From the NCBI GenBank assembly GCA_903840355.1, contig CAIMFJ010000004.1:248001-312000 (forward strand): DNA of 64,000 bases, given 5' to 3'. Shown piece by piece: positions 1 to 64,000 of the stretch (its first letter is position 1; every line of letters starts with the position of its first letter). A program made the position numbers and the translations under genes. The notes beneath the pieces are model-generated. The model was not told the DNA's origin. It saw only the letters and a list, made by a program, of their open reading frames with translations, and made no database searches. This stretch comes from an uncultured Opitutia bacterium (GTDB lineage: Bacteria; Verrucomicrobiota; Verrucomicrobiia; Opitutales; UBA953).

Positions 1-2
1 TA

Positions 3-650
3 GCGAAGCAAAATGCTTTGTTTAATGCCAAGGATGCGATGCATTGGGTATCTCAAGCGAGTGCTTGGCAGCGACCCTTTCGCTTGGCCTTGCCCACGTA
101 TAGCACTTTGGCCTGCTTTGCGAAATCAGGTGCCTATGTGGGCTTGAAGTCTGAAGGTTCTGAACTTCCGCGCGGTACCGCACAGTGTAAGCTGATGTCG
201 GCGGACCCCGCTGAAATTGCAGTTTTCTTAAAATGGCTTAACACTCCAGACGGTGTCTATGTCACAGCGGTGGATTGGTTCCGTCTGCCCTTACCGGGAG
301 ATCGCCAGAATTGGACGATGTTAGGTTTAACAAAAGTTTTAAGAGGGGAAGTTGGGCTAGCTGAGTGTACGGTCGCGGTGAAGTCACAGGGCTCGCTTTA
401 TGATTTAGTGGTAACCAATCCCACCGAGTATCCCTTGCCCTTGCCATCTCTGGGGGTGCAGTGGGGCCAACCTGCGTTACAAGGGGCAGATGCGACCTTG
501 GATTGGAAAACCGAACTCACGCCACAGGGGTTGAGTTTTTTACATGCCTCTCAGGCTGGCTTCTTGGCACCGCAAGAACAGCGCACCGTTGGGTGGTTGC
601 GTCTCTCGGACGCGGCCGAGTTGAAAGTAAAATTTCTTCAGGAAGAATAA
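3..650 (+). CDS. DUF3142 domain protein, C-terminal part (cut by window edge)
   Basis: The reading frame is open to the left edge, so this is the last ~215 residues of a longer protein; no start lies inside the window. The visible part contains a stretch resembling the end of a TIM-barrel-like domain (RLALPTYSTL near the start, then a WFRLPLPGD segment) followed by a beta-rich tail ending in a GWLRLS motif. I recognise this arrangement from DUF3142 proteins of Verrucomicrobiota, but the assignment is from memory and the function is unknown. A TPR lipoprotein gene follows 55 bases downstream on the same strand, so the two probably share a transcript. Confidence 0.6.
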   Translation, partial: AKQNALFNAKDAMHWVSQASAWQRPFRLALPTYSTLACFAKSGAYVGLKSEGSELPRGTAQCKLMSADPAEIAVFLKWLNTPDGVYVTAVDWFRLPLPGDRQNWTMLGLTKVLRGEVGLAECTVAVKSQGSLYDLVVTNPTEYPLPLPSLGVQWGQPALQGADATLDWKTELTPQGLSFLHASQAGFLAPQEQRTVGWLRLSDAAELKVKFLQEE

Positions 651-705
651 CCACGCTTTTCGTTGCAGTCGCCGGAGTGTTATTTAAGTTAAGGAAACGA
701 CGGTT

Positions 706-3009
706 ATGTTTAAATTGTCTCAGTATTTCTTGGCGACTTTGGTCGGTTTAGGACTGTTGCTGGCTTGTACGGGGCCGTGGCTAGAAATGAGCGTCTTAGA
801 GGTGGGCGATAATGCTTTATCACGTCCGTTGGAGACTAATTTTAATGCTGATTTTGAAACCTCTTTTGGGTTGCCGCCCTCTGCCGTGGTTTATTTTGCA
901 TCGGAAGTGGATGTGGCGGAAAAAGTGATGGAACGGCTGAATCAAACTTTAGCCGCTCGCCATCAGTCTAATCGCTCAGAATTACTCAAGGCGGCCGCCC
1001 ATCTCCTAGGTTCGAAGGTGGTGCCAGAAGGCGGTTTTATGCAACGGAGTGATGGCAGGTTTATTTTTCTAAATCCTGCGACGGATCTTCGCCGTGCCAC
1101 CTTAGTGAAGCCCTTAGACGAAAAAGCCACCACGGCCTTGATTCGCCAACTGCCGAATGAATTTAGGTTCTATTTTCGTTCCTTATATTCTGATTGGTCG
1201 GATGCCGCGCGGTTGTGCGAGGAGATTTTAGCCCTGCCACCCGAGGAACGTTCGAACCTCACCGTGTTAGCTGCTTATCGCTTAGCCCGCCTAAATTTAC
1301 TCCAGGTTAAATGGGGCAAGCTAAGCGATGCCGAAGCCAAAAAGCAATTGGCCGAAGTGCGCCATGGGTTTGAAGAGGTGAAGCGATTCGTGGAAGAGGG
1401 GAATCTGGACTTAGCACACTTCGACTTAGCCGCTGAGGGCTGGCTGGCTCACACTTACAGCGTAGTCTTTGATTCCGCACGGTTGCAGGCTCTCGGTGAA
1501 GCTGATTTCGCGCGTGCGGCGGACACCTATTTAAAATTTTATAAAGCGGGCGAGGGCACGGCGAAAGACTCTTTGCGTTTATTAGGACAGCGTTTGGGTC
1601 GGCCCGAGTTTTATCAAGCCACGGTGCACAATCCAACCTTGCGTCGTTTAACCACGATTAGTTTGTCGGCGGGGAATGACCCCCTATCTCTTGAAAATCA
1701 GGATTCCTCGAGTTTGGAAAATCCTGCAGCGCTACAAGCCAAGCAAGAGTTACTCAGGCCTTGGTTTTTGGCTTTGCGCCGGGAGCCGAGTGCAGAGGCC
1801 TTTGATTATATTCGGGTTGCAATGTTACAATACCGCCGGGGTTATTGGGATGATTGTGCGGCCACGTTAAAACTCTGCCCAGCTGATGATCTGATGGTTC
1901 GGCTACTCCAGTCACGTCTGTGTCTCCGTGAGGGGAAGCTCACTCAAGCACGTGAAATATTAAAGCCGGCGCTTGAACCTTCATCTCAGGTGGTAGTTAA
2001 GCAGTATCATTATTTTGCTAATCGCGACTTAGATCAAGAGGAGCAGTTAGCCCCGTATTGGTTTGATGGTCCTTTAACCGCTGAGGTTTTGTTGCCAAAG
2101 CTGCGAGCCGAGTATGCGAACTTGGCTCTCTCGCAAGGGCATTACGACGAAGCGTTAAACCTGTTCTTGCGGACGGGGCTAAGTCGGGATGCCTATTACC
2201 TCGGGGAGTGCGTGCTTTCGCTGGAGGAATTGAAGACGCTGGTGGATCGCGATTGGCCTGAGCCGCCGGAACTAAAGTCGAAACCAAACCAGCATGAACT
2301 TGAAGCCTGCATCGAATGGGAGCCCGTGAAGGAGATTCGTAGTCTTTTAGCACGCCGACTTTTCCGTGCGGGCCGTTGGCAAGAAGCCCGTCCTTATTTC
2401 GTCGCCGAATTACGACCAGAAGTTGATCAGTATATTAGTTTTATCCAGCGTGCCCAAGATTCTAAGTTGAACCCAAGTCAGCGTGCTGATGCTTATTGGC
2501 GGGCTAGTTTGGTGATGCTCCGTGAAGGCGAAAATTTATTATTTTGCAATTTTGGACCCAGTTGGAGCTCTGCCTCGACCGCAGAGAATGACCAAATGCT
2601 TTGGTATGACACCCCTGGTTTACCTCGAGTACGGATTCAACCCATTGAAGAGGAGCCGGAATCACTCTTAGCACCTCCCAGTCCGGATGAAGTGAAGCGG
2701 GTGCAGTCTTGGATTACGCTTAATTTAGATAATCCTAATCGGGCTCATCGCGATGCGCGGTATGAAGTCGCTCGTTTAGCTTTAGAGGCGGCGAAGTTAT
2801 TACCTGAGCAAGACGAAGCTGGGGCGAAGATTTTGCAGTTTGCAGGTAACTTACTTAAGTATCGTGAGCCTAAAGCCGCTCAACCGCTTTACCGCTTATT
2901 AGCGACTAAGTATAAAAAGACCGAGTGGGGAGAACGGGCTCGTAAACTACACTGGTTTGCCCCCTTGTTTTTAGATCCCAATCCTGATTGGATTCAAAAA
3001 GGCTCATGA
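706..3009 (+). CDS. TPR-rich putative lipoprotein, 767 aa
   Basis: The N-terminus has a hydrophobic signal with a lipobox-like LLAC ending at about residue 21, suggesting a lipid-anchored exported protein. The rest is helical with repeated Ala/Leu/Arg-rich pairs (for example around residues 170-230, 370-430 and 590-640) consistent with divergent tetratricopeptide repeats, and an end resembling tetratricopeptide outer-membrane scaffolds (KYKKTEWGERARKL). The ATG is preceded by AAGGAA about 12 bases upstream, one of few purine-rich sites in the window. The stop codon overlaps the next start as ATGA. It lies between a DUF3142 protein and a CtaG-like protein. The function is unknown; a scaffold role is inference from the repeats only. 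Confidence 0.65.
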   Translation: MFKLSQYFLATLVGLGLLLACTGPWLEMSVLEVGDNALSRPLETNFNADFETSFGLPPSAVVYFASEVDVAEKVMERLNQTLAARHQSNRSELLKAAAHLLGSKVVPEGGFMQRSDGRFIFLNPATDLRRATLVKPLDEKATTALIRQLPNEFRFYFRSLYSDWSDAARLCEEILALPPEERSNLTVLAAYRLARLNLLQVKWGKLSDAEAKKQLAEVRHGFEEVKRFVEEGNLDLAHFDLAAEGWLAHTYSVVFDSARLQALGEADFARAADTYLKFYKAGEGTAKDSLRLLGQRLGRPEFYQATVHNPTLRRLTTISLSAGNDPLSLENQDSSSLENPAALQAKQELLRPWFLALRREPSAEAFDYIRVAMLQYRRGYWDDCAATLKLCPADDLMVRLLQSRLCLREGKLTQAREILKPALEPSSQVVVKQYHYFANRDLDQEEQLAPYWFDGPLTAEVLLPKLRAEYANLALSQGHYDEALNLFLRTGLSRDAYYLGECVLSLEELKTLVDRDWPEPPELKSKPNQHELEACIEWEPVKEIRSLLARRLFRAGRWQEARPYFVAELRPEVDQYISFIQRAQDSKLNPSQRADAYWRASLVMLREGENLLFCNFGPSWSSASTAENDQMLWYDTPGLPRVRIQPIEEEPESLLAPPSPDEVKRVQSWITLNLDNPNRAHRDARYEVARLALEAAKLLPEQDEAGAKILQFAGNLLKYREPKAAQPLYRLLATKYKKTEWGERARKLHWFAPLFLDPNPDWIQKGS

Positions 3010-3812
3010 AGATTCCTCTACACTGGCACACGGAGCCTCTCCTTTTACTTTTAGTCGTCGGGGCCGGCTGGCTGTATGCTTTATGCGTGGGCCCATGGCG
3101 TACGCGCTGGGCCCCCACTTTAACGACCGTGCCATGGGGGGACGTCCGTCGTTTTTACGCCGGTATTTTGGTTGGGTATTTAGCCGTGGGCTCCCCCCTT
3201 GATCAACTCGGCGAAGGCTTTCTGCTGTCGGCCCACATGCTCCAGCACATGTTATTAATTTATATTACGGCTCCTTTGATCATCACCGGAATCCCCGTAG
3301 AATTACTGGATTATTTTCTCCGCACGCACCCCCGTTTTACCGCGGTGTTGCGTTGGTTAGTGAGCCCCGTCGTCGGTGGGATTTCCTTTTCGCTCATTTT
3401 TACCATTTGGCATTTCCCTGAACTTTACGAAGCGGCTTTGCGGCAGCGTACGGTACACATTTTAGAGCACTGGATGATGTTTGTGCCCGCCATTTTTATG
3501 ACGTGGCCGATTTTGTCGCGTTCGAAAGTACTCCCGCGGATGAGTTACGGGGCTATCATGCTCTACGCCTTTGCGTTGATGATTGCCGACTTGCCGCTCT
3601 GGTTGGCCCTGATTTTCGGCGATGATCCAGTTTATGTTACTTATCAGTTAGCACCCCGCATCTGCTGGTTGAGCGCCGCGGATGATATGGTGCTTGGGGC
3701 GACGGTGATGAAGGGCTTTAACGAAGTCTTCGCCCTCATCAGTATGGGCTGGGCTTTCTTCTCCTGGTATCAGAAAGAAAATACTCCCTCAAAAACGGGA
3801 CACCCGGCGTAG
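3006..3812 (+). CDS. CtaG-like cytochrome c oxidase assembly protein
   Basis: This 268-residue polytopic membrane protein has about seven hydrophobic segments. It carries the features of the caa3-type CtaG family: paired His in the HMLQHMLLIYITAPL segment, the IWHFPELYEAAL segment, and an HILEHWMMF segment. The family is required for copper loading or assembly of caa3 oxidase in Bacillus. I chose the ATG that overlaps the upstream stop (ATGA) over the TTG 18 bases earlier, because translational coupling is likely. No oxidase genes are present in the window. The 3' end overlaps the convergent LptF/G gene by 24 bases. Confidence 0.8.
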   Translation: MKIPLHWHTEPLLLLLVVGAGWLYALCVGPWRTRWAPTLTTVPWGDVRRFYAGILVGYLAVGSPLDQLGEGFLLSAHMLQHMLLIYITAPLIITGIPVELLDYFLRTHPRFTAVLRWLVSPVVGGISFSLIFTIWHFPELYEAALRQRTVHILEHWMMFVPAIFMTWPILSRSKVLPRMSYGAIMLYAFALMIADLPLWLALIFGDDPVYVTYQLAPRICWLSAADDMVLGATVMKGFNEVFALISMGWAFFSWYQKENTPSKTGHPA

Positions 3813-4934
3813 GAGCATTACGGCAATCGCCACCACGATTAAGTTGGGTAACCAAATCAATAAGTCGGGACGATAGACAGGGTTTTTGACCCACGCCGCC
3901 GCGGAACTCATGAGGTAGTAGCTCAGGGCTACGGCGAGGGCAATCGATGCATTCACAAAGGTCTCAGAGCGACCTACGCGGACGGCTAAAGGCACGGCTA
4001 ACAGGGCGAGCGAGAAGACGGAAAAAGCCGATGCTAAGTGAGACATCAGTTGCGTACGGGCCATCATCTTGCGCTGGGCAATCTCAGACTCAGAGGCATT
4101 AGGTGGCACCTGCCAGCCTTTATCCATCGCTTCCAAAAGTTCACTTGTGGTTAGCCACCGCAATTTTCGCCGATCGACTGCTTCGTCGCGAAAAACTTTG
4201 GTGGCCGGAAATTCCAAGGTCGTCGCTTGCGCCATGGAGTAAGAAATGGCTGGGGGGAGTTTTTCGCCTTCGGGAGGACGGGTTTCCATTTTCGCATCGT
4301 TGAGTGCAATATGGAGCACCGATTGCCCGCCTTCTTTGTCGATACGACTTACCCGGGCCTCGCGGGCATGGATGGATTGGAGAAAGTGGCCCTGACTATC
4401 CAGTCGCCAGAACCAAAAATCTTTAAGCAGGTCTCCTTCGCGTTGGCTGGCGCGCATGGTCACCCCTTCGAACATGCGATTATTTTCACCGGGAATAAAA
4501 ATACTCGCCGGGTTTTCCCGGGCAGAGCCGCTGAGCACTTTGCGAAAACGGGCATTAGCGGATGAGGCTAACTCGAGGTTAATCCATGCCGATAAAGCGG
4601 CTAAAAGGGCTGCGAGGATTAAGGTGGGACGAGCAATCCGAATTAAACTACGCCCGCTGGCTTTCATGGCAGTCAACTCGTGTTGCGAGCTTAGGCGACC
4701 AAATGCCAAGAGGACGCCCGTCAGGAGCCCCATGGGTAAAGCGTAGGGAATCACGCCAGGGAAGAGCAGGGCAATCAGTTCAATACCTTCCGCGGTATTC
4801 ACGCGGCCACTCGCTACCGCTTCCGAGACTTGTTGGAGAATGTTGCCGACGACTAAGACGAAAACAAACGCTCCCGTCGCAGCGCCACTGGCGATTGCGG
4901 TTTCAAGGAAGACGTAGCGATCTAAAATTCGCAC
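3789..4934 (-). CDS. LptF/LptG family lipopolysaccharide export permease
   Basis: This 381-residue protein has the LptF/LptG (YjgP/YjgQ) layout. N-terminal transmembrane helices include the conserved ALPMGLLTGVLLAFGRLSS region and the HELTAMKASG coupling motif. A periplasmic beta-jellyroll spans roughly residues 120-270, and three more helices follow at the C-terminus. These permeases work with the LptB ATPase to extract lipopolysaccharide from the inner membrane. The start is a GTG and no in-frame ATG lies upstream. It sits 45 bases after batE at the end of a long minus-strand run, so co-transcription is possible. No second permease or LptB is in the window, so LptF and LptG cannot be told apart. 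Confidence 0.88.
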   Translation of the reverse strand: MRILDRYVFLETAIASGAATGAFVFVLVVGNILQQVSEAVASGRVNTAEGIELIALLFPGVIPYALPMGLLTGVLLAFGRLSSQHELTAMKASGRSLIRIARPTLILAALLAALSAWINLELASSANARFRKVLSGSARENPASIFIPGENNRMFEGVTMRASQREGDLLKDFWFWRLDSQGHFLQSIHAREARVSRIDKEGGQSVLHIALNDAKMETRPPEGEKLPPAISYSMAQATTLEFPATKVFRDEAVDRRKLRWLTTSELLEAMDKGWQVPPNASESEIAQRKMMARTQLMSHLASAFSVFSLALLAVPLAVRVGRSETFVNASIALAVALSYYLMSSAAAWVKNPVYRPDLLIWLPNLIVVAIAVMLLRRVSRF

Positions 4935-4979
4935 TACGTGATTGAAAGCCGTTCCGCGTTCTAGTCCAAGGCGAAAGCC

Positions 4980-5732
4980 TTAAGGAGCGGAAGTAGCGTC
5001 GGAATAGGTACCTGGTAGGCCGGCACCCCAGATAGGCTCAATCTCGTCGGCACGCACCCATCCCGCTTTTCCTTCGGCGGTGATGACGCGGACATGGCCA
5101 TTAAATTTGCGGTCTGTACGCACAACGTCGCCTTCGGAAGTGGCCTGAATAGGTTCGCCGAGTTTGGTGGGGGTTAAGCGTAAGGAAATCTCCCCTTGCT
5201 TAATCACGGCTCGCTGGGCGTTGGTGTGTGCTCCCCAGAGTCCTGGAATAGTGAGAACGAGTAAGGTGATCGAAAGCAGCAGAATTCGCTCGTTGAGGTC
5301 GGTGGAGGGTTGACGTTTGAGGCGGGGAACAACGATGCAGTAGACGGCGACCCAGAAAGAGAGCGTGCCTAGGAGCAGCCAAGTGTCTGCGGTCATGAAA
5401 CTAGCGTAGGTTTCCGTCCAAGTAGGCAAGGGACGGTCAGTGCCCCCAACGCCTTGCGCATGGTGCAAGCCAGCCAACGCCACGGGGTCGCGGGGGTTTA
5501 ATAAGAGGGCCCGTTCCCAGCAGAGAATGGCCCGGCCTTTGCGACCTAATTTCCATTCCGCATTACCGAGGGCCGATAATAAATCGGCATGAACGCCTTC
5601 TTGTTGAGCTTGCGACTGCCAGAGTTCAACGGCTTGGGCGTAGTCGCCACGTTGATAGGCGGCGGCACCGTCATCAGCCCAGCTGAAAAGCGGGGCGAGG
5701 CTTAACCAAAAAACGGAGAGAAAAGTTTTCAT
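4980..5732 (-). CDS. batE: BatE-like TPR and SH3 domain protein
   Basis: This 250-residue protein has a signal peptide (about residues 1-19), a tetratricopeptide pair (residues 25-90, with AYQRGDYAQAVELW and a following repeat), two transmembrane segments (about 115-135 and 150-165), and a C-terminal SH3-like domain ending in GKAGWVRADEIE. This is the BatE arrangement of Bacteroides-aerotolerance operons. Its ATG overlaps the batD stop as ATGA, indicating translational coupling. The role of BatE is not biochemically established; it is thought to act with the VWA proteins at the membrane. Confidence 0.82.
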   Translation of the reverse strand: MKTFLSVFWLSLAPLFSWADDGAAAYQRGDYAQAVELWQSQAQQEGVHADLLSALGNAEWKLGRKGRAILCWERALLLNPRDPVALAGLHHAQGVGGTDRPLPTWTETYASFMTADTWLLLGTLSFWVAVYCIVVPRLKRQPSTDLNERILLLSITLLVLTIPGLWGAHTNAQRAVIKQGEISLRLTPTKLGEPIQATSEGDVVRTDRKFNGHVRVITAEGKAGWVRADEIEPIWGAGLPGTYSDATSAP

Positions 5733-7381
5733 AGTTGAGCCTTAACTTTTTGGAGGAGCTCGAGTGCCTTAGGGGCATCTGTCAAAAGTTGGTTAGTAAC
5801 GCGACCGCCGAACTTTTCGCCATCGGCTTCACGGAAAATACGGTCAAGCAGAACAGGATCCGCTTCGGGAAGTATGCGTAGGATGTCACCTTGGGTCAGG
5901 GCTTGTGGTTCGGCACGCAGGAGTGCTCCCACCCCCGCACGCAATCCGGAGACAATCGCGGTCGCAAACGCTTGGCTGGCACCTTTTTGTTGAGCTGCTT
6001 GTGCCTGACGTTGGGCTTGTTGAACGTGACGGCGGGCACGGTAGAACAGGATGATTTCGGGGTGAAGCAGCAAGTAGCCACTCAGCAATGAAAGGCAAAG
6101 TAGAATCGTGGTGCTGATGATTAATACTGCATTCGTGGCCCAGAATTTAGGAGACGCAGCGAGGGGCAGGATGACTTTAACGCCGGCTTGTTGGTGCACT
6201 TGCGGCGGCATTAAGTCGGGCAGTTTGGCCTTGGTTTCCTGATTCGCTGGGGCGGCGGGGTCGATACTGACAAGGTCGACTTTCGCAGGCGCTGTCCCCG
6301 TCACGGTGACAGATTGCACCGGGAATTCGAGTCGGGTGAATTTCTTCGTTGAGGGATCAAACGTCGAAAACTTGATGGCTGGGGTGGTTTGTTTGCCAGG
6401 GAGTCGTGGGATGATGGAGTAAACAAACATCCGTTCTTCTTCGGCTCGCCGACGTCGCTCGGAAGCCGGTAATACTTCCCACACATCGCCACCAACAATC
6501 TCGGGCGGGAGGATGCGCTCTAAGTTGCCTATTCCTGTCAGCACCGCGGTTAACTTAATCGGCTCACCCACCTCAGGTTTGGCATTGGAGACGTGAACCG
6601 ATTCGGCGGTGAATTTACCAATCCCGCCTGTCCAATCGGCGGGTCGGCCCTCTTCGGGGACGTGTTCTACCCGGAAACGTTGTCGGAAGGTGTAAGGCCG
6701 ATCGCGTCCAGTCGTGAGGAAGGAGTTCTCGCTTTGAAGGAACATTGAACCATTGAAGATGATTTCGCCATTGCCAGTGCGCGTGGGCGTTAACTCAAAC
6801 AATAAATCCATCCCTTGATCGGTGTTTTTGGGCGGGCCGTTGAAGTAATAACTAAAACCCTCCGCTTCACACTCTAGACCGACTGAACCGGTCACCGTTT
6901 CTTGCTCACTACTCAGGAGGTGAATGACCCCTGGGATGCGTTCGCCAACATAATAGGTGCGCTCCGGTAAGGAGAGTTCGGCACGTGCTTGGCTACTTTT
7001 ACGAAAGCCCGTGGTGGAACTAACATGCAAAGTAATCTCGGGAATTTTGACGACTTTAGCGGTGAAGCGGATGTTGAAGCTGGGGATAACAAAGGTGCCT
7101 TCTTCTTCGGGGGCGACGCCGGAAAAGTTAAGCGTAGCTTCGGTGGTGTTCGAGCGGTAAAGCTGGCCTGAAAAACGCAACGCCATCCCGCGGGGTGGTT
7201 TGAGTTCTTTGACGACCCGCTCGGCCGCACCTAGGACGACATCTGATTCAATATGGACCTGTAAGCGAAAGGGTTGCCCTGGTCCCGCAATGGCGGGCGT
7301 CGTATTCCAACTGACTTGATCTTCGGCCGCCAGTGGGAGGATCGCGGTTAGTGCGACGAGGATAAGCAGACAGTATTTCAT
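5729..7381 (-). CDS. batD: BatD family protein
   Basis: This 550-residue protein has a signal peptide (MKYCLLILVALTAILPLAA), several Ig-like beta domains including VSWNTTPAIAGPGQPFRL, and a single transmembrane helix around residues 415-440. A cytoplasmic helical tail with an Ala/Gln coiled segment (HVQQAQRQAQAAQQ) follows. This matches BatD ('oxygen tolerance') proteins. I chose the ATG one base past the batC stop because it opens a clear signal peptide; the frame extends 32 codons further but inside batC. The stop overlaps batE. It is probably an inner-membrane anchored periplasmic component of the Bat complex. Confidence 0.87.
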   Translation of the reverse strand: MKYCLLILVALTAILPLAAEDQVSWNTTPAIAGPGQPFRLQVHIESDVVLGAAERVVKELKPPRGMALRFSGQLYRSNTTEATLNFSGVAPEEEGTFVIPSFNIRFTAKVVKIPEITLHVSSTTGFRKSSQARAELSLPERTYYVGERIPGVIHLLSSEQETVTGSVGLECEAEGFSYYFNGPPKNTDQGMDLLFELTPTRTGNGEIIFNGSMFLQSENSFLTTGRDRPYTFRQRFRVEHVPEEGRPADWTGGIGKFTAESVHVSNAKPEVGEPIKLTAVLTGIGNLERILPPEIVGGDVWEVLPASERRRRAEEERMFVYSIIPRLPGKQTTPAIKFSTFDPSTKKFTRLEFPVQSVTVTGTAPAKVDLVSIDPAAPANQETKAKLPDLMPPQVHQQAGVKVILPLAASPKFWATNAVLIISTTILLCLSLLSGYLLLHPEIILFYRARRHVQQAQRQAQAAQQKGASQAFATAIVSGLRAGVGALLRAEPQALTQGDILRILPEADPVLLDRIFREADGEKFGGRVTNQLLTDAPKALELLQKVKAQL

Positions 7382-7382
7382 C

Positions 7383-8363
7383 TTAGTAATCCTTACCTTT
7401 CTTTTCATTGCCCTTGCCGTTGCCCATCGCACTGCCGCCACCGGGTTGGCCTGCTGGCATCTTGCGACCAAATTCATTCTTCAAGCCTTCGAGGGTCCCG
7501 CGGGCCTCTTGCTCGGTCATCTTCTTGTCGTCGCCTTCTTTACCCTTGGGTTGAGATTGGCCACTCCCGCCCTTGTTTTCTTTACGACGGTTTTCGGGGA
7601 GGAAATTTTCGTCTTCCTCACCTTCGCCTTGAGCATTTTGGGGCAGTTGGTCGTCAGGGATACGCTTAATGAGTTCTTTAATCACTTCCTTGAGCTCCTC
7701 CTGTTTGCGTTTCTGAGCCTCAATCGTTTCCGCGAGCGCTTGGGTTTCGCGTTGTAAGTTGCGGAGTAGTTCTTCGATGGTCTCTGCATTGGCTAGGGAC
7801 TCGCGATCTTGGGGCTCGAGTTCATGGGCGCTCCGGAAGTCGCCGACCGACCGGGTCCAGACTGCGATAATATTATTTCGCTTGGCGACCATCGCTTCTT
7901 CTTTGGGGATGGTTTTTTTAACGCTCCGGTAGGTATCGATACCTTGTCCGAGGGCCGCGACCGCGGGGACGTAGTCGGGCTCCTGCCCGGCGGCTTTGGC
8001 CTGATCGATAATCTGAATCTGATCCTTCATATCAGAAATATCAGCATCGGCGGCTTCGAGTAAGGATTTGGCGATGGAAAGTTCGGTGAGGTCGCCGTTG
8101 GTTTTACCATTTAAGGCGGAGACCCCGCGATTAAAGCGCACGTGACCGAGGTTGTGCAGGGCGGGGGTGCGCAGGTCGTCTTCGTCTTGGCTTAAAGAGG
8201 CCTTCAGGGCTTCTTCAGCCCCGGCTAAGTCGCCACTTTTTAAACGTTCCGTCCCGCGATTATGCAGTTCGCGCGCATCCAGACCGGCCAGTTCATCATG
8301 GGTTTTAGGTTCGGCGGCCATGAGCCCGACACTGAGGCTGAGTATGAAGTAGTATTTTTTCAT
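7383..8363 (-). CDS. batC: BatC-like TPR protein
   Basis: This 326-residue protein has a short signal peptide (MKKYYFILSLSVGLMAA), N-terminal TPR-like repeats (residues ~20-75), a Gln/Glu-rich coiled coil (around residues 195-235), and a low-complexity Lys/Gly/Asn tail that looks disordered. This is the usual BatC plan. The ATG overlaps the batB stop as ATGA; the frame runs further upstream but only inside batB, and the ATG opens the signal peptide. The position between batB and batD agrees with the standard Bat order. Confidence 0.8.
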   Translation of the reverse strand: MKKYYFILSLSVGLMAAEPKTHDELAGLDARELHNRGTERLKSGDLAGAEEALKASLSQDEDDLRTPALHNLGHVRFNRGVSALNGKTNGDLTELSIAKSLLEAADADISDMKDQIQIIDQAKAAGQEPDYVPAVAALGQGIDTYRSVKKTIPKEEAMVAKRNNIIAVWTRSVGDFRSAHELEPQDRESLANAETIEELLRNLQRETQALAETIEAQKRKQEELKEVIKELIKRIPDDQLPQNAQGEGEEDENFLPENRRKENKGGSGQSQPKGKEGDDKKMTEQEARGTLEGLKNEFGRKMPAGQPGGGSAMGNGKGNEKKGKDY

Positions 8364-9370
8364 AAAGTCAGCGGACGGCGAGTGGTGATGAGTGATTCGG
8401 CGATCACAAAGATAAGCCCCACCACAAGGAACCATTCCTCGCGGGGAATGCCGCGGTGGGAAGTGCTGGCGGAATCGGTGCCCGATTGAATGGCAAGGCG
8501 GAGGCTTTCCATACCCTCGCCGCTTTGGCCCAAGCGTACGTAACGACCGCCCGTGGCACCTGCGATGTCGCTCAAAGTTTTTTCGTCGAGGCGGCTGGTC
8601 ACTTCTTCGCCTTTTTCATCCTTGAGGGTTTCGACGCTCCCGGTGGCGGAGATAATACTAATATGACCACCCGAAGCGGTTCCGACGCCCACGGTGTGGA
8701 CCACGAGTCCTTTACGACCGAGTTGCTTGGCTGATTCAATGCCGCCTTCTTCAAGGTCTTCGCCGTCGGTGATTAAGATGACTAACTTACGGTTGCGGTT
8801 CGCAGCAAACGCTAGGGTGGCTTCTTCCAGCGCGCGACCAATGTCAGTTCCCGGGACTTGGATACTATTCGTGTCCGTCTCGTCTAAGGTCCGGAAGAAC
8901 GCATCGTAGTCGCGCGTGAGCGGGCATTGTAAGAAAGCTTGCCCGGCGAAAGCGACGAGGCCGACGTTGCCTGATCCTTTATGTTTAATGAAATTGGCAA
9001 TCGAGGCTTTGGCACGTGCTAAGCGCGTCGGACGCATGTCCGAGACCAGCATCGACTTGGAGACATCGAGCACAAAGACGACATCTTCGGTCGCCGTTTT
9101 TTGTTGGGTGACTTCGACGCCCCAGCGAGGATCCGAGAAGGCGGCGATGAGGCAGAAAATACCCCCTGCGAGTAAGAGGTCCTTAATCAGGCGGCGGGTG
9201 GACGAGTAATTCGCAATGAGCTGACCTAATAAATTGCTGGCCGCGAATTGTCCGAGACCTTCGAGCCGTCGCCGTTCCGTCCAGCGCAATCCCCCGACGA
9301 CGAGGAGGCTTGCCACGGCGGCGAGGAGCAGGACCCAAGGGCTTTCGAAATGGAAGTCGGTAAAGTCCAT
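8360..9370 (-). CDS. batB: BatB VWA-domain membrane protein
   Basis: This 336-residue protein has two N-terminal transmembrane helices, a von Willebrand factor A domain with an intact metal-ion-dependent adhesion site (VFVLDVSKSM, DxSxS), and a C-terminal helix near residue 320. The second MIDAS region (TDGEDLEEG) is also present. This is BatB of the aerotolerance operon and a paralogue of the adjacent batA. The start ATG (MDFTDFHFESPWVLL) lies 7 bases after the batA stop; the frame extends upstream inside batA. It probably forms an inner-membrane complex with BatA. Confidence 0.9.
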   Translation of the reverse strand: MDFTDFHFESPWVLLLAAVASLLVVGGLRWTERRRLEGLGQFAASNLLGQLIANYSSTRRLIKDLLLAGGIFCLIAAFSDPRWGVEVTQQKTATEDVVFVLDVSKSMLVSDMRPTRLARAKASIANFIKHKGSGNVGLVAFAGQAFLQCPLTRDYDAFFRTLDETDTNSIQVPGTDIGRALEEATLAFAANRNRKLVILITDGEDLEEGGIESAKQLGRKGLVVHTVGVGTASGGHISIISATGSVETLKDEKGEEVTSRLDEKTLSDIAGATGGRYVRLGQSGEGMESLRLAIQSGTDSASTSHRGIPREEWFLVVGLIFVIAESLITTRRPLTL

Positions 9371-9377
9371 GTCGTGA

Positions 9378-10418
9378 TTAAGGGGCCCGGGGGCGTAGCA
9401 ACGCCCAAGCGATTTCGAGGAGGAGAGTGAGGAGTGCCGCCCCAATCCAGAATTGGCGATGGCTTTCGTAGGTGACCGTTTCGCGGATTTTCACTTCGGT
9501 GCGCTCTTGGCGGTCGATTTCTTTATAAATCCGAATAAGTTCTTCGTGGTCGAGCGCGCGGTAGAATTTTCCGCCAGTGAGCTTCGCCATCTTTTCCAGC
9601 ATCTCATAGTTGGCGGGATTGATGGTCGTCATCGGAATGGTTTTACCGAATACATCGCGCACAAATTCGCCGGTGCTACGATTGAATTGCGGTAGAATCG
9701 TCGGCTGATTTTTGCCGAGTCCGATGCAATACATCTTAATTCCAAAGGCCGCTGCGAGTTCGGCCGAGGGCACGGGTAAGACTGCTTTGCTCATATTGTC
9801 ATCCCCGTCCGTGAGTAGAATGATGACGCGCGAATTCTTGCCTTTTAAATTCTTCATCCGATCAACCGCCATGGCCACGCCATCCCCAATGGCTGTCCCC
9901 GTTTCATTGATAATACCAATGTGCATGCGCTCGACCCCCTTGAGCACCCATTGCTTATTGATGGTCATGGGGCTGAGTAGGTAGGGCTTGCCTGAAAAGA
10001 CGACGGCCCCAATGCGGTCATCGGGGCGTTTAGAAAGGAAGTCTTTAATCACCCCTTGGCTAGCTTGCCAGCGGGTAGTTTCCTTGCTGGGGCTGCCCAT
10101 GTCGAGAGCCATCATCGACCACGACAAGTCAATCACGAGCATGATGTCGATGCCTTCGCTGTCGCGTTCGATTTCTTTGTTGGCAGTCCGTGGGCCCGCG
10201 ATGGCGATGATGATTAAGCTGACGACAATCATGCGCCAGAAGAGTCGAAGTGCTCCGATCCCTTCGCGTACGGGTTTTGAAATCTTAGTTAAAAGTTGAG
10301 CATCGGGGAAGAGCAGGGCCGAACTCTTACCAATCCGTCCCTTGAGCCAGGCGTATAACGGAAGGAGGGCCAGCGAGAGCAGTACCCAGGGGTATTCGAA
10401 TTCAAAGCCAAAGTTCAT
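9378..10418 (-). CDS. batA: BatA VWA-domain membrane protein
   Basis: This 346-residue protein has the BatA plan: the N-terminal motif FEYPWVLLSLALLPL, a second helix, a VWA domain with MIDAS residues in LVIDLSWSM, a TDGDDN motif, and a C-terminal transmembrane helix. The protein is anchored in the inner membrane with the VWA domain predicted on the periplasmic side. Its start overlaps the upstream gene as ATGA. The direct neighbours moxR, DUF58 and batB-E leave little doubt about the family. The physiological role in this organism (envelope stress or oxygen tolerance) is not shown by the sequence. Confidence 0.9.
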   Translation of the reverse strand: MNFGFEFEYPWVLLSLALLPLYAWLKGRIGKSSALLFPDAQLLTKISKPVREGIGALRLFWRMIVVSLIIIAIAGPRTANKEIERDSEGIDIMLVIDLSWSMMALDMGSPSKETTRWQASQGVIKDFLSKRPDDRIGAVVFSGKPYLLSPMTINKQWVLKGVERMHIGIINETGTAIGDGVAMAVDRMKNLKGKNSRVIILLTDGDDNMSKAVLPVPSAELAAAFGIKMYCIGLGKNQPTILPQFNRSTGEFVRDVFGKTIPMTTINPANYEMLEKMAKLTGGKFYRALDHEELIRIYKEIDRQERTEVKIRETVTYESHRQFWIGAALLTLLLEIAWALLRPRAP

Positions 10419-10906
10419 GAGGATTTTTTACCTCCCGCAAAAAGTTTTTGGGATAATTCGATGCGGTGAGCCGCTTCCCGCACGCCCGCGATAATGAGCA
10501 GGAGATCCGTTTGGGCGGCGGCAAATTTCACTTCATCAGCGGCGTGCAAGGCCGCAAGTAAGGGTGCCCGTGCCGGCAGGAAGATGGGCTTTTGCGAAAG
10601 TTTGCCCGCGAGCTCTTCCGTCGACAGAGCGACACTTAATTCCGCATCCACCGCCGCTAGGTAAGCTCGTACCGCCCGAGATACTTTAGCCACGTCGGTG
10701 GATTGTTGCAAAGCGGCTTCCAATTGGCGCAGGGGTGGAGTGTGACGTTGACCGCGCGTGCGCCAGCGGATGATTAAAAGGAGGATTAAGTATCCAGCCA
10801 CTACGCCAGCCACGACCAAACCCCAGTGGTCCGCCCACCAACTTGGGGGGATGAGTGGCCTAGGTCCTTGCAGGACTACGACGCTATCGTCTTGGGCGGC
10901 GAACAT
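10415..10906 (-). CDS. DUF4381-like membrane protein of the Bat cluster
   Basis: This 163-residue protein has one transmembrane helix at about residues 28-48 followed by a basic stretch and a helical cytoplasmic domain of ~100 residues. It sits exactly where DUF4381 proteins occur, between the DUF58 protein and batA, and its layout (short periplasmic segment, helix, helical domain) fits that family. Sequence similarity alone is weak by eye. The start overlaps the DUF58 stop by one base and the stop overlaps the batA start, so translation is probably coupled. No function is established. Confidence 0.65.
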   Translation of the reverse strand: MFAAQDDSVVVLQGPRPLIPPSWWADHWGLVVAGVVAGYLILLLIIRWRTRGQRHTPPLRQLEAALQQSTDVAKVSRAVRAYLAAVDAELSVALSTEELAGKLSQKPIFLPARAPLLAALHAADEVKFAAAQTDLLLIIAGVREAAHRIELSQKLFAGGKKSS

Positions 10907-11814
10907 TAGCGGCGGCGGCGGCGTTTCTCAAAGAAACGTCCCAAGGTGGGGGCGATGTTAGCGTGGGCTTCCAGACGTACGACGTCCACGCCCGCACGGG
11001 TTAAAGTGGTACCAATCGACAACAAGCGTTGTTCGCTTAGTTTTTGGAAACGCTCCCGAATGAAAGCAGAAGTCGTGTCGACTTCGCGGATTTCGCCTGT
11101 CTCGGCATCTTCAAGTGCCACGATGCCAATGTTAGGGAGCGTCTTTTCGCGTTCGTCGATGAGCTGGACGCAAGCGGTGTCATGACGAGCGTTGAGTTCT
11201 CCGAGTGCCGTGGCCATGGCGTCATCGCCTTCAGGACCTGCTAAGAAATCGGAGACCACAAAGACCATCGCGCGGCGTTTTAGGGCGCGTGCGAGTCGGC
11301 GCATGGGTTTGGCGAAGGAAGTGCGGCGTGAGCGCGGGCGAAATTCTAAGGCCTCGCGAATCAAGCGGAGGACATGGCGTCGGCCCTTGCGCGGTGGTAA
11401 CCAAAGTTCTTCTTGGTCGGAAAAAAGTAGCAGCCCAACTTTATCACCGGCTTTGAGGGCGGAGATGGCGAGGCACGCGGCGACTTCGGTGGCACGTTCG
11501 CGCATCGTCGTGCGGCCCGATCCAAATTCGGCCGAACCCGAAATATCTACGGCAATCACCATCGTTAGTTCTCGTTCTTCGCGATGCAGTCGAATGAACG
11601 GTTTGCCCATGCGGGCGGTGACGTTCCAGTCTAGTGAACGCACGTCATCGCCCGGAACGTATTCACGTAATTCTTCAAAATCCGTTCCCCGGCCCTTGAA
11701 GCGCGACAAGTACGCCCCCATCATCGCATCATTCACCATCCGCGCGGCAACGATTTCAATACGTTGGGCTCGACGGAGAACGTCTTGCGGGTGGGTCGAA
11801 CTGACAGAAGCCAC
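10906..11814 (-). CDS. DUF58 domain protein (VWA-like, Bat cluster)
   Basis: This 302-residue soluble protein has the DUF58 signature DVRSLDWNVTARMGKPFIRLHREERE at residues ~53-80 (quoted here only as the family hallmark SLDWNVTARMG). A VWA-like fold follows, with an intact MIDAS motif, AVDISGSAEF. It ends in an Arg-rich tail. Members are encoded directly after moxR and are thought to be clients or partners of the MoxR ATPase. It starts 22 bases after the moxR stop and overlaps the next gene by one base. Confidence 0.9.
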   Translation of the reverse strand: MASVSSTHPQDVLRRAQRIEIVAARMVNDAMMGAYLSRFKGRGTDFEELREYVPGDDVRSLDWNVTARMGKPFIRLHREERELTMVIAVDISGSAEFGSGRTTMRERATEVAACLAISALKAGDKVGLLLFSDQEELWLPPRKGRRHVLRLIREALEFRPRSRRTSFAKPMRRLARALKRRAMVFVVSDFLAGPEGDDAMATALGELNARHDTACVQLIDEREKTLPNIGIVALEDAETGEIREVDTTSAFIRERFQKLSEQRLLSIGTTLTRAGVDVVRLEAHANIAPTLGRFFEKRRRRR

Positions 11815-11836
11815 GGGGAAGTCAGGCGCGGTTTAT

Positions 11837-12805
11837 TTAAGGAACTAACACCGCATCGAGCACGCGCCGCACGATAGCGTCGGCATCAATCCCCTCAGCG
11901 TCGGCTTCGTACGTTAAAATTAAGCGGTGGCGCAGGACGTCGGGTGCGATATCTTTAATATCTTGTGGCACCACATGGTTGCGGCCTTGCAGGAAAGCCC
12001 AAGCTTTGGCGGCCAAGGTGAGGTTGATGGTCGCACGCGGCGAAGCGCCAAACTGGACTAAATTCTTTAAGTCGGGGCCACCGGGGTGATGTCCGCGGGT
12101 GGCGAGAACGAGCGAGACGATATAATCCCGGACGGCGTCGGCGACTAAGACTGCATCGACGGCTTTGCGGGCTTCCAAGATATCGTCTTTAGAAATGACT
12201 GCTTCGACATCGAGCTTAGGCGAGGTCGTCGCCATGGCGTCTAAGATTTTACGTTCCTCTTCGCGCGTGGGGTAGCCGATGTTCAATTTGAGCATGAAGC
12301 GATCGACTTGGGCTTCAGGCAGCGGGTAGGTCCCCTCTTGGTCGATGGGATTTTGCGTGGCGAGCACGAGGAAGGGCGCGGGCAGGCGGTGCGTTTCGCC
12401 GCCGAGCGTGACTTGCTTTTCTTGCATCGCTTCGAGCAAGGCCGACTGCACTTTGGCCGGTGCCCGGTTGATTTCGTCGGCGAGCAGGAAGTTCGCGAAA
12501 ATCGGACCACGCTTAACATTATACTCTCCAGACTTAGGGTCGTAGATGAGCGTCCCCACGATGTCGGCGGGCAAAAGATCTGGGGTGAATTGAATGCGCG
12601 AGAAGTCGGCTTGGACCGTTTGAGCCAAGGTGCGGACCGAAAGGGTTTTGGCTAAGCCGGGGACACCTTCCAAGAGCACGTGTCCATTTCCCAGGAGGCC
12701 GATGAGCAAACGGTCGACTAAGTATTGTTGACCGACGACGACCCGGGCGACTTGTTCGCGCAGGCGTGGCACCCAGGTGCCAGAGGCGTTGATGGTGTTG
12801 GACAT
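11837..12805 (-). CDS. moxR: MoxR-family AAA+ ATPase
   Basis: This 322-residue AAA+ ATPase carries the MoxR Walker A variant GVPGLAKT, Walker B LLADEINRAPAK, sensor 1 LATQNPIDQEGTYPLPEAQ and the arginine-finger region QVDRF. The C-terminal lid contains GASPRA. MoxR ATPases are chaperone-like and act with VWA proteins, here the DUF58 and Bat products encoded downstream. I chose the ATG giving MSNTINAS; an upstream GTG adds 14 residues but lacks family resemblance. It lies 84 bases downstream of pyrG on the same strand, with no strong terminator between. Confidence 0.93.
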   Translation of the reverse strand: MSNTINASGTWVPRLREQVARVVVGQQYLVDRLLIGLLGNGHVLLEGVPGLAKTLSVRTLAQTVQADFSRIQFTPDLLPADIVGTLIYDPKSGEYNVKRGPIFANFLLADEINRAPAKVQSALLEAMQEKQVTLGGETHRLPAPFLVLATQNPIDQEGTYPLPEAQVDRFMLKLNIGYPTREEERKILDAMATTSPKLDVEAVISKDDILEARKAVDAVLVADAVRDYIVSLVLATRGHHPGGPDLKNLVQFGASPRATINLTLAAKAWAFLQGRNHVVPQDIKDIAPDVLRHRLILTYEADAEGIDADAIVRRVLDAVLVP

Positions 12806-12889
12806 TGGGGTAGGAAAGGGGTAAAAGTGCGGAAAATATTTTTCCACTTCGACTAAAGAGCGTCCGCTGGGGCGGAATTGGTCTATGAA

Positions 12890-14569
<1,680 letters not shown>

Positions 14570-14708
14570 TCACGTTCCAGAAAACAAGTGGCAAGAGGTT
14601 TTTGGGGTTTTTTGAAAGAATGCCTTGCGGGTGATGGTCGGATTATGAGGTTTTTTCACCGACACCGTGTTTTAGTCTAATACCTCCAATTAAGGACGCC
14701 TCCGTGGT

Positions 14709-14764
14709 GGTGAGGTGTCATTTAGTCTATTTGATAACGGTGCACTTATCAGTGTCACCTCGCC
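14709..14764 (+). promoter_or_regulatory. Nested inverted repeats in the sdhC leader
   Basis: An outer stem pairs 14709-14717 (GGTGAGGTG) with 14756-14764 (CACCTCGCC), nine pairs with one G-U. An inner perfect stem pairs TGATAA (14732-14737) with TTATCA (14746-14751). The structure ends eight bases before the sdhC ATG, in a leader with no Shine-Dalgarno site. It could be an RNA element or an operator; the sequence alone does not decide. Confidence 0.35.
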
Positions 14765-14772
14765 CTTATTTT

Positions 14773-15444
14773 ATGTCTGAAAGCCCTTGCTGTTCATGCT
14801 GTTCCCCGTCGTCGATTGGGAAAAAAATCGTTATGGCCTTAACGGGAGTTGTTCTAGTGGGTTTCGTTTTAGGTCATTTAACGGGAAACCTGCTCTTCTT
14901 CCGCGGCCCGGCGGCGATTAATGACTACGCCGAGTGGCTCCATAGTCACGCGATGTTGATTTGGGGTGCCCGGGTGGTGCTCATTATCAGCGTTTTTCTG
15001 CATATTTGGACGGGCATTCAGCTGACTTTAGAAAACCGTGCCTCGCGCCAAGGGGGTCCGCAAGTCGAGGCCACTCGCCGCGCCAGCGTGGGTTCTCGCA
15101 CGATGCCTTACTCGGGTGTCGTCATCTTGGCCTTTATCGTTTTCCACCTCCTGCACTTCACGTTCCGCCAAGTAGCCCTCGGAGGCCGTGACTTCCAAGG
15201 TGATGTTCATGCGATGATCCGCTACGGGTTTTCGCAACCGGCCGTGGCGGTCTTCTACATCGTCGGGATGCTGCTCCTCTGCCTCCACCTCGGTCATGGG
15301 ATTGCGAGCATTTTCCAGACTCTAGGCCTGCGCAATGAGCGTTGGAGGGGTCGATTAGAGGCCGCCTCGACGGTTTTTGCCTGGGTGATTGCCCTTGGGT
15401 TTATTTCCATCCCCCTGGCCGTACTGACCGGTCTTATCAAATAA
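14773..15444 (+). CDS. sdhC: Succinate dehydrogenase cytochrome b558 subunit
   Basis: This 224-residue membrane subunit anchors succinate dehydrogenase and carries haem b. It follows the b558-type plan with five transmembrane helices and conserved His residues: [28 protein letters not shown] and LHLGHGIAS. The first membrane segment follows [12 protein letters not shown], a typical start for the family. I chose the ATG at 14773; the frame has an upstream GTG at 14704 but that would translate the leader repeats. The N-terminus is unusual in carrying CCSCC at residues 6-10. sdhA follows after 19 bases. Confidence 0.92.
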
Positions 15445-15463
15445 CCCTAACTCACTGTTAACC

Positions 15464-17392
15464 ATGAAGTTAGAATCTAAAACCCCTGTTGGTCCTCTGG
15501 CCGATAAGTGGAATAACCATAAGGCTAAACTACGCCTTGTGAACCCCGCTAACCGCCGTAAATACCACATCATCGTGGTGGGCTCCGGTTTGGCTGGGTC
15601 GGCAGCGGCGGCTTCCTTTGCCGAAATGGGGTATCAGGTATCCTGTTTTTGCTACCAAGATAGCCCTCGCCGGGCGCACTCGATCGCCGCTCAGGGTGGC
15701 ATCAATGCGGCCAAGAATTACCAGAACGACGGTGATAGCGCCCGACGACTGTTTTTAGATACGATTAAGGGCGGTGATTACCGTGCTCGTGAAGCCAATG
15801 TTTATCGTCTGGCCCAGACGTCGGCGAATATCATCGACCAATGCGTCGCTCAAGGCGTCCCCTTTGCTCGTGAGTATGGTGGTTTATTGGCCAATCGCTC
15901 CTTCGGCGGTGCCCAAGTTTCCCGTACTTTCTACGCCCGTGGTCAAACGGGTCAGCAACTTCTCTTAGGGGCTTATTCCGCGCTCTCCCGTCAAATCGGC
16001 CTGGGTACGGTTAAGATGTATACCCGCCATGAGATGTTGGATCTAGTATTAGTGAACGGCCACGCGAAGGGGATCATCACGCGTCACTTGGTGACGGGTG
16101 AGATTCAAGCTTGGTCGTCGGACGTCGTGGTGCTCTGCACTGGCGGCTACGGAAATGTTTTCTACCTCTCCACGAACGCTCAAGGTTGCAACGTTACCGC
16201 GACCTACCGCGCCCACCGTCGTGGGGCCGGCTTTGCTAATCCTTGCTACACGCAAATTCACCCGACCTGCATTCCTGTTCACGGCGAAGACCAGTCGAAG
16301 CTGACGTTGATGTCCGAGTCGTTGCGGAATGATGGCCGTGTTTGGGTGCCGAAAGATGCGGCTGACTGCGGTAAATTGGCTTCGGAAATCCCCGAAGAGC
16401 GTCGCGATTATTTCCTCGAGCGCAAGTACCCCAGTTATGGTAATTTAGCCCCTCGCGATATCGCCTCGCGCGCCGCCAAGGAAGTTTGTGATGAGGGTCG
16501 CGGCGTCGGTCAAATGGTCGAAGGTAAGCGCCTCGGGGTTTATCTCGATTTCTCGGCCGCAATTCAGCGTTTGGGCGAAGCCACGATTCGCGAACGTTAT
16601 GGCAACTTGTTCGACATGTATGAGAATATCACCGGCGAGAATGCCTACCGCCAGCCGATGCGCATTTTCCCAGCGGTGCACTACACGATGGGTGGTCTGT
16701 GGGTGGATTACAATTTGCAGTCGAATATCCCTGGATTGTTCGTTGGCGGCGAAGCCAACTTCTCCGATCACGGCGCCAATCGCTTAGGGGCTTCGGCGCT
16801 GATGCAAGGCTTAGCGGATGGTTACTTCGTCTTGCCTTACACGGTGACCGATTACCTCGCTGGCGTTGGCCTGACGGGTCGTCCTTCCACGGATGCTCCC
16901 GAGTATAAAGCGGCGCTTAAGGAAGTGAATGACCGCACGGCTCGGTTGCTTTCTATTAACGGTCAGCGTTCCCCTCGCAGCTACCACAAAGCGCTCGGTA
17001 AGATTGTTTGGGAATACTGTGGGATGGCCCGCACGAAAGCTGGCTTGGAAAAAGCGATTCAAGAAATCCGTGCCTTGCGCGATGATTTCTGGAAGAACGT
17101 TAAGGTCACGGGCTCGGGCGATACGTTGGCTCCAGAGTTGGAACGTGCCGGCCGTGTCGCCGACTTCTTGGAGTTCGGTGAGCTGATGTGCCTCGACGCC
17201 CTCGTGCGCGAGGAGTCTTGCGGCGGTCACTTCCGTACGGAGTACCAACAAGAAGGCGAGGCGAAGCGCGATGATGATAAATTCGCCCACGTTGCCGTAT
17301 GGGAATGGCAAGGTGAAGGCGCTCAACCTGTTCGCCACATCGAGTCCCTGGTTTACGAAGAAGTTCAATTCACCACCCGCTCTTACAAATAA
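15464..17392 (+). CDS. sdhA: Succinate dehydrogenase / fumarate reductase flavoprotein subunit
   Basis: This 642-residue flavoprotein oxidises succinate to fumarate in the citric acid cycle. It has the N-terminal FAD-binding [17 protein letters not shown], the covalent flavin site [12 protein letters not shown], substrate-site segments [16 protein letters not shown] and [11 protein letters not shown], and the FAD-binding [19 protein letters not shown]. Its length and inserts match the subunit paired with b558-type SdhC in Bacteroidota, Chlorobi and Verrucomicrobiota. It lies between sdhC and sdhB with a four-base gap to sdhB, consistent with one operon. Confidence 0.96.
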
Positions 17393-17396
17393 TCTT

Positions 17397-18221
17397 ATGG
17401 TCACGGCATCTGGACAAAATAGTCACGGTCATGAAGTGACCCTCGCGTTGAAGCTCCGCGTTTGGCGCCAACGTAAAGGTCAAGCAGGCCATTTTGAAGA
17501 ACATGCATTAGCCGCCGTTCCGACGTCGGCTTCTTTCCTCGAGATGATGGACATGCTCAATGAGCAACTCATCAAGGAAGGGAAGGAGACTTTTGCGTTC
17601 GACCACGATTGCCGTGAAGGCATTTGCGGTATGTGCTCGATGACGATCAACGGCATGCCTCACGGCCCTCTGCCTGGCGTCACGACTTGCCAATTGCATA
17701 TGCGCAACTTCCGCGATGGCGAAACCATCACGGTGGAGCCTTGGCGCGCCCGGGCGTTCCCGGTCCTGAAGGACTTGGTCGTAGATCGCAGCGGTTTTGA
17801 TAAAGTGATTCAAGCCGGTGGTTTTATCACCGTGCGCACTGGTTCAGCTCCTGAGGCCAACAACATTCCCGTGCCTAAGGGCGTGGCGGATGAGGCGATG
17901 GACGCCGCCGAGTGTATCGGCTGCGGAGCTTGCGTGGCTTCTTGTAAGAATGGTTCGGCGATGCTCTTCGTCGGTGCCAAAATTAATCACCTGAACATCC
18001 TGCCTCAAGGTCAGGCCGAACGCGATCGTCGTACCTTAGCCATGGTGAAGACGATGGACGAAGCGGGTTTTGGTAATTGCACCAATTACGGTGAGTGCCA
18101 AGCCCACTGCCCTAAGAGCATCACGTTGGACGTGATTGCGAAGTTGAACCGCGACTACTTACGGGCCCGCGTGAAGGAGTTTTTCTCCTCGACCGGCAAG
18201 CCCAGTAAGGGTGGCGACTAA
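17397..18221 (+). CDS. sdhB: Succinate dehydrogenase iron-sulfur subunit
   Basis: This 274-residue subunit passes electrons from the flavin to quinone. The [2Fe-2S] ligands are Cys72, Cys77, Cys80 and Cys98 (CREGICGMC and TTCQLH). The C-terminal ferredoxin-like domain has Cys173, 176, 179 and 183 ([11 protein letters not shown]) and Cys228, 234 and 238 ([13 protein letters not shown]), the usual set for the remaining clusters. I chose the ATG four bases after the sdhA stop; the frame runs further upstream but inside sdhA. A clear terminator follows at once. Confidence 0.95.
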
Positions 18222-18226
18222 AAGCA

Positions 18227-18253
18227 AAAGGCCCGCTTAAAGCGGGCCTTTTT
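18227..18253 (+). terminator. Rho-independent terminator of sdhCAB
   Basis: A 10-bp perfect stem AAAGGCCCGC (18227-18236) pairs with GCGGGCCTTT (18242-18251) across a five-base loop and is followed by continuing T residues. It begins five bases after the sdhB stop. Confidence 0.9.
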
Positions 18254-18271
18254 GTTAGCTGAGGGATTGGT

Positions 18272-19030
18272 TTACTCGCTCACCTGTACCGATTGCTCGG
18301 TGATCTTGGTGAGCAGGATGCGGTTGTTGCCGTTGGCTAATTGCAACCCTTCGACGAATTCATTGAGGGTGGCGGGATCCTTGAGGGTTACTTCGTAGAG
18401 CAGTTCGGTCATCATACCTGCTTGGACGGTTTCGACGGAAGCGAGTTCATGATTTAATAAGAACTTTTCAAAAACCGGGGCAAACCCCGTGGTGTAGTTG
18501 ATGTCATTATTAATCCGAATCCGCAAGAGGTGCGAGTCGCGCTGGGTTAAGAAGAGGTCGCGGAACGACATCGCCCAGATGATGAGGCACACTAAGGGTA
18601 CCGTGATGAGGGCGAGGAGGTATTGTTGGGCACCGATGGCCAGGCCCGTGGCCATGGCGAGGAAGATGAAACCAATGTCGCGGGCTTGGTTGACGGTCCG
18701 GCGGAAACGGATGATTGAGAAGGCGGCGAACATCCCGAAGGCCATGTTGCGATCGCCGTGGACGACCATAATTACCATCGTCACTACCGTCCCTAAGATG
18801 AGCAATGAATGTACGTAGTCTTGGGAGTATTTATTGCCGCGGTAGGTAAGTTTATAAACCCAGGCAATGAGGCTATTCAGGGCAAAGCTGAAGAGGATAG
18901 CGAAGATGATTTCGAGGACGGAAGGGTGCACCGTTGGAGCGTTTTCAACGGCAAAGAGTTTATCAATGAGCGTCGGGGCGGGTTGAATGGGGGGCAGGGG
19001 GTCGAAAGTTTTAGCGAGGTGATGTAGCAT
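18272..19030 (-). CDS. DUF4956 membrane protein
   Basis: This 252-residue protein has about four transmembrane helices between residues 40 and 155, including the DUF4956 hallmark AFGMFAAFSIIRFRRTVNQARDIG (core SIIRFRR). A soluble C-terminal domain of ~90 residues (from about LRIRINND) resembles a small alpha/beta fold. DUF4956 genes typically sit beside VTC-domain and CotH genes, as here. The start overlaps the VTC gene by 20 bases, indicating coupling. No function is established; a membrane partner for the two enzymes is inference. Confidence 0.85.
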   Translation of the reverse strand: MLHHLAKTFDPLPPIQPAPTLIDKLFAVENAPTVHPSVLEIIFAILFSFALNSLIAWVYKLTYRGNKYSQDYVHSLLILGTVVTMVIMVVHGDRNMAFGMFAAFSIIRFRRTVNQARDIGFIFLAMATGLAIGAQQYLLALITVPLVCLIIWAMSFRDLFLTQRDSHLLRIRINNDINYTTGFAPVFEKFLLNHELASVETVQAGMMTELLYEVTLKDPATLNEFVEGLQLANGNNRILLTKITEQSVQVSE

Positions 19031-19790
19031 AAGAGAGCGGGGGGGTGGGTTGGGGTTGAAGTTTAGTCTGACCTAAGCGAATCCCCGCGAGGTATTTACT
19101 GAACTGTCGTGGGGCTAACTTGAGTTGCGTCAGTGTGCGGGTGAAGTTTAAGGGGACCGGCTCAGAGCCTTTTAGTTCCATAATGCAGTGACCTTCGGGC
19201 AAAATGTAGTCCGCGAAATTGCGGTCGTCCGTTTCGGGGGTAAAGTCATCGAAACGAGCGGCGATATTATCATCGAAGGTGACTCGCAGGCGTTTGCTGG
19301 GCTCTATCTCAGGGCTATGCAAGAAATACGCATAGCGGTTGTAACGCATTAAAATGCTGGGACGGAAGCCCTCGATCTCTACAAGGTTTTTGACTTCCGC
19401 TAAGGTGGTTCGCTCGGTGTGCGTAAAATCACCCTCGACGGTTTCGCCTCGCGCTAATGCTAAGGCTTTTTCCAAACTCATTTGGACGCGGCGTTTCACG
19501 CCTCGGCCATAGGCCTTATGTTTGATTTCGATAAAACTGGTCGGTGCGATGATCCCATCTTTCGAGCCATAGACGCGCACGCGCATTTTGCGCCGCGAAG
19601 CGATATTACGCCAGTTCTCCCAGAAGCATTTTAAATCAGGGGTGTCGTAGTATAAACTGACAATCGGGTACCAGCCTTCCGAGCCGCCGTGGGTGTCGGG
19701 CAGGAGTTCATGAGCCAGGGATTCTAAGAGGGCCGAACGCTGTTCCTGGTTAAGCAGGAATTTGTATTCGTAGCGTTCGGGGGTTTCCAT
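19011..19790 (-). CDS. VTC-domain (polyphosphate polymerase-like) protein
   Basis: This 259-residue protein has the tunnel-fold VTC core: RYEYKFLL at residue ~6, the SLYYDTPDL segment, MRVRVYG, IEIKHKAYGRGVKRR and a C-terminal ELKGSEPVPLNF. Basic and acidic residues expected in a triphosphate tunnel metalloenzyme fold (ExK, RxR) are present. In yeast, VTC4 makes polyphosphate; bacterial homologues beside CotH and DUF4956 are not assigned a reaction. It starts just four bases before the CotH stop on the same strand and overlaps the DUF4956 gene. Confidence 0.85.
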   Translation of the reverse strand: METPERYEYKFLLNQEQRSALLESLAHELLPDTHGGSEGWYPIVSLYYDTPDLKCFWENWRNIASRRKMRVRVYGSKDGIIAPTSFIEIKHKAYGRGVKRRVQMSLEKALALARGETVEGDFTHTERTTLAEVKNLVEIEGFRPSILMRYNRYAYFLHSPEIEPSKRLRVTFDDNIAARFDDFTPETDDRNFADYILPEGHCIMELKGSEPVPLNFTRTLTQLKLAPRQFSKYLAGIRLGQTKLQPQPTPPLSYATSPR

Positions 19791-19794
19791 GCGC

Positions 19795-21444
19795 TTAGGG
19801 GAGTCGGGTTAGAAAGAGACTATTGCGATCAACCCAAAGTTCCCCAGCAGAACCACGAATTTCAATAATGAGGGTAGGGTCGGAGTCCGTGACTACGAAA
19901 TCCGTGACAATCGGCGTCCACGGCGTATCGCCCAGTAGTCCGAGATTCTTCGGGTTAACTCCTTCGCCCGAAATCCGGAAGCGAGCGCCTTTGGCGTTTT
20001 CGGCGTTACCGCTTTTGATGCCGTGCGTTTCCATTAAGCCGCCGAACTGGTAGTGGCCAGGGTCGAGCGAAAGCTGGAGTCGGAAATCGGCTCCGCCGTC
20101 AGCTCCGACTTTAAGGTAGAAACAGTCCTTCTTGGAGTGATGTTTTTCTTGGGCATCGCCCTTATCGTTAGAAGGTTGCCAGGCGTATTTATTCAAGAGG
20201 ACCTTGGTGCCCGTGGGTTCGCTTAATTGATAAGCGTCTTCGAGTTGGCGCCGCACATTGTCTAAACGATCGCGAATTTCCCGGGCAGCGTCGGCCCCGC
20301 GTTGGTCAAAGCGTTTCGACTCTTCGAGGTCGATGGGGCGGATTTTCTCTTTTAAATCGGCGGCAACTTGGATGGCCCGATTGGGCCAGTCGTATTTCCG
20401 CAGGGCTTGGTCGTAGACTTCAAAGGCCTGCCGGCGAAAACGGGCGCGAATATCTTTATTTCCCCAAATTGCATTAGGCACCATGGCTCCCGGTTGGCGG
20501 AAGACATACCAGCGAGGGTCGCCAAACATTTGGTCCATGCCATGGAGGATGAAGTAGAATTTGCCGATGGTTGGTTCTTCGTAGATTCGATAGTTATTAC
20601 GATTAAACGAATAACCGTCCCAGTGGCAGAGAACTTCTTCGAGGAAAACGTAGCGTAGGTAGGCATCGATATCGACGATGCGATTGATGCGCTGGAGGCG
20701 ACGGTCGGCTTGGGATTCTTGGCAGGCGGCGATTAGTTCGAGGAGGCGAGTTTTTTCGTTCGGATTGCCCTTGTCGCACTCTAGGTTGGGATTGATTTCA
20801 TTACAGAAACCGCCGTCGTAAATATGACCGTGGGTATCATCGAAGAAGTATTGGAGGAACTCCCCGTTAAAACCCTCTTTGAGCACATACGTCCCAAGAA
20901 CTTTATTATTCAGGGTTAGGTAAGCATGGGTGCAGCGTGATGCTGGAACGCCGGCGACGCGGGCCATTTCCCCCGCCATTTGTTCATGGAGCATCGTGCC
21001 GTCTTGCGCACAGTTATTAAACATGAACTTCGTGATGCCGTGAAAGTCTTGTTCTTTCACTTTGGCAATCCGCATGGAGAACCCGGGACGTTCGTCGTTG
21101 ATTTGCCGAAAACTTCCCGCGGACCCTTTGAGTTTTACTAAACAGTTTTCTAAAGTCGGCCCGTTTTTTTCGCGAAGGCTACACTCGACTAAGTTCCGCG
21201 GTTCGCGGGCCAGTTTATTTAGATTTTCAGGACTGATGACTAGTTGGACAATCGGCACCATGCCGCCAAACAAGGCGTCATCGTTGAGATCACCGCGGCT
21301 GGGTTTTGTCAGTGGAACGATGGCCGGTGCTGCAGGTTTAGCGTTTTGGGCTAAGATGTTACCCAAACTTAACAAACAGCATGCACCGAGAGTAAGTACT
21401 CTTTGCCACCGATAGGGCACCAGCCATGAGGGGACTAATCGCAA
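19795..21444 (-). CDS. CotH-family protein kinase, exported
   Basis: This 549-residue protein has a signal peptide ending near NILAQ and a CotH kinase-like domain over about residues 60-390. Visible motifs are VKLKGSAGSFRQ (glycine-rich, nucleotide-binding side), KFMFNNCAQDGTMLHEQMAGEMAR, LGTYVLKEGFN and ILHGMDQMFGDPRW. In the last motif, CotH kinases usually have two Asp (D-x-D); here the first is Gly. A beta-rich C-terminal domain of ~140 residues follows and looks like a carbohydrate-binding fold. The longest start is TTG; a GTG at 21420 gives an equally good signal peptide. It probably leads the CotH-VTC-DUF4956 operon. Confidence 0.82.
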   Translation of the reverse strand: MRLVPSWLVPYRWQRVLTLGACCLLSLGNILAQNAKPAAPAIVPLTKPSRGDLNDDALFGGMVPIVQLVISPENLNKLAREPRNLVECSLREKNGPTLENCLVKLKGSAGSFRQINDERPGFSMRIAKVKEQDFHGITKFMFNNCAQDGTMLHEQMAGEMARVAGVPASRCTHAYLTLNNKVLGTYVLKEGFNGEFLQYFFDDTHGHIYDGGFCNEINPNLECDKGNPNEKTRLLELIAACQESQADRRLQRINRIVDIDAYLRYVFLEEVLCHWDGYSFNRNNYRIYEEPTIGKFYFILHGMDQMFGDPRWYVFRQPGAMVPNAIWGNKDIRARFRRQAFEVYDQALRKYDWPNRAIQVAADLKEKIRPIDLEESKRFDQRGADAAREIRDRLDNVRRQLEDAYQLSEPTGTKVLLNKYAWQPSNDKGDAQEKHHSKKDCFYLKVGADGGADFRLQLSLDPGHYQFGGLMETHGIKSGNAENAKGARFRISGEGVNPKNLGLLGDTPWTPIVTDFVVTDSDPTLIIEIRGSAGELWVDRNSLFLTRLP

Positions 21445-21525
21445 AGCAGTAAGAAGTGAAAGGGTGTGACCGCCAAAAATCGTGTCAACTCCCTAGCACA
21501 TTAACAGAAAATTTTTAGGCCGTAA

Positions 21526-23274
21526 TCAGTGTCCCGCCCAGAGCCTTTGCAGACTTTCGGATAAACCACCGGGCCGGGCACGCGTGAGCCAACTTTTCTG
21601 GAAGCGTTCCGATAAGGCTTGTTGGTCGACGACAGCGAGCGTGTGCCCTTGTGCCCGGCGCAGCCCTGCCGTGGCTAAATCGACTCCCACCATTAATTCA
21701 TCCCGGACTGTCTGATCTTGAATGCGTTCTACGAGAGGACGCGCACGGTTTAAATAATCGAGAGCCGTCTTTAATTCTATGGGGCTCGTTTGTTGCACCA
21801 GCGTTGACAGCTGTGTGGGCGAGCTAGTCAAGAAATCCCAAGTTAGGCTGCGATTTCTTTGTTTAAAATTAATCTGCTCTTCGAGTTGTCCGAGATAAGT
21901 CAGGGCTTCGTAAGTCGCTTCGGCGTCCGCAGTTGAGAGTTGCCCTAAAAGTACGCAACCCGCCGTAAAATCGGGTCGATAGTTGGCAGGGTAGCACCAT
22001 GCCTGAGTGAGCCCCGCAATCATCGGCAACCAAGTCGTTGGCCAAGGTTGGTGGTAGCCTTGGTCGCCCCATGTGGTGACCAGTAAGCCTTGGGCTTGGT
22101 GTTCTTGGGCGGCGTGAATGGCTTCTTGTTGATTGGCGAGTGCGTTCTGGAGCCGTCCCGTAAAGCTTTGCCACGTGCTCGTGCCGGAAGCGATTAGGTA
22201 GGTGCGTTGTAGCGAGGCCAGCCTTCCGCATTGGGCGTTAAAAGGGTGACCGGCATCATAGCCCCACACGACGGGGATCGTCCCCGCGGGGGCTTGGTGG
22301 GCCAAGGTGAGGTCTTCTAAAAGAATATCGCCCCAGAATTGGGCCGTGTGGCCGCGGGCTTGGACGAGGTCGCAGATTTTTTGGAGGTGTTCTAAATAGA
22401 CGTGATGTTTTCCGCGTTGGGCGACCGCTTCGCGACTGAACCCTTGGCCTAACTCCCAAGGTTCATCCCCGCCGATGTTCACTTGGCGACTTTGGAAGTG
22501 GGGTAAGTAGTCGTCGAGTAAGCCCGCCACGAAATCAAGCGAGGCCTGCTGGGGACGTAACGTGCTGGGGATGGGCTTGAATTGCTGAGTGAGTGGGTGG
22601 GTCCAGCCGTTCGGGCATTCCGCTAGTTGACGGTAAGGCTCGTGTTCAAGCCAGCGTTCAAGGTGTCCAAAGGTGTTGAGGTTCGGGACGAGTTCGATGC
22701 CACGCTCCCGACAGGCTTGATCCAAGGTGTGAATTTCCTCGGCAGTGAGCGGGGAGGCGTGTTGCCAGACGATTTCATGCCCAGGCCAAGCAAACGTGTG
22801 TTCGATGTATAATTGGAATTGGTTTACTCGCAGTTGGTGGAGGGCATCGATGAATTGGAGTAATTCAGCGAGTAAGGGCACCCGACCGCGCGAAATGTCC
22901 AACATCACCCCCCGAACTTTTAAATCGGGCCCATCCGTGAGGTCTAAAAGCGGAAGGCCTTCGGGGTTTTGCGCATAAATTTGGCGTAAAGTTTGGCAGG
23001 CGTAGAGGGCTCCGGTGGCTTCGCTGACTTCGATGTGAATGCCGCTGGGTTCAATGGCCAGGTGGTAGCCTTCTGCGGGTAGACGAAGGTCTCGAATGAT
23101 TCGGCAAGGGTCGTGCCGATTTTGTTGCAGTAGCTTTTCAGCCTCGGCAACCGTGCGTGGTAAATTGGCTAAAAAAGAAGTAAGGACGTCGGCGTGGGTC
23201 GAAACGGTTAAGAAACCGCCTCTTAAGGTGAGTTCTCTGGGTCGGGGGAAGATTTTGGGAGCCACTGAACGCAT
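21526..23274 (-). CDS. Glycoside hydrolase family 20 (beta-N-acetylhexosaminidase-like)
   Basis: This 582-residue enzyme is predicted to remove terminal N-acetylhexosamines. It has the small alpha/beta domain (residues ~1-115, YHLAIEPSGIHIE) and then a TIM barrel with GVMLDISRGRVP, NLNTFGHLERW and the catalytic Asp270-Glu271 pair in NIGGDEPWELGQ. No signal peptide is visible at the N-terminus, so a cytoplasmic role is suggested. The C-terminal ~110 residues are helical. It is divergent from the large haem protein gene with 121 bases between. Confidence 0.88.
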   Translation of the reverse strand: MRSVAPKIFPRPRELTLRGGFLTVSTHADVLTSFLANLPRTVAEAEKLLQQNRHDPCRIIRDLRLPAEGYHLAIEPSGIHIEVSEATGALYACQTLRQIYAQNPEGLPLLDLTDGPDLKVRGVMLDISRGRVPLLAELLQFIDALHQLRVNQFQLYIEHTFAWPGHEIVWQHASPLTAEEIHTLDQACRERGIELVPNLNTFGHLERWLEHEPYRQLAECPNGWTHPLTQQFKPIPSTLRPQQASLDFVAGLLDDYLPHFQSRQVNIGGDEPWELGQGFSREAVAQRGKHHVYLEHLQKICDLVQARGHTAQFWGDILLEDLTLAHQAPAGTIPVVWGYDAGHPFNAQCGRLASLQRTYLIASGTSTWQSFTGRLQNALANQQEAIHAAQEHQAQGLLVTTWGDQGYHQPWPTTWLPMIAGLTQAWCYPANYRPDFTAGCVLLGQLSTADAEATYEALTYLGQLEEQINFKQRNRSLTWDFLTSSPTQLSTLVQQTSPIELKTALDYLNRARPLVERIQDQTVRDELMVGVDLATAGLRRAQGHTLAVVDQQALSERFQKSWLTRARPGGLSESLQRLWAGH

Positions 23275-23395
23275 TAAATCGATGGTTAACGCCTTAAATC
23301 AGGTCGGCAACCGCTATCCTGTCCGAAACGCTTTCCGGCTTGGAACAAAATCCCAAAGCCCTACATCATATACCTTCATACCCAAACCCTACACT

Positions 23396-26300
23396 ATGGC
23401 TCGATTAACCATCAGTGCTCTCTTGCTGACTGTCATCGCTCAGGCAGTCCCCGAGGGCTTTACGATTAAAGACTACGTGACGACGGCTCAAGAGCCTGAA
23501 CTCTACCCGACGGCTCTTTCCGCCGATCCTTCGGGAGGTATTTACATCTCCTCCGATAAAAACGGCTCGCTCGGTCACATCAAAGGTATGGGCCGCATCT
23601 TAGTTGCCCGCGACACCAAGGGTGACGGCAAGGTGGACTCGATGACGGAGTTCGTGAAAGTCGAATCTCCCCGCGGTGGTCACTTCGTCGGTGGCGTTTT
23701 CTATTTAATTCACCCGCCTTTCCTCACGGCTTACCGCGACACGAAGGGCACGGGTCATGCGGATGAAGAAATTACGTTGGTGGAAGGTTTAGGCGGTGGG
23801 ATTGAGCACCCCCGCGGCGCCGACCACACGACGAATTCTTGTCGTATGGGTATCGACGGTTGGTTGTACATCTGCGTCGGTGACTTTGGTGCGGGGATTG
23901 AAAAAGACCATGATGGTGCCAAGGGCCGCGATGGTAAGCGCGTCACGCTTTACGGCGGAGGCGTCCTCCGCATTCGCCCCGATGGTTCGGAATTAGAAAC
24001 GTATACCGAGATGACGCGTAACATTGTGGACATTGGTATCACGCCTACCTTGGACATGTTCTCCCGGGATAACACCAACGATGGTAAGGGCTGGAACACG
24101 CGCTTCCTGCACTACACCTCGCTCTCGAATCCTGGCTACCCTCGTCTCTATAAGAACTTCGAAGACGAATTGGCCCCTCCTTTGGCCGACTACGGTGGTG
24201 GGGCTGGCACGGGGATTCTTTACCTCAGCGAACCTGGCTTCCCGAAGGATTACGGCGAAACCTTGTTCTCGTGCGACTGGACCACTGGCTCACTCTACCG
24301 TCACACGTTGAAGCCTTTCGAGGCCACCTACACGATCACTCAAGAAGTTTTCCAAAAGGTGCCTCATGCTATCGACTTAGATGTCGACGGTAATTCGCGC
24401 CTCTACCTCGCTGACTGGCGTGGGGGTGGTTTCAGTTACGCTGGTAAGGGCAAGCAAGTGGGTTTGATTCAATTGATTGAGCCCGTGGGCACGAAGCGTG
24501 CTCAGTACGTCGACGTTAATAAAGTCGCTGATGCTGACCTCGTGAAGCTCTTGGCTTCCGATAGTACGGTTCAGCGTTTAGAAGCCTCGCGTTGCATCAT
24601 CGACGGCAAGAAGAAGGACTTGGCTCCTGCTGTCTTGGCCTTGGCTCAAGATACCAATCAACACCTCTACCACCGCGTGGCTGCCGTTTTCACTTACAAG
24701 CAATTGCTTGGCAAGGAGTCGACCCCCGGCTTGGTGGATTTGGTGAAGTCGGAAGGCGTGCGCGAGTTTGCCCTGCGTGCCCTCGCCGATCGTTTGTCTG
24801 AACTCCAAGGCGTGCCTACGCAGCCTTTCGTGGATGCGTTATCGGATCCCAATCCTCGCGTGCGCTTGCAAGGCCTCGTGGGCCTTTCGCGCTTAGGGGC
24901 TAAAGATGCCGCCGCTAAAATTATCGAAGTCGCCGCCACTTGGCCTACCGATGAATCGAAGTTGAAGCAAGGTGAGCACTACCGCCTTACCCACACCGCC
25001 GTGAATGCATTAATTCGCATCGGCAATGTGCAAGCGGCCTTAGATGCCCTCGCTTCCCCCGAGAAGCGTTACATCGCAACGCGCGTGTTGCAGGCTTGGC
25101 ATACGCCCGAGACCGTCAATGGCTTGATTGCCTTGAGCTCGAAGGGCGACGAAGGTCAGCGGGCTGCTTGTATTAAAGCCTTGGCTCGTCTGTATAACGT
25201 TGAGAAGCCTTGGAACTACAAGGATTGGTGGAGCACCCGTCCGGATGACCGTGGGCCTTATTTCAACCCCGTGGAGTGGGAAATGACGCCTGTCATTAAG
25301 AAGGCGATTGAAGCGGCTTACCCCACCTTGTCGGCTTCGTTGCGTCTCTCGATGTTGGAATTATTGGCGAAGAACCGGATTCCTGTCACTGATCTGAAGC
25401 TCGAAGGCATCGATGCGATTCGCTTAGCGATTGCTTCGACTAACTTACGTCCTGCCGACATCGCCTTGTTGAAAGACGCGGCCCTGTCTGCAAATCGTCC
25501 CTGGAAGGATCGTTTTGATTCTTACAAGGCTTTGGAAAAAGCCGAAAACGAAGCTGGCCTCGAAGCCCGCGTGAACGTGCTTGCTGGTTGGCTTAAGGAC
25601 AAGTCCTTGCCTGTTGCTGCAACGCAAGCGGTTAACGACTTCGTGAACGATGGTCAGCGTGGCTCTGAAGTCGGCAAGCTCCGCAAGTTGGCGAACCGTG
25701 CCGAAGACTCCGCTGCCCGGATTATTTGGCGTTCGTTGCTGACCGTGCTCATCAGCCCGCTCAGCAAGGAAGCGAATAAGAAACTCGTCCAAGCGGAAAT
25801 CGACAAGAATCCGCGCGACATTGGTTTCTTCGAAGCGATTACGGACATGGAGTTGCCTGGTTTTGATAAGGCGATCGATACCGCGATTGCTGGTGACAAC
25901 ACCATCCTCATCAATGCGGCTAAGGCCGCTCGTGCCGCAGGTCAGCAAGCCGCTGCTCGCGCTGGCAAGAAGATTGGGGCGCTCTCCTTGGCAGATGCCA
26001 CGGCCGCTGGTATGAAGTCGGTGGGTAATGCTAAACTCGGCCAGAAGCTCTTCACCCGCCAAGGTTGCGTGGCTTGCCACAGCATCGACCTCAGTGCGGA
26101 ACAAAAAGGTCCTTACCTCGGTTCGGCGGGTGCTAAGTTCCCTCGCGAATACTTGGTCGAGTCGGTCTTGCTTCCTAGCAAGGTTGTGGCTCAAGGCTTC
26201 CAAACGGTAGTCTTCGAGATGAACGACGATTCGCAACAAATGGGCTTCGTGACCGGTGAAGCGGATGGGATTATTTCCCTGCGCAACATTGCGGGTCAGA

Positions 26301-26446
26301 CCTCGAAGTTGAAGCGTGCCGAAGTTCGTCACGAGAAGCACCTGCCTCAGTCCATGATGCCCGAAGGTTTGGCCGCGGGTCTGACGGTCGAAGAATTCTC
26401 GGCCTTGATCGACTACTTGATGTCGCTCAAAGCCATCGGTGGCTAA
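23396..26446 (+). CDS. Verrucomicrobium/Pirellula-type membrane-bound dehydrogenase with HEAT repeats and haem c site
   Basis: This 1016-residue exported protein starts with a signal peptide (MARLTISALLLTVIAQA). An N-terminal beta-propeller dehydrogenase domain follows (residues ~20-360, with DTKGDGKVDSMTEF, HPRGADHTTNSCRMG and LDVDGNSRLYLADWRGGG). HEAT-like helical repeats span ~370-860. The C-terminal haem domain has RQGCVACHS near residue 890 and a conserved end VEEFSALIDYLMSL. This is the domain order of the large family found in planctomycetes and verrucomicrobia. Substrate and electron acceptor are unknown. The frame extends upstream, but the ATG at 23396 opens the signal peptide. A terminator follows. 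Confidence 0.92.
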   Translation: MARLTISALLLTVIAQAVPEGFTIKDYVTTAQEPELYPTALSADPSGGIYISSDKNGSLGHIKGMGRILVARDTKGDGKVDSMTEFVKVESPRGGHFVGGVFYLIHPPFLTAYRDTKGTGHADEEITLVEGLGGGIEHPRGADHTTNSCRMGIDGWLYICVGDFGAGIEKDHDGAKGRDGKRVTLYGGGVLRIRPDGSELETYTEMTRNIVDIGITPTLDMFSRDNTNDGKGWNTRFLHYTSLSNPGYPRLYKNFEDELAPPLADYGGGAGTGILYLSEPGFPKDYGETLFSCDWTTGSLYRHTLKPFEATYTITQEVFQKVPHAIDLDVDGNSRLYLADWRGGGFSYAGKGKQVGLIQLIEPVGTKRAQYVDVNKVADADLVKLLASDSTVQRLEASRCIIDGKKKDLAPAVLALAQDTNQHLYHRVAAVFTYKQLLGKESTPGLVDLVKSEGVREFALRALADRLSELQGVPTQPFVDALSDPNPRVRLQGLVGLSRLGAKDAAAKIIEVAATWPTDESKLKQGEHYRLTHTAVNALIRIGNVQAALDALASPEKRYIATRVLQAWHTPETVNGLIALSSKGDEGQRAACIKALARLYNVEKPWNYKDWWSTRPDDRGPYFNPVEWEMTPVIKKAIEAAYPTLSASLRLSMLELLAKNRIPVTDLKLEGIDAIRLAIASTNLRPADIALLKDAALSANRPWKDRFDSYKALEKAENEAGLEARVNVLAGWLKDKSLPVAATQAVNDFVNDGQRGSEVGKLRKLANRAEDSAARIIWRSLLTVLISPLSKEANKKLVQAEIDKNPRDIGFFEAITDMELPGFDKAIDTAIAGDNTILINAAKAARAAGQQAAARAGKKIGALSLADATAAGMKSVGNAKLGQKLFTRQGCVACHSIDLSAEQKGPYLGSAGAKFPREYLVESVLLPSKVVAQGFQTVVFEMNDDSQQMGFVTGEADGIISLRNIAGQTSKLKRAEVRHEKHLPQSMMPEGLAAGLTVEEFSALIDYLMSLKAIGG

Positions 26447-26468
26447 GGCTTAGTTACAGCTTTTTATC

Positions 26469-26496
26469 AAAAGGGCGCCTTCGGGTGCCCTTTTTT
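26469..26496 (+). terminator. Rho-independent terminator after the haem dehydrogenase
   Basis: AAAAGGGCGCC (26469-26479) pairs with GGTGCCCTTTT (26484-26494) with one G-U around a TTCG tetraloop, followed by more T. It lies 22 bases past the stop codon. Confidence 0.9.
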
Positions 26497-26552
26497 GTGC
26501 CTAAGTGGGTCTTATGACGCATCTTCCTATTGGGATAAGTTGATGGATACTT

Positions 26553-26584
26553 GCGTAATAAGGGAAAACGATTTTGGTTTACGC
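26553..26584 (+). promoter_or_regulatory. Possible structured leader of metK
   Basis: GCGTAA (26553-26558) and TTACGC (26579-26584) are complementary, with AAAA/TTTT (26565-26568, 26572-26575) pairing inside. The element ends four bases before the metK ATG. It does not match any SAM or SAH riboswitch consensus that I can recall, so it is listed only as a possible structure near a gene often controlled by SAM. Confidence 0.2.
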
Positions 26585-26588
26585 TCCT

Positions 26589-27773
26589 ATGGCAAGTTCC
26601 GTCCCCTATACCTTTTCCTCCGAGTCGGTGGGCGAAGGTCACCCTGACAAAGTCGCCGATGGTATCTCCGACTCCATCCTCGATGCCTGCTTAGCCCAGG
26701 ACCCGAAGTCTCGCGTGGCTTGTGAGACGTTGGTGAAAAGCGACCACGTGGTCATCGCGGGTGAATTGACGACCAAGGCGAAGCTGAATTTCGAAGAAAT
26801 CATTCGCGGGGCGATTCGCGAAATTGGTTATGTGAACGACGACGATGTGTTTCACGCCGACAAGGTATTTATTACGAATCTTTTGACGAAGCAGTCTCCC
26901 GATATTGCTCAAGGGGTCGATGAGCGTAAGGCCGAAGGGAAGAAGCACGCCAAGATGGGTGCGGGTGACCAAGGAATCATGTTTGGTTTTGCGACTAAAG
27001 AAACGCCCGAGCTGATGCCTGCTCCCGTGATGTTTGCCCACCGCTTAAACCGTAAACTCGCCGCTTTGCGAAAATCCGGAGCGCGTGGCACGGAGTGGAT
27101 TCGTCCTGATTGTAAGTCACAAGTGGCAGTGCGTTACAACGCCCAGCATCAATTAGAAGCGATTGATAATGTCGTGATTTCCACGCAACACACGGCTGAT
27201 GTTAGCCACCGAGAGATTTCCCGTTTCTGTATCGAAAATGTGATCAAGGAAGTCCTCCCAGCTAAATACCTGCATGCGAAGACGGAGTTTCTCATCAATC
27301 CTACGGGACGTTTCGTTGTAGGTGGTCCACAAGGAGATTGTGGTTTAACCGGCCGGAAAATTATCGTCGATTCTTACGGCGGGATGGGTCGTCACGGGGG
27401 TGGTGCCTTCTCGGGTAAGGATCCGACCAAGGTCGATCGTTCGGCTGCTTACATGGCACGCTGGGTCGCCAAGCACATCGTGGCTTCGGGCGTTGCTGAG
27501 CGCTGTGAATTACAAGTGGCTTATGCTATCGGCCACCCCGAGCCGACGAGTTTACACTTAAATACTTTTGGCACCGCCGTGCTGACCGAAGCGCAGATTC
27601 TGGCCGCGGTCCAAAAAGTCTTCCGCTTTAACCCGGCAGAAATCATTCAACAACTCGACCTGCGTCGCCCGATTTACCGTCAAAGCACGCATTATGGTCA
27701 CTTTGGTAAGCAAGGTTTGCCCTGGGAAGTTACCAGTCGCCTCGCCGCCTTCAAAAAAGCCCTCCAAAAATAA
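26589..27773 (+). CDS. metK: S-adenosylmethionine synthetase
   Basis: This 394-residue enzyme makes S-adenosylmethionine from methionine and ATP. Hallmarks are [17 protein letters not shown] at the N-terminus, [32 protein letters not shown] and [19 protein letters not shown] (substrate and phosphate binding). I chose the ATG at 26589 (MASSVPYTF); the frame also allows a TTG five codons earlier. ahcY follows four bases after the stop, so synthesis of SAM and removal of S-adenosylhomocysteine are almost certainly co-expressed. Confidence 0.97.
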
Positions 27774-27777
27774 TTTT

Positions 27778-29217
27778 ATGTCCAAGAAGAAATCACTGCG
27801 TCGTACGGGTAAAGCCCAAGACTTCAAAGTTGCTGATATCAGCTTAGCCGCCTGGGGTCGCAAAGAACTCCAAGTCGCAGAGCATGAAATGCCCGGCTTG
27901 ATGGCCTTGCGCGAGAAGTATGGCAAGAAGCAGCCCTTGAAGGGCGTGCGTATTGCTGGCTCGTTGCACATGACGATTCAAACCGCCGTGCTGATTGAAA
28001 CGTTAGCCGCCCTTGGTGCTGATGTGCGCTGGGCCTCGTGCAATATTTTCTCCACGCAAAATCACGCTGCCGCGGCGATTGCCGAGGCAGGCGTGCCAGT
28101 GTTCGCTTGGAAGGGCGAAACGTTAGAAGAGTATTGGGAATGCACGATGCGAGCCTTGACCTGGCCTAACGGCGCCGGTCCGGAACTCATCGTTGATGAT
28201 GGTGGCGATGCCACGTTGCTGATTCATAAAGGCTACGAACTGGAGAACGGCTCGAAGTGGGTCCATACGAAGTCGGACTCGGAAGAAGAACAGATTATTA
28301 AGAACCTTTTGAAGAAGGTCGCCAAAGAGCGTCCTGGCCATTGGCACCGCGTCGTTGCCGATTGGAAGGGTGTTTCGGAAGAAACGACCACGGGCGTTAA
28401 GCGTCTCTACCGCATGTTGGAAGAAGGCGCACTTTTAGTGCCCGCGGTGAATGTCAACGACACAGCGACGAAGTCGAAGTTTGATAACCTCTACGGCTGC
28501 CGCGAATCGTTGGTCGATGGTATTAAGCGTGCCACCGACGTCATGGTGGCGGGTAAAGTCGCCTTGGTGGTGGGTTATGGTGACGTGGGTAAGGGCTCGG
28601 CCCAATCGCTCCGTGGTTTAGGCGCGACGGTGCAGATTGCCGAAATTGATCCGATCTGTGCCCTCCAAGCGGTGATGGAAGGCTATCGCGTGGTGACGGT
28701 AGAAGAAACTTTAGGGAAGACGGACATTTACGTCACTGCCACCGGCAACCGCGATATCATCACGCTAGAGCATCTGTGTAAGATGAAGGACCAAGCGATT
28801 GTTTGTAACATCGGGCACTTTGATAACGAAATCCAAGTGACACGCTTGAATGCGTATAAGGGTGTGAAGAAAGATACCATTAAGCCACAGGTTGATCGTT
28901 ACACCTTTAAGGACGGTCGCCAGTTATACCTCCTCGCTGAAGGGCGTTTAGTGAACTTGGGTTGTGCCACGGGCCACCCAAGTTTTGTGATGTCGACTTC
29001 GTTTACGAATCAAGTTTTAGCGCAAATCATGCTTTGGGAAAATCGGGCGCAGGCCAAGCCCAGTGTCTCCTTGTTGCCCAAACACTTGGACGAAGAGGTC
29101 GCCCGCCTGCACCTCGGCAAGATTGGCGCAAAGCTTACCAAATTAACGAAGGAGCAAGCCGCTTATATCGGTGTGTCTCCGAATGGTCCGTTCAAAACGG
29201 ATAATTATCGTTACTAA
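27778..29217 (+). CDS. ahcY: Adenosylhomocysteinase
   Basis: This 479-residue NAD-dependent enzyme splits S-adenosylhomocysteine into homocysteine and adenosine. It has [13 protein letters not shown], the catalytic [15 protein letters not shown] region, the Rossmann motif [20 protein letters not shown] and the conserved C-terminus KTDNYRY. An insertion of ~40 residues near position 150-190 ([17 protein letters not shown]) is typical of the longer bacterial and plant-type form. The ATG lies four bases after metK; the frame also runs back inside metK but the internal start has the right N-terminus. Confidence 0.97.
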
Positions 29218-29225
29218 GGTTCGGC

Positions 29226-30308
29226 TTACTTCCGATTCTGTAACCACTGGAGGGCGGCAATTTCGCCCTCCTTTTTCATGATGCCAAAGTACTGCGCCAG
29301 CGTAGCGTCGTCGGCTTCCATGAGCTGGTTGCTCACTGGAATCAGCTCCTTGATGGTTTGTTGCTTATTTTTAATAAGCTCTAGGCGCTCGGCAACCGTG
29401 GCGTTATTTGGGCCGACCACGGTTAAGGGGTCGAGTTGGTCTAAAAAGGTTTTTTCCACGCTAATCCCGACTAACTGATTAATAATCGTCGTGTTGCTGG
29501 AGTCTTGAATGCGTTGTCCTAAGGTGATGCCAATGACGACGGCAGGTTCTGCGGAATCATAGTCGGCTTGATTGATGAAACCATCCTCCACGGTCTTGAG
29601 GTTGCGCGAAACGTCCGTGAATACTGTCAATTCAGGGATGACTAATAAGCCCAGAGCCAAGGCGGGAGCCATGCCAGGGGTGTAGCCGGCGTCGCTTAAG
29701 GCGTCTTCACTACTTTGGAGGATTTGGGCATTATAATTTAATAAGAGCGGGTTCTCTAAGGATTGGGCCAGGGCATCGCCCGCAGCGGCTAAATCACCTT
29801 TGCTAAAGGCATTTTGGGCTGCGAGGTAGTTGCCGATCGAATTATCGGGGGCGAACTGCTGAAAGTTTTGAATCGCTTGGCTCTTTTCTTCCGGCGTGTT
29901 GCTCCGCAGTGCCAACTCCAGTTGCAGGCTGGGGTCTTGAGGGAATTCTTTAATGGCTTCGCGGATGAGGTTGACGTCGTGCGAAAGTCGCGAGGCGGCA
30001 ATGAGGTTAATCGGGGTTCGACCTTTTTCTTTTAAAAAGCGATCCAGTTCCGCACGGCTTAAGGGGGTGAAAGAATCGCCCTCACTCCAGGCTTTCATGA
30101 GATCGCTCGCCTTAAATTGTTCATGTGCCAGGCGGTTGCGACTTAAGTCATCTAGGGGCGCCGAGGTGCGGGGCGTAATCTTTTGATTACTAGCCACGAG
30201 GGGTGTGGGCGTGGGTACGGCTTTCGCCTGCTTGAACAGTCGGTAGGTTTGGTAGGTAATGGCTCCGAGAAGCAGGATTAACAAGACGACGGCGGGCTTG
30301 GACTTCAC
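29226..30308 (-). CDS. Hypothetical membrane-anchored helical protein, 360 aa
   Basis: I do not recognise the family. The protein begins with a single hydrophobic segment (residues 6-21) that could be a signal anchor, then a Pro/Thr-rich linker, then a helical domain. There are TPR-like pairs around residues 110-185 (LQLELALRSNTPEEKSQAIQNF, of which the core is LELALRSNTPEEKSQA, and NYLAAQNAFSKGDLAAAGDAL). The C-terminal half has no recognisable motif. It ends nine bases from the convergent ahcY stop and starts 80 bases downstream of the oxidoreductase on the same strand, with a hairpin between. Confidence 0.6.
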   Translation of the reverse strand: MKSKPAVVLLILLLGAITYQTYRLFKQAKAVPTPTPLVASNQKITPRTSAPLDDLSRNRLAHEQFKASDLMKAWSEGDSFTPLSRAELDRFLKEKGRTPINLIAASRLSHDVNLIREAIKEFPQDPSLQLELALRSNTPEEKSQAIQNFQQFAPDNSIGNYLAAQNAFSKGDLAAAGDALAQSLENPLLLNYNAQILQSSEDALSDAGYTPGMAPALALGLLVIPELTVFTDVSRNLKTVEDGFINQADYDSAEPAVVIGITLGQRIQDSSNTTIINQLVGISVEKTFLDQLDPLTVVGPNNATVAERLELIKNKQQTIKELIPVSNQLMEADDATLAQYFGIMKKEGEIAALQWLQNRK

Positions 30309-30344
30309 GTCGTAAAATTAGATCGCGACCCTAAAACTGACCAG

Positions 30345-30376
30345 CCCAAATCAAGGGTGCGCAACCCTGATTTGGG
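30345..30376. terminator. Long inverted repeat downstream of the oxidoreductase gene
   Basis: CCCAAATCAAGGGT (30345-30358) pairs with ACCCTGATTTGGG (30364-30376) with a single bulged base and a five-base loop. It lies between the oxidoreductase stop and the start of the next minus-strand gene. The stem is strong, but the minus-strand side lacks an immediate T run (CTGGTCAGTTTT follows), so it may be a weak terminator or an mRNA-stabilising hairpin. Confidence 0.55.
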
Positions 30377-30387
30377 TGCTTATTTTA

Positions 30388-31668
30388 TTAAATTTGCTCC
30401 AGCGACCAAGGCTTGCGCAGTTCGCGCGAGAGCATCCCCGTGGCAGTATCATCGTCCACGAATTTTTCAGCGGCGGAATCAAATTTCAGTTTCCGACCCG
30501 TGAAGATGGCGGCATTACCGAAGTGACCGATGGCTGTGGCGTGGTGGGCGGCTTGGGCGGCGGCGATGGGCTTGCGGCGCGACTGGCAGCAATCCACGAA
30601 CTCTTGATAGTGATCAGTCGTGCCGGGGCAGCGCCAAGCATCAGGCCCGAGGTCCTTTTCCCATAGGCCCTTGATGCTGCATTCTTGACCGCCGCGACGC
30701 ACGAAGAGCGTGCCTTTTTCGCCCGTGAACTTTACCCCTTCGAATTTGCTATTCACATTGAGCTGCGTGCCGTCGGCGTAAGTGAGCGTGTAGTTGTAAG
30801 TGCGGTGCGTGTTCCAAGGGGCTTCGCGGAGTTCACCAGTGCCTTCAACGCTGACCGCGAATTCATTGTCTTTGCCGATCGCCCAAGCGGCGATGTCGCC
30901 ATGGTGACAAACCCAATCGAGCACCATGCCACCCCCGAAATTCGTGTGCCAGCGCCAGTTGAAGTGGAAGACGCGAGGATCGTATTCCATCCAAGCCGAA
31001 GGACCAACCCAGAGGTCGTAATCAACTTCGACTGGAGGCTTTTCGCCCGGTTTGGGTGCAGCTGGGATGGCGTGGTTGTTCGTCGTCGTGCCCGCTTCGA
31101 CGTGCAGGATTTTTCCCAGTTCGCCGTTGCGGACGATTTCGACCGCTTTGCGGAAGTTGCCGGTGGAACGTTGCCACATGCCCGTTTGCCAAACTCGACC
31201 GTTGGCTTTGACTGCGTTGACGATGGCTTTGCCTTCACGGAAAGTTTTGGCCAAGGGCTTTTCGCCGTAGACATCAATCCCAGCACGCAGCATCGCACAA
31301 CTCAACACGCCGTGCCAGTGATCGGGCAGGCCCATGACGGCCGCATCGGGTTTTTCTTTGGCCAGTAATTGACGGAAATCTTGGTAGGTGCGAGGGGCGG
31401 CTTGGCCGGCCCGCACGACAGAGTCTGAAGCGGTCTTTAAAACGCGGGTGTCGATGTCGCACACCGCAATCACCTGCACGCCCTTTTTCTTGAGCAGGTT
31501 ATTCATGTCGCCACCGCCTTGGCTCTTTAAGCCCACCCCGACGAGTTGGAGTCGGTTGGAGGGAGCCACGGTGTCGTCTTTACCGAGAGCCGAAGCGGGG
31601 ATGATGGTGGGGAAGCCTAAGGCGACGCCAGCCAAGGAGGTTTGCTTTAAAAAGGAGCGACGATTCAT
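30388..31668 (-). CDS. Gfo/Idh/MocA family oxidoreductase, Tat-exported
   Basis: This 426-residue protein starts with a twin-arginine signal (NRRSFLKQTSLAGVALG), so it is likely exported already folded with its nicotinamide cofactor. The Rossmann domain includes VGVGLKSQGGG and VIAVCDIDTRVL. The catalytic-lysine motif is GEKPLAKTF, followed by GRVWQTGMWQRS. The C-terminal alpha/beta domain has HFNWRWHTNFGGGMVLDWVCHHGD. Such Tat-type oxidoreductases are greatly expanded in planctomycetes and verrucomicrobia and act on sugars, but the substrate cannot be read here. It is divergent from a ThuA-domain gene, a common partner. Confidence 0.9.
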   Translation of the reverse strand: MNRRSFLKQTSLAGVALGFPTIIPASALGKDDTVAPSNRLQLVGVGLKSQGGGDMNNLLKKKGVQVIAVCDIDTRVLKTASDSVVRAGQAAPRTYQDFRQLLAKEKPDAAVMGLPDHWHGVLSCAMLRAGIDVYGEKPLAKTFREGKAIVNAVKANGRVWQTGMWQRSTGNFRKAVEIVRNGELGKILHVEAGTTTNNHAIPAAPKPGEKPPVEVDYDLWVGPSAWMEYDPRVFHFNWRWHTNFGGGMVLDWVCHHGDIAAWAIGKDNEFAVSVEGTGELREAPWNTHRTYNYTLTYADGTQLNVNSKFEGVKFTGEKGTLFVRRGGQECSIKGLWEKDLGPDAWRCPGTTDHYQEFVDCCQSRRKPIAAAQAAHHATAIGHFGNAAIFTGRKLKFDSAAEKFVDDDTATGMLSRELRKPWSLEQI

Positions 31669-31770
31669 GGGGTTGGAGGGGTAGGATTTAGACAGCGTAA
31701 CCGGGGGTGGGTTCGCGGCTTTAATAGGGTGGCAACTTTCAGGAAAAAGCGATGTCTTAAGTGGACCCCC

Positions 31771-32571
31771 ATGCGATACTTATTAAGTTTCTTATTAGCC
31801 GTTGGCTTGTTGGCGGCCGAACCTAATCGGGCTTTGGTCTTTTCGAAGACGGCGGCCTTCCGTCACGGCGATTCCATTCCGCTGGGAAATAAGCTTTTGG
31901 AAGCCCAATTTAAGTCCTTGGGACTTGAGGTGGATATTTCTGAGGACGCGGCGGTCTTTACGCCTGAGAACTTGGCTCGCTACCGCGTGGTGGCGTTTAT
32001 GAGCACGACGGGGGACATCATGGCTAACCCCGTCGCTAAAGGCGCGGTGCTAACTCCGGAAGAAAAGGCAGCTAATCTTAAGATTGCCGAGGCTCGTCGG
32101 ACTGCTTTCCAGAATTGGCTCGAAGGGGGCGGGGCCTTTGTGGGCGTGCATGCTGCTTCGGACTGTGGTGGGGATATTCTAACTCGCTGGCCTTGGTATG
32201 CGAAGATGATTGGGGGGCTGTTTGCCGGTCACCCCGCCCAGCAAGTGGCGGTGCTTCACCCCGTGGATAAAGACAGTTTAGCCACGGCTCATTTGGCCGC
32301 TGATTGGAAGCGTAAGGATGAGTGGTATAATTTTAAGAATCTGCAGGCCGATAACCATGTGCTCTTGGCCATCGATGAAACGACTTACAAAGGTGGCAAT
32401 ACTAAGCCGGGCGAAACGCATCCCATGTCTTGGCAAAAAGAAGTCGGCAAAGGTCGCATGTTCTACACCGCTTTAGGCCACACCAAGGAGTCTTATGCCG
32501 AGCCTGAGTTCATCAAGCACGTCCTGGGTGGCATCCTCTGGACTTTACGCCGTACCGAGTTTCCTAAGTAA
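31771..32571 (+). CDS. ThuA-domain exported protein
   Basis: This 266-residue protein has a signal peptide (MRYLLSFLLAVGLLAA) and a ThuA-like flavodoxin or amidotransferase-like fold: ALVFSKTAAFRHGDSI, the GGGAFVGVHAASDC segment, and a C-terminal PMSWQKEVGKGRMFYTALGHTKESY. ThuA domains are linked to trehalose and other sugar use in rhizobia and are often encoded by Gfo/Idh/MocA oxidoreductases, as here (divergent, 102 bases apart). I chose the ATG that opens the signal peptide over a GTG 14 codons upstream. Confidence 0.9.
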   Translation: MRYLLSFLLAVGLLAAEPNRALVFSKTAAFRHGDSIPLGNKLLEAQFKSLGLEVDISEDAAVFTPENLARYRVVAFMSTTGDIMANPVAKGAVLTPEEKAANLKIAEARRTAFQNWLEGGGAFVGVHAASDCGGDILTRWPWYAKMIGGLFAGHPAQQVAVLHPVDKDSLATAHLAADWKRKDEWYNFKNLQADNHVLLAIDETTYKGGNTKPGETHPMSWQKEVGKGRMFYTALGHTKESYAEPEFIKHVLGGILWTLRRTEFPK

Positions 32572-32586
32572 GCACAGGCTTACTTA
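32565..32586. terminator. Palindrome spanning two convergent stop codons
   Basis: TAAGTAAGC (32565-32573) and GCTTACTTA (32578-32586) form a perfect 9-bp stem with an ACAG loop. The arms contain the stop codons of the ThuA gene and of the convergent repeat protein gene. It lacks a T tail. Confidence 0.4.
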
Positions 32587-33389
32587 ACGTCTTTTTCGGC
32601 GTTGCGCGCTTTTTCGAGCTTATCGCTCAGGCGTTGCAACGCCGCTTTCGTTGAAGCGTTGTCCGTGTGCGTGATGGCTTGGTGGATGGCTGCAAGGTCA
32701 TTCACTTGGCCTAATTTTAAGATACCCTTTTGGGCTTCGAGACGCAGTGCGTCTTCGGCAATCACGTCGCAGAGCGTGGCGGTGATTTTTTGATTATTCC
32801 GGACCACGGCTGCTTTGATGAGGGCGATGCGACCTGGAGTGGGGAGGGTCTGGTCCTTGATATTTTTAATGAAAGCATCGGTCACACCTGGACCTGAAAT
32901 TTTACTGAGCGCGGTGACGGTGTCGTCGAGATCGCCTTCTTTGGCTTGCGAGGCGAGGATGGGGACGGCTTTGGGACCGCCGATTTCAGCTAAGGTCAAA
33001 GCGGCGTCGTGGTAGAGGGGGGATTGGGCATTGGTGGCGAGCGTGGTGATTTCTGGGGTGGCTCGCATTGCTTTGGCTTCCGCGAGGGCGGCGAGCAAAA
33101 GTTTGGCAGTGGCTAAGTCGGTTTGGGTTAAGAGGCTGGCAACATCATGAGCCAAAGGGCTGTCGGGTTCATCCACGAGGCGTTCGCGTAAGTCGTCCAC
33201 CGCCGCGCGCTTCGTTTCCAAGGTCGCCTCAGGCTTTTTCAGGCTCTCGAGTGATGAACTCTTACCGCTGCGAAAGGCTTTTAGGGCCTCCGTGTACTGG
33301 GCATGGTTTAACGGCGTGCTTTGCCCCCAAGCAATCCAGGGGGCAACGAGCATTACCAGAGCCAGTGAGGAGAGTTGCGAGAAGGTCAT
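32580..33389 (-). CDS. Exported HEAT-like repeat protein, 269 aa
   Basis: The protein begins with a signal peptide (MTFSQLSSLALVMLVAPWIAWGQ). Helical repeats of ~35 residues follow that resemble HEAT or PBS-lyase repeats: SPLYHDAALTLAEIGGPKAVPILA is one unit (core ALTLAEIGGPKAVP), and the next contains TVTALSKISGPGVTDAFI. The frame continues 92 codons upstream, but the signal peptide marks the real start. HEAT repeats also occur in the large haem dehydrogenase in this window, so this may be a stand-alone relative. No catalytic motif is seen; a binding role is inference. Confidence 0.65.
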   Translation of the reverse strand: MTFSQLSSLALVMLVAPWIAWGQSTPLNHAQYTEALKAFRSGKSSSLESLKKPEATLETKRAAVDDLRERLVDEPDSPLAHDVASLLTQTDLATAKLLLAALAEAKAMRATPEITTLATNAQSPLYHDAALTLAEIGGPKAVPILASQAKEGDLDDTVTALSKISGPGVTDAFIKNIKDQTLPTPGRIALIKAAVVRNNQKITATLCDVIAEDALRLEAQKGILKLGQVNDLAAIHQAITHTDNASTKAALQRLSDKLEKARNAEKDVK

Positions 33390-33561
33390 AGGGGTATGAA
33401 GGGGCACACTAAGTCTTCCGCGACAGCCTGCACGATTTAATTCTACTTTAGAAAATATCAGAAGAGGTGGGGTCGGGCGAAAAGACCGTAGGGAAAAGGT
33501 CAGTACTCCCATCCATAATTCAGAGTTGTTCTCGAACCTGAGGTGGGCACGATAGCCTTTT

Positions 33562-34554
33562 ATGTCAGAGACCCTGCAAACTATCCGCGAAAGCAAGGCG
33601 GCCCCCATGGGGAGTCGCTGGTTGGCGATTTGTGCTTTAGGTGAAATCTCCACCAAGACCGCCAAGACGGGCGCGAGTTATTATGAAACGACCATCGCGG
33701 ATGCGAGTGATGACATTAAGATCCGGGTCTTCGGTGATTCGTCGATTAAGCCTGTCATCGCCGCCTTGAGAGCGGGGAGCGTGGTGCGCGTGGGTGGTAC
33801 GGTAGGCGATTTTAACGGCCGCCCAGATTTGAAAGTCGATACGATGGCTCCTTTGAGCGATGAAGAGCGCAGTGATCCTGCCTTGATGGGGCGCTTGACG
33901 CCAGTCTCCCAACAGGACCCGGTAAAGATGTTAAAAACCTTGCACGAAATCATTGAGCGTATTCCCCACGCCCAACTTCGCGCCACGGTGCAGTCGATTC
34001 TAAAAGAACAAGGCGAACGGTTTTACGAAGCGGTCGCTGCCATGGGCATGCACCACGCCTATCGCCATGGGTTGTTGGAACACACCTTGCGGATGGCTCA
34101 ATGTGCCGAGGCCTTATTGCCCTTATACCCGAAGGTCGATCGCTCGTTGGCTTTGGCCGGAACGATTTTACACGACATCGGTAAGGTGCAGGAATACACG
34201 CGTCTCGAGCCTGGCATGGCCAAGGCTAACTTTACGCGGGCCGGCAATCTTCATGGCCACTTAGTTCTCGGGACTTTTTTAGTGCGCGAGCATGCTACCT
34301 TGGTGGGCTTAGAAATTTCGCTGCGTGAGCGTTTAGAGCACATTTTGCTTAGTCACCACACCATGCGTGAGTATGGGGCGTGTCAGACCCCTTCGACGCC
34401 TGAGGCCGTGTTTGTTGCTCGTATTGATGATTTAGACGCCAAGCTTTCCGCAATTGAGGAAGAGCTGCACAAGGCTCCTCCGGGTGTCGAATTCACGCAA
34501 CTGCGGGCGATTGATGGTCAGTTGTTAATCACGCCTCCTAAGACGGGTCAGTGA
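33562..34554 (+). CDS. YhaM-like 3'-5' exoribonuclease (OB-fold plus HD domain)
   Basis: This 330-residue protein joins an N-terminal OB-fold (residues ~20-95, [24 protein letters not shown] region) to an HD phosphohydrolase domain. The HD domain has [15 protein letters not shown], the metal-binding pair in [12 protein letters not shown], and a later HLVLGT and [13 protein letters not shown]. This is the YhaM/CBF1 arrangement, a Mn-dependent 3'-5' exonuclease in Bacillus. The stop overlaps the queA GTG start, so the two are coupled. Nucleic-acid substrate preference is not evident from sequence. Confidence 0.87.
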
Positions 34555-35630
34555 GTATGGATGTGCGGGAGTTAGACTTTGACTTACCTCCCGAGCGCAT
34601 TGCCGCGGAACCTGCGGCTCGTCGCGATGATTCGCGTTTATTAGTCGTTCATCGCCGCACCCGCACGATTGAGCACCGTTTTTTCCGGGATTTCCCGAAA
34701 TTAATCCCTCCGCAAACCATTCTCATTCGAAATACCGTTAAGGTTTTGAAAGCCCGCCTCGCGGGAGTTCGCCCAACGGGAGGTAAAGTGGAGTGTTTGC
34801 TGTTAAAACCAACGAGCGAGCCGAGTCTTTGGTGGTGTCTCTTGCGCCCGGGTAAACGGGCGGCGGATGCCGCTGGATTCGTGATTGGCGATACGTCCGC
34901 GGTGGTAACGGAAGTTAAAAACGGTGAATACTTAGTGCGCTTTAAATTAGCTCCCGGCCAATCGGTTTATGATTTGGCAGAGCGAGGGGGGGTACTGCCT
35001 TTGCCGCCTTATATCGTCGAAGCCCGCAAGGAGCGTGGCGTCAGCGGCGTAGATGACGCCGAGCGTTATCAAACGGTTTACGCTAGTCCGCAAAACGCCC
35101 GGGCGGCGGCAGCGCCAACCGCTGGATTACATTTTACAGCAGAGTTATTAAAGCAATTAGCCCAAGCTGGGCATGAGGCCTTTGATTTGGTACTCGATGT
35201 GGGGTTGGGCACGTTTCAGCCGATCATGACCGATGATTTGGCGACGCACCGCATGCACGCCGAGGCGTATCGCATTCCGTTGGCCACCTGCTTGGCCTTG
35301 CGTAATCGTCGCCCGCGCTTGGCGATTGGAACGACTTCCGTGCGGGCGAGTGAAGATGCTTGGCGTAAGTCCCAAGGCTTTGCCCAGCTTCCTACCGAAG
35401 ACTGGTCCAGTGAGGCTTCACTTTATATTCAGCCTGGTGACACGGTGCAGTGCTGCGAACACTTACTTACTAATTTTCACCTGCCGCGTTCCACGTTACT
35501 TTGTTTAGTGGCCGCCTTTTTAACACCCGGGTCACGGGAAGGCTTACCGTGGTTGAAAGCGATTTACGCCGAAGCGATTCAACGCGAGTACCGCTTTTTC
35601 AGTTACGGGGATGCGATGTTAATCCTTTAG
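34551..35630 (+). CDS. queA: tRNA preQ1(34) S-adenosylmethionine ribosyltransferase-isomerase
   Basis: This ~357-residue enzyme transfers the ribosyl group of SAM to preQ1 in tRNA to form epoxyqueuosine. Family features are [20 protein letters not shown] at the N-terminus (core [13 protein letters not shown]), RVLKAR-like [29 protein letters not shown] and the C-terminal [19 protein letters not shown]. It is full length. Either GTG at 34551, which overlaps the upstream stop, or ATG at 34557 could start it. No other queuosine gene is in the window. Confidence 0.95.
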
Positions 35631-35712
35631 GTGACCGGCGTAGTTTTTGCCTAGCATCTGAACTTCAGGCTCTGAAGTTTGTTTTTCAATCGGTCCATTG
35701 CAGCGTCTCTTC

Positions 35713-38391
35713 ATGCGTTGGCTACTTGCGATTGTTTTCTTTTTAGAGAGTCCCTATTTAACGGCGGCCGTTGACCGCATGGACCCCAATCCGAATCGCC
35801 TAGAGTGGATGGATACGGATGGTGATGGAGTTCCAGATCAAGTGGAGTTGATGTGGGGACTTAATCCATATGAGCCTAAGGATGGCTTGAGCGACGAAGA
35901 TGAAGATGGCCTGACTTGGGCGGAGGAGTGGGTGCAGGGGACCCAAGTTAAAAAGTCAGATACCGATAGCGATGGGGTAAGCGACGGCGACGAAGTGAAG
36001 GTTTGGGGGACGAACCCTTTAATCCGAAATGCCAAAACAGATTTTACTCCCAAAATGAGTTTTGGGGTAGCGGGCCCACCGAGAGCTCAGTTGTCCGCGG
36101 CTTCGGGAAGAACCTTTACGCCTAGTTGGGTGTCTGGTGATTGGAATGGCAGTAACCTGGTTCCCGTAGGTGATTGGACCTTAGAGCGGGGTAAAATGAA
36201 AGACTATGCGGGCTGGATGCCCAAGCATGGCCGTTACTTAAAAATTTGGCGTGAGGGGCAACGCGAAGTGGTGGAGTTAGATGCACGTGGAGGCGATTCG
36301 TTTGGGATGATGCGTGCTTATCCAAATCCAAGAGCGGGGAGCTATATTTTGCTTTGGGAGGATAGTGTGCGTGCGGGAGTTTCTGCCCAGAGTGCTCGCT
36401 ATCAAGTCCGCGTGATGGGTGATGCTTCTAATGTTTTAGGACAATGGAAGTGTGACCCCCCGGCGGGGAATTGGCGAAGTCAGCATCTCGTTTTTAATAT
36501 TCCCGCTTCACTCGTTCCGAATCAGTTGTGGATTCATTTTGAGACGGAAGACAACGATGGTCAGGGGGCCTTTATCCAAGAAGTGCGCTTAATGAAATTA
36601 GGGGTCGAGTTAGATGTGAATCGTGATGGCACTATCGCTCAAGAGGAACGGCCTCAAGAGAGTGCGTGGGAGTTTTGGGTGAACGATGATTACGATCGGG
36701 CTCACACGGTAGATGGTAATGATCAGGATGAGGAAGACTTGGGTATGCTGGACGCGGTGAAACTCTTGCCTGATTGGAAGTCAGACAAAATTAATTCGCT
36801 GCGGGACTTAGAGGATTTTTTCCGTTGTCAGTTCTCCCTCGAGGGTGACGTAGAGTCCTTTGCCGCTGGAGACTTATTTTTAGGACTTAGGTTTCAGCCA
36901 TATACAGCGAATCAGCCATGGCCTGCTATGAAACTCTTTCGAATGACGAACCCAGATTCAGGTGCTTACCTGCAACAAGAAGCCGAAGCTGAGGTACAGG
37001 TTAAGGAGGGAAGGGTCGTTCCTGATTTAAATCCTGCGGTGCAAGGCACTTCATTGGTCGATGCTACCCACGTCATGGTTCTCCCTCGCGACGTTTGGGT
37101 GCGGGGTAAACGTACGGCGACTTTTTTAGCCGAAGCTTGTGCCGAGGGTGGGGGTCGGCTCACGCTGAGCGTCTTGCGCCGTCGCGGCGTGCAGTTTGAG
37201 GTTCTCGCAGAAATCCCCACAGTTAGTTTTAATTTTTATAATATTAAGCAGCGTTACGAACACTGGTCGGCCGGGAATGAGAATGGGGGGATGCCTTTGA
37301 GTCAGCCGGTGCGTTTAACCGCGACGCTTTACAAAAACGCTAATGGCGGGCGGGTGATGAACGACCGTCCTTGTTTAGTGTTTGTGCATGGGTGGAACAT
37401 GGAGGTGTGGGAAAAGGAACGTTACGCCGAAACCGCCTTTAAGCGTTTATGGTGGTCGGGCTATAACGGTAACTTCGTCCTCTTTTCTTGGCCCTGTACG
37501 AATGGTTTTAGTTCGAATCTAGATGCGGTCACGAGTCCAACGAATTACGATCGAGGTGAATTTGCTGCGTGGCGTTCGGCGGAATGTTTGCGGCAATTTT
37601 TGGAAGACTGTAGTGTGCGTTACGGTGGGCGTTTATACCTCCTGGCTCATAGTATGGGCAATATTGTGACCAGTGAGGCCTTGCGCTTGCAGTGGCTTAA
37701 GCACGGGCCAGCCCTTGCTAAGGTTTACGTAGCGAGTCAGGCCGCCGTCTCGGCGCACTGCTATGATGGTAGTTTGAGTGATCGTGTGGGTTCAAGGTAT
37801 GCATTGCCATGGTATTCCACCCTCCCGAAGTTTGCGTGGGTGGGTAAGGTTGGCTTTGGTCCCGATACTCCCAATGTATATCGCGATTGGTTTGCGGACC
37901 TGCTCAGTAGCCAAGGTCGCTCGGCTCCGGTGGTCGGGAGGTTGATTAATTTCTATAATCAAAATGATTGTGCCTTATCCGATACGATCTGGTGTTATAA
38001 TCAGTTAAGTAAGCCTGATTGGGCCGATCGTCCTTATCAGCCTTGGAATTACGATTTCGAAAAACCGCTCCCACGTCTACCGACGGAGCCCTTTGCACAG
38101 GCATTTGTCCGTTCACAGGGAAGGCATATTGAATCCTTGCGATGGGGGCCTCCGACAGAGTTGAAGGATAATTATGAAATCATGGCCTTTGCGGCGGAGT
38201 CTTATGTTCGCCCGCTTGGAGCGTGTGAACTGACGAAGGGAGTCACAGCCTCGGTAGATCTCGAAAAACTTTGGCCAGTAGATGCTAAACAGCACAGCAC
38301 GCATAAGTGGCATAGCGCTCAATTCAGATCCTGCTTGATGAGGCAAAAAGGGTATTGGATGTGTTTGGCTCAAATCCTAGCTGATAAATAA
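35713..38391 (+). CDS. Secreted alpha/beta hydrolase with calcium-binding repeats
   Basis: This 892-residue protein has a signal peptide (about residues 1-21). Thrombospondin type-3-like Asp repeats follow (DTDGDGVPD, DEDEDGLTW, DTDSDGVSD; residues ~33-100), then a long beta-rich middle with another Ca-type loop, DVNRDGTIAQEE. Near residue 550 starts an alpha/beta hydrolase domain with PCLVFVHGWNME (oxyanion region) and the nucleophile elbow LLAHSMGN. I cannot name the acid and His with confidence. The substrate is unknown; an esterase, lipase or acyl-glycan hydrolase would fit. A second exported protein is encoded eight bases downstream and is probably a partner. Confidence 0.75.
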   Translation: MRWLLAIVFFLESPYLTAAVDRMDPNPNRLEWMDTDGDGVPDQVELMWGLNPYEPKDGLSDEDEDGLTWAEEWVQGTQVKKSDTDSDGVSDGDEVKVWGTNPLIRNAKTDFTPKMSFGVAGPPRAQLSAASGRTFTPSWVSGDWNGSNLVPVGDWTLERGKMKDYAGWMPKHGRYLKIWREGQREVVELDARGGDSFGMMRAYPNPRAGSYILLWEDSVRAGVSAQSARYQVRVMGDASNVLGQWKCDPPAGNWRSQHLVFNIPASLVPNQLWIHFETEDNDGQGAFIQEVRLMKLGVELDVNRDGTIAQEERPQESAWEFWVNDDYDRAHTVDGNDQDEEDLGMLDAVKLLPDWKSDKINSLRDLEDFFRCQFSLEGDVESFAAGDLFLGLRFQPYTANQPWPAMKLFRMTNPDSGAYLQQEAEAEVQVKEGRVVPDLNPAVQGTSLVDATHVMVLPRDVWVRGKRTATFLAEACAEGGGRLTLSVLRRRGVQFEVLAEIPTVSFNFYNIKQRYEHWSAGNENGGMPLSQPVRLTATLYKNANGGRVMNDRPCLVFVHGWNMEVWEKERYAETAFKRLWWSGYNGNFVLFSWPCTNGFSSNLDAVTSPTNYDRGEFAAWRSAECLRQFLEDCSVRYGGRLYLLAHSMGNIVTSEALRLQWLKHGPALAKVYVASQAAVSAHCYDGSLSDRVGSRYALPWYSTLPKFAWVGKVGFGPDTPNVYRDWFADLLSSQGRSAPVVGRLINFYNQNDCALSDTIWCYNQLSKPDWADRPYQPWNYDFEKPLPRLPTEPFAQAFVRSQGRHIESLRWGPPTELKDNYEIMAFAAESYVRPLGACELTKGVTASVDLEKLWPVDAKQHSTHKWHSAQFRSCLMRQKGYWMCLAQILADK

Positions 38392-38398
38392 TACTGCC

Positions 38399-39388
38399 AT
38401 GCGTCGATTTTTACTCTGTCTTCTGGCGGTCTTATCTACTTGCTGGCTTGAGGTTCGCGGAGCCGATGAACCCTCTCAGGATTTTAAAACCAATCGTCTC
38501 CAAGTATTGTCAGCGATTAATCAGGCGCCGGTGAATTTTTATGGTCAGTTGCAGGATCAACACGGCGAAGCCCTGCCGTCGTTCGTGGTACCTGCCGAGT
38601 TAGAATATTGGGATGCAAAAGGGCAGCATTATCAAAAGCTGACGACCACGGCAGATACTCGAGGTCGTTTTGCTTTTACAGGATTAAGGGGCGCCCGGCT
38701 CTTTCTAATGTTGGTGGATGTGGCCCCAGGCTACTTCTACAGTCCTTACGAGCAGGGGGCGTATCAATTTTCCCCATTAGCGCCCTTAGATAGTCTGCAT
38801 CACCCTAATACTGCTAAACCAGAAGTTATTCAGTTTTGGAAAAAGGCCGGCCCAGTTTCGTTAGTTGAATATGATACGCGCGTACTGCGCGTGGAACACC
38901 AAGAGGCACATGGTATGATGGTGGATCTTGCAGAGTTTCAGAAAGACCTAGCCGGCGACTTGAGAGTACAGGTGACCTACGGCCCTGAAGTGTCGGTGCA
39001 GTCGGGTGAATATTCTTGGCGGGTAAAGTTCTCGGTGGACTCTGGCGGTCTCGTGCGGGTGGGGCGCTTACGCTATCCCTTTTTGGCTCCAGAGTCAGGC
39101 TATGAGAGTAGTTTTGAATATGAACAGAAAGTTCGTGGGAGTGATGCTTCCTCTGGCCGCTGGTCGGAAGATTTTGAGGACTATTTTTATGTTAAAAGTC
39201 GGGAGGGTAAGCTTTACGGCTATGTGAAGTTAGCAGTCGCCGTGAATAAGGAGTTTACTCAAGACGGCTCGTCGCATGCCTATGCTACCTTTCAAATGAG
39301 TGGAGTAATCAATGAAAACGGGTCGCGGTGTTTGAAAAACCTTTCCCCCTCTTTAATTCAACCCCCGCGGCGTTTACGTTCTCGCTAA
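38399..39388 (+). CDS. Exported protein with carboxypeptidase regulatory-like fold, 329 aa
   Basis: I do not recognise a named family. The protein has a signal peptide (MRRFLLCLLAVLSTCWLEVRG). Residues ~45-105 look like a transthyretin-like or carboxypeptidase regulatory domain (VNFYGQLQDQHGEALPS, TTADTRGRFAFTGLRG). The remaining ~200 residues are beta-rich with no recognisable motif. It follows the secreted hydrolase gene by seven bases, so joint secretion is likely; a structural or targeting role is inference. Confidence 0.6.
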   Translation: MRRFLLCLLAVLSTCWLEVRGADEPSQDFKTNRLQVLSAINQAPVNFYGQLQDQHGEALPSFVVPAELEYWDAKGQHYQKLTTTADTRGRFAFTGLRGARLFLMLVDVAPGYFYSPYEQGAYQFSPLAPLDSLHHPNTAKPEVIQFWKKAGPVSLVEYDTRVLRVEHQEAHGMMVDLAEFQKDLAGDLRVQVTYGPEVSVQSGEYSWRVKFSVDSGGLVRVGRLRYPFLAPESGYESSFEYEQKVRGSDASSGRWSEDFEDYFYVKSREGKLYGYVKLAVAVNKEFTQDGSSHAYATFQMSGVINENGSRCLKNLSPSLIQPPRRLRSR

Positions 39389-39394
39389 CAAGTT

Positions 39395-39997
39395 TTAATC
39401 TGAGGGGAGTAATTTAATCTTTTCAAAAGTCGTGCTGATTAATTCGCCCTTTTCATCGAACTTCAGTTTTAACACGTGATTAAAATTATCATCCGGCCAA
39501 CGTTCGTCGGCCCAGAAGTGTTTAGGTTTGCCGCCGAGACTTTCGAGCAAGTGGGCAATTTGACCGTGGTGCCATACTATGAGTACTTTGCTACCGTAAC
39601 GATGCCGACGGAGTTCTAAAGCTAACTCGGCAGTGTCTTTGGAGCGGAAGCGTTGATCGACTTTTAGGCCGAGTGCTAGCGCGGTAGGTTCAATAGTGAG
39701 CCTTGGACGTTCGCTTTGCGGGCTATCGCTGCTGGCAAAGATATAGTGGATGCGAGGTTTGCCAGCTTGCTGATTTGCGGCGGTGAAGTAGGCTGCGTAG
39801 GCTTGGGCCCGGGCGACACCTTGTTCGCTTAGTTTAGGACCATCATCTGGTTTCTCGGCGTGCCGCAGGATTAAAACCGTCGTATTGACTAAGCCAGGAT
39901 TCGTTGCGGGCGGGGATGATTTCCACGAAGCCCGAACTACTAAGATGAAAACTAAGAGGACTAGCGTGCCCAGAATGATTTTTTTATCCCAGGCCAT
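39395..39997 (-). CDS. Histidine phosphatase superfamily protein, membrane-anchored
   Basis: This 200-residue protein has an N-terminal transmembrane helix (residues ~6-23) followed by a histidine phosphatase domain. The catalytic motif is LILRHAEKPDDGP, with LSEQGVARAQAYAAYF next, and the second catalytic His is in LIVWHHGQIAHLL. The anchor suggests a periplasmic phosphatase. It is encoded nine bases after an Rrf2-type regulator gene, itself overlapping a HAD gene. The substrate is unknown. Confidence 0.8.
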   Translation of the reverse strand: MAWDKKIILGTLVLLVFILVVRASWKSSPPATNPGLVNTTVLILRHAEKPDDGPKLSEQGVARAQAYAAYFTAANQQAGKPRIHYIFASSDSPQSERPRLTIEPTALALGLKVDQRFRSKDTAELALELRRHRYGSKVLIVWHHGQIAHLLESLGGKPKHFWADERWPDDNFNHVLKLKFDEKGELISTTFEKIKLLPSD

Positions 39998-40006
39998 GGC
40001 GGCGAT

Positions 40007-40420
40007 TTAAATTTCCCAGTCCGCACTATTTTCGGCCGGAGCTAATTGGGCTAAAGTAAAACCGTAGAGCGATTTATCAAAACGCTTGGAAATTTCGCGC
40101 CAAAGACTCGCCACTTGGGGTCCAGAAGCTCCTTTGAGGGTGATTTTCGTTTCCACCAAATCGGGTTCTACGACCGCAAGAACTTGCTTGAGCGTGATAT
40201 CTTCAGGGTCTTTGGCTAAACGATAGCCACCTGTCTTGCCACGTTTCGAAGCTACGAGACCACCTTCGCGCAACTCATTCAAAAGTTGCACCAGATAATT
40301 TTGGGGAATCGCTTCCAGTTTGGCCAATTCTTCAATCCGGGTAACCGCGCCCCCTTTATTGCGTCGCACTAATTGCGAGAGCACGCGCAGCGAGTATTCA
40401 AGTTTCAATGAGGCCTTCAT
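40007..40420 (-). CDS. Rrf2-family transcriptional regulator without cysteines
   Basis: This 137-residue protein has the Rrf2 winged helix: LEYSLRVLSQLVRR, IPQNYLVQLLNELREGGLVASKRGKTGGYRLAK, where the core wing motif is KRGKTGGYRLAK. Rrf2 members such as IscR bind an Fe-S cluster through three Cys in the dimerisation helix. This protein has no Cys at all, so it belongs to the group that senses something else or acts without a cofactor. Its start overlaps the HAD gene stop as ATGA. Its targets cannot be deduced, though autoregulation of this three-gene unit is a reasonable guess. Confidence 0.8.
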   Translation of the reverse strand: MKASLKLEYSLRVLSQLVRRNKGGAVTRIEELAKLEAIPQNYLVQLLNELREGGLVASKRGKTGGYRLAKDPEDITLKQVLAVVEPDLVETKITLKGASGPQVASLWREISKRFDKSLYGFTLAQLAPAENSADWEI

Positions 40421-40968
40421 ACGGGAGGATTGGTCGAAGCGGTCGGGGTTTTGGCGGAGTCTACGAGGATGAAGGTCCGTTCCGCAACCTCATCTGGTAG
40501 AATGGGGGCTTTGGGTCGGGCAAAGTAAGAGGTGCCTAAGAAGCAGATGCCGGTGTTTTGGACGACTTGAATCGCCCGGTCGTCCCAAAGTTCAATCATC
40601 CCAAAGTCTTTCCGGTCCGTGACCTCTAGGGCGGGTAAGCCTTGTGCTTGGAGCCAGGCTTGGGTCGCCGCAATGCCTTCAGGGCTGCCAGCTCGGGCGG
40701 TCACAATTTTGACCTGAATGCCTTTTTTAACCCACGTTTGGACCCGGCGCAGCATGAGTGGGACGGGCGGTCCGATATGGGTGATTCCTTGCCAGACGGT
40801 TGCTTCGGCTAAGGTGCCATCGAGATCGACCCCAATCCACGGTTTAAATTGATCGGGACGATGACGTGGTTGCCGTTCCGTGGGCACGGGTTCCTCGGGC
40901 GCGTCGGCAAGGTTGGGACCTTGAGTCGGGGGCGAGGGTGTCAGGAGTCGACGGAGCCAAGCGAACAT
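40417..40968 (-). CDS. HAD-like phosphatase
   Basis: This 183-residue protein carries a HAD-type nucleophile motif GVDLDGTLAEAT (residues ~47-58), motif II in KIVTARAG and motif III/IV in ELWDDRAI. It has no large cap. An N-terminal Pro-rich leader (residues ~8-40) precedes the core. It heads the minus-strand unit HAD, Rrf2, histidine phosphatase. The stop overlaps the Rrf2 start. The substrate is unknown. Confidence 0.78.
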   Translation of the reverse strand: MFAWLRRLLTPSPPTQGPNLADAPEEPVPTERQPRHRPDQFKPWIGVDLDGTLAEATVWQGITHIGPPVPLMLRRVQTWVKKGIQVKIVTARAGSPEGIAATQAWLQAQGLPALEVTDRKDFGMIELWDDRAIQVVQNTGICFLGTSYFARPKAPILPDEVAERTFILVDSAKTPTASTNPPV

Positions 40969-41197
40969 GGTTCGGATAGTGGTAACGAGCGGGTCAAAGA
41001 CAAGAGGGTAGATGCTCTTGATGGGTGCAAATCCCAGCCGTGACCTGGCCTCTCCCCGCGTCTTGGCGATGTGCTACCATGGCTGGAGTGAGTGGCTGAC
41101 TCTTGAAGAAACTCGCTATTCCAGATTTCACTGGTGGCGGGGGCGGCTTGGGAAAAGGCAATCTTGTCATGGGATTAGTCTCTATTAGAACTCCTTT
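40969..41197. other. Divergent intergenic region
   Basis: These 229 bases separate the HAD gene (minus) from the first Sel1-repeat gene (plus) and must hold both promoters. I see CTTGTCA (41163-41169) and TCTATTAGAA (41181-41190) upstream of the Sel1 gene, both also found at nearly the same distances upstream of the second Sel1 gene. No ORF or RNA is recognisable. Confidence 0.4.
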
Positions 41198-41911
41198 ATG
41201 ACACCCCGTCTTTCCGCATTTCGCCGTTGGCTGACTGTAATGGTATTAGGCGTTTTAGTGCTTTTACCTCTGGGGTCGCTGGCTGCACCAACTCCAGAGG
41301 AGGCGAAGAAAATTCAGAACCTCAAACTATTGGCCGAGCAAGGGAATGCGAATGCTCAGTATGCTTTGGGGTATGGCCTCCTCATGGGGCAAGGTTTAGC
41401 CAAAGATCAAGTCGAAGCGGTCAAGTGGTTTCGTAAGGCTGCCGATCAAGATAATGTCCCCGCCCAAGTTTATCTCGGCCTGTGCTATTCGAATGGGGCC
41501 GGCGTGGCGAAAGATGAAGTGGCGGCAGTGAAATGGTTTCGCAAGGCCGCAGACCAAGGCAATGCCGATGCACAAGCTGCGCTGGGAGTTTGTTATAATA
41601 AAGGGGAAGGGGTGAACCAAGATGATGCCGAAGCGATTAAGTGGCATCAGAAGGCGGCGGACCAAGGTAATGCGAAGGCACAGTATAATCTCGGGCTGCA
41701 ATATTTTTTAGGCCATGGAGTGCCCAAGAATCTAGTCGAGGCTTATGCGTACATCAATTTAGCCGGAATTAGTAATGAGGAGTATCGTAAGCAACTTGGA
41801 GTCCTGGAAAAATACCTCACTCCTGAAGATCGGTTAAAAGGCCAGCAGCGTGCCAAGGTTCTCCAGAAAGAAATCGAAGCCAAGATTGTAGCGGCAAAGG
41901 CAGGGAAGTAA
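41198..41911 (+). CDS. Sel1-repeat exported protein, four repeats
   Basis: This 237-residue protein has a signal peptide (through about GSLAAP) and four Sel1-like repeats of ~36 residues. Each has the pattern A-x-AQ-x-x-LG-x-x-Y followed by G-x-GV-x-K (for example NANAQYALGY and GAGVAKDEVAAVKWFRKAA). The last ends in ATVEAYAYINLAG-type sequence. A charged helical tail follows (LTPEDRLKGQQRAKVLQKEIEAK). Two shorter paralogues follow in tandem. Sel1 proteins are usually binding scaffolds; the partner is unknown. Confidence 0.85.
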   Translation: MTPRLSAFRRWLTVMVLGVLVLLPLGSLAAPTPEEAKKIQNLKLLAEQGNANAQYALGYGLLMGQGLAKDQVEAVKWFRKAADQDNVPAQVYLGLCYSNGAGVAKDEVAAVKWFRKAADQGNADAQAALGVCYNKGEGVNQDDAEAIKWHQKAADQGNAKAQYNLGLQYFLGHGVPKNLVEAYAYINLAGISNEEYRKQLGVLEKYLTPEDRLKGQQRAKVLQKEIEAKIVAAKAGK

Positions 41912-42159
41912 GTTTTAGGACAAGTTCAACTTGCACCGCCTCCAGCCTAATAATTCTAACCCGTTTCTCCTGAGTGGAGGCAGGATTCTGATTCATGTAA
42001 ATGAAAAGGACTGTTCTTCGGTGTAAACGAGCGATTCTAATCCAATGTGGAATGTCGGTAGGGATTTATCCGATAACTTAGCAAATTTCTTGGTCTGTTC
42101 TTGGCTGCCTAATTTAGGTCAGGCTTGTCAGCGACTTTGGCTTCTATTAGAAATTCACT
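41912..42159 (+). other. Intergenic region between the first two Sel1 genes
   Basis: A 7-bp inverted repeat, GCCTCCA (41938-41944) and TGGAGGC (41975-41981), lies early in the gap without a T tail. At the downstream end CTTGTCA (42124-42130) and TCTATTAGAA (42143-42152) repeat elements seen upstream of the first Sel1 gene; TCTATTAGAA begins 17 bases before the ATG in both. No ORF is seen. Confidence 0.45.
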
Positions 42160-42777
42160 ATGGCTATTTTAAACATTCCTTCGCTGCGACGTTTAGCCAA
42201 GGCGGTCTCATGTATCTTAGTCTTAGTGCCGGCATTTTTAAGTGCAGGCATGAGTCCTGCGGAGATTAAGCAGTTTCAGGAAACGAAGGTTCTCGCCGAT
42301 CAAGGAAATCCCGCCGCCCAAGTTTGGCTGGGAACTTGCTACGCTTACGGTATCGGCGTTGCCAAAGATGGCGTGGCGGCGGTTCGGTTGTTTCGTAAGG
42401 TTGCCGAGCAGGGTGATGCCAGTGCCCAATATAATTTAGGGGTGTGCTACGACGTAGGTTTGGGGGTTGCGCAAGATGCCCCGGAGGCTGTGAAGTGGTA
42501 TCGCAAGGCGGCAGACCAGAGGTATGCGGGTGGACTGTACTGTCTGGCGACTTGCTATCAGAATGGAACAGGCGTCAGTAAAGATGAGATCGAGGCAGAT
42601 GCCTATCTGCACCTTGCGGGCATGAAATCTATGAGGCAACCGATGGACACGCGCCAGGAACTTGCTCGTCTTGAAGCAACCATGTCGCTTGAAGCTCGGT
42701 TAAAAGGCCAGCAGCGCGCGATCGAGCTCCAGAAAGAAATCGAAGCCAAGATTGTCGCGGCAAAGGTTGGGAAGTAG
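42160..42777 (+). CDS. Sel1-repeat exported protein, three repeats
   Basis: This 205-residue paralogue of the previous gene has a signal-like N-terminus (to about FLSAGM) and three Sel1 repeats (PAAQVWLGTCYAYGIGVAKD, SAQYNLGVCYDVGLGVAQD, and a divergent AGGLYCLATCYQNGTGVSKD; cores of each are LGTCYAYG, LGVCYDVG and LATCYQNG). The tail RLKGQQRAIELQKEIEAKIVAAKVGK is almost identical to that of the upstream gene. It is best explained as a tandem duplication with loss of one repeat. Confidence 0.85.
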   Translation: MAILNIPSLRRLAKAVSCILVLVPAFLSAGMSPAEIKQFQETKVLADQGNPAAQVWLGTCYAYGIGVAKDGVAAVRLFRKVAEQGDASAQYNLGVCYDVGLGVAQDAPEAVKWYRKAADQRYAGGLYCLATCYQNGTGVSKDEIEADAYLHLAGMKSMRQPMDTRQELARLEATMSLEARLKGQQRAIELQKEIEAKIVAAKVGK

Positions 42778-42840
42778 GCTGAATTTTAAGGGTAAGATAT
42801 TTTAAGTCGCTTCAAAACGACTAAAGGCTTTCCTTCTATC

Positions 42841-43209
42841 ATGTCCTTTTTGAGACAATCACGATTTTGGGAAGCAGTAGTATTAGTAATTGTAGGAGTC
42901 ATCCTCTTCATGGTAACGACCTCGAAGCCGTCAAAATTTTTTCAAGAAACTAAGATTTTAGCGGAGAAGGGAGATTTAACCGCTCAATACAATCTGGGCG
43001 TTTTATACGATGAAGGTGAAGGTGTTGCTAAGGATGAGATTGAGGCATACGCATACTTTAATCTCGCTGGAAGCCGTAATGAGGATGCCCGAAAGGAGCT
43101 TGCTCGTCTTGAAGCAAAACTGACCCCCGAAGCCCGACTAAAAGGGCAGCAGCGCGCCAAAGAATTGCAGAAAGAGATGGAGGCGAGAAACGCCTCCAAG
43201 AAGGACTAG
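42841..43209 (+). CDS. Short Sel1-repeat protein, one repeat
   Basis: This 122-residue third member has an N-terminal transmembrane helix (residues ~11-26) instead of a cleavable signal, a single Sel1 repeat (AQYNLGVLYDEGEGVAKDE), and the same tail (LTPEARLKGQQRAKELQKEMEAR). It lies 63 bases after the second gene, with no TCTATTAGAA motif upstream. It looks like a partial duplicate that is still open and probably expressed with its neighbour. Confidence 0.75.
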   Translation: MSFLRQSRFWEAVVLVIVGVILFMVTTSKPSKFFQETKILAEKGDLTAQYNLGVLYDEGEGVAKDEIEAYAYFNLAGSRNEDARKELARLEAKLTPEARLKGQQRAKELQKEMEARNASKKD

Positions 43210-43275
43210 AAGTAGCCAAAAACTTAATTAGACACGACGTAAGGATGTAATGCAAAAGACCCATAAAACTAAGAG

Positions 43276-43356
43276 TGCTCGGGGCGGGGGTCGAACCCGC
43301 ACACCTTGCGGCGCCAGAACCTAAATCTGGTGTGTCTGCCATTCCACCACCCGAGC
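43276..43356 (-). tRNA. tRNA-Leu, anticodon TAG
   Basis: Read on the minus strand, the acceptor arms GCTCGGG and CCCGAGC pair fully. The anticodon stem CCAGA/TCTGG encloses the loop TTTAGGT, giving anticodon TAG (reads CUA-family Leu codons). The T arm GCGGGTTCGACCCCCGC is standard and a long variable arm typical of tRNA-Leu is present. The 3' CCA is not encoded. Confidence 0.95.
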
Positions 43357-43400
43357 AACAGGGCAGAAGCACATAGGAGTGGCGAGGCCTTGGCAAGCGC

Positions 43401-44303
43401 TTAGGCGAGTCGGCCTAACGGAGTGCCAATTTTAGCGTAAACTTCGGTAGCGGTTTCGCCGGCGGTGACGAGGTCGGGCTCGAGCACGATTTTGCCAGGC
43501 TCGAAGAGGGTGACGAGGAAAGAGCCGCCAAAACGGAAGTAGCCTTTTTCATCTCCCTTCTGCACTGCGGTGTCGTTCTTGTAGGTTTCAATAATCGTCC
43601 CGACGTTGGTGGCTCCAATGGCAACGATGGTGACGAGTCCGAAGGGGCCGGCATCGATGCTCATGCGCTGACGTTTATTTTCCCAGAGGTAGCTGACGCG
43701 GCGGCGCAGAGCGATGGGGTTGACGGAGAAGAGCGGGCCAGGCGTGAGAACGGGTGCTCGGGCGATGCCCGCGACGGGGAAGTGGAAACGGTGATAATCC
43801 ACGGGGCAGAGCCGCGAGCACACGACAGTGCCTTGAGCGTAGCGTTCACCTAGGGCGCGGTCGGCGACCAGCGTGGGGATGTCGAAGGTTTGGCCCTTGG
43901 CAAAAATACTTAAAGCCTTGCTGGCGTTTTGAAAACCGAGGTGCCGACCATCGGCAGGCAAGATGGCGACATCGGACCGAGGGTCGATGGGGCGTGCACT
44001 GGTTTTTAGTTTGCGGTAAAAGAATTCATTAAACGTTTGGTAGGCGCTAACTGGCTCGGCGAATTCATCTGGGTTAAGACCGTATTCTTTTATAAAAGGC
44101 AAAATGCGGGCGGCACTGCTGGGTCGATCCATCGCTTGGCCGTAGAGTTTGGAGAAAATTGCCCGTTTTACTAAGGTGTGTAGGGTCAACTTCCCCAACG
44201 GGTTGCCGTAGAGTCGACGTAGCCATGCTTCGCCGTAAACCTGCTCGACTTCTCGAGCGCCCGTTTGGCGGTTGTGGAGGTAGATGGGGGCAGAAAGGTC
44301 CAT
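43401..44303 (-). CDS. psd: Phosphatidylserine decarboxylase
   Basis: This 300-residue enzyme makes phosphatidylethanolamine from phosphatidylserine in the inner membrane. Features are FNEFFYRKL near residue 90, RPIDPRSD, PADGRHLGF, the VDYHRFHFPVAG segment and the autocatalytic site region GYFRFGGSFLVTLFEPGKI (core FGGSFLV). Cleavage before the Ser would create the pyruvoyl group. The start ATG (MDLSAPIYLHN) is 13 codons inside the longest frame. The neighbours are a tRNA and the divergent ClpP-like genes, with no other lipid gene near. Confidence 0.92.
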   Translation of the reverse strand: MDLSAPIYLHNRQTGAREVEQVYGEAWLRRLYGNPLGKLTLHTLVKRAIFSKLYGQAMDRPSSAARILPFIKEYGLNPDEFAEPVSAYQTFNEFFYRKLKTSARPIDPRSDVAILPADGRHLGFQNASKALSIFAKGQTFDIPTLVADRALGERYAQGTVVCSRLCPVDYHRFHFPVAGIARAPVLTPGPLFSVNPIALRRRVSYLWENKRQRMSIDAGPFGLVTIVAIGATNVGTIIETYKNDTAVQKGDEKGYFRFGGSFLVTLFEPGKIVLEPDLVTAGETATEVYAKIGTPLGRLA

Positions 44304-44369
44304 GTGAGTAGATTTACAAAAAAATGACTTCAAGGAAGCCATTTATCTGTCAAAACAGGACTTACCCCT

Positions 44370-45566
44370 ATGTTGCGTCAGGCTTTGTTATTTTTCTCTC
44401 TGGTTGTAGTCCTTTCTGCCCAGCAAGGTCCCATTCGTAAAAGCCCTGAGACCATCGAAGCCGAGGTGCAGGCGGAATTAATTCGTGCCAAACTGGATTT
44501 GGCCGCTTCCCAACGTCGCTTGGAGGAATTGGTGACGACTTTAGAAATCCGTAAATTGGAGTCGGAGGCTGGTTTGCGGATGGCTCGAGCCGAGGCTTTG
44601 AGTGCGAAGGGGGAGGCGGAACGCGCTCGTTTAAATTTGGAGTCCTCGCTGGCCGCTTGGCGAGCGGTGGCAGCTTCGAGTGATAAAGATCGGGCGCGGG
44701 CGGAACTTGAAGCCGAAGCTCATTTAGCAGCTGCCCGGGCGGCCGTTGATTACGCCAAAGTCGGTAGTGTGGCGACGATTGCACGTCTCCAACAAAAAGC
44801 CGCAGACATTGCAGCGAGTGCCAAAATCGAACATCCCCTTGATCCTTTAGTAGATGGCGTTTTGCACATCAGCGAGCGCCGTATCGCTTTCAATGGCATC
44901 GTGAACGACAATCTGGCTAAACACGTCAGTGATCAGATTGCTTTCTTTAACGCCCAAGACCCGACGTCCCCCATCTTTATCGTCATTGATCGCTCGCCGG
45001 GCGGCTCGGTCATGTCGGGTTATTTAATTTTGCAGGCTATGGAAACTTCGAAGGCCCCCGTGTATGTGGTGGTCAAAGGTTACTGTGCTTCGATGGCCGC
45101 AATTATCACTACTTTAGCGAAGCGCTCTTTCGTTTATCCGCAGACGATTGTTTTACACCACCAAGCCTCGACGGGGTTGAGCGGTAATATGACGCAACTC
45201 CAGGAGCAGTTAAAGTGGTCTAAGATTTGGTGTGAACGGATTTTTATTAAAGTGGCGCAACGCATTGGTGTCCCTCTCGATGATTTTGTCGCTAATATGT
45301 ATAAAGCCACGTCGACGGGTGACTGGCGGGTTACGGGTGATGATGCTGGACGTATGAAATGGGTCACTGACGTTGTGGAACGCATGACCGAAGACAGTTT
45401 CACGGCTGGTTCGAACGCCCCTGCGCCTGCTCCTTTGCCGCTGACAGGTTTTGGTGATACGGAAAGCAAGGCGGGTAATGCCTTGATTAAAGAAGAACTC
45501 CAACCGCTCGGTCCTTGCGACCTGTGGTGGATTTATGACCCCCGCATCCAATACATCCTTCGCTAA
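44370..45566 (+). CDS. Exported ClpP-like protease with N-terminal coiled coil, copy 1
   Basis: This 398-residue protein has a signal peptide (about residues 1-17, ending LSA), a long Ala/Glu/Arg coiled coil (~25-150) and a ClpP-fold domain (~155-340). Similarity to ClpP is plain: ERRIAFNGIVNDNLAKHVSDQ, the SPGGSVMSGY turn, the nucleophile in GYCASMAA (Ser241), His264 in VLHHQ and Asp318 in STGDW. Spacings of 23 and 54 residues compare with 26 and 51 in the ordinary ClpP of this window. The C-terminus ends in DLWWIYDP. ClpP normally works in the cytoplasm with an AAA+ unfoldase; no such partner is encoded here. A paralogue follows after nine bases. Confidence 0.85.
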   Translation: MLRQALLFFSLVVVLSAQQGPIRKSPETIEAEVQAELIRAKLDLAASQRRLEELVTTLEIRKLESEAGLRMARAEALSAKGEAERARLNLESSLAAWRAVAASSDKDRARAELEAEAHLAAARAAVDYAKVGSVATIARLQQKAADIAASAKIEHPLDPLVDGVLHISERRIAFNGIVNDNLAKHVSDQIAFFNAQDPTSPIFIVIDRSPGGSVMSGYLILQAMETSKAPVYVVVKGYCASMAAIITTLAKRSFVYPQTIVLHHQASTGLSGNMTQLQEQLKWSKIWCERIFIKVAQRIGVPLDDFVANMYKATSTGDWRVTGDDAGRMKWVTDVVERMTEDSFTAGSNAPAPAPLPLTGFGDTESKAGNALIKEELQPLGPCDLWWIYDPRIQYILR

Positions 45567-45575
45567 TTTTATATC

Positions 45576-46949
45576 ATGAAACTATCGCTTGTTTTACGCA
45601 CGTTGGCTCTAGCCAGTTTGGTGGCGCTGCCCTTGGCGGCCCAGCAAACCACGCATCGTGCTGCGCCTGCTCCTGACGGGGCTAATACTGCGGGCAATGC
45701 TTTGCCCGCCTCGCCGGGCATGCCCACCGCTCCCGCTCAGCCCACGACGTTGCCTCCTGGCCCAGGCATCAATCGTGAGGAATTAACGCCGGAGCAAAAG
45801 GCTCTGATGAAAGAAGTGGATCGCATGCGTGCCGAGAAAGCACGTCTCGATGCGCAAGTCGCGTTGGCGGAGGCCAAACGGGTCGAAGAATTAGCTCCCG
45901 TCAATGCTGAGACGCAAAAGTTAGCGGCCGAACGTGCGTTGCGTTTAGCTAAAGCGGCTTCGGAGGCTGCCGCGTTGGAAGATGAGCGAGCCAAGTTGGA
46001 GCGCCAAACGGCGCTCGAGTCTGCTCGGTCCGCCGCCCGCTTGTCGGAACGGAATAACAAAATTCGCGAACTCGAAGCCGAAGCTAAGCAATTGCAATTA
46101 GAGTCCGCTAATACCGTCGCCCGTTTGAGCAATGAAATCGCCCGTTATCAGAAGGAGGAAGAAGCACGTAAGGTGGCCATTAAGGCGAAGCCGAAGTATC
46201 TCAAGGATCCGCTGGTTGATGGCACACTCTACATCAGCGATCGTCGCATTGCTTTTAATGGGGCCGTGACGGAGCAGTTAGCTGATTACGTCAGCCAACG
46301 GATTAATTTTTATAACAATCAATCATCGGAGTACCCCATCTTCATCGTAGTGGATAATAGCCCAGGAGGTTCCGTTGCCGCTGGTTATCAAATTCAGAAA
46401 GCGATGGCTGGCTCGAAGGCCCCCGTTTATGTTGTGGTTAAAGGCTTTGCCGCTTCGATGACGGCAGTGATTGCGACCTTGGCGGAGCGCTCTTATTGCT
46501 ACCCCAACACCATCATCCTTCATCACCAAGTCTCGAATACCTTACGCGGTAACATGACGGTGCTGAAGGAACAGATTGATTTCACGAATCGCTGGTTTGA
46601 GCGTTTTGGTACTCCCGTGGCTAAGAAGATGGGCCTCACGCTCCCCGAATTTGTGAAGCAAATGTATGCGAATGACTCCACCGGTGATTGGCAGGCGTTT
46701 GGCGAAAAAGCCCATGAGTTGAAGTGGATTGATCAGGTGGTTGAGCGGATTGAAGAAACCGCCATTTTAGACCTCTTGCCGCCCGTATCGAATAATACCC
46801 CCGCCATCCACCCGCCAATGTCGGAGATTTCAGGGGTAGCGACTAAAACGGACGAAAAAGGGCGGATTTATTTCGAGCTTCCGCCCTTATCGAATCCTTT
46901 TGACGCATGGTGGCTTTACGATCCCCAGGGTTTATTCCGCGCCCGCTAA
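45576..46949 (+). CDS. Exported ClpP-like protease with N-terminal coiled coil, copy 2
   Basis: This 457-residue paralogue has a signal peptide (to about PLAAQ), a Pro/Ala-rich linker (~25-65), a coiled coil (~70-200) and a ClpP-fold domain (~205-395). The triad is Ser294 (GFAASMTA), His317 (ILHHQ) and Asp371 (STGDW), with the same spacing as copy 1. The C-terminus ends AWWLYDPQ, matching the WWIYDP of copy 1. Both copies share DPLVDG at the domain start and GNM after the catalytic His. The two genes are nine bases apart and a terminator follows, so they probably form a two-gene operon and perhaps a mixed ring. Confidence 0.85.
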   Translation: MKLSLVLRTLALASLVALPLAAQQTTHRAAPAPDGANTAGNALPASPGMPTAPAQPTTLPPGPGINREELTPEQKALMKEVDRMRAEKARLDAQVALAEAKRVEELAPVNAETQKLAAERALRLAKAASEAAALEDERAKLERQTALESARSAARLSERNNKIRELEAEAKQLQLESANTVARLSNEIARYQKEEEARKVAIKAKPKYLKDPLVDGTLYISDRRIAFNGAVTEQLADYVSQRINFYNNQSSEYPIFIVVDNSPGGSVAAGYQIQKAMAGSKAPVYVVVKGFAASMTAVIATLAERSYCYPNTIILHHQVSNTLRGNMTVLKEQIDFTNRWFERFGTPVAKKMGLTLPEFVKQMYANDSTGDWQAFGEKAHELKWIDQVVERIEETAILDLLPPVSNNTPAIHPPMSEISGVATKTDEKGRIYFELPPLSNPFDAWWLYDPQGLFRAR

Positions 46950-46973
46950 GCGATTCTTACAGTTTTTTTAATA

Positions 46974-46998
46974 AAGTGGCGGAAAACCGCCACTTTTC
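46974..46998 (+). terminator. Rho-independent terminator after the ClpP-like pair
   Basis: AAAGTGGCGG (46974-46983) pairs perfectly with CCGCCACTTT (46988-46997) around an AAAA loop, then T. Confidence 0.88.
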
Positions 46999-47040
46999 AT
47001 TTGCTCGGAACCGCTCCCTCGACTTCCTGTCCATACCTTT

Positions 47041-48543
47041 ATGCGACTCCCCACGCTTTCGGGCTTAATCCTTTCTGCAGCTTGCCTCGCGGCCGCTGAA
47101 GATGGTGCTCAAATCTATAATACGCTCTGTATTGCTTGTCACGGTCCTGACGGCAAGGGAGCCAACGGCTTGCCTCCTTTAGTAGGCAGCGAATGGCCCA
47201 AGGGTCAGCCCGAACGGGCGATCAAAATCGTCATCAATGGCCTCACGGGTCCCGTGGAAGTTGCCGGTAAAGCCTACAACATTGAAATGCCCCCTCAGGG
47301 TGCGGTGCTCAATGACGAGAAGATTGCCGCTGCCTTGACCTACGTTCGCAAAACTTTTGTGCGCGGCGAGAGCGCGGTTACGGTTGACCAAGTTAAAGCC
47401 GTTCGTGCTGCGGTGGCGGATCGTACCAAGCCTTGGACGGCGGATGAATTATTAAAGGCCCATCCATTCCCCCCCGCTAAGACGGCCCTGAAGAATTTGG
47501 TCGGTTCGGTTTATAAAGGCGAGTGGACGGTGATGCCTGATTTTGCGACGTTGAAGCCGGCCCAAATTGAGGATGAGAACGCCGGTATCGTGAGCCCGAA
47601 TCAGTCGGGTCTGAAGAAGAATTACGCTATGGTCTGGGAAGGGCAGTTCCACGCCCCTGTTGATGGCAAGTATACCTTCACTTTTGATTGCGATGACTTT
47701 GGTGCGCTCTACCTCGGTGGTAAGAAAATCGCTGAGATTAAAGGCATTGGTCCCATCGGAAGTCGTGCGAAGCAAGCCACAGTAGAATTGAAGCAAGGCG
47801 ACAACGCCTTCCGTTTAGAATACGTGCAAGCCGCCGGCGAACAGGTGATTGTGTTGGGCTGGAAAGGCCCCAAGGACCGCGATGTCAAATGGCTGTCCGA
47901 TACGAAGTCAGGCAAGGCTGCTGGTCCAAAGTGGCCCTCGATTGCCATTCAGCCTCATGACGGTTACACCGCCGTCTACCGTAACTTCATTCAAGGCACC
48001 ACGCCGCGTGGCATCGGTTTTGGTTTCCCTAATGGCATGAACCTCGCTTTCAGCGCCGATAACCTCGCCGTGGAACTCATGTGGAGCGGTCGCTTCATGG
48101 ATGGCGGTCACCATTGGACCGATCGCGGTCAAGGCTTTGAGCCACCAGCGGGTGAAGGTGTCATCAAGCTCTCGGGTACGAGCGGCATTCTGAGCTCGGT
48201 CGAGGCAACAGATTTAATCGGCAAGTATCGTGGTTATGAATTAGACCGCCAAGGAAACCCCACGTTTAAAGTCGTGGCGGGCGGCGACACGCTGACCGAT
48301 GCTTGGTTGCCTGGGGAGCACAACTTGTCTCGCACCTTGACGCTACAAGGCGACAAGCCTTTGGTCGTGCTCTTGGAGCGTAATTTGGAAGCCGTGGCTA
48401 AAGAAGATGGCAAAGTTTTAGAAATTGGTGGCCGCCTCTTATTAACCCCTTCACTCCCGCAAGCCCTCAAGGTTCAAGGCACGGCGGTATACCTCACCCT
48501 CAACCCCGGCGAAAGCATCACGTTGGGTTACTCCTTCCGCTAA
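47041..48543 (+). CDS. Exported c-type cytochrome with PA14-like domain
   Basis: This 500-residue protein has a signal peptide (to about CLAAAE). A monohaem cytochrome c domain has Cys30, Cys33 and His34 in CIACHG with a later Met ligand candidate in NIEMPPQG. A PA14-like carbohydrate-binding domain follows around residues 150-290 (WEGQFHAPVDGKYTFTFDCDDFGALYLGG, core GKYTFTFDCDD). The C-terminal ~200 residues are beta-rich. The propeller protein downstream (21 bases) is the likely catalytic partner. Together they look like a split version of the large haem dehydrogenase at 23396-26446. Confidence 0.82.
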   Translation: MRLPTLSGLILSAACLAAAEDGAQIYNTLCIACHGPDGKGANGLPPLVGSEWPKGQPERAIKIVINGLTGPVEVAGKAYNIEMPPQGAVLNDEKIAAALTYVRKTFVRGESAVTVDQVKAVRAAVADRTKPWTADELLKAHPFPPAKTALKNLVGSVYKGEWTVMPDFATLKPAQIEDENAGIVSPNQSGLKKNYAMVWEGQFHAPVDGKYTFTFDCDDFGALYLGGKKIAEIKGIGPIGSRAKQATVELKQGDNAFRLEYVQAAGEQVIVLGWKGPKDRDVKWLSDTKSGKAAGPKWPSIAIQPHDGYTAVYRNFIQGTTPRGIGFGFPNGMNLAFSADNLAVELMWSGRFMDGGHHWTDRGQGFEPPAGEGVIKLSGTSGILSSVEATDLIGKYRGYELDRQGNPTFKVVAGGDTLTDAWLPGEHNLSRTLTLQGDKPLVVLLERNLEAVAKEDGKVLEIGGRLLLTPSLPQALKVQGTAVYLTLNPGESITLGYSFR

Positions 48544-48564
48544 ACCCTAGCTTAAATTTTAAAT

Positions 48565-50049
48565 ATGAAAAAATTCCTCTCTGGTTTTCTCGGAGCCGTT
48601 TTGACGGTCAGTGTCAGTGCGGCCCCTTCGGTGAAGGGTCCCTTCGATCCCGTCTTGCAAGACAAGTATTATGAACGGGTGCAAATCCCCACCCCTGCAG
48701 GTGAAGTTTGCGAAGTGGTCTCGATTGCCTTGTTGCCTGACAAGAAAGTCGCCATCGGTACCCGTCGCGGTGATGTCTGGGTGGCCGAAGGTGCTTACGA
48801 GAACGACCTTTCCAAGATCAAGTGGACCAAGTTTGCCACCGGCTTGCATGAGCCTTTGGGCATGTTCTGGAAAGACGGTTCCATTTACGCAACCCATCGT
48901 CCTGAACTCACGCGCATGACGGATCGTCATGGCGTGGGTCATGCCGACAGCTACGAGTCCATTTGCTCCGATTGGGGGATTAATGGCGATTACCACGAAT
49001 TCGCATGGGGCTCAGAGCCTGACCGCGAAGGCAATGTGTGGGTCGTCCTTTGCCTCAGCGGTTCGTTCTACGCGAACTCCGATTGGCGCGGCTGGTGTGT
49101 GCGCGTTACCCCCGAAGGTAAGATGATTCCTACGTGTCCGGGGATTCGCTCGCCTGGCGGGATTGGGGCGAATGAAAAGGGCGATATGTTCTACACCGAT
49201 AATCAAGGCGTGTGGAATGGCGCTTCGTCAATCAAGTGGCTGCGCCCAGGTTCATTCCAAGGCAACCCCACGGGAAATAAGTTTTATAAGTTAGCCAAAG
49301 ATTTCCCCGCTCCTCCCGAGCCGCAAAGCGGTTCGCGCATCCTGAAGGAGCGCCTCAAGTTCCCCGACTTCGTGCCTCCTGCGGTGATCTTACCGCACGG
49401 TACGGTGGGTAATTCGCCTTCGGGTATTGCGTGTGATATGAGCAAGGGCAAATGGGGTCCCTGGGCTAACCAAATGTTCTTGGGCGAACAAACGGCTTCG
49501 CAAGTGCAACGCGTGAGCTTGGAGTTCGTGAACGGCCTTTATCAAGGGGCCTGCTTCCACTTCTTAGAAGGCTTTGAAGCCGGATTAGTGCCAGTGCGTA
49601 TGGACCAAACTGATGGCACGCTTTTCGTGGGCGGTACCAATCGTGGTTGGGGTTCGCGCGGTCATTATCCCTTCACGTTTGAGCGCGTGCGCTGGCGCGG
49701 CAAGGTGCCCTTCGAGATGCATGATATCTCGGCGCGCCCTGATGGCTTTGAATTAACCTTCACGCATCCGGTCGATGCCAAGACGGCGGGGAATGTCGCT
49801 AGCTACGATATGGACGCTTTCACTTATATCTACCAATCCGCTTACGGTAGCCCCGAGGTTGATCAAGCGAAGCCTATCGTGAAGTCGGCGACGGTTGCGG
49901 AAGACGGCTTACATGTTCGCTTAGTCGTTGAAGGCCTGATTCGCGGTCACATTCACCACATTGCAGCGGTGGGCGTGCGCGACCGTGCAGGTGAAAGTTT
50001 GTGGCACAATGAAGGCTGGTACACGTTGAACGAAATCCCTTCTAAATAA
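48565..50049 (+). CDS. Exported beta-propeller protein (dehydrogenase-like)
   Basis: This 494-residue protein has a signal peptide (to about VSVSAAP) and repeated propeller strands: KKVAIGTRRGDVWVAEG, DREGNVWVVLCLSG, NEKGDMFYTDNQG and DGTLFVGGTNRGWG. This resembles quinoprotein or sorbosone-dehydrogenase-like propellers of PVC bacteria. The C-terminus adds an Ig-like segment (GFELTFTHPVDAKTAGN). It has no CxxCH of its own, so electrons would have to pass to the cytochrome encoded upstream. A sodium:solute symporter follows. Confidence 0.8.
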   Translation: MKKFLSGFLGAVLTVSVSAAPSVKGPFDPVLQDKYYERVQIPTPAGEVCEVVSIALLPDKKVAIGTRRGDVWVAEGAYENDLSKIKWTKFATGLHEPLGMFWKDGSIYATHRPELTRMTDRHGVGHADSYESICSDWGINGDYHEFAWGSEPDREGNVWVVLCLSGSFYANSDWRGWCVRVTPEGKMIPTCPGIRSPGGIGANEKGDMFYTDNQGVWNGASSIKWLRPGSFQGNPTGNKFYKLAKDFPAPPEPQSGSRILKERLKFPDFVPPAVILPHGTVGNSPSGIACDMSKGKWGPWANQMFLGEQTASQVQRVSLEFVNGLYQGACFHFLEGFEAGLVPVRMDQTDGTLFVGGTNRGWGSRGHYPFTFERVRWRGKVPFEMHDISARPDGFELTFTHPVDAKTAGNVASYDMDAFTYIYQSAYGSPEVDQAKPIVKSATVAEDGLHVRLVVEGLIRGHIHHIAAVGVRDRAGESLWHNEGWYTLNEIPSK

Positions 50050-50090
50050 GCGAAATCAGCCATTCCCCGCGAGGGAAGACGGTTGCCAAG

Positions 50091-50123
50091 AGGGGCGGTT
50101 TTTGGGAGACCAATACCGCCCCT
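50091..50123 (+). terminator. Inverted repeat before the symporter gene
   Basis: AGGGGCGGT (50091-50099) pairs perfectly with ACCGCCCCT (50115-50123) around a 15-base loop and is followed by TATTATTTTATG. It lies between the propeller gene and the symporter start, nine bases before the ATG, so it could end the upstream transcript or structure the symporter leader. Confidence 0.5.
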
Positions 50124-50132
50124 TATTATTTT

Positions 50133-52049
50133 ATGAATATCACTCTGATTGATTGGATCATCATCGCGGCCTCGATCCTCATCTGCTTTGTGCCTGCGCT
50201 TTTTTTAGCGAAGCGTTCTAGCTCGAGCACCTCGGAGTTTTTTGCCTCAGGTCGTTCCGTGCCCTGGTGGTTGGCCGGCCTGTCGATGGTGGCGACGACG
50301 TTTTCTTCGGACACGCCTAATTGGGTAACGGAGCAAGTGCGCAAGTATGGCGTGGCAGGTAATTGGCAGTGGTGGGCGTTCGTCTTAACTGGCGTAGCCA
50401 CGGTCTTTTTCTTTGCTCGTTTATGGCGCCGCTTGGGCGTGATGACCGACTTAGAGTTCTACGAACGTCGTTACTCTGGGAAATCGGCTTCGGTGGTGCG
50501 TGGCTTTCGGGCAGTTTATTTAGGGCTCTTCTTTAATTGCTTCATCATGGGCATGGTGACCCTCGCGGCCTGTAAGATTGCAAATATTCTCTTCGGGATG
50601 CCTGCGTGGCAGACGATTCTGATTTGTGGGGTGCTCAATGTTGTCTTTGCAGCCCACTCGGGCCTTTGGGGGGTGCTGGTAATCGATATGGTGCAGTTCT
50701 TTATTAAGATGACGGCGGTTTTCGCCGCGGCTTGGTTCTCGCTGAAAGAAGTCGGTCTCCGCTTAGCGGGCCAAGCCGATGCTTGGGTTGGCTTAAAAGC
50801 GCTGATTGAAAAACTTTCGAAACAGCAAGTCGTGTTACCAGCGAACGGACAGCCCGTGATGTCGGCCGTGAATGGCACGGGTCAGCCCATCCTCGATGTG
50901 TTACCTAATTTTTCGATGTCGGAGTTAGCACTCATGATTTTCATTTTACCCATCGCGATTTCCTGGTGGGCCAATTGGTATCCTGGTGCCGAACCCGGCG
51001 GTGGTTCTTACATTGCCCAACGGATGTTGGCTTCGAAATCTGAGAAGGATTCTTTGGGCGGGACGTTATTCTTTAATATCGCCCACTACGTTTTGCGCCC
51101 TTGGCCCTGGATCATCACCGCTCTTTGCTCGATTATCATCTACCCCGATCTTGCGTCGATTAAGCAGGCTTTCCCAGCTGCGGATGCGAGTTTGATTGGT
51201 CACGACTCGGCCTTCCCGGCGATGCTCAAGTTCCTGCCCGTAGGTTTTGTGGGATTGATGATCGGTGGGTTAATTGCCGCCAACTCTTCGACGATTTTAA
51301 CGCACCTCAATTGGGGTTCCTCTTACTTGGTACACGATTTCTACCGCCGGTTTATTAATAAAGAAGGCTCGGAAGGCCATTATGTGAACGTCGGACGTAT
51401 CTCGACAGTCATCTTATACATTGTCGCAGCCTTGCTGAGTTTAACCATGAGCTCCGCGCAACAAGCGTTCCAAATTTTGCTCTCTATTGGGGCGGGCACG
51501 GGCTTGCTTTATATTGCTCGCTGGTTCTGGTGGCGGGTTTCGGCTTGGTGTGAAATTGTCGCGATGGTGATGTCACTCATCACCTCGGTGGCCGTGCCTT
51601 TCTTCATGAAAGATGCGGGCTTCGCGACGGTGACTATCGTTCAAGTGGGATTGACCACCTTGGCTTGGCTCCTCACCGCCTATGTGGGGCCAGAGACTGA
51701 TCGCGCCACGTTGATTGAGTTTTATAAGAAAGTTAAGCCAGCGGGCCCAGGTTGGGCGACGATTCGCCGAGAAGCGGGCGTTTCGGATGAAGCCGTGGCG
51801 CAAGAGAATCGCATTGGGGCAGCTTGCCTCGGCTGGGTTTCAGGCTGCGTGGTGATTTGGTCTTCGCTCTTTGCGATTGGTAATTTCCTCTATTCGGTCG
51901 GCGATCCTTCGCGTTTAAAGACGGCGTGGATTTTGACCGGCGTCTTGGTCGTCAGCGGCTACATCCTGTTAAGAGTCACGCAGCAGCTTTGGGCTGATAG
52001 CACGGCCTCGCAGGCTCGTGAAGACGCTGCGGCGAGTGCCGGGAAGTGA
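50133..52049 (+). CDS. Sodium:solute symporter (SSS family)
   Basis: This 638-residue polytopic membrane protein has about 14 hydrophobic segments. SSS family features are SEFFASGRSVPWWLAGLSMVATTFSSDTP at the first helices (core FASGRSVPWWLAG), and the GGLIAANSSTILTHLNWGSSYLVHDFYRRF segment (core AANSSTILTHLNW). These carriers use a sodium gradient to import sugars, amino acids or acids. The adjacent convergent aldose 1-epimerase gene hints at a sugar, but this is inference. The stop is one base from the convergent stop. Confidence 0.9.
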   Translation: MNITLIDWIIIAASILICFVPALFLAKRSSSSTSEFFASGRSVPWWLAGLSMVATTFSSDTPNWVTEQVRKYGVAGNWQWWAFVLTGVATVFFFARLWRRLGVMTDLEFYERRYSGKSASVVRGFRAVYLGLFFNCFIMGMVTLAACKIANILFGMPAWQTILICGVLNVVFAAHSGLWGVLVIDMVQFFIKMTAVFAAAWFSLKEVGLRLAGQADAWVGLKALIEKLSKQQVVLPANGQPVMSAVNGTGQPILDVLPNFSMSELALMIFILPIAISWWANWYPGAEPGGGSYIAQRMLASKSEKDSLGGTLFFNIAHYVLRPWPWIITALCSIIIYPDLASIKQAFPAADASLIGHDSAFPAMLKFLPVGFVGLMIGGLIAANSSTILTHLNWGSSYLVHDFYRRFINKEGSEGHYVNVGRISTVILYIVAALLSLTMSSAQQAFQILLSIGAGTGLLYIARWFWWRVSAWCEIVAMVMSLITSVAVPFFMKDAGFATVTIVQVGLTTLAWLLTAYVGPETDRATLIEFYKKVKPAGPGWATIRREAGVSDEAVAQENRIGAACLGWVSGCVVIWSSLFAIGNFLYSVGDPSRLKTAWILTGVLVVSGYILLRVTQQLWADSTASQAREDAAASAGK

Positions 52050-52050
52050 G

Positions 52051-53220
52051 TTAAGCGTTCTTTAGTCCAAACCGATACACCATCGTCATGCTGTACTTCT
52101 CTTGGGGTCGAAGGACTCCAGAGGGGTAGCCCGCACGTTGGAAGTTCGGTTGATTAGGCGAGTCTGGAAAGAGTCCAGGTTCTAAGCAAAAGCCTTGGCG
52201 AAAACCGAATGGCTTGGCCCAGCGGCCTTGTACGGTGCCATCGAGGAAGTTGCCCGAATAAAATTGGAGGCCGGGGGCATCCGTGAGTACTTCGAGCGAA
52301 CGACCGAGGGTGGGTTCGGTGACGCGGGCCGCGAGGCGTAGCGTGGGTTCAGATGAAGCGGGTAGGCCAAGGTCGTAGCAGTGATCGTAGCCGCGGGCAC
52401 GTTGCAGTTGGGCGTCGTGCTGGCTGATGCGCTCGCCAATTCGTTTAGGTTGGCGGAAGTCAAAGGGCGTGCCCTCGACTGGCTGACGTTCCCCTGAGGG
52501 AATTAATTTTTCGGAAATCGGAATAAAGCGGTCGGCAAAAATTTGGACGCGGTGGTCGAGGATGCTGCCTTGGCCTGCTAAGTTAAAGAAGGCGTGGTTG
52601 GTGAGGTTGCACAAGGTGGCCGCATCGGTCTGTCCTTGGAATTGAATGTAGACGGCATTTTGGTCGTCCGGCAGGGTGAAGGTAACCGATAGGTCGAGGT
52701 TGCCGGGGTATTGTTCTTCGCCTGCGGGGCTGCGGTAGGTTAAGTGGAGGGCTCCAGCGTTTTCACGGCGCAGGTAGGTTGCCTTCCAAAGTTTGCGATC
52801 GAGCCCTTCGATGCCGCCATGGAGGTGTTGGCCGTTATTATTTTGGGCTACTTGATGGGCTACGCCATCGATGCTGAATTTGCCGTCCGCAATGCGATTG
52901 GCGTAACGCCCGACCGTGCTACCTAAAAATGGATTTTGTTTTAAATAGCCCTCAAAGTGGTGGTGGCCGAGGGTGACTTCCGAAATCTCGCCAGACTTTT
53001 CGGGAACTTGCACGGATGTTAAAGTCGCGCCGAATTCGCAGACCTCAATCGACATCCCCAGTTTATTGGTCAACCGCCAGGTATTAACTTCTTGTTGGTC
53101 GAGTTTGCCAAAAATGCGGCGACGAAAAGAACTCGTGCCATGGTTTTGACGTAGCGACAGGAATACTCCGATGGCAATGCTGAGCAGAATAATTGCGGCA
53201 GGAGAAGAGAGCCAGTCCAT
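52051..53220 (-). CDS. galM: Aldose 1-epimerase, membrane-anchored
   Basis: This 389-residue enzyme interconverts sugar anomers. It has the mutarotase His residues in NGQHLHGGIEGLDRKLW and LTNHAFFNLAG, and the catalytic Glu in FCLEPGLFPDSPNQP. Unlike most GalM it begins with a hydrophobic helix (residues ~9-26, SPAAIILLSIAIGVFLS), suggesting a periplasmic or membrane-bound form. The frame continues 24 codons upstream; the chosen ATG follows a leader hairpin (53226-53247). It converges on the symporter gene, so sugar entry and mutarotation may be linked. Confidence 0.88.
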   Translation of the reverse strand: MDWLSSPAAIILLSIAIGVFLSLRQNHGTSSFRRRIFGKLDQQEVNTWRLTNKLGMSIEVCEFGATLTSVQVPEKSGEISEVTLGHHHFEGYLKQNPFLGSTVGRYANRIADGKFSIDGVAHQVAQNNNGQHLHGGIEGLDRKLWKATYLRRENAGALHLTYRSPAGEEQYPGNLDLSVTFTLPDDQNAVYIQFQGQTDAATLCNLTNHAFFNLAGQGSILDHRVQIFADRFIPISEKLIPSGERQPVEGTPFDFRQPKRIGERISQHDAQLQRARGYDHCYDLGLPASSEPTLRLAARVTEPTLGRSLEVLTDAPGLQFYSGNFLDGTVQGRWAKPFGFRQGFCLEPGLFPDSPNQPNFQRAGYPSGVLRPQEKYSMTMVYRFGLKNA

Positions 53221-53225
53221 GAAAG

Positions 53226-53247
53226 AACCCTGCCATCTTGCAGGGTT
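53226..53247 (-). promoter_or_regulatory. Hairpin in the galM leader
   Basis: AACCCTGC (53226-53233) and GCAGGGTT (53240-53247) form a perfect 8-bp stem with a six-base loop, ending five bases before the chosen galM ATG on the minus strand. It could influence initiation; there is no further evidence. Confidence 0.35.
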
Positions 53248-53274
53248 TCGCCAAGAAAAACTTATGATGAGGGA

Positions 53275-53306
53275 CACAAAAAACCCGCTCAATGCTGAGC
53301 GGGTTT
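53275..53306 (-). terminator. Rho-independent terminator of the protease operon
   Basis: AAACCCGCTCA (53281-53291) pairs perfectly with TGAGCGGGTTT (53296-53306) around a four-base loop. Read on the minus strand the hairpin is followed by a T run. It lies 14 bases after the prc stop. Confidence 0.9.
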
Positions 53307-53319
53307 GGGGTCATTGGCC

Positions 53320-55542
53320 TTAGCGCGATTTCGGGTCTGCGGGCGCTGGCTGGGAGGAGGCCAGAGGCTTCTTGCTCAATTCTGCAGTCCAGTCGGCGGC
53401 GATGCGGACGGCCTCTTGGAGTTGGATGTCATACTCGGGCCAGTCATCGTCTTCCAGGGGCTCGGTGATGCGACCCGTGCGACGGGCCTTGGCGGTCGAC
53501 TCAGGGCCGTCTTTCTTCTCCTGCTCCAAGACGGCGTTGAGTTTCACATCCTTGGCTTTGAAGGCGTTCTTCGAGTAGGCGAGCAGTTCTTTCTTTACCT
53601 GTTCGCGGAAGGTGAGGTCGTCCTGACGCTCTTGTTTACGTTGATCGAGGGAGAGGGGGATTTCCTTTCGATTCTGACGCATCTTGGTCCATTCGATGTT
53701 ATGATTCAGCGTCGTGAACTCAGGCAGCTCGGCCTGACGGCGGGTGCTGTTTTTGGTCAAGGTGGCAATCAGTTCATCGGAGAGCTTGGCTTTTAACCAA
53801 TCGCCCTCGTCGGGCTTGGTCAGCGTAGGCGTTACGGAGTCCCAGGGCAGGGGACGATCTAAATCGGCCTCGGCGACAGGCAGGACGGAGAAAACAGAAG
53901 GGACAATGATATCAGCCGGGACGCCCTTGAGTTGGATGGAAGAACCGCTGGGTGCGTACCACTTTTGAATCGTGACCTTAACGGCGGACTTGAGTTGCTT
54001 GTCGAAGCGGGCGAGTTCGATAATGTTCTGCACTGAACCTTTGCCGTGGGTAGTTGCGTCGCCCACGATGATGGCACGGCGGTGGTCATGCATCGCTCCG
54101 GTGAAGATTTCGGAGGCAGAAGCCGATAACTTAGATGTTAAGACAATCAGCGGGCCATCCCAGGCCACTTTTTCATCTTCATCGCGGTAGTCTTCAGAGC
54201 GGCCTTGGCCATCGCGTACTTGGACGATGGACCCTTTGGGAATGAAGAGGCCCGAGATATCGACGGCTTCATTGAGTAAACCGCCGCCGTTTTTGCGAAG
54301 GTCCATGATGAGGGCCTTCATGCCGAGGGCTTTTAATTTCTCGATGAGCTCTTCGATGTCTTTGGTGGGGCTGGAGCCACTACCATCAGGATTCTTGCCG
54401 TAGAAAGCGGGCAGGTCGATGACCCCGAGCATCACGGTATTATTGCCATTAGGGACTTCGAAGCAGCGAGCCGAGGCCAATTGGCCGACGAGTTTAATTT
54501 GGTCGCGTTTGAGGAGGACCGTTTTGCGTCCGCCGCCCGACCCCGATTCGATTAGGAGTTTAACAAAGGTATTTTGCTTCCCGCGAATCCGGCCGATGGC
54601 TTTGGTTAGGCGCATGCCGATGATCTCTTCCATTTCGCCATCGGAACCTTGACCAACGGAGATGATTTTATCGCCAGCTTTTACTTGGCGGGAGAGGTCG
54701 AGGGGGCCGCCGGGCAAGATTTCCTTAATTGTGCAGTAGCCATCCTCATCTTGCAGGGTTGCGCCGATACCCACGAGGGAGTTGCGCATCGCGATTTCAA
54801 ATTCTTCTAACGATTGTTGCGAGAAGAAGGTTGAGTGGGGGTCGTACTGATTCGTGTAGGCATTCAGGAACAGCTCTTCCACTTCGTATTGATCGTATTG
54901 CAGGTAAGTGCGGGACTTGTCGTAACGCTTCTTTAAGCGAGCGATGGATTCTTTGATTTTCTCTGGGGTGATGGTGGGGATGCCCGTCTCTTTGTGGCTG
55001 GATTTGGGCTCATTGGTCCGGTCTTCGCCGAGCAGTTCCGAAAGCATATCCATGCGGATGCGTTTTTGCCAGAGGTCGGCGACATCGTCTTCAGTGGCGG
55101 GCCAAGGGGCTTTGCGACGGTCGATAGGGAAGACACCAGGTTGGTTTAATTCAATCGGTTGATCTAAGGCCGCCAAAGCAGACTCCGTCCGCGTTTGCAC
55201 CTTCTTGTGGAATTGCTGGTAGATTTCAAAGGCGGGCGTCAAGTTGCCGCGTTGTAAGTAGAGGTCGAGCGTCTTGCCGTAACGGTTGACGAAGTCATCG
55301 ACTTCCTTGGCGTTGAAATAGATTTTATTGGGGTCGAGCTTTTCGCAGAACGTGCGCAGCACACTATCCATATCGACGTTCGACATCTCCTTTTTACTGA
55401 TGTGCAGTTTTTCCAATAAAATAGCCGTGGCCCGGGTTTCTTTCTGCATGGCCTCGGTCGTGGTGAACGTCGGGGCTTCGGGCGTGGCGGCAGAGACTAG
55501 CAGGGTTAAGCCAGCTAGGAGCGTCGTGGGGATTAATCGCAT
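53320..55542 (-). CDS. prc: Tail-specific (C-terminal processing) protease, S41 family
   Basis: This 740-residue periplasmic protease has a signal peptide (to about VSAATP), an N-terminal helical domain (~30-230), a PDZ domain (~250-340, with VGIGATLQDEDGYCTIKEILPGGP, core IKEILPGGP) and an S41 catalytic domain. The Ser nucleophile is in SKLSASASEIFTGA and the Lys general base in THGKGSVQ. The C-terminal ~150 residues are charged helices as in long Prc/Tsp proteins. It is the last gene of clpP-rhomboid-prc, starting nine bases after the rhomboid stop. Confidence 0.93.
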   Translation of the reverse strand: MRLIPTTLLAGLTLLVSAATPEAPTFTTTEAMQKETRATAILLEKLHISKKEMSNVDMDSVLRTFCEKLDPNKIYFNAKEVDDFVNRYGKTLDLYLQRGNLTPAFEIYQQFHKKVQTRTESALAALDQPIELNQPGVFPIDRRKAPWPATEDDVADLWQKRIRMDMLSELLGEDRTNEPKSSHKETGIPTITPEKIKESIARLKKRYDKSRTYLQYDQYEVEELFLNAYTNQYDPHSTFFSQQSLEEFEIAMRNSLVGIGATLQDEDGYCTIKEILPGGPLDLSRQVKAGDKIISVGQGSDGEMEEIIGMRLTKAIGRIRGKQNTFVKLLIESGSGGGRKTVLLKRDQIKLVGQLASARCFEVPNGNNTVMLGVIDLPAFYGKNPDGSGSSPTKDIEELIEKLKALGMKALIMDLRKNGGGLLNEAVDISGLFIPKGSIVQVRDGQGRSEDYRDEDEKVAWDGPLIVLTSKLSASASEIFTGAMHDHRRAIIVGDATTHGKGSVQNIIELARFDKQLKSAVKVTIQKWYAPSGSSIQLKGVPADIIVPSVFSVLPVAEADLDRPLPWDSVTPTLTKPDEGDWLKAKLSDELIATLTKNSTRRQAELPEFTTLNHNIEWTKMRQNRKEIPLSLDQRKQERQDDLTFREQVKKELLAYSKNAFKAKDVKLNAVLEQEKKDGPESTAKARRTGRITEPLEDDDWPEYDIQLQEAVRIAADWTAELSKKPLASSQPAPADPKSR

Positions 55543-55551
55543 GAGTGGGGT

Positions 55552-56436
55552 TTAGCGCAGGCGTGCACTAAGTTCCTCGAGTCTACGTTTCTCGTCTGGG
55601 GTGAGCGAGCCGAAACCTGAGGCCGAAATCTTGTCCAAAAGGATGTCCAATTCAGCTTTCGCTTGGTTTTTCCTAAGGTTAGTGGCCGCATCGGTCGTGG
55701 GATGGCTGGAGGTTGGCGATGCGGGCGTGTAAGGCGCTGTCGTATAGGGGGCGCCGCTGACGCTTAGGTTTGTCTGTTGCAGGCGACGAAAAGCGAGCCA
55801 GCCGAAAATTAAGCCCCCGAGGTGAGCCGAGTGGGCGATGTTGGAATCCCAGGCCATATGCCAACCGCTCCAGTGGTGGCGACTGGGGAGTTCGGAGAAG
55901 ATGTAACTAACCAGAGAGAAAATAGCTGTTAAAATGATTAACCACCGGACGCGTAAGTTGACGGGTAGGAAGAAGAAGAGGAGCAGGGTGATGGAGTGGT
56001 CGGGTTTATCCATCAAGGCGACTATCATCAAGGCGTAGACCCCGGCCGAGATGCCCATGAGCCCTGATTGCTGGGTGCCACCGAGTCCTGTTAGCCACCA
56101 GAGCAGGGCCCCCGCGAGCGAACCACCGATGAGGGTGAGGAAATAAACTTTTTTGCCGTAATCGTATTCTACTAAACGACCCGTCCACCAGAGCACTAGA
56201 CCATTGCCGAGTAAGTGCCAGAAGCCGTCATGGATCAAGAGGTGCGAGAACGGCTGCCAAGGGCGGAGGTTGCTTTCGTCCAGCGGCGCCCAATCCAAGA
56301 AGTGCTGCCCAGCAGATTCTTGGATGAGCCCGAGGACGAAGACGAAAACCAAGACCCCGAGCGTCCAAGCGGTGGCCGACCAAGGCTCCCGCTCGGAGTT
56401 TTGACTGCGCATGTAGGTTCGATCGCCAATCCCCAT
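55552..56436 (-). CDS. Rhomboid family intramembrane serine protease
   Basis: This 294-residue protein has about six transmembrane helices. The catalytic Ser130 lies in LMGISAGVYALM (GxSx motif) and the catalytic His205 in NIAHSAHLGGLIFGW. The HLLGNGLVLWW segment matches the conserved oxyanion-side helix. The C-terminal soluble tail ends LDILLDKISASGFGSLTPDEKRRLEELSARL (core DKISASGFGSLTPDEK), a domain seen in many bacterial rhomboids. The start ATG is 13 bases after the clpP stop; the frame extends upstream inside clpP. The substrate is unknown. Confidence 0.9.
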   Translation of the reverse strand: MGIGDRTYMRSQNSEREPWSATAWTLGVLVFVFVLGLIQESAGQHFLDWAPLDESNLRPWQPFSHLLIHDGFWHLLGNGLVLWWTGRLVEYDYGKKVYFLTLIGGSLAGALLWWLTGLGGTQQSGLMGISAGVYALMIVALMDKPDHSITLLLFFFLPVNLRVRWLIILTAIFSLVSYIFSELPSRHHWSGWHMAWDSNIAHSAHLGGLIFGWLAFRRLQQTNLSVSGAPYTTAPYTPASPTSSHPTTDAATNLRKNQAKAELDILLDKISASGFGSLTPDEKRRLEELSARLR

Positions 56437-56449
56437 GCCGGCACCCTCT

Positions 56450-57058
56450 TTAGAGTTTCTTGACGATGGCGTCCGCCAAACCGTATTCAATCGCCTCTTC
56501 AGCCGTCATGTAGAAATCGCGATCGGTGTCTTTAATCACTTTATCGAGTTTCTGCTTGGAGGCTTTAGCGAGGATATCGTTGAGCTCGGTACGAAGGCGT
56601 TCCATTTCTTGGGCCTGAATGTGGATGTCCACCGCCGGGGCTTGAATACGGCCCATAATCAGGGGTTGGTGAATCATCACGCGGGCGTGGGGGAAGAGCA
56701 AGCGCCCGCCCTTTTCCTTAGGGGCTTGGAGTAGGATGGACCCCATTGAGGCAGCCATACCCGTGACCACGACTTTAACAGGCGAACTAATTAGACGGAT
56801 CGTGTCATAGACAGCCATCCCTGCGGTGATAGAGCCACCTGGGGTGTTGATATAGAACGTGATTTCTTTGCCGGGCTCGGCGGCGTCTAAGTAGAGAAGC
56901 TTTTCGACAATGTCCTTGGCAGAAGCATCGTCGACGCCACCCCAGAGGAAAATTTTCCGTTGTTCCAAAAATTTCTTTTGGATGAGCATGGCAGAGGGAG
57001 GAGACTCCTTGGCGACCTCGGGGGTCTTTTCGTCCTCGTCTTCGTCTTCTTTTGGCAT
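56450..57058 (-). CDS. clpP: ATP-dependent Clp protease proteolytic subunit
   Basis: This 202-residue subunit forms the proteolytic chamber of cytoplasmic Clp proteases. The triad is Ser104 (GMAASMGS), His130 (VMIHQPL) and Asp181 (DTDRDFYM), with the YINTPGGSITAGM turn. It begins with an unusually acidic segment (residues 3-14). The first gene of the clpP-rhomboid-prc unit, it is a normal cytoplasmic ClpP with no signal peptide and makes a useful contrast to the two exported ClpP-like proteins. No clpX or clpA is in the window. Confidence 0.94.
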   Translation of the reverse strand: MPKEDEDEDEKTPEVAKESPPSAMLIQKKFLEQRKIFLWGGVDDASAKDIVEKLLYLDAAEPGKEITFYINTPGGSITAGMAVYDTIRLISSPVKVVVTGMAASMGSILLQAPKEKGGRLLFPHARVMIHQPLIMGRIQAPAVDIHIQAQEMERLRTELNDILAKASKQKLDKVIKDTDRDFYMTAEEAIEYGLADAIVKKL

Positions 57059-57186
57059 GGGACGTGAAGTATTGCCCGAAACCCTGCTTCTGGCAAGCGT
57101 GGCGATGAATTCGTTGGCAAATATTCAGGGGGTTTTAGGTGGAGAGACCTTGCACCCCTTTGCGACCTTGGCTTAGGTTGCCCCTC

Positions 57187-58257
57187 GTGTCTTCCCTTCG
57201 GCTCCAAGGTGTTTCTCGTCGGTTTGGCGCCACTGAGGTGCTGAGCGGGGTGGATTTACAAGTTTCCTCTGGTCGGCTCACCTGTTTACTGGGTCCCTCG
57301 GGCAGCGGGAAAACCACGTTACTAAAAATTCTGGCTGGGCAGTTGGCGGCCGATGCGGGGCGCGTTTTATTGAACGATCGAGAATTTACTTTTTGGCCCG
57401 TCGCCGAACGAGGTATCGCGTTGTTACATCAAAACTACGCCTTGTTTCCTCATCTGACGGTGCGCGAAAACGCGGCCCTAGGGTTGGAATCCCTCGGACT
57501 TTCGGCCTCAGATATTAAAGTCCGAACGCAAGCCGCCTTGCAGCAAGTGGGTGCTGAAGCCTGGGCCGACCGCCGCCCCGCAGAGCTCTCTGGCGGACAA
57601 CAACAGCGCGTTGCCTTGGCTCGGGTGATTGCCCTCAAACCGAAGATTCTTTTATTAGATGAGCCGTTGAGTCATTTAGACGCCGCATCGCGTTTGGAAC
57701 TCCGCACCACGATTCGCCGCTTGGTTCGTAATTCGGGTTTAACGGTGTTGTGCGTCCTTCATGATCAAAAAGATGCTTTAGCGATGGCAGATGATTTGGC
57801 CATCATGCGTGCCGGTCGGGTGGTGCAAACTGGGGCACCGCTCGATGTGTACCGTCGCCCCGTTGATAGTTGGACGGCTACTTTTTTGGGGGCCGCGAAT
57901 TTAATCCCGGGAAAAATTCTACACCTCGGGGCGGGAGAGTTTGTGGCTGAGACGGCGTTAGGTGAAATTCATGGGGCGTTGGCAAATTCAGCTCAGTCCC
58001 TGAACGTTGGGGCAGCTCTGACGATTTGTATCCGTCCGGAGTGCTTAAAGTTAGATACGATGGCTCCAGAGGAAAATGCGTTTGCGGGCCAAGTGACGGA
58101 CAGTCTTTTTCAAGGCGACTTCGCGTTGCATGATTTCCAAACCCCTTCGGGGATAGTCCTGCGTTTAGCCGAAGCCAATCCGCGGCATCGCTTAGGGTCC
58201 AAGATGGCTTACTATGCCTGGGTAGAGCCTGAAGACGTCGTAGGATTTGGCACTTAA
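57187..58257 (+). CDS. ABC transporter ATP-binding protein (iron/polyamine type)
   Basis: This 356-residue ATPase has Walker A GPSGSGKTT, Q-loop LHQNYALFPHLT, signature LSGGQQQRVALARV, Walker B ILLLDEPLSHLD and H-loop VLHDQKDA. The C-terminal domain (from about residue 235) looks like a TOBE domain (ICIRPECLKL). This plan fits FbpC, PotA or MalK-like importers. No permease or binding protein is in the window. I chose the GTG at 57187, which gives VSSLRLQGVSRRFG; an upstream GTG would add 16 residues of poor match. It is divergent from clpP. Confidence 0.87.
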   Translation: MSSLRLQGVSRRFGATEVLSGVDLQVSSGRLTCLLGPSGSGKTTLLKILAGQLAADAGRVLLNDREFTFWPVAERGIALLHQNYALFPHLTVRENAALGLESLGLSASDIKVRTQAALQQVGAEAWADRRPAELSGGQQQRVALARVIALKPKILLLDEPLSHLDAASRLELRTTIRRLVRNSGLTVLCVLHDQKDALAMADDLAIMRAGRVVQTGAPLDVYRRPVDSWTATFLGAANLIPGKILHLGAGEFVAETALGEIHGALANSAQSLNVGAALTICIRPECLKLDTMAPEENAFAGQVTDSLFQGDFALHDFQTPSGIVLRLAEANPRHRLGSKMAYYAWVEPEDVVGFGT

Positions 58258-58326
58258 AGCGGGTTTTTTATTATAAAATCAGTAGAAAACCGTTGAGCGG
58301 TTTGGCGGAGCGTTTAATTTGGGGTC

Positions 58327-61300
58327 GTGGCTTCTTACCCCGAGAAACCTCCTGCACCGCGTTCCGGATTTTCCTTGGTCGTGGTCTTATTGGTCACGTC
58401 GATGATTCTCATGGCCGTCGTACTGGTGGCGGCCTTTATCAAGGTGGAAGCCCAAGCAACCTCGACGCATCTGATGCGGATGCGGGCCAAGTTGAATGCG
58501 CTGACCTCGATGCGTTTGGCCTTAGGTGCGATTCAACAAAAGTTAGGACCCGATGCACGGGTCACCGCAGTTTCTTCAATTTACGACACGCCTTCGGTTG
58601 TGGAGACGAACATTCCTTATCCGGTTTTAGGCGTGTGGCGTGGCTGGGAAGGTTTTGATCACGATACCGGGGGTCGCTACGCGGGTCGGCCGTATCAGCC
58701 TAATTATAATTTAAAATCAACGAACAATAGTCCGGCGATGGTCAGTGGGCGTTTCTTGGGATGGTTAACGTCGTCGTCCTATGGTTATTACGTTGCCCCG
58801 GTCATTCCCCCTACGCCGCCGCCACCTCCGGTGGTTATTGTGGCGAAGCCTCCCACGACAATCGCGACAACTCCAGTGCCGCCGCCACCCCCGCCTCCTC
58901 CAGCGCCGCCGCCCGTGGTACCTACCACACCTCCGGTGAAACCGAAGCCAACTTCACCGCCCAGTGTGAAGCCCGCTTTTTGGTTGCCTGAGGGGTTGGG
59001 CGGGCACGGGCGTTTGGCTTCGAGTTTATTTTTAGGCGGTGGCACCGTGGGTTATATTGCCCCATTGGTAGGTCAGTCTTCGGCTCCCGTTGCCGTGGAG
59101 CGGATTTATTTAACGCCGAATCCATTTCCCGATAGCGAGGGTTCGTTTGCGTGGTGGGCGAGTGGAGAAAATCAAAAAGCGCTTATCCAAATTAATCCGC
59201 CGAAGACGACGAACCTGACTGACTTGGATTACATCCAGCGTCTCAAAACTTATTTAAATCCGGATTTCACTCCCTTTGGTTTAGTCGAACCGAATACGGC
59301 CTTAAACTTACCTTCACGCAGTAGCGAGGGGTTCTTACCCGTCAATGGTCCGAACCAAGGCAGCTTTCATGATTACACGACTTACGCCTTGGGCTTATTG
59401 ACGAATTCTTCGACGGGAGGGTGGCGTAAAGACCTCTCTCTTTTAACGGAGACTTGGGATGCGATGGAAGATGCGGATCCACAGCAAGCGGTCGCAATGC
59501 CATTCTTCCGCGTGCGGCCCGCCTTGATTGCGGCGCAGGTGGCGAGTGCGGACCTGAGTTTTTATCGGCCCAAAGGGCTCGCGGTGGAGAGCACCACCAC
59601 CGGTAATCGCGGTCGTCACACGTTGATGTATTGGTGGGCGGATTACGGCTCCCATGGCGGTTCACCGAATTATAACGGCGGACCGATGGGAGCTTTGACG
59701 ACGGTGCCACCGATTAAAAGTTGGCGCACCTTGGTCGATTACGCGCAGCATTATCGTAAGTATGTAGTGAGTCGGGTGACGGACGGGGTGGTCGAGATGG
59801 CTCCGCCTAATCAGGGGAGTACCCCGTTGTACAATTTCCATGAGACCGTATTGCGCCATCCCGTCGTGGCTCGGGTGCAGTTTGTCTTTGCCAACGCTGC
59901 GACCGTTACGACGGGCGGTCAAGGGCGTCGGAGTATTTTGGTGCAGCCGGTGATTACCATTTGGAATCCTTACAACGTGCGACTGCGCGTCCCGGATTTT
60001 AAGTTCACGATGAAGGCGTCGACCTTGCCGGTGTGCTTTAATGAAACGACGAATAACGCTCCCCTGGGCTCATGGTTTAATGGCGACGATGATGCCCTCA
60101 CGATGCAGTTGAGCTCACCTAATGGCTTGGTGGACTTAATGCCGGGGCAGACCTGTGTTTACGCCGAGCAAACTCATAAAATTAATTTACTTCGTTCCGC
60201 CCCTGGTCGTGCGGAGTTAACGCTCTCCCCGGGCTTTATCGCCGGACTACCCACGGGAATTTATTTAGGTTATGATGAATCGGACGTAGCGGTGAGTGCG
60301 GTGCAGTTCCGAATGTTAAAACTCAACACCGGAGCCCAAGCCATTGCCGCCAACTTAGTCATTCCCAACTGGCCGGTGGGAAGTGCGTGGCGGATGAGTT
60401 TCGATAACAACGACCCCTTGGCTGCTTATTATATTTTTAATACGGTGTATGGACCTGACGATCCGTTAGTCCCAGCGGTGGCTTTGGCCGATGCCGCGGC
60501 TGCGCCCCGACCTTTTGGCACATTTTGTTTCGGGCTGCGCTTGGCTAATGATGGTGTTGTGCGGGATAAGCGCGGCGTCGTTTCGCGCGGGTTAATTCAA
60601 TCGAGTCCCTTGGCCTCGTTCACCGCGTTAGGGACGATGTCACAACAAGTGCTCACGGATTTTCCGCCCACCGGCCCAGTTTCTCCGCTCGGCCATGGTG
60701 TGCAGTATTTAGGAGCAATGCATCCGGTGAATGCACCTTTTGATTTATATTATTTACCGCTGTCGGGCTGGATGGATAGCTACGCCCCGCAAGCGACGCC
60801 TGCGAACCAAGGTTACATTGTTTCGGGCCTAGATGCTTCCACGGGTTTAAATGCAGCGGTGGTGGCCGAATTGCCCACGACCCCGCTGCAATCGCTGGCG
60901 GACTTACAAGGTTGGGATGCCCGCGGGTATAACCCAGTACCTCCTTTTCAGTATGGTCTCATTGGCAACTCCGATGTCGCCCCGATTATTCCCGCGGATG
61001 ATGTGGTGGGGCGTTGGTTTGATAACACTGGGGCGTTTCAATTGCGGACGCAAGTGGCGACGAATTTTTTACAACATGATGATGCCTTCTGCCTTAACCA
61101 CGTGTTGTTTGACGATTGGTTTGTCTCGTCGCTCGCGCCGGGCCCTGCGACCTGGGATAATTTAAAGAATGCGCCGAGTGCGGCGGTGGTCGCGGAATTG
61201 CGGACGACGTACCAGAAATTACTTCAAGGTACGCCGTTGCCCAATGGCTGTTATGTCCCGAATGCCAATGCGGCACTATTTGATCCGGGCTCGGTGAATG

Positions 61301-62196
61301 CCAAAAACTTCCCGAATGGTTACCAAAAAATGGCCTCGAACCTGTGGGTGCCTGGACAGTTTAATGTTAACAGTGTTTCCATTCCCGCCTGGCGGGCGGT
61401 GTTAGGGCAGTTGCGTGACCAGCAAGTCCCGGTGTTAAAGCCCGGAGCCACGAATCTTACTTTAGAAGCCGCGCAGCATCCTTTGGCACACCACATCCCG
61501 GCCGCTGAGAGTAATACGAGTACGGGCACTACGAGTGCGGCACTTACAGGTTATGCGGCCTTGACCAACGCTCAGCTTGATCAGTTGGCGATCGAGATTG
61601 TTAAACAGGTGAAAAGTCGCGGACCCTTTTTATCGCTCGCCGAATTTACCAACCGTTATTTACGACGGTTCGATGGCACGGATACTGATTTAGCGTTGAA
61701 TGGTGCTTTGCAGGCCGCGTTGAAAGCCTTGGAGACTAATGCCAGTTTGCACCCTGCACCTCGGGCGGCGGCTTTAGGTAAGCCTACTACCGCTCCGAAT
61801 GACCCTCGCCTGATTCCTTCCGGATATCCTTCCGATTATATTAACCCGCGGGCCTCGGTTGGGGTTTCGACGCAGGGTTTGCCAGGTTGGCCGCGGCAGG
61901 CGGATTTATTACGCGGGTTGGCACCGATTATGTCGGTGCGTGATGAGACTTACTTGGTACGCTGCTTAGGTGAGGTGCCAGATGGTAACGGCACCGTGCG
62001 TGCGTGGTGTGAAGTCGTTTTTCAACGTAACCCCGAGTATATTAACCCGCAGGTGCCAGCGTGGCAGGATCCGATGGGCGAATTGACTTCGACGATGCCT
62101 CCCATGGCCGCTTCGCCGACTTACGTCATCAACGCCGTGTTGGGACGTCGTTTTAAAGTCGTTTCGTTCCGCTGGTTACGACTGGATGAGCTATAA
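58327..62196 (+). CDS. Large prepilin-like protein (Verru_Chthon cassette A type)
   Basis: This 1289-residue protein has a type IV prepilin-like N-terminus: a short leader ending in Gly (PAPRSG) then FSLVVVLLVTSMILMAVV, lacking the usual Glu at position 5. The next part (LNALTSMRLALGAIQQKLGPDARVTA, core LGAIQQKLGPDARVTA) matches very large verrucomicrobial pilin-like proteins. Residues ~160-220 are a Pro/Thr/Val-rich stretch with runs of up to eight Pro. The remaining ~1050 residues are beta-rich and otherwise unrecognised. The start is GTG. No other cassette gene or pilus machinery is in the window. Its function is unknown. Confidence 0.65.
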   Translation: MASYPEKPPAPRSGFSLVVVLLVTSMILMAVVLVAAFIKVEAQATSTHLMRMRAKLNALTSMRLALGAIQQKLGPDARVTAVSSIYDTPSVVETNIPYPVLGVWRGWEGFDHDTGGRYAGRPYQPNYNLKSTNNSPAMVSGRFLGWLTSSSYGYYVAPVIPPTPPPPPVVIVAKPPTTIATTPVPPPPPPPPAPPPVVPTTPPVKPKPTSPPSVKPAFWLPEGLGGHGRLASSLFLGGGTVGYIAPLVGQSSAPVAVERIYLTPNPFPDSEGSFAWWASGENQKALIQINPPKTTNLTDLDYIQRLKTYLNPDFTPFGLVEPNTALNLPSRSSEGFLPVNGPNQGSFHDYTTYALGLLTNSSTGGWRKDLSLLTETWDAMEDADPQQAVAMPFFRVRPALIAAQVASADLSFYRPKGLAVESTTTGNRGRHTLMYWWADYGSHGGSPNYNGGPMGALTTVPPIKSWRTLVDYAQHYRKYVVSRVTDGVVEMAPPNQGSTPLYNFHETVLRHPVVARVQFVFANAATVTTGGQGRRSILVQPVITIWNPYNVRLRVPDFKFTMKASTLPVCFNETTNNAPLGSWFNGDDDALTMQLSSPNGLVDLMPGQTCVYAEQTHKINLLRSAPGRAELTLSPGFIAGLPTGIYLGYDESDVAVSAVQFRMLKLNTGAQAIAANLVIPNWPVGSAWRMSFDNNDPLAAYYIFNTVYGPDDPLVPAVALADAAAAPRPFGTFCFGLRLANDGVVRDKRGVVSRGLIQSSPLASFTALGTMSQQVLTDFPPTGPVSPLGHGVQYLGAMHPVNAPFDLYYLPLSGWMDSYAPQATPANQGYIVSGLDASTGLNAAVVAELPTTPLQSLADLQGWDARGYNPVPPFQYGLIGNSDVAPIIPADDVVGRWFDNTGAFQLRTQVATNFLQHDDAFCLNHVLFDDWFVSSLAPGPATWDNLKNAPSAAVVAELRTTYQKLLQGTPLPNGCYVPNANAALFDPGSVNAKNFPNGYQKMASNLWVPGQFNVNSVSIPAWRAVLGQLRDQQVPVLKPGATNLTLEAAQHPLAHHIPAAESNTSTGTTSAALTGYAALTNAQLDQLAIEIVKQVKSRGPFLSLAEFTNRYLRRFDGTDTDLALNGALQAALKALETNASLHPAPRAAALGKPTTAPNDPRLIPSGYPSDYINPRASVGVSTQGLPGWPRQADLLRGLAPIMSVRDETYLVRCLGEVPDGNGTVRAWCEVVFQRNPEYINPQVPAWQDPMGELTSTMPPMAASPTYVINAVLGRRFKVVSFRWLRLDEL

Positions 62197-62242
62197 ATCT
62201 CGGAGGTTAAATTAGGCTGTGTAAGTTAAACTCGCCTTGCCG

Positions 62243-63601
62243 GTGAAATCGCTACCTTCTGCAATCGTGACCACCGGTTCTACGATACGCTCTGAAATGG
62301 GCCCGACAATTCGGTTGGCGGTTCCGATTATGCTCGGAATGTTGGGCTACGGGTTGATGTTTATCATCGATGTCGCCATGGCTGGCCAATTGGGCGAAAC
62401 GGCTTTGGCCGCCTCTTCGTTGGCATCGAACTTAAATTACATTCCTTACGTCTTCGGAATTGGCTTAGTGGGGGCGATTCCGGTTTACCAATCTCAAGAA
62501 AATGGTGCGGGGGTAGAAGAATCAGCTCCTGCTATTTTGCGCCACGGCATGTGCCTGGCGGTCGGTTACAGCATCGTAGCCGCGGTGGTGACGCACTTGC
62601 TCACGCCTCTCTTGCCTTACTTGGGTTCGACGTCCGCGGTGACTCAGGAGGCGCACGACTTTTATATCATCATGGCGTGGGCGATGGTGCCGGGCTTGGC
62701 GTTTCACGCTCTCCGGGGTCATCGGGATTCGCAGCATCAGCCGTGGATTTCGTTGGCGTGGCTCAGTGCGGGGATTGTCGCTAATATTATTCTTAATTGG
62801 CTATGGATGTACGGCCACTGGGGCTTTCCGGCCTTAGGTTTGGCCGGTGCCGGATGGGCGACCTTGGCTTCGCGTTTCTTGATGCTGATTGGGTTATGGT
62901 TCACGCCGGGACGGGGTGAGGTGCGTTGGCACGAGGGGTTACAACGTTCGGTGATTGCTCGGTTATTAAAGACCGCTTTGCCCGCGGGCTTTCACAGCTT
63001 GAGCGAAGTGGGTATCTTTGCGATTGTGCCCGTGTTGGCTGGCTGGATTTCACCTGCCGCCCAAGCCGCCCACCAAGTAGCCATCAGCTTAGCCTCTGCG
63101 GGCTTCATGTTGCCTTTGGGACTTGGCATCGCCTCAGGCATTCGCACGGGAGAAGCGTTTGGAGCGAAGGATGCTACTCGGGTGCGCGCGGTTGGTTATG
63201 GCGCTTTAATTTTGGGAGCCCTGATTATGTCCTGCTATGGACTCATCATCTTCTTTGGCCGTCCGCTCTTTTTGACCCTCTTCGGGGTTAGTGGCACCGA
63301 TACTGGCACCTTAGCGGCGACGCTTATTATTTTTGCCACGGCGTGGGCCCCCTTTGATGGCGTTCAAGTCATTGCCGCCTACCTCTTGCGCTCGGTGAAT
63401 TGTGCGGCCTGGGCTTCATGGGCCGTCTTCTTGATCTATTGGTTCTTTAGTTTACCGATGGCCTTAGTCGGGGCGTTTGTTTTTCACTGGGGTGCCATCG
63501 GGATCTGGGTTGGGCTAATCTCAGGGTTGATTTTAGTCGCCTTGGCCCTCAGTTGGAAATTCTGGCAAGCCGCCCGGCACGTCCCTGAGCCCGTTGCCTA
63601 G
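62243..63601 (+). CDS. MATE family multidrug efflux transporter
   Basis: This ~452-residue membrane protein has 12 predicted helices in two repeats. Family features are IRLAVPIMLGMLGYGLMFIIDVAMAGQLGETALAA at the N-terminal bundle (core DVAMAGQLGETALAA) and GWATLASRFLML and LGIASGIRTGEAFGA in the later part. MATE proteins export cationic drugs or metabolites using sodium or proton gradients. A TTG at 62237, a GTG at 62243 or an ATG at 62297 could start it; GTG is chosen tentatively. A bidirectional terminator follows. Confidence 0.9.
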   Translation: MKSLPSAIVTTGSTIRSEMGPTIRLAVPIMLGMLGYGLMFIIDVAMAGQLGETALAASSLASNLNYIPYVFGIGLVGAIPVYQSQENGAGVEESAPAILRHGMCLAVGYSIVAAVVTHLLTPLLPYLGSTSAVTQEAHDFYIIMAWAMVPGLAFHALRGHRDSQHQPWISLAWLSAGIVANIILNWLWMYGHWGFPALGLAGAGWATLASRFLMLIGLWFTPGRGEVRWHEGLQRSVIARLLKTALPAGFHSLSEVGIFAIVPVLAGWISPAAQAAHQVAISLASAGFMLPLGLGIASGIRTGEAFGAKDATRVRAVGYGALILGALIMSCYGLIIFFGRPLFLTLFGVSGTDTGTLAATLIIFATAWAPFDGVQVIAAYLLRSVNCAAWASWAVFLIYWFFSLPMALVGAFVFHWGAIGIWVGLISGLILVALALSWKFWQAARHVPEPVA

Positions 63602-63605
63602 GCAC

Positions 63606-63633
63606 AAAAAAACCGACCTTGGTAGGTCGGTTT
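63606..63633. terminator. Bidirectional terminator between the MATE gene and rpmA
   Basis: AAACCGACCT (63610-63619) pairs perfectly with AGGTCGGTTT (63624-63633) around a four-base loop. Read on the minus strand it is followed by a run of T (complement of the A run from 63606), so it mainly ends the rplU-rpmA transcript. Confidence 0.88.
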
Positions 63634-63656
63634 CAAAGTTCTCTTAAGGTTAAACC

Positions 63657-63923
63657 TTAGAGGCTGCAGGCCGAAGAGCTCGTAGGAACGACTTCGACTT
63701 TGCGGTGCTCAGAATCCCACTTCACGATGCCATCGGCTTTAGCGAAGAGGGTGTGGTCGCGACCCATGCCTACATTGCGACCCGCGCGCATTTGGGTGCC
63801 GCGCTGACGGATGAGGATGGAACCAGCGGTAGCGAACTCGCCGCTGTAGAGTTTAACGCCGAGGCGCTTGGAGTTGGAGTCGCGGCCGTTGGAAGAAGTC
63901 CCGCCGCCTTTCTTAGTTGCCAT
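63657..63923 (-). CDS. rpmA: 50S ribosomal protein L27
   Basis: This 88-residue ribosomal protein reaches toward the peptidyl transferase centre. It has [30 protein letters not shown] and [16 protein letters not shown]. The N-terminus begins [11 protein letters not shown]; most L27 have His-Lys-Lys at this point. The C-terminal tail [10 protein letters not shown] is unlike common L27 sequences. It lies 19 bases after the rplU stop, the usual gene order. Confidence 0.96.
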
Positions 63924-63942
63924 AGTAGTGAATCGTTAAGGG

Positions 63943-64000
63943 TTAGCCAGAAATGGAGTCGACCTTGATCACCGCTAATTCTTGGCGGTGGCCGCGACGA
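63943..64000 (-). CDS. rplU: 50S ribosomal protein L21, C-terminal end (cut by window edge)
   Basis: The last 18 full codons on the minus strand read RRGHRQELAVIKVDSISG and stop. This is the conserved L21 C-terminus (RGHRQ followed by a final beta strand). The start lies beyond the right edge. The order rplU-rpmA supports the call. Confidence 0.9.
   Translation of the reverse strand, partial: RRGHRQELAVIKVDSISG

What the first reader, a model, noticed from the sequence alone, without database searches (positions are those of the whole stretch)
44370..46949. Two adjacent exported ClpP-fold proteases with coiled-coil domains
Both proteins have a signal peptide, a long coiled coil and a ClpP domain that keeps Ser, His and Asp in near-ClpP spacing (Ser241/His264/Asp318 and Ser294/His317/Asp371). 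ClpP is known as a cytoplasmic peptidase fed by ATP-driven unfoldases. An exported form would have no ATP or unfoldase, so a different way of choosing substrates is needed; the coiled coil could act as adaptor or gate. The window also encodes an ordinary clpP, so this is not a displaced housekeeping copy. Two genes nine bases apart suggest a mixed oligomer. I know of no described system with this plan.
Basis: partly seen in the sequence, partly recalled or inferred. Interest (0 to 1): 0.85.

Follow-up and report, generated by a model that had tools for sequence, protein, structure and literature searches.

The report
Exported ClpP-like proteases with helical stalk
Some Verrucomicrobiota bacteria carry a ClpP-type protease that is sent out of the cytoplasm, has a long helix of near-fixed length where ClpP normally meets its ATP-driven partner, and keeps its cutting residues while losing the partner-docking and ring-locking residues, which suggests a ClpP that works without ATP.

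Summary
The window is one case of a family spread patchily through Verrucomicrobiota. It has 127 distinct full-length members here and forms its own clade against three ordinary ClpPs.

In the family the triad is kept in 126 of 127. Signal peptides are called in about 90% (4-10% in controls), and several gut members carry a lipobox instead. The helix between two conserved anchors is 114-118 residues in 120 of 127 and is built from a 25-residue repeat. A C-terminal P..DxxxxYDP tail is conserved. The ClpX-docking position Met92 is always Lys, and the ring-ring Arg170 is always Gly.

The pair is a lineage-specific tandem duplication. Most other lineages have one copy, so a mixed oligomer cannot be the basic plan. 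Best reading: an exported, unfoldase-free ClpP peptidase whose helices cover the axial entrance. Export, fold and triad are well supported by computation. Ring assembly, the helix acting as gate, and substrates are inferred. I found no published description in the open-access library searched.

The parts
44370..45566 (+). ORF A, 398 aa: exported ClpP-like protease (signal peptide, helix 26-150, ClpP body 159-341, tail)
44370..44420 (+). Predicted signal peptide of A (residues 1-17, VVVLSA|QQ)
   Evidence: inference from sequence
44445..44819 (+). Long helix of A (residues 26-150), Ala/Glu/Arg-rich, 25-residue repeat
44844..45392 (+). ClpP body of A (residues 159-341) with Ser241, His264, Asp318
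45480..45563 (+). Conserved C-terminal tail of A (residues 371-398, ...LQPLGPCDLWWIYDPRIQYILR)
45576..46949 (+). ORF B, 457 aa: exported ClpP-like protease (signal peptide, disordered linker, helix 72-203, ClpP body 212-394, tail)
45576..45641 (+). Predicted signal peptide of B (residues 1-22, LPLAA|QQ)
   Evidence: inference from sequence
45789..46184 (+). Long helix of B (residues 72-203), 25-residue repeat (units starting near 87, 112, 137, 162, 187)
46209..46757 (+). ClpP body of B (residues 212-394) with Ser294, His317, Asp371; Lys289 and Gly370 invariant in the family
46860..46946 (+). Conserved C-terminal tail of B (residues 429-457, ...LPPLSNPFDAWWLYDPQGLFRAR)

Best explanation
A and B are exported serine peptidases of the ClpP fold, members of a Verrucomicrobiota family that works outside the cytoplasm without an ATP-driven unfoldase. 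Shown by computation: a Sec-type (in some relatives lipoprotein) signal, a ~115-residue helix of near-fixed length joined to the ClpP body where the axial N-terminal loops begin, an intact Ser-His-Asp triad, and loss of the residues for ClpX docking and for the ring-ring Arg/Asp lock. Inferred: the subunits still form a ring (probably a heptamer) with the active sites inside; the helices project from the axial face and form a collar or tentacles that replace the gate and unfoldase, admitting only unfolded or loosely folded envelope proteins and peptides; the conserved C-terminal tail packs on the body and helps hold it in an open or assembled state. In the duplicated lineages A and B may form mixed rings, one becoming a regulatory subunit (one relative has lost the triad).
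For: PF00574 hits to both. Best AF2 matches are ClpP: Foldseek E 6.7e-16 for B, VIA Z 23 for both. S/H/D in 126/127 distinct homologues; S-H spacing 23 in all 127. Signal peptides in 115 of 128 against 4% of internal Met starts and 10% of shuffled N-termini, none in three ordinary ClpPs; lipobox in second copies of L079, L080, L082, L084, L085, L088 and in L107. Helix anchor distance 114-118 in 120/127, +33 in four more; 25-residue repeat, z 7.9, best of lags 3-44. Met92 is Lys in 127/127 and Arg170 is Gly in 127/127, while the three ordinary ClpPs keep Arg170; Arg171 of S. aureus forms the ring-ring salt bridge (PMC6110781). dN/dS 0.20 (A) and 0.12 (B) between L036 and L039. No conserved neighbour across classes, so no operon-encoded unfoldase.
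Against: No oligomer could be modelled or measured; loss of the Arg sensor might mean no double ring, or no ring. No proteolysis data. The signal-peptide call is a home-made rule and starts were chosen with it in mind. AF2 alignments hold only close relatives (about 35% identity and up). The helix lacks a heptad peak, so its oligomeric state is unknown. That the helix gates entry is inferred from position only.
Confidence: 0.55

Rival explanations
1. An envelope-anchored processing protease rather than a degradation chamber: the long helix is a spacer or scaffold (as SPFH helices are for NfeD-type ClpP-fold proteases) that sets the catalytic body at a fixed distance from the membrane or cell wall, and the enzyme makes specific cuts, as single ring or small oligomer.
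For: Fixed helix length across the phylum; lipoprotein signal in several gut members; Gly at the ring-ring Arg position in 127/127; Ala/Glu-rich helix. NfeD1b proteins join a ClpP domain to an SPFH partner operon (PMC2636767).
Against: The Pfam NfeD1b_N match is weak (22.9 bits, cut-off 40); triad is Ser-His-Asp; no SPFH gene next to it across classes; most members have an ordinary cleavable signal, no anchor.
Confidence: 0.25
2. A periplasmic holdase or scaffold that uses the ClpP fold for assembly, with proteolysis minor or lost.
For: One relative (L107, second copy) has lost all three triad residues; Skp-like idea of helical tentacles.
Against: Triad and oxyanion motifs kept in 126/127 over deep divergence.
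Confidence: 0.08
3. An obligate mixed A/B oligomer is the functional unit.
For: Adjacent genes 9 bases apart, pair kept through nearly the whole family f1; same helix length in both (115 residues between anchors).
Against: Single copy in most other families and classes; the tree is consistent with the pair as a later duplication, though not all its inner branches are well supported.
Confidence: 0.12

Closest known systems
Cytoplasmic ClpP (MEROPS S14, PF00574)
   Same: Fold (Z 23), Ser-His-Asp triad, oxyanion motif, handle helix of similar length
   Different: Exported; N-terminal ~115-residue helix; extra C-terminal tail; 5-residue insert (MY...) before the Asp; Met92 to Lys and Arg170 to Gly in all members; no unfoldase docking chemistry
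NfeD1b / PH1510-N (ClpP-class proteases with SPFH partners)
   Same: ClpP-class serine protease outside the cytoplasm (location from general knowledge), linked to long helices of a partner
   Different: Membrane-anchored, Ser-Lys dyad (general knowledge), partner in a separate gene; only a sub-threshold profile match here
SppA (S49 signal peptide peptidase)
   Same: Envelope protease with ClpP-like fold
   Different: Different family, Ser-Lys dyad across domains (general knowledge); the genome has its own SppA at C4:391993-393186
ClpP1/ClpP2 and ClpP/ClpR mixed rings
   Same: Paralogues of one fold, one sometimes catalytically dead
   Different: Those are cytoplasmic or plastid and work with AAA+ unfoldases (general knowledge)

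Membership tests
ClpP peptidase (S14, PF00574) | PF00574 above gathering score | tested here: met
   78.1 and 69.1 bits against 20.2
ClpP peptidase (S14, PF00574) | Ser-His-Asp triad at ClpP positions | tested here: met
ClpP peptidase (S14, PF00574) | ClpP fold | tested here: met
   AF2 plus Foldseek/VIA, Z 23, rmsd 1.7-2 A over ~165 residues in the tightest rows
ATP-dependent ClpP subunit (NCBIfam TIGR00493, PRK00277, PRK12553) | Curated equivalog/subfamily score | tested here: not met
   55.6 v 308.6, 63.5 v 249, 68.7 v 228 bits for A; similar for B
ATP-dependent ClpP subunit | Hydrophobic docking pocket for the unfoldase LGF loop (Met92, Phe82, Tyr62) | tested here: not met
   Lys at 92 in 127/127, A/T/S/G at 82, Val/Ile at 62; but the aromatics at 60/112/114 remain, and ordinary ClpPs vary at 92 (M, T, I)
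ATP-dependent ClpP subunit | Ring-ring Arg sensor (Ec Arg170, Sa Arg171) | tested here: not met
   Gly in 127/127
ATP-dependent ClpP subunit | Heptamer/tetradecamer | not testable with these tools
   no multimer prediction offered
NfeD1b | Profile match above cut-off, SPFH partner | tested here: not met
   22.9 bits v 40 for B, none for A; no SPFH neighbour conserved
SppA (S49) | SppA profile above cut-off | tested here: not met
   21.5 and 24.0 v 155 bits
Phage ClpP-like head maturation protease | Profile above cut-off, phage context | tested here: not met
   51.8/54.4 v 120 bits; no viral relatives

The most novel reading that the evidence does not exclude
A Verrucomicrobiota family of extracytoplasmic, self-compartmentalised ClpP peptidases that need no ATP or AAA+ partner, in which a built-in helical barrel of fixed length replaces the unfoldase as gate and substrate filter.
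Probability: 0.4. Interest if true: 0.85.

Novelty: new variant of a known kind. Interest (0 to 1): 0.62.

Why it matters
ClpP is the textbook case of a protease whose selectivity comes from an ATP-driven partner. A conserved exported branch that kept the catalytic core but lost the partner and ring-lock residues would show how a ClpP can select substrates without ATP, add a protein-quality-control enzyme to the little-known Verrucomicrobiota envelope, and make a testable model for how ClpP gating evolved.

Tried and rejected
Phage origin: 36 phage records match only at the ClpP body (at most about 32% identity, none covers 80% of the query), plasmids only ordinary clpP, viral contigs none. 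Operon partner: neighbours are shared only inside family f1 (phosphatidylserine decarboxylase upstream), not across classes. Heptad coiled coil: no 3.5-residue peak; the 3.12 peak is the eighth harmonic of the 25-residue repeat. Housekeeping copy: excluded by tree and by the presence of two other ClpPs. Bacillota: none in 149 genomes; the one match at 1e-12 is a 224-residue open frame matched only at the ClpP body. Other phyla (Planctomycetota, Bacteroidota, Pseudomonadota chromosomes) could not be reached, so restriction to Verrucomicrobiota is not proven. Paper searches gave no description of an exported ClpP, but only open-access text was searched. The Foldseek/VIA lists are filled by ClpP, so the helix and tail were not really tested for known folds.

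Full report
WHAT IS THERE. The window is contig C4:248001-312000 of a 2.27 Mb genome; its nearest relatives are Opitutales-like Verrucomicrobiota MAGs. ORF A (44370-45566, 398 aa) and ORF B (45576-46949, 457 aa) lie 9 bases apart on the + strand. Each is signal peptide, long helix, ClpP body, tail. PF00574 scores 78 and 69 bits against a cut-off of 20, while the curated ATP-dependent ClpP models are far below their cut-offs. The genome also holds two ordinary ClpPs (C8:111960 and window 56450-57058) and an SppA.

TRIAD. Ser241/His264/Asp318 in A and Ser294/His317/Asp371 in B align with E. coli Ser97/His122/Asp171 (E. coli clpP fetched). In 127 distinct full-length homologues the triad is S/H/D in 126; the exception is a lipobox-bearing second copy in G103 with G/S/E. 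S-H spacing is 23 in all 127.

EXPORT. With a simple rule (hydrophobic core, positive N-region, -3/-1 site) 115 of 128 homologues are called, against 4% of internal Met starts and 10% of shuffled N-termini in the same proteins; three ordinary ClpPs are negative. Most misses look like signal peptides by eye. Start codons were chosen with the rule in mind, which favours positives, but independent support comes from gut Opitutales, where the second copy carries a lipobox (LMFAGC, LVLSGC, LLLGGC).

HELIX. AF2 gives one unbroken helix, 26-150 in A and 72-203 in B (pLDDT mostly 70-90) running into the ClpP body. VIA aligns the helix end with ClpP residues about 3-10, i.e. the axial N-terminus. Between two conserved anchors (L97 and P212 of B) the length is 115 in 88 homologues and 114-118 in 120 of 127; four have +33. 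The profile has a 25-residue repeat (score best of all lags 3-44, z 7.9 against column permutations), with Leu near positions 5 and 11 of each unit. Twenty-five residues over seven turns is nearly straight (3.57 per turn). A spacer of such constant length is not what a disordered linker would show.

WHAT IS LOST AND GAINED. At E. coli Met92, in the LGF docking pocket, all 127 have Lys; at Phe82 they have Ala/Thr/Ser/Gly. At Arg170, the ring-ring sensor, all 127 have Gly, while the three ordinary ClpPs keep Arg. In S. aureus this Arg171 bridges to Asp170 across rings (PMC6110781). The family adds a short insert with invariant Met-Tyr, an invariant TGDW-type Asp context, and a C-terminal P..DxxxxYDP tail, found in 117 of 127 with its Asp mostly 15 residues from the end; AF2 gives the tail pLDDT about 84 in B.

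DISTRIBUTION. Strong hits occur in 43 of 273 genomes sampled from the order (E 1e-20) and in 32 of 388 from the phylum (E 1e-14), reaching other classes. Pairs are in most genera of family f1; other families mostly have one copy. A tree of ClpP bodies puts all of them on one side of a very long branch from three ordinary ClpPs (SH-aLRT 100) (only three outgroup rows, and a long branch). G532 shows a separate tandem duplication. Neighbours are not conserved across classes. Selection is purifying: dN/dS 0.20 for A and 0.12 for B between L036 and L039; dS to the window is saturated. No relatives in viral contigs; in 149 Bacillota genomes one match at 1e-12, a 224-residue open frame matched only at the ClpP body.

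HOW IT MOST LIKELY WORKS. Shown by computation: export signal, ClpP fold, conserved triad, fixed helix, lost unfoldase and ring-lock residues. Inferred: an exported ATP-independent peptidase whose sites sit in a ring chamber, entered past the helices, which screen or collect unfolded envelope proteins. The main rival is a spacer or scaffold role for site-specific processing near the membrane, favoured by the lipoprotein members and the loss of the ring-lock residue. A mixed A/B ring is possible where the pair exists, but it cannot be the family's basic plan.

NOVELTY. It belongs to the S14 ClpP fold by profile and fold, yet fails the tests of the ATP-dependent ClpP subunit. I found no paper on an exported ClpP in the open-access library. 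I rate it a new variant of a known kind.

Noticed in passing
L132 8425-9837 (G103), called L107 65-1477: Second copy with a lipobox and all three triad residues lost (G/S/E): a likely pseudoprotease partner of its neighbour.
   Followed up: partly
window 53320-55542 (-): A Tsp/Prc-like carboxy-terminal processing protease (S41) lies close to the ordinary clpP (56450-57058), so the window holds several proteases.
   Followed up: no
window 41198-43209 (+): Three consecutive proteins with Sel1 repeats, with N-termini that look like signal peptides or membrane anchors by eye, upstream of the pair.
   Followed up: no
window 43401-44342 (-): Phosphatidylserine decarboxylase diverges from ORF A with only 27 bp between listed starts; an internal Met (MDLSAPIY) may be the true start. 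The neighbour is kept in family f1 only.
   Followed up: partly
window 56450-57058 (-): The ordinary clpP in the window scores below most clpP equivalog cut-offs while the C8 copy scores higher in Pfam: the genome may have ClpP1/ClpP2.
   Followed up: no
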